From positions 1-20,701 of IMG/VR virus record IMGVR_UViG_3300027889_000014: a stretch of 20,701 nt of DNA, one strand, 5' to 3'. Made by a program: the position numbers and the translations under genes. Shown in pieces: positions 1-20,701 of this stretch. This DNA comes from a virus. The first letter of the stretch is position 1; every line of letters starts with the position of its first letter. Under the pieces are notes generated by a model. That model saw nothing but the letters and a program-made list of their open reading frames with translations. It was not told the DNA's origin and did not search any database.

Positions 1-300
1 AAGGGAGAAGCGTTAGTAGTAGCTAATCGAACCGTGACTGAGACGGTAGTCGCAGAGATCATTATCATGAAGGGGTCTAATCCAGCTACTGTCCCTGTCG
101 CCTGGATCGTCCTGCCCAGAGAAATTATTGATGTAGGCGTTCCCGCGCCTGCGTTCAGAACGAAGCCCGACTATTCGATTGAAAGCAGAGAGAATAGAGC
201 TAGACTTCTATTTCTCCTTAAGAAGCTAACCGTCGATAGGGCCGAGCATTCGCTAGAAATAAATAATCTGATCTGTGCAATTAAGGACGGTCTCATATGA
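1..300 (+). CDS. Unknown protein, 5'-truncated by window edge
   Basis: The reading frame is open from base 1 to the TGA at 298-300, giving at least 99 residues. A GTG at 34 or an ATG at 67 could start it, but neither has a ribosome-binding site at a sensible distance (the GGGAG at 3-7 is about 27 bases before the GTG). The codons upstream of 34 encode a plausible stretch (KGEALVVANR) that blends into what follows, so I infer that the gene begins outside the window. The product ends in a charged, helical C-terminal half (ESRENRARLLFLLKKL). I recognise no family, signal peptide or membrane segment. Its stop overlaps the ATG of the next gene as ATGA (297-300), which places it in the same transcription and translation unit as the DNA polymerase. 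Confidence 0.6.
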   Translation, partial: KGEALVVANRTVTETVVAEIIIMKGSNPATVPVAWIVLPREIIDVGVPAPAFRTKPDYSIESRENRARLLFLLKKLTVDRAEHSLEINNLICAIKDGLI

Positions 301-446
301 AACTCCTCTCCTTCAACCTCGTCATCATGGCCCTCTACACCTGCACCGCCTGTTGGTGGGCCTACCATCGAAGGTGGGCGGATATGTGCTACTGGCTGAG
401 TGCGCTGGCAATCACTGCGACAGTGACGTTCGGATATAAGCATTGA
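297..446 (+). CDS. Small two-helix membrane protein upstream of polymerase
   Basis: An ATG at 297 overlaps the preceding stop (ATGA), and an AAGGA about ten bases upstream is a fair Shine-Dalgarno. The frame encodes 49 residues and ends at TGA 444-446, which overlaps the polymerase ATG at 446 as TGATG. The peptide has two hydrophobic stretches (about residues 3-21 and 31-46) separated by a short basic turn, YHRRW. That is the layout of a tiny hairpin membrane protein with the basic loop on the cytoplasmic side. It is rich in Trp and Cys (CTACWW). No family is recognised. Overlaps on both sides make it very likely to be translated. It could tether replication to the membrane, be a small host-modifying protein, or be an uncharacterised holin-like peptide; the sequence does not decide. 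Confidence 0.6.
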   Translation: MKLLSFNLVIMALYTCTACWWAYHRRWADMCYWLSALAITATVTFGYKH

Positions 447-2983
447 TGGGCATCCAGGTTCCTCCCGACGGCCCCGTCCCCGCCCGAGTGATGATCGTCG
501 GCGAGGCTCCCGGCGCTGACGAGGAGCGCCAGCTCGTCCCATTCGTCGGCGCCTCCGGCCAGGAACTCAACCGCATGCTCCATGAGGCAGGCATCTCCCG
601 CAGCGAATGTTTCGTCACCAACCTCTGCCGCGAGCGCCCTCCCAAGAACGACATCTCGCTCTTCCTCCGGAAGAGCGCCAAATTCACCAGCAAGCTCACC
701 AAGGAGGACGAACGCCGGCTCGCCGCCGGCATTGATCCCAGACTATTCGTACCACTCCGCAATATGCTCGTCGATCCCCGCGTGGCGGCTGGATTCGACT
801 TGCTCCAGAAGGAGATCTCCCTTGTTAAGCCTAATATCATCATTACTGTCGGCAATTCGTCGATGTGGGCCCTCACCGGCCGGTGGGGCATTACCAAGTG
901 GCGCGGCAGTATGCTCCTCGCCGACCTTCCCCTCCAGCCAAAGTGCATCCCTACTTATCACCCAGCAGCTGTTCTCCGCCAGTGGGATTGGAGAGCTATC
1001 ACAGTTAACGATCTTCGCAGAGCTGCCCGCTTTAGAGATGAATCTCCGTATCCAGTTCCCGAGCGTCGCTTCATCCTTCGACCAGACTACAATCAAGCTG
1101 AAGCTCTCCTCCGAAGCCTTATCGGAAGAGCAGAGGTGGCTTCTCGTCCATTGCGAATCAGCTTCGATATTGAAACTCGTGCGGGACATATTGCTTGCGC
1201 AGGGATCTCGTGGACTTATCTCGATGCCCTCTGCCTCCCTCTCATGTGCGCAGAGAGGAGAGAAGGCTATTGGAGTCTGGGAGAAGAAGCACAGCTCGTC
1301 CGCTTGCTCTGTGCCCTCCTTACCCACAGGAATGTTAGAGTCGTAGGGCAGAACATCCTCTACGACAGCCAATACACCTGGAGGTGGTGGCACTTCGTGC
1401 CTCGGGTCGACCAGGACACGATGATTAGCCAGCACTCGATCTTCTCCGACATGCCGAAGTCGCTGGCCTTCCAGGCCAGCATGTACGCCGACTACTACGT
1501 CTTCTGGAAAGAGGAGGGGAAGGATTGGGAAAAGAACATGAAGGAGGATGAGCTCTGGCATTACAACTGCCTGGACTGTGTATACACCGATGAAGTCGGC
1601 CAAGTTGAGCTGGAGACAATCCGCCGTCTCGGCTTGGAAAGGGTGCATGACTTCCAACAATCGATGTTCTGGCCGGTGCTGCAAGCCATGCAGCGGGGGG
1701 TGCGGATCGACACCCGCCGGCGAGATGAGCTGATCATGGAGGTTCAGAGCGAGATCGCCCGCCGGGAGGTCTTCCTCCAGACCGTCCTCGGCCATCCTCT
1801 CAACCCCGACTCGCCCAAGCAGATGCATGCCCTATTCTATCAAGATTTCAAGATGCCCCTCCAGATGAAGCGAGGCAAACCCGGTGAACCCTCACGACCA
1901 ACTCTCGATGACGACGCTCTTCAGAAGCTGGTTCGTATTGAACCTCTCCTTCGCCCTCTTGTTACTGCGGTCGCCGACATACGCACGTTGGGTAAATTCC
2001 TGTCTAACTTTCTTTGCCGTTCTCTTGATACTGACGGCCGCATGCGCTGTGCTTATAACATAGGAGGCTCCGCCAGTGGCAAGTCCGCCCCGAAGACCTA
2101 CCGTCTCTCCAGCTCAGAGAATGCATTCGGCTCTGGGACCAACCTCCAAAACATCCCCTCCGAGAAGTCTAAATCACTTGGTCGAGCTGCTGCTCGGGGA
2201 GGATTTGACGGAATTGGAGATCCATACCAGTTTCCGAATATCAGGGAAATCTTCATCCCCGATCCTGGCTTTACATGGTTCGATCTGGACCTGGAGAGGG
2301 CAGACCTTTTCGTTGTCTGTTGGGAAGCTGAAGATGAATCGCTCAAAAGGGCGATGCGGCTTGGAGTGGATATACATCTCCTTAATTCGTTTATCATCTC
2401 CGGCCGAGAACCTCCCCCCCTCGAAGAGCTAGCCGAAACCCATCCCCGATATGGAGCGCACCGTGGCCCGCAAACGCACCTTCGCGAGTTCGCCAAAGTC
2501 TTCTGTCACGGGACTAACTACGGGGGAGGGGCCAGGACTATGGCTGGCCATACTGGAAGATCTGTGCAGGAGATTGAGAGAGCGCAGCGCATTTGGTTCG
2601 GGGCGCATCCAGGTATCAAGAGCTGGCATGACCGTGTTAGCAAGCAAGTTAAAGAACGCAGGTTCGTTGAGAATCGACTTGGATATCGATGGTATATTTT
2701 CGATAGGGTGGATACCGTCATCCCGGAAGCTATTGCCTGGGTGCCGCAGAGCACTGTTTCAATCGTCATCAATCGCATCTGGGAACGCATCTATCGGGAG
2801 GTCCCAGAAGTCCAAGTCCTCCTGCAAGTCCATGATAGTCTCTCAGGACAATTCCCTACGGGACAAGCCACAGCTCTACTCCCGAGAATTAGGGAGTGCG
2901 CCAAGGTTGTTGTACCCTACGAGGATCCGTTAGTTATCCCGGTGTCTATCAAGACCTCTGAACGAAGCTGGGGGCATTGCTAA
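446..2983 (+). CDS. Family A DNA polymerase fused to N-terminal uracil-DNA glycosylase and 3'-5' exonuclease
   Basis: This 845-residue protein has three modules. Residues 1-195 match the family 4/5 uracil-DNA glycosylase fold: GEAPGADEE (19-27), PFVG (32-35), VTN (57-59) and YHPAAVLR (171-178). Residues 235-395 are a DnaQ-like proofreading exonuclease with D241/E243 (SFDIET), D307 (NILYD) and Y373-x3-D377, so all four acidic residues are present. Residues 400-845 are the PolA palm/fingers: motif A around D615 (FDLDLERADLF), motif B R680-x3-K684-x7-Y692, and motif C QVHD (794-797). Motif A has Asp620 where Glu is usual and Phe622 where Arg is usual; motif B has His688 at the E. coli Phe762 position. 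A similar UDG-polymerase fusion is known from SPO1-type phages. I use the ATG at 446; a TTG at 443 directly precedes it. It is the replicative polymerase of this phage by inference. Confidence 0.95.
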   Translation: MGIQVPPDGPVPARVMIVGEAPGADEERQLVPFVGASGQELNRMLHEAGISRSECFVTNLCRERPPKNDISLFLRKSAKFTSKLTKEDERRLAAGIDPRLFVPLRNMLVDPRVAAGFDLLQKEISLVKPNIIITVGNSSMWALTGRWGITKWRGSMLLADLPLQPKCIPTYHPAAVLRQWDWRAITVNDLRRAARFRDESPYPVPERRFILRPDYNQAEALLRSLIGRAEVASRPLRISFDIETRAGHIACAGISWTYLDALCLPLMCAERREGYWSLGEEAQLVRLLCALLTHRNVRVVGQNILYDSQYTWRWWHFVPRVDQDTMISQHSIFSDMPKSLAFQASMYADYYVFWKEEGKDWEKNMKEDELWHYNCLDCVYTDEVGQVELETIRRLGLERVHDFQQSMFWPVLQAMQRGVRIDTRRRDELIMEVQSEIARREVFLQTVLGHPLNPDSPKQMHALFYQDFKMPLQMKRGKPGEPSRPTLDDDALQKLVRIEPLLRPLVTAVADIRTLGKFLSNFLCRSLDTDGRMRCAYNIGGSASGKSAPKTYRLSSSENAFGSGTNLQNIPSEKSKSLGRAAARGGFDGIGDPYQFPNIREIFIPDPGFTWFDLDLERADLFVVCWEAEDESLKRAMRLGVDIHLLNSFIISGREPPPLEELAETHPRYGAHRGPQTHLREFAKVFCHGTNYGGGARTMAGHTGRSVQEIERAQRIWFGAHPGIKSWHDRVSKQVKERRFVENRLGYRWYIFDRVDTVIPEAIAWVPQSTVSIVINRIWERIYREVPEVQVLLQVHDSLSGQFPTGQATALLPRIRECAKVVVPYEDPLVIPVSIKTSERSWGHC

Positions 2984-3025
2984 TGCGCAGGAGCGAAAAC
3001 TCAAGAGAAGCTGCGATACGTACTC

Positions 3026-4249
3026 GTGGCTAAGAACGGCAATCTGCCCGAGCGTCATTTCGACGATTGGCTCTCTGCGTACGTGCAATATGCAAGCTTC
3101 TCTGAAGCTCCACGCAGGATGCACTATTGGTGTGGAATAGCTGCGCTTGCAGGAGCATTGCGACGACATGTATGGATAGATATGGGTTATTTCCGTTGGT
3201 TCTGTAATTTTTACATTATTTTAGTGGCACCACCGGGCGTCGTTTCAAAGAGTACCACAGCCAACATCGCCATGCAAATCCTCCGAAAGATCCCCGGAGT
3301 CAATTTCGGCCCCGAAGCTGTAACCTGGCAAGCCCTCGTGGACGCCTTTGAGAACTCGACCGAGACCTTCCAGATTGGCGACGACCACTTCGTCCAGTCG
3401 GCGATGACGATCGAGAGCGCGGAGTTTGGGAACCTCATCGACCCTTCGAATCGAGAGCAGATAGACTTCCTGGTGAGCCTCTGGGATTCGAAGGTCGGCT
3501 CCTTCCAGAAGATCACCAAGGGGTCGGGAGTGAACAATGTCGAGAATCCCTTCATCAATCTCATCGCTTGTACTACACCGGCTTGGATTGCCGGCAACTT
3601 CCCCGAGTACGTCATCGGTGGAGGTTTTACTTCGCGTTGCTTATTTGTTTATGCTGACGAGAAGGAAAAGTACGTTGCGTACCCAGCTCGCCATATGCCT
3701 AAGGAGATGGCGGAAGTACAACAGGCCCTTGTACAGGATCTGGAGCGTATTGCAACTCTTCTCGTGGGCCCTTACGGGATCGACCCGTCGGCAACCGCCT
3801 TCGGCGAAGAGTGGTACGAGACCCACTGGCAAAACAAGCCCGACGAATTAGACGACGATCGCTTCTCCGGCTACCTCGCCCGCAAGCAGACCCACATCCA
3901 CAAGACCGCGATGTGTATCGCCGCTAGCCAGCACGACGACATGACGATCACTCGAAAGGACCTGGAGGATGCCAACGCCGCCGTGTCGGGCCTGGAGAAG
4001 GACATGGTCAAAGTCTTCGCCCGAATCGGCCGCACCCAGACTTCCGTCCAGGCCGAGCGTTTCATCCGGTTCGTGCAGAAGCGAGGCTCAGTCGACTATT
4101 CGTCGGCGTACCAATTCATCCACTCCGCCTTCCCGAGCGCAAAGAACTTCGAAGATATCGTCGCCGGCGCGCGGAACGCCGGCTACATCACTGTGACTCC
4201 ATCCGCAACGGGCTTTATACTGACGGCTGTGCAGCAGAAGCGTCCGTAA
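3026..4249 (+). CDS. DUF3987-like AAA-type ATPase, putative replicative helicase/primase partner
   Basis: The 407-residue product starts at a GTG; the conserved-looking N-terminus (FDDWLSAYV...SEAPRRMHYW) begins only about ten residues in, so a later start is unlikely. The P-loop region is APPGVVSKSTT (residues 68-78), preceded by a hydrophobic strand (FYIILV). An acidic Walker B-like strand follows (MTIESAEF, 127-134), then a sensor-like strand ending in CTTPAW (182-187) and a GGGFTSR arginine-finger-type motif (198-204). The C-terminal 60 residues look like a winged helix (VQAERFIRFVQKRG... to ...GYITV). This arrangement matches DUF3987-type phage ATPases often placed next to replication genes; helicase or primase activity is an inference. 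The Gly just before the P-loop Lys is Ser here. The gene lies 42 bases after the polymerase stop and shows alternating AT-rich and GC-rich codon blocks. Confidence 0.8.
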   Translation: MAKNGNLPERHFDDWLSAYVQYASFSEAPRRMHYWCGIAALAGALRRHVWIDMGYFRWFCNFYIILVAPPGVVSKSTTANIAMQILRKIPGVNFGPEAVTWQALVDAFENSTETFQIGDDHFVQSAMTIESAEFGNLIDPSNREQIDFLVSLWDSKVGSFQKITKGSGVNNVENPFINLIACTTPAWIAGNFPEYVIGGGFTSRCLFVYADEKEKYVAYPARHMPKEMAEVQQALVQDLERIATLLVGPYGIDPSATAFGEEWYETHWQNKPDELDDDRFSGYLARKQTHIHKTAMCIAASQHDDMTITRKDLEDANAAVSGLEKDMVKVFARIGRTQTSVQAERFIRFVQKRGSVDYSSAYQFIHSAFPSAKNFEDIVAGARNAGYITVTPSATGFILTAVQQKRP

Positions 4250-4278
4250 ACCCACACACATTATACCGCATATAACAT

Positions 4279-4283
4279 GAGGA
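4279..4283 (+). promoter_or_regulatory. Shine-Dalgarno for the 87-residue gene
   Basis: GAGGA lies seven bases before the ATG at 4291. The 41-base gap after the ATPase gene is AT-rich and holds a small TTATA/TATAA inverted pair (4261-4275); I see no convincing promoter there. Confidence 0.6.
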
Positions 4284-4290
4284 CATAACC

Positions 4291-4554
4291 ATGCAGATCT
4301 GCTACACCGACGACGTCTCCGGCCTGATCGCCACGATCGAGTCCAACCTCGTCCTCGCCTGCAAGAAGGACGCCAAGAACATGCTCCTCACCCAGATGCT
4401 CACCGGCGTCCAGGGACCCCAGGGTTTCACCGTCTTCGTCGTCCGCGAGACCCCGATGGAGATCGCCAAGCGGGTCAACGCGGCCAAGATGGCTGAAGGC
4501 CATCCCGAGGCCAAGTGGCCAGCCTCGGGAGACCTGGGGTTTCAGGAGAACTAA
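4291..4554 (+). CDS. Unknown 87-residue protein at end of replication arm
   Basis: An ATG start follows a good GAGGA site at seven bases. The 87-residue product is hydrophilic, without signal peptide or membrane segment. It has a central beta-like segment (GFTVFVVRETP) followed by a helix (MEIAKRVNAAKMAEG) and a short Pro/Gly-rich tail. Codons are strongly C-ending, as in the GC-rich blocks of the two upstream genes. I do not recognise a family. It is the last plus-strand gene, and its TAA (4552-4554) overlaps the stop codon of the opposing secreted-protein gene by four bases. Its last quarter contains a perfect nine-base inverted repeat (4503-4530). Confidence 0.75.
   Translation: MQICYTDDVSGLIATIESNLVLACKKDAKNMLLTQMLTGVQGPQGFTVFVVRETPMEIAKRVNAAKMAEGHPEAKWPASGDLGFQEN
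4503..4530. other. GC-rich perfect inverted repeat next to convergent stops
   Basis: TCCCGAGGC (4503-4511) is the exact reverse complement of GCCTCGGGA (4522-4530), with a ten-base loop. The stem can form in RNA from either strand. It lies inside the 87-residue gene and is not followed by a U tract in either direction, so it is not a canonical intrinsic terminator. Its place 22 bases before the convergent stop codons makes a role in blocking read-through possible, but it may be incidental to the coding sequence. Confidence 0.4.
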
Positions 4555-4997
4555 GGGCTGGAGACCACTACCGTGATTGAGAGGGTGGTGGCGTCGGGGA
4601 GGGTAATGACTGTGGGAATCGTATAAGGGACGATATTGCTGAGCGCCCCAGTCTGCCCTCCCGCCGACGCCGATACGGCGAAGCACTCGATCGTCCCTGA
4701 AGTCATATTCGACAGGGGAATCGTGTCGGTGAGGGCGGTTATGCCGCTGGCGACCTGGGTCATGCTACTGGCGGTACAGGTCCCGCCGGCGGCGATATTC
4801 CCATCCCAGACATTGTAGGTCACACCGGAGAGCGTCGCTCCGTTCGTCCCAATCGTAACCGCAGGCCAGCTAAGCGTAGCGCTGGCGTTTACCGTGGTTG
4901 CGGCGGCGGCTGCTTTTGCCACCACCTTCGGAGTGGTTGCTGCCAGAGTGGCTGTGCTGAGGAGCAGCGCCGCCAGGAATGCTATTAGGCGTTTCAT
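4551..4997 (-). CDS. Secreted FN3-like (immunoglobulin-fold) protein
   Basis: The 148-residue product opens with a classic Sec signal peptide: basic MKR, a hydrophobic core (LIAFLAALLLS) and a likely cleavage after TLA at residue 19 or 20. After an Ala/Thr linker, residues 40-125 look like a fibronectin type III domain: LSWPAV, then a Y-x-V strand (TYNVWDG), a middle stretch ending SGTIECFAVSA, and the final G-A-L-SN typical of FN3 G strands. Two cysteines (in GGTCTAS and TIECFAV) could form a disulfide after export. It is the last gene of the minus-strand unit, starting by an ATGA overlap with the 53-residue membrane protein gene. Role unknown; export to periplasm or surface is the supported statement. 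A host-surface or superinfection role, or a virion decoration role, is speculation. Confidence 0.75.
   Translation of the reverse strand: MKRLIAFLAALLLSTATLAATTPKVVAKAAAAATTVNASATLSWPAVTIGTNGATLSGVTYNVWDGNIAAGGTCTASSMTQVASGITALTDTIPLSNMTSGTIECFAVSASAGGQTGALSNIVPYTIPTVITLPDATTLSITVVVSSP
4565..4591 (+). other. Second hairpin just past the plus-strand stop
   Basis: CCACTACC (4565-4572) can pair with GGTGGTGG (4584-4591) in the plus-strand transcript using one G-U wobble, with an 11-base loop. It starts ten bases after the TAA of the 87-residue gene. In the minus-strand transcript the same position becomes an A-C mismatch, so the structure favours plus-strand RNA. There is no U tract. Confidence 0.3.
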
Positions 4998-5155
4998 CGC
5001 TGAAACCCTCCTGCATGACCAATCATAATCGCTACGATTACCAAGACTACCGAGAGGGGTAGAAGGATCGGGCGGCGTACGCTCTGGAAGCTAATAACCG
5101 CACAAACTCCGGCTGCAATCAAGAAGAAGAACTCAATACCGATTGATGCTGACAT
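4994..5155 (-). CDS. 53-residue two-helix membrane protein, holin-like
   Basis: I place the start at the ATG at 5155, not further upstream, because AGGAG lies seven bases before it and the upstream gene stops only two bases away. The product has two hydrophobic segments (about residues 6-22 and 30-49) joined by a short basic turn, SVRRP, giving a hairpin topology with both ends outside the cytoplasm by the positive-inside rule. Size and topology fit small class II-type holins, and it lies directly after a putative cell-wall hydrolase gene. Small phage membrane proteins of many roles look alike, so holin is only a suggestion. It overlaps the next gene (secreted FN3-like protein) as ATGA at 4994-4997. 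Confidence 0.7.
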   Translation of the reverse strand: MSASIGIEFFFLIAAGVCAVISFQSVRRPILLPLSVVLVIVAIMIGHAGGFQR

Positions 5156-5157
5156 GG

Positions 5158-5640
5158 CTAAACTCCTACAGCGCCGATTGATTCCAGACAGGCAGCCAGC
5201 ATGTTCGGCGGGCATTGCTGGGGGGTTACTAATAGGTTAGGCAGCAGGCCAATCTCCCTCACCATCGCCAGCTGCAAAGCGGAGCAGATCCAATATCCAC
5301 TCCCGCTCGAGATGGGGCGGCCGATCAACAAGCCCAGGATGTCTCTCTTATCATAGGGATCTCCAATCTGCTCCGCTTCAAAACGAACCGCTGCCTCAAG
5401 CTGCTCCTCCGTACAGTCCAGGCTCAGCACCTTCCTCGCCGCCCACTTCTCATAGCCATTCGGGCGGAGTTGTACTCCCGGCGGCAAGCCTGCAATGCGG
5501 TCCGAGCGGGCTCCCAGACACCCCCCTCCCGGCAGCAGGAAGTCCACATGGCTATACCCTCCATAGCCCTGACCGTACCAGGCGATGACCCGAGAGGCCA
5601 GGTCATCGCCCAGTACGAATTGCCAGCGTAGTTGAGCCAC
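5158..5640 (-). CDS. Permuted NlpC/P60-like (papain-fold) hydrolase
   Basis: The 160-residue protein starts at GTG with an AAGGAA site upstream. A His in GGYSHVDFLL (His31) comes before a Cys in YWICSALQ (Cys119). This His-before-Cys order, with a small beta strand after the His and a helix starting at the Cys, is that of circularly permuted papain-fold enzymes (YiiX/LRAT-like NlpC/P60 relatives). Other supporting features are the region Q91-G-D-P-Y-D (residues 91-97) and DILGLL, typical between the two catalytic residues. Family members cleave amide or ester bonds, including peptidoglycan cross-links, but also other substrates. No signal peptide is seen, so it would need a holin or virion delivery to reach the wall. 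It lies between small coiled-coil/Ala-rich genes and two membrane or secreted protein genes, consistent with a lysis or entry function. Substrate not determined. Confidence 0.75.
   Translation of the reverse strand: MAQLRWQFVLGDDLASRVIAWYGQGYGGYSHVDFLLPGGGCLGARSDRIAGLPPGVQLRPNGYEKWAARKVLSLDCTEEQLEAAVRFEAEQIGDPYDKRDILGLLIGRPISSGSGYWICSALQLAMVREIGLLPNLLVTPQQCPPNMLAACLESIGAVGV
5163..5167 (-). promoter_or_regulatory. Shine-Dalgarno fixing the start of the 53-residue protein
   Basis: AGGAG on the minus strand lies within the last codons of the hydrolase gene, seven bases from the ATG at 5155. This supports the short form over a longer frame reaching 5215. Confidence 0.7.
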
Positions 5641-5650
5641 GCTTTCCTTC

Positions 5651-5992
5651 TTAGTTCACTACCTTCGCCGAGGCGACCTTGGCTGCAGCTGCCACTGCCG
5701 TCGGAGCCGGGGTGTTGGCTGCAACCGCAGCCGCCAGCGCAGTCGCCGACTGGCTGAGGGATGCCGTCAAGGCCGGCAGCGCCGCGTCGTCACCCGAGCC
5801 GACGGCGTTGTTGATCTCAGCCACGAGCCCCTGGATGAGCGTCACAGCTGATCCCTCGACGCTGGTGTTCTGAGCCACTTGGGTCATGAGAGCCTGAAGA
5901 TTCGCAGAGATTGATACAGACATTTTACGTAACTCCTCCAAAAGAGTGTCGATCTTTCCTTCTATCCGATCTAGTTGGTCAGTGATCCACAT
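5651..5992 (-). CDS. Small Ala-rich phage protein with N-terminal coiled coil
   Basis: The 113-residue frame begins with an amphipathic helix (DQLDRIEGKIDTLLEEL), then SVEGSAVTLIQGLVAEI and a C-terminal Ala/Thr/Pro stretch with the phrase AANTPAPTA. Proteins with this pattern recur near tail and lysis genes of many phages, but their job is not known to me. Two starts are credible. The ATG at 5992 has AAGGAG only three bases away, which is short. The ATG at 5923 has GGAGGAG nine bases upstream and would yield a 90-residue form starting MSVSIS. Both forms might be made. There is no membrane segment. The gene is nine bases after the preceding stop and ten bases before the hydrolase start. Confidence 0.75.
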   Translation of the reverse strand: MWITDQLDRIEGKIDTLLEELRKMSVSISANLQALMTQVAQNTSVEGSAVTLIQGLVAEINNAVGSGDDAALPALTASLSQSATALAAAVAANTPAPTAVAAAAKVASAKVVN

Positions 5993-6001
5993 AGACTCCT
6001 T

Positions 6002-6382
6002 TCATGCTGCCGGCGGAGGCGCCGGGGTGGGTGAGGGAATTGGGGCCGGCGGCGGAGCCGCAGCCTTCGCAGCCGCTGCATCAGCCGCAGCCTTCTTCGC
6101 TGCGGTCTCCTGCGCAGCCTTCGCAATCGCAGCATCGCCGGCGGCCTTTGCATCCGCAGCCGCCTTGTTCTCCGCTGCTGTCTGAGCATCCGCAATCGCT
6201 TTCTTCTCCGCCTGATTCGTATCAGTCAACAGTTTCTTCCCTGTCGCCTTGTACCAGGCCATTGCGTACTTCTCTGCATTCGAGACACCTACTGGCGTCC
6301 CTGCCATCAGCGCCGCGATGAGCGAGGCGAGAGCAAGCTCTGTCGAAACCGCCGGCGGTGCCGGTGTGGTTGGGTCAGCCAT
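6002..6382 (-). CDS. Ala/Lys-rich helical protein with Pro-rich tail
   Basis: The 126-residue product has a globular-looking first half (TELALASLIAALMAGTPVG, then EKYAMAWYKATGKKLL). A long Ala/Lys/Glu helix follows (about residues 58-108), and then a Pro/Ala tail of about 18 residues. The central part resembles a single charged alpha helix or coiled coil. No signal peptide, no catalytic motif. A strong AAGGAG site seven bases before the ATG gives it its own initiation, unlike most neighbours that rely on overlap. Function is unknown; an elongated linker or structural accessory protein is the simplest guess. The strong Ala codon bias generates long shadow frames on the other strand. Confidence 0.75.
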   Translation of the reverse strand: MADPTTPAPPAVSTELALASLIAALMAGTPVGVSNAEKYAMAWYKATGKKLLTDTNQAEKKAIADAQTAAENKAAADAKAAGDAAIAKAAQETAAKKAAADAAAAKAAAPPPAPIPSPTPAPPPAA

Positions 6383-6389
6383 CTTTCAT

Positions 6390-6395
6390 CTCCTT
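6390..6395 (-). promoter_or_regulatory. Shine-Dalgarno for the Ala/Lys-rich protein
   Basis: AAGGAG on the minus strand, seven bases from the ATG at 6382, in a 15-base spacer. One of the few independent initiation sites in the late arm. Confidence 0.7.
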
Positions 6396-6397
6396 TA

Positions 6398-6730
6398 TTA
6401 ACCGGCGGGGTGAGCGGCCGCAGCAACCGGAGCCGGAGCCGGCGGCGGGGTGAGCCACTTGGTGAGAGCGGCCTGGATCTCATTCGAGAAGGTTTGGTTC
6501 AGTTGGATAAGCTCCGCTGGCAGCGCCGTCGTGAGGTTTGCCATCACTGCGCTCCGCAGAAGGTCCACCTGCGCTACCCAAGCGATCGCGTCTCCCGGAC
6601 TGAGAAGCGGGTCCAGCTTCACTGTGTTCTGGAAGAACACTCCGAGGGGTGGCAGCACGCTAGCGGCGAGCCCAGCCCGCGCAGCAGCGAAGATCGAATC
6701 AAAGAATTGACTTAGACCAGTCGTACTCAT
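6398..6730 (-). CDS. Unknown 110-residue phage protein with Pro/Ala tail
   Basis: The start codon overlaps the stop of the upstream two-helix membrane protein gene (ATGA, 6727-6730). The product begins MSTTGLSQFFDSIFAAARAG. It contains moderately hydrophobic helices without a clear membrane span, and ends with a Pro/Ala tail (LTPPPAPAPVAAAA). The N-terminal FFDSIFAAARAG segment could be an amphipathic helix touching a membrane. I do not recognise the family. Its location between a holin-like gene and other small Ala/Pro-rich genes suggests a lysis-region or virion accessory role, but the sequence alone does not support a specific function. Confidence 0.75.
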   Translation of the reverse strand: MSTTGLSQFFDSIFAAARAGLAASVLPPLGVFFQNTVKLDPLLSPGDAIAWVAQVDLLRSAVMANLTTALPAELIQLNQTFSNEIQAALTKWLTPPPAPAPVAAAAHPAG

Positions 6731-7068
6731 GTATGGTTCTCCGATGGTTGAGCTAAAGGGGGCGTCACCGTTGTGGTGACTGTCGGCGGCGGGGTGAGAG
6801 GGGCAGTCGTCGTAGTAACAGTCGTTCCGGGCGCGGGCGGAGTCGGGTCCGGTAGCGCTGCCGGCCTCGTTCGGGCGAAGAAGAAATTCATCTGCAGCGT
6901 CAGGATCGTAGCCAGCACACTCGTTAGACTCGTGAGAATCGTAACTTCCACACTGGACATCTGGCTCCGATAATAGATCAGCGAGAACACCAACGCAAAC
7001 ACGAAGACAGAGAAGAAGAACGCCAGTCCTATCTGGGCCTTGGCAAGCCAGCGATCGGCGTCATTCAT
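6727..7068 (-). CDS. Two-helix membrane protein with Thr/Pro tail, holin candidate
   Basis: The 113-residue product has two strong membrane helices, about residues 12-32 (IGLAFFFSVFVFALVFSLIYY) and 40-65. The short linker (RSQMSSVEV) separates them, and RTRP after helix two forms a positive stop. A tail of about 40 residues made of Thr, Pro and Val follows. Two helices, small size, and a place directly after the endolysin and coiled-coil membrane protein genes make it the best holin candidate here. The long Thr/Pro tail is unusual for a holin and could instead reach out of the membrane. Both ends use ATGA overlaps (7065-7068 and 6727-6730). Holin is an inference from topology and context. Confidence 0.75.
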   Translation of the reverse strand: MNDADRWLAKAQIGLAFFFSVFVFALVFSLIYYRSQMSSVEVTILTSLTSVLATILTLQMNFFFARTRPAALPDPTPPAPGTTVTTTTAPLTPPPTVTTTVTPPLAQPSENHT

Positions 7069-7526
7069 GGCCTGCTCCCGAAGTGTGCGAGATAGAACGC
7101 GCCCATAATGATGGTTGCGAGGAGGGAAATGATAGAGACGACTATCGCAGCGCTATCCTTAATCCCTGCCGTCCGACCTGATTCAGCTTCCTTCCTGGTC
7201 TCCAGCTTCTCAATCCTTTCTCGTAATCCCTTCACCAAAGCCTCTGTCTCCAGCCGAGGCATCTGCAGTCGGTTGTTGTCGTCGAGGGACTTACGGAACT
7301 CGTTCACTCCCTCGAAACGCTTGTCACTGGCCGCTTCGGCCTTGGTGGTCGCGCGGTCTGCAGCGGCCAGCGCGGCGGCCACCGCCTTCTCTATCGCGAC
7401 GAACTTATCGTCACAACGGTCGGCGAGCGCCTTGACGGTGTCCTTTATGCCGGTTATTAACGCTTCCAAATACAGCCGCAGCGTCCCCAGCGTCCAGTGC
7501 TCGCCATTCGGATCGCGGGAGATCAT
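7065..7526 (-). CDS. Coiled-coil protein with C-terminal membrane anchor
   Basis: I start this gene at the ATG at 7526, whose ATGA overlaps the endolysin stop (7523-7526); a longer frame to 7622 runs inside the endolysin gene and is less likely. The 153-residue product opens with SRDPNGEHWTLGTLRLYLEAL. It continues with a long Ala/Glu/Lys coiled coil containing KRFEGVNEFRKSL, a signature I associate with a recurring phage protein found beside lysis genes. It ends with a single membrane helix (AIVVSIISLLATIIMGAFYL) close to the C-terminus. The topology is a tail-anchored coiled coil with its body in the cytoplasm. This could help the lysis complex or be a spanin-like or holin-modulating factor; neither is demonstrated. 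The next gene, the two-helix protein, overlaps its stop. Confidence 0.8.
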   Translation of the reverse strand: MISRDPNGEHWTLGTLRLYLEALITGIKDTVKALADRCDDKFVAIEKAVAAALAAADRATTKAEAASDKRFEGVNEFRKSLDDNNRLQMPRLETEALVKGLRERIEKLETRKEAESGRTAGIKDSAAIVVSIISLLATIIMGAFYLAHFGSRP

Positions 7527-7870
7527 CCTCGGACTCCATCCGGCGACAGCGAATAGTGGTCGAGATCGACGATCTTGAAATCGCCTCCCCACCTGTAGTT
7601 CGGCCCAAGGTTCTTCCACCACACTCCCAGTATCCGGTAGCAGCCGCTTGAGTCGTCCGCTTCGTACTCGCCGGCGATGAAGAGGTTGAGGTCGATGGCG
7701 AGCCTCTCAGTATGGAGGCTATCCGCCACCCCAATTCCCTTCGCTGCATCCACCGCCGCCTGCTCTGGCGTTCGCCAGGCCTCTCCAAGCGTCACCCCAT
7801 AGCCCATCTCAGCCGCGTACTGAATCAGCCTCGCCGCCGACTGGGCAAATTCTTCCTGGAGAGCGCTCAT
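7523..7870 (-). CDS. M15-family peptidase endolysin
   Basis: The 115-residue protein matches the M15C/VanY-type L,D- or D,D-peptidase fold used by phage endolysins. The signature S-x-H-x6-D is present as SLHTERLAID (His53, Asp60), and DLDHYSL supplies the third zinc ligand (His105) with the catalytic acid just before it. The GEAWRT segment near residue 29 and NYRWGGDF near 91 are further family landmarks. There is no cell-wall-binding domain and no signal peptide, so this single-domain enzyme would need a holin for release; it would cut peptide stems of peptidoglycan. Starts and stops overlap with neighbours (7867-7870 and 7523-7526). The position just after the tailspike and before membrane proteins fits a lysis cassette. 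Confidence 0.9.
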   Translation of the reverse strand: MSALQEEFAQSAARLIQYAAEMGYGVTLGEAWRTPEQAAVDAAKGIGVADSLHTERLAIDLNLFIAGEYEADDSSGCYRILGVWWKNLGPNYRWGGDFKIVDLDHYSLSPDGVRG

Positions 7871-9570
7871 GCCACAAAGCCCAGAACATTCACAACGATA
7901 TTGTTGCCTGAGCTACCCAGTACCGTGGCCCAGCTAGCTGCAGCGCCCGTGAATCCATTCAGGAGCTGCAAGGCGAGCCACAGCTGCGTCGTCCCATTAA
8001 CATCCACCGAAGTATAGGACGCCTGCACCGTATACGGGATAGTGCCTCCTGAAATATTCACCGAACCAATAGCGGCCAGCACTAGACAGTCACCATCCGA
8101 TTCCTCCCCGCCCGAGATCCCGGAATTACCGCTGTTGATAAGGAACAGTGACGGTGCGGCAGAACTGATTTTTCCGCCTCCTGCAAACGCCGTGGTAGAG
8201 TCAGTACCCGTCGGCGTATTCGTATAAGCAGCGCTCGCACCGCCGATCGCGGATACGAAGTTACTCGCCGTGCCGTTATTTCCCACCGCTGAGATACGAT
8301 GCTGCAGCGTGCCAGAGCTATTGTTGATCTGTAGAGAGAAGCCCTGAATCGGCTGTTTCTTCACCGCTAGCGTAGGCCCCTGCACGTATTGGCTGTAGCC
8401 ATAATCACCTATACCAGTCTGCGAGGCAGCCGCGCTTGAGGGATTCGAACCGTTACCGAAAAAGACCCCCGCGCTCTGATCATAAAATACGTGGCTGTAT
8501 TGACCATAGGTTCCGCTTGAGCCGCCATAATAGATTGCTGGGATGTTCACCCGCCAGTTTTCTGCGTTGCTCGTGACATAGATCAACTCGGTGTAAGTCG
8601 CACTCGCGAGCAGGCCAGACCAGAGGGCGTCTATCCGAGTCGCGCCATTCACGGTGAGGAAGATAATCCCACTCGCCGGCGCCTCAATCTCTAGATCAGC
8701 AACGTGGATGTCACCGAGGTAGCAGGCTGTCAGATTACTATTAACATCCAGCACGCCAGTCGCGCCGACGACAGAGAGGTTATCAATGTGCGTCCCCGAG
8801 CCCAGGACCTGCACTCCCCCAACCGTGTTGAAATAGAGCGTTCCTAGGTCCGCGACGTTGGTTGTTAGGTTGAGCGCGGCCTTCGAGACATTAGCGATAT
8901 AGACCTGATCAATAGTGCCGCCAGTTCCGAAGGCAACAGAGTTGTTCCCGAGATTGATACCATCAGCAGTAATATTATTGCCATAGACGCCAAGGTTCTT
9001 GATTACAATCTTCGCCGCGTTACCTGTATCAACCATCACGTGGGAGCTGGTCCAGCCGGAAGCCACACAGCACAGGTTGGACATCCACATTCCAGCACCC
9101 AAGAGGGCGGCGGCAGGAGGGAACTGTAGCTGACTCTTAATTGCGTAGTAATTAGCGCCGAGATAGCAAGGCTGTCCTATGATGCCTAGGGCTGTGTTTA
9201 TTGCCGGAGCGAAATCTGTCCCTCCATTACCAGCAGTGTTGGTAGCGTAGGTAAATCCAGCTGCAATATACCGCTCGGGATAACCAGGAGGATATTGGAA
9301 GTTAGTAGGAATGACGCCGGCGGTATCCTCGGCGGCTGTCTGAGGATAGAGAAGCGCCCCTATGCCCTGCGCGGTCGCCGGGACTATACCCTCGGCGGCT
9401 AGGATTGTCACTAGATCCGCTGGGGTGAGGCCAAGAGCAACCAAGATCTGCTCGACAGTCTGCGCCCCATCCAGCGCCGCCGGGCTATTGGCCAGTACAT
9501 CCAGAGCGTTCAGCCATGTCGCTGAGATCGCCGGCCCGCTCTGGCTCACAAAGTTCTGTGGGTAGCCCAT
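7867..9570 (-). CDS. Tailspike with right-handed beta-helix
   Basis: The 567-residue product begins with a short virion-attachment-like region (about 1-100, Ala/Leu helical, including VEQILVALGLTPADL). A pectate-lyase-type beta-helix follows from about residue 115. The entry motif TDFAPAINTAL, then YYAIKSQLQFP and LLGAGMWMSNL, matches the usual sequence that opens such helices (polysaccharide-active tailspikes). The following 200 residues are Val/Ile/Asn/Gly-rich coils (IKNLGVYGNN, HIDNLSVVG, IHVADLEIEAP). The C-terminal third is Ser/Gly/Asn-rich, as in receptor-binding or trimerisation parts. It probably binds and may cut the host surface polysaccharide; catalytic residues cannot be assigned. 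The ATG has an AGGAT site eight bases upstream overlapping the stop of the previous gene. Confidence 0.85.
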   Translation of the reverse strand: MGYPQNFVSQSGPAISATWLNALDVLANSPAALDGAQTVEQILVALGLTPADLVTILAAEGIVPATAQGIGALLYPQTAAEDTAGVIPTNFQYPPGYPERYIAAGFTYATNTAGNGGTDFAPAINTALGIIGQPCYLGANYYAIKSQLQFPPAAALLGAGMWMSNLCCVASGWTSSHVMVDTGNAAKIVIKNLGVYGNNITADGINLGNNSVAFGTGGTIDQVYIANVSKAALNLTTNVADLGTLYFNTVGGVQVLGSGTHIDNLSVVGATGVLDVNSNLTACYLGDIHVADLEIEAPASGIIFLTVNGATRIDALWSGLLASATYTELIYVTSNAENWRVNIPAIYYGGSSGTYGQYSHVFYDQSAGVFFGNGSNPSSAAASQTGIGDYGYSQYVQGPTLAVKKQPIQGFSLQINNSSGTLQHRISAVGNNGTASNFVSAIGGASAAYTNTPTGTDSTTAFAGGGKISSAAPSLFLINSGNSGISGGEESDGDCLVLAAIGSVNISGGTIPYTVQASYTSVDVNGTTQLWLALQLLNGFTGAAASWATVLGSSGNNIVVNVLGFVA

Positions 9571-9574
9571 TATC

Positions 9575-9919
9575 TTATCCTAGTTCGGTTGGCGGATTAA
9601 GCGGGTCGATGATAGTCCTACCTGGAATGGAGCAGCCCGGCAGGGCATAGCCTGGGATAGCTGAGATCCCGTTGAAGGTACAAATCTGCACATCAATCTC
9701 TCCCATCTTCTGGACGACAGGGATAGCCATCTCTCGGCTGTTGATGCTGTGCACAAAGTCTTGTGGAGGACGCTCTTCATTACACCTGACATGCCGCCAT
9801 TGCCCCTGCCAGTTCTGGACGGCATCGCCGAACTTCAGCTTCGTCCCACATATCGAACAGATGATATTCCAATCGCCGGGACGATAGTAATCGTATGGGC
9901 CGCGTGCCAGCCTACTCAT
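9575..9919 (-). CDS. Small zinc-binding phage protein
   Basis: The 114-residue product carries a CxxC...HxxC zinc-binding set: Cys21 and Cys24 in ICSICGTK, then His43 and Cys46 in WRHVRCNEE, followed by RPPQDFV. This layout (GDWN, CxxC, NWQGQWR, PPQDFV) recalls a zinc-ribbon protein family that recurs in podovirus-type late regions. The C-terminal half holds CTFNGISAIPGYALPGCSIPG, a repetitive aliphatic stretch seen in small virion proteins. The role is unknown, perhaps a virion accessory. The start lies eight bases inside the end of the ATP-grasp gene (overlap 9912-9919), so the two are probably translated together. The stop TAA is part of the tailspike gene's ribosome-binding area. Confidence 0.8.
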   Translation of the reverse strand: MSRLARGPYDYYRPGDWNIICSICGTKLKFGDAVQNWQGQWRHVRCNEERPPQDFVHSINSREMAIPVVQKMGEIDVQICTFNGISAIPGYALPGCSIPGRTIIDPLNPPTELG

Positions 9920-11261
9920 ACTTCATCCCCTCCACGAAGTCGTGCTTCTGGAGCATCTTCAGCTCAGCCTCGAGCCGGCTCCCGATGTCGGTGCGGAACA
10001 TAGTGTTGGAGGGCATCTTCAGCCCCCAAGCTATTGCATAGGCCGCGTCTGCCGCCTGCTTCACAGTCTTCCCCGTGCCAGTGACAACCAAGGGATAGTT
10101 CCCAGCAGTGCAAGGCATCGGCATCTGCTCCACCTGATCATTGATCAGCATCGGCACTCGGCCCATCTTAGCCTGTTGCCAGTGGATGTTCTTCTCGACC
10201 CGCTCGGAGACTCCATAGATTGGATAGCCCACCCAGGTATCCAGAGTGTCCTTCGGTCGGGAGTCGGATGGACCGCCCCTCGGAAAGTCCCCATGCGTCA
10301 GCACCACCCCGACCGCAATATCCATCGAGACCCTGAGCGTATCCCCGCCGGCGATGAGGTCGCCCATCCACTGTACAGGGTCTTTGAGCACAACCGCCTG
10401 CCGGATGCAGAAGTCAGGCCAGCCCAACCGCATGGTGAATTCAAGCGGCCACGCCGTGCCCTTCTTGTCGACCATGCAGTTAATGGAACAATCCCCAACA
10501 TAGTTAACGCTGTGTAGGTAGTCCCCGATCGGTTCCAGCACAGCGTCGAAGAGCTTGCTCTTGACCACATGACGGATAACTGTCCCCATCTCACCAGTGT
10601 TCTCCCCGAGGTCGTCGTTCAAGAACTTCTTGTGCTCGAACGATTCCTCCAATGCTTTGCACCATCCACCAGGACCGAACATCCCCGAGATCCCCACCTC
10701 CACTCCCTCCACCTTCTCCTGCATCATCAGCCGGCCCTTGAACTTGCCCTCCTTGCGCCAACGCAGGAGGGTGAAGATGGCATCGTCGGCGGTGCTGGCC
10801 ACATAAGTCATGTGCTTGTCGGCTTCCCCGCCCCAGGGCTTCATCGCGTAGGCCTTGCCTGTCTTGATGACTAGCTCAACCGCTTCCTCGGGCGAGGTCA
10901 CAACTGTGTAGGGGATAGTCTCCACGCCGGCGCTCTCGAGGACCTGCTGCCCCAGCTCCCGCTCCGTCTCGAGCAGGGTGGCCTTCGGGTTCGAGCCAAA
11001 GATCGGATATCCCTTCCCAAAGTACTCCGCCAGCTCGCTCATGAAGACAGTGTTCCCTGTCAGTATGATCAGCTCAGCCCAATCCATCGACGGCCGCCAC
11101 TCTCGAGGTTTCTCTATCATACCATCCCCGTACGGCCGGGGCAAGCCAGAGCCGAGGAAGGGAGGCAACCACATGCGGACCTCATGGTCGGCGTCCTGGG
11201 CGCGGAGGGCGATGTCGAGGCCAGTCCCCTCGCCGGCGTTATCCATGACGAAGACTCTCAT
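9912..11261 (-). CDS. PurD-like ATP-grasp ligase, phage-type
   Basis: The 449-residue protein has the domain order of glycinamide ribonucleotide synthetase (PurD). A Rossmann-like N-domain (1-90) is followed by an ATP-grasp core: YAMKPWGG with Lys141, MMQEKVEGVEVGISG around 179-193, and LEFTMRLGWPD at 273-283. A C-terminal domain ends with the family phrase FRTDIGSRL (422-430). PurD joins glycine to phosphoribosylamine. However, the metal/substrate loop that reads EFN-x-RFGDPE in PurD is EFTMRLGWPD here, with Asn replaced by Thr and Asp by Trp, so a different substrate is likely. Its neighbours are virion genes and not purine genes, with ATGA overlap to the 1371-residue protein. A role in nucleotide metabolism, or ligation onto a protein or metabolite, are both open. 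Confidence 0.85.
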   Translation of the reverse strand: MRVFVMDNAGEGTGLDIALRAQDADHEVRMWLPPFLGSGLPRPYGDGMIEKPREWRPSMDWAELIILTGNTVFMSELAEYFGKGYPIFGSNPKATLLETERELGQQVLESAGVETIPYTVVTSPEEAVELVIKTGKAYAMKPWGGEADKHMTYVASTADDAIFTLLRWRKEGKFKGRLMMQEKVEGVEVGISGMFGPGGWCKALEESFEHKKFLNDDLGENTGEMGTVIRHVVKSKLFDAVLEPIGDYLHSVNYVGDCSINCMVDKKGTAWPLEFTMRLGWPDFCIRQAVVLKDPVQWMGDLIAGGDTLRVSMDIAVGVVLTHGDFPRGGPSDSRPKDTLDTWVGYPIYGVSERVEKNIHWQQAKMGRVPMLINDQVEQMPMPCTAGNYPLVVTGTGKTVKQAADAAYAIAWGLKMPSNTMFRTDIGSRLEAELKMLQKHDFVEGMKYE

Positions 11262-14200
11262 TGAGGTGGAGTCCAGGAGTTGCGGACGTGCTGGCGATTG
11301 GCGTGGGGGAGGAGGGCATCCACCTCCTCCGGCGTGGCATGATTCAGAACCTTGATCTGTTCCTGCCAGGGAAGGCGCATAAACATCCTCGTAGTCGCCG
11401 GCAACCCCGAGTTGAGGCTTCGGATCAATCTCCGCTGATCCGATCCAGAGAGTTCATTCTGCTCCACAATCTTATCCAGCAGATCTCCGTACTTGTCCGA
11501 ACCGCTCTGATAAGCCTCCCTCAATTGCGAGTATTCTTTAGAGTACTCTGCCTTCTCAAAGGGTGTCTCCTTCGGCGCAACGTAGTTGCGGAACGCTGTC
11601 TTGATGTCAGCATCCGTCTTCGACTCAGTGAGGTACTTCGGAGCAGGGGTGAAGCCAAGGACGGACAACGCTCCTGCCTTAACCGGCTTATCCGTCACAT
11701 TCTCCTGCATCGCCCGCATCGAGATCGGCTCGAGATCCGAGAACGTATAGGCGAGGGTCTGTTCGAGTTTCTTGAAGGCGTCCGAATCTGGGTCACGAAT
11801 CTCCTGCCCGAACCCATTCACTCCAGTCGCCCACTCATGCATCAGCCCAAACAGCCCCGAGCCCTTATTGAGCACGAGGTCTGATACTCCCTGCGTCATC
11901 CCTTCATTCTGGATGTGCTTATACAGGGAGGCAAACTCGCGCGAGTAGAACATTGTGGTGACTCGCTGGGGCGAGCCATCTGGGTTCGTCTCTCCCGTTT
12001 GTGGATCAATATAGTCCAGCAGGCTCGAGGGCTGTTTCCCTGTCATAGCATAGGTCATGAGCCCAGCCACCCCTGCTCCGAGGGTCGTGTAGGAGGCGAC
12101 GAAGATTGGCCGGTCCAGCTGCCCTTCCTTGATGCGCTTCAGCTTCCCTCCCTGGGTAGCCCACTGGCCGAGGTCCATCGCCCCGCCGCCGTATTCGCGG
12201 ATGAATCCTAACTGCCATCCTAGACTCAGCGTATCCATCACCGCCAGATCCTTCATCCATCGCTTCCAGAACAGGGTGTTGTAGTTCATCTCTCCGTAGC
12301 GATTCTCCACACTCTTCCCCAGCTTCCGCATCGCCAGATGCCTCTGGGCAGGATTCTCCACCAGCTCGGGGTTGCGAGCCAGGAGGTTCTTGGCATCCTT
12401 CAGCGCAGAGGCTGCCTTGAGTGCAGGAATCCACTCCTCGAAGATCGGCTTCGACATTGCGCTGATCATGGCCCAGGGCAGATGCCAGGTGGCTCGGGTG
12501 AGGTCGCCGGCGAGCCCGATCGGATGGCCCTGCCTGAAGTTCGCCCTCGCATCCGTCAGGGCGTTCATGAAGTTCACCCTCGCATTCGACTTGTACTGCG
12601 CAGACATCTCCGGCGAAACCCCCATCTCGATCAGGGTTTCGAGCGCCTTCGTATCATTCGGGGTTAATTTCTCCTTCGGAATCTTCCCACGCAGTGCCTG
12701 GAGAACTCGCCACCCCGGCGGGTTCGTAACGGCCCGCACGCCGGGCAATTCCGAAAGGGGCCGATACCCCAACCCGGACGCCAACATCTCCCCTAGCGCG
12801 CGGTGGACCGGCACGGACCCCGATAGGAGGCCTGTCAGTCCCCGCGTCATGCCGGCGGCCATATCGATGCCCAGGATGTGCAGCGGGTGGAACAGAGACA
12901 GTGCCAGCCGGATCGGCACGAGTGCATTCTTCAGACTCATCATCCCCCGGAATCCCGTCCCTACCAGCCCTTGATCCGCCCAGAGGCTCTTCGATTTGAA
13001 AGCATTATCCAGGATAGCATCCGCTTGCTGATCCACCCAGAACACATCCCCATTCGGTGCTCGGTAGCGAACCGTCCCCTCCGGCCGTTCCGTCCCCTCA
13101 GTCTTCTCAATCCGAAAGCTCATCTTCCCTTCGGAGTCAAGTTCCTTGACGAGCCTCTCGCCCCCCTCGATCTTCCGAGTAGCCAGCCCATAGCTCGCCA
13201 GATCATTCAGGATGCCGATATGCATCTCTGCTATATCCGAGGCGTGCTGCCGAGCCAGCATGATGTCCTCGGGATTGTCGAACCTCGGCCGGAACCCCGC
13301 TGCAACCGCCTCTTTGTAGAGGTCGAAGCTGCGATCCTTGATAAACCCTGGATCGCCCCACTTCGACCCATACTTCTTCGTGAAGTAGTTCGAGACCCCC
13401 TCCGAATCCTCGAATACATGATACAGGTAATTATCCCTCGGCTCGTAGTCGAACCCGAGCTTCTTATCATTCTCCGCGATCTTCCCACTCCAATCCCTGT
13501 ACTTCGCCGCCAGCTTCGCCAAGATCGGATCGGAGAAGTTCTCTCCCCGCTCGAACCTGGCGATGAATTCCTTCGTCCAGTCCGGCCTCCCCCTCCAGAA
13601 CTTCAGCCTGGTCCGAGACCCGTGGCGCCAGAGGGCCTCCTTCTGCATTTGCTCGGTAATGCGGCTAGCAACTGTGGCGGCGGCGAGCTTGGCTCGAGCC
13701 CCGATCGCTTCGGGAGCGAACGTCCTGAGGAGTTGCTCGACCGAGATCGCGAGGGAGGTCTTGGCGCGACGAAGGTCTTTCGGATCAACAAGTCGGCCGA
13801 TCTCAACTGTCGCACGATTGATGTCTCCTCTGGTGATGTTAGCGCCGTCTGAGGTTTTCGCCACGACCTCCATGATGGAGCGGCTGCTAGCCGGCTTCTC
13901 CTCGGATTGCATCTTGATAAGCTGCGTCCCAACCCGCATCGCATGATGGAGCAGATTCGTCTCCCCCGGCTGCATCCCGAAGTGGCGCGCCAGCAGAGCC
14001 CCGAACTGGCTCATCATATTCTTAAAGCGATACCCGGCCGAAGCGTACTTCTCCGAATTGGCGAGGAATTCCTGGAAGTCGGGGTTTGAGAACGCCTCCG
14101 CTACGAACTCATACCGGGGAGACATCCTCGCGTAGGCGATACCGCCGGCGGCACTGGCAGTGTTCCGCTTCGACCTATCCCCCTCCAGCCCGTAGAACTC

Positions 14201-20701: not shown

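Follow-up and report, generated by a model that had tools for sequence, protein, structure and literature searches.

A PurD-like ATP-grasp ligase with an altered substrate pocket in the virion operon of uncultured podovirus-like phages

Among described ATP-grasp enzymes, the closest comparison for the phage ligase considered here is PurD, the GAR synthetase of purine synthesis. The phosphoribosylamine site of PurD is marked by two N-domain motifs, GGREHA and GPExPL, and an arginine of the PurD-type loop binds the substrate carboxylate. The residues that hold the substrates have been named in A. aeolicus PurD, from which the ligand roles used for mapping below are taken (PMC8880213). Phages of the LUZ24-like and phiEco32 types also encode ligases, as sets of amidoligase, glutamine amidotransferase and ATP-grasp genes, and cell-wall or peptide targets have been proposed for some of these (Iyer et al., 2009, as cited in PMC10580990; PMC3890496). 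These sets are GS-like amidoligase and GATase cassettes, early genes in LUZ24-like phages, whereas the present ligase gene lacks such neighbors: no Pfam match to the PF12224 or PF14395 amidoligases or to GATase was obtained among the window proteins scanned, which cover the small ORFs in part. A literature search for work joining an ATP-grasp enzyme and an ejection protein returned no paper in the collection searched.

The window, that is, the whole 20,701-nucleotide stretch of viral DNA analyzed, carries the ligase gene within a run of virion genes on the minus strand, listed here in their order of reading.

18063..19742, minus strand: head closure Hc3 or stabilization protein (phrog_578); the 5′ part of the frame overlaps the next gene, and translation probably begins further inside the frame
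16486..17850, minus strand: DNA ejection protein (phrog_598)
15363..16484, minus strand: second ejection-type protein (cluster c6)
11258..15373, minus strand: giant (1371 aa) putative ejection or internal virion protein, with a HEIVHS metallopeptidase-like motif near residue 325 and an ATGA overlap with the ligase gene
9912..11261, minus strand: PurD-like ATP-grasp ligase, 449 aa (P0001), ATG start, assigned from Pfam, NCBIfam, a fold model and 83 homologues
9575..9919, minus strand: zinc-ribbon protein, kept beside the fibre genes whether or not the ligase is present
7867..9570, minus strand: putative tail fibre or spike, named from its position and repetitive character only

The ligase gene shares its first four bases with the end of the giant ejection gene and its last eight with the beginning of the zinc-ribbon gene, and no purine gene lies nearby, so that the placement among ejection and zinc-protein genes, away from nucleotide genes, is as the preliminary description had it.

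That description had also proposed a PurD-like order of domains, which both the domain matches and a fold prediction bear out. Pfam places GARS_A at residues 103-282 (E 3.7e-12) and GARS_C at residues 384-429 (E 1.6e-4, below that family's cut-off); beyond these it returns a weak ATP-grasp_5 match only, with no DUF4343/R2K sequence match that would assign the protein to the R2K/CDC123 group. The AF2 model (pLDDT 84.8, pTM 0.86) aligns with 13 PurD/GARS entries among solved structures at Z 27.6-30.9, over residues 1 to about 435, and the predicted structure displays the three-domain PurD fold. The next structural class (PurK, PurT, PylC and biotin carboxylases) scores 23.8 or less; PurK, PurT and PylC share the ATP-grasp fold, with Z about 22-24, but their similarity falls below that of PurD and they act on different substrates. 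The ligase thus resembles PurD (TIGR00877; PDB 2YW2, 2XCL, 2QK4) in its full-length N, ATP-grasp and C domains, in its ATP/Mg residues and in the carboxylate-binding arginine. At the level of sequence, however, it scores 85 bits against the NCBIfam purD equivalog model (TIGR00877), for which the cut-off is 288, so a strict pipeline is not expected to call it purD, whereas a Pfam-based pipeline yields a GARS name. A PHROGs search with the ligase gave no match, even at E 10.

Differences between the two enzymes are concentrated in the substrate pocket. The ligands of A. aeolicus PurD were carried onto the ligase through an alignment, and conservation was counted over the 83 sequences of the phage family.

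11241..11243, minus strand: D7, replacing the first glycine of the PurD N-domain loop (78/83)
10698..10970, minus strand: ATP/Mg residues E98, R101 (lysine in PurD), K141, Q181 (glutamate in PurD) and E188, each in 83/83
10581..10637, minus strand: EHKKFLNDDLGENTGEMGT, residues 209-227, with E209 (aspartate in PurD), retained K211 and E224 (glycine in PurD)
10413..10442, minus strand: EFTMRLGWPD loop, residues 274-283, with E274 and R278 kept and T276, W281 and D283 changed relative to PurD

The ATP/Mg set maps residue by residue (E100 to E98, K103 to R101, K143 to K141, E185 to Q181, E192 to E188 and K214 to K211), every position is invariant across the family, and the two changes, K to R at R101 and E to Q at Q181, are conservative; PurK and PurT carry an arginine at the position matching R101. 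With E274 and R278, which are likewise invariant, these residues complete the ATP/Mg set that, along with the predicted fold, is expected of an ATP-grasp carboxylate-amine ligase. The glycine ligands have fared differently. R287 is retained as R278 in 83/83 sequences, and we take this residue to be the carboxylate-binding arginine, but D212 has become E209 (83/83) and the position of E292 is not conserved in the family (it is D283 in the window protein), leaving only the arginine of the three. In the same loop, whose reading as EFTMRLGWPD in the preliminary description proved correct, N285 of PurD is replaced by T276 in every sequence and D290 by W281 in 81 of the 83. Since PurT and PurK also lack the loop asparagine (E-x-[S/A]-x-R), the N-to-T change by itself is no sign of odd chemistry. 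A PurD glycine is E224 throughout the family, turning TGG into TGE, and a segment of about five residues that follows in PurD (YSPAP) is missing after residues 209-227. Finally, GGREHA and GPExPL, which vary little or not at all among 29 cellular PurD proteins, are absent from the phage family. From this pattern we infer that the enzyme retains the ATP and acyl-phosphate half-reaction but has a changed acid pocket, and the amine substrate is probably something other than phosphoribosylamine.

Phylogeny separates the same two groups. Each forms a clade of its own that excludes the other (100/99 for the phage family and 98/99 for cellular PurD), and the ligase falls outside cellular PurD. A protein of this kind, with altered substrate residues and set in a virion operon, is probably mislabeled by an automatic "phosphoribosylamine-glycine ligase" annotation, and the earlier warning that such a name would probably mislead is supported. 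What is new here is that the loop change reaches beyond phages, into plasmids of Roseomonas, Sphingomonas and Halarchaeum and into one Rhodanobacteraceae assembly (G467). With these cellular relatives added, PurD (100/100), the phage proteins (96/96) and the relatives (97/94) each form a clade; the relatives sit beside the phages, and a long branch parts both from PurD, in a tree with no independent root, so that transfer may have gone either way. The relatives' shared signature (R101, E209, E224, T276 and TGEMGT) and common clade assign the phage ligase to a PurD-like lineage that is not PurD and is recognizable by EFTxRxG(W/Y/N)P and TGEMGT, with four cellular members sampled. The changed loop described earlier for the phage gene is therefore real and fixed in phages but not specific to them, as bacterial and archaeal relatives in other gene contexts carry EFTxRxG(W/Y)P; it marks a wider lineage rather than a phage invention.

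The nearest clade comprises the Roseomonas protein WP_207415351.1 (annotated as hypothetical), Halarchaeum WP_123078225.1 (labeled "phosphoribosylglycinamide synthetase C domain-containing protein") and the G467 protein, all of which carry the signature residues of the phage ligase. Plasmid-borne and cellular relatives differ from it in having no virion operon, in reading Y or N for W281 and in lacking D7. By automatic labels, the Roseomonas gene is flanked by type III PKS, FAD monooxygenase, methyltransferase and aminotransferase genes, and the G467 gene (L272, G467:C371) by arginine-dihydrolase-like, HDO-like and PrmC-like methyltransferase genes, the HDO-like label resting on one weak match of 19.5 bits. 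The G467 locus resembles a small uncharacterized biosynthetic cluster. The copy in Sphingomonas, which adjoins a SET-domain gene on a plasmid of Sphingomonas daechungensis (L273), is split, and the Lys region is missing from it.

Within phages, the gene is common in a large, widely distributed group that is uncultured, podovirus-like and mostly from soil. An initial IMG/VR scan gave 13 encoding stretches and a later profile scan 239 confirmed relatives, the best 80 of which were used; the 83 usable homologues were drawn from IMG/VR phages, from a single metagenomic phage in GenBank (MW202796.1) and from a single prophage of Rhodanobacteraceae. MW202796.1 is the only genome among 50,697 GenBank phage records to contain the ligase. 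Other matches in those records (23-27% identical) were rejected as relatives, the seven sequences used having canonical PurD motifs and the records looking like cellular contamination. Bacterial genomes yielded nothing in a scan for close relatives, and a profile scan found the single prophage. Between close pairs of homologues dN/dS is 0.03-0.07, indicating that the protein is maintained; distant pairs (0.3-0.7) are saturated and were left out. With 83 homologues, a constant slot and purifying selection, the gene is not a chance find.

In most loci extending that far, the slot lies after the last ejection-type gene, and the exact 4-base ATGA overlap recurs in 53 of the 66 loci having an upstream frame. 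The proteins encoded upstream belong to several unrelated clusters among the subgroups and are swapped while the ligase stays, and no common C-terminal tag or motif is evident on them. Conversely, three loci reached through a scan for the neighboring primase (L158, L176 and L184) have the same giant ejection protein, with the zinc-ribbon gene adjacent or close, and no ligase there or elsewhere in their records, which in two cases run to about 47 kb; MW202489.1 has the same gene order, again with the ligase absent. A gene that is common and yet cleanly missing from close relatives is dispensable, and where present it always occupies one slot. In a 10-versus-3 comparison, the candidates for tracking the ligase came down to a UvrD-like helicase and a 125-aa protein, not convincingly, and neither a GNAT nor a cupin gene was seen to be swapped for it. 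A separate variable slot, bounded by Hc3 and the first ejection gene (L010, L025, L047, L035, L176, L184), holds small enzymes that are possibly protein-modifying: cupin, SET, GNAT, aspartyl/asparaginyl-hydroxylase-like, sulfotransferase-like and, by eye, 2OG-oxygenase-like.

The reading we favor, with some confidence, is that the protein is an active ligase, derived from PurD but no longer PurD, and tied to the virion module. Judged from its sequence, it would convert a carboxylate, which is not or not solely glycine, to an acyl-phosphate and join it to an amine other than phosphoribosylamine. Made together with the late virion proteins, it would most likely either modify a virion component, such as an ejection, connector or fibre protein, or yield a small amide that accompanies the virion proteins or acts alongside them; a protein target taken by itself carries low confidence. 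In either case it would be a dispensable fitness factor. The slot and the translational coupling are why we lean slightly toward a virion-linked role. A more specific version, in which a PurD-descended maturation ligase couples an amino acid, or some different acid, through an amide bond to an ejection protein or another virion protein, is put forward only tentatively. The preliminary description had suspected an uncharacterized ligase that might modify a virion protein; a PurD-derived, non-PurD ligase in the virion operon has stood up, but modification of a virion protein stays conjectural, with ejection proteins exchanged, no C-terminal tag and the same ejection protein occurring without the ligase. 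Unrelated upstream proteins without an evident C-terminal motif argue against the upstream protein as a universal target.

Several other explanations draw on the same observations. It is possible, though a doubtful proposition, that the phages took up an accessory-metabolism enzyme of the same clade, one that makes a small peptide-like amide used late in infection for host manipulation or as a virion-associated molecule. The nearest cellular relatives in Roseomonas and G467 are plasmid-borne or accessory, lie among biosynthesis-type genes and share T276, E209, E224 and R101, and neighbors such as the arginine-dihydrolase-like, oxidase-like, type III polyketide synthase and aminotransferase genes fit small molecules better than proteins. 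A precedent exists in the mangotoxin pathway, where a dipeptide is the product of ATP-grasp ligases encoded next to an HDO oxidase (PMC13185094). However, those neighbor functions are automatic labels, the phage gene has no adjoining biosynthetic partner, and a constant, translationally coupled virion slot is unusual for a metabolic gene. It is unlikely, on the other hand, that the ligase is itself packaged as a further ejected protein, an enzyme or former enzyme acting in the newly infected cell. Its gene comes immediately after three ejection-type genes, with translational coupling to the last, and large phage polyvalent proteins do carry conflict enzymes (PMC5512222), but no packaging signal was identified and the conservation of the active site speaks against a purely structural role.

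Rather less probable still is a divergent PurD that continues to make GAR, either boosting purine synthesis or replacing a missing host purD. Besides the PurD fold (Z about 30), this idea draws on two carrier genomes. The only lysogen found, Rhodanobacteraceae bacterium ZG21-1 (G001), has purH, purL and purM but no recognizable purD (contig C16:66000-80000, L258); at the place after purH that purD occupies in two relatives, 277 bases on and with no gap at that point, it has an MBOAT-type gene. Of 26 genomes in the family, 25 carry purD. G467, which holds a member of the cellular clade, likewise has no purD match over the cut-off. These two genomes are why the GAR reading keeps a small probability, but the absence was noticed after the fact, purD may lie outside the sequence examined, the G467 assembly is fragmented, and plain auxotrophy explains the loss equally well. 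Neither the glycine ligands D212 and E292 nor the phosphoribosylamine motifs are conserved, the equivalog score, separate clade and operon position point elsewhere, and the Sphingomonas copy is split. Similarity to PurD might also suggest a decayed or misassigned host purD acquired by accident; this is scarcely credible, being refuted by 83 homologues with fixed changes, the low dN/dS and the separate clade. A role in DNA hypermodification was dropped, as no supporting cluster was seen.

Surveys of auxiliary genes could take ligases of this kind, common as they are in a large uncultured podovirus-like group, for purine metabolism. Returning to the favored reading of a virion-tied ligase, the ligase, with an active site that is fixed, a clade of its own and one genomic slot, offers a testable example of a purine enzyme turned to a task linked with the virion, and the purD-less lysogen ZG21-1 offers a natural experiment for the opposite, purine view. 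If a virion-maturation ligase were indeed at work, it would represent ATP-grasp post-translational modification of a phage injection apparatus.

Two further genes of the window merit mention. At 7523-7870 (minus strand) lies a putative M15-type peptidase (Peptidase_M15_4, just below the cut-off), likely an endolysin. At 443-2983 (plus strand) is a DNA polymerase A with a weak 3′-5′ exonuclease match and, at its N-terminus (residues 7-182), a uracil-DNA glycosylase domain of family-4-like type (Pfam UDG, E 1.8e-25), homologues of similar length being present in many related phages.
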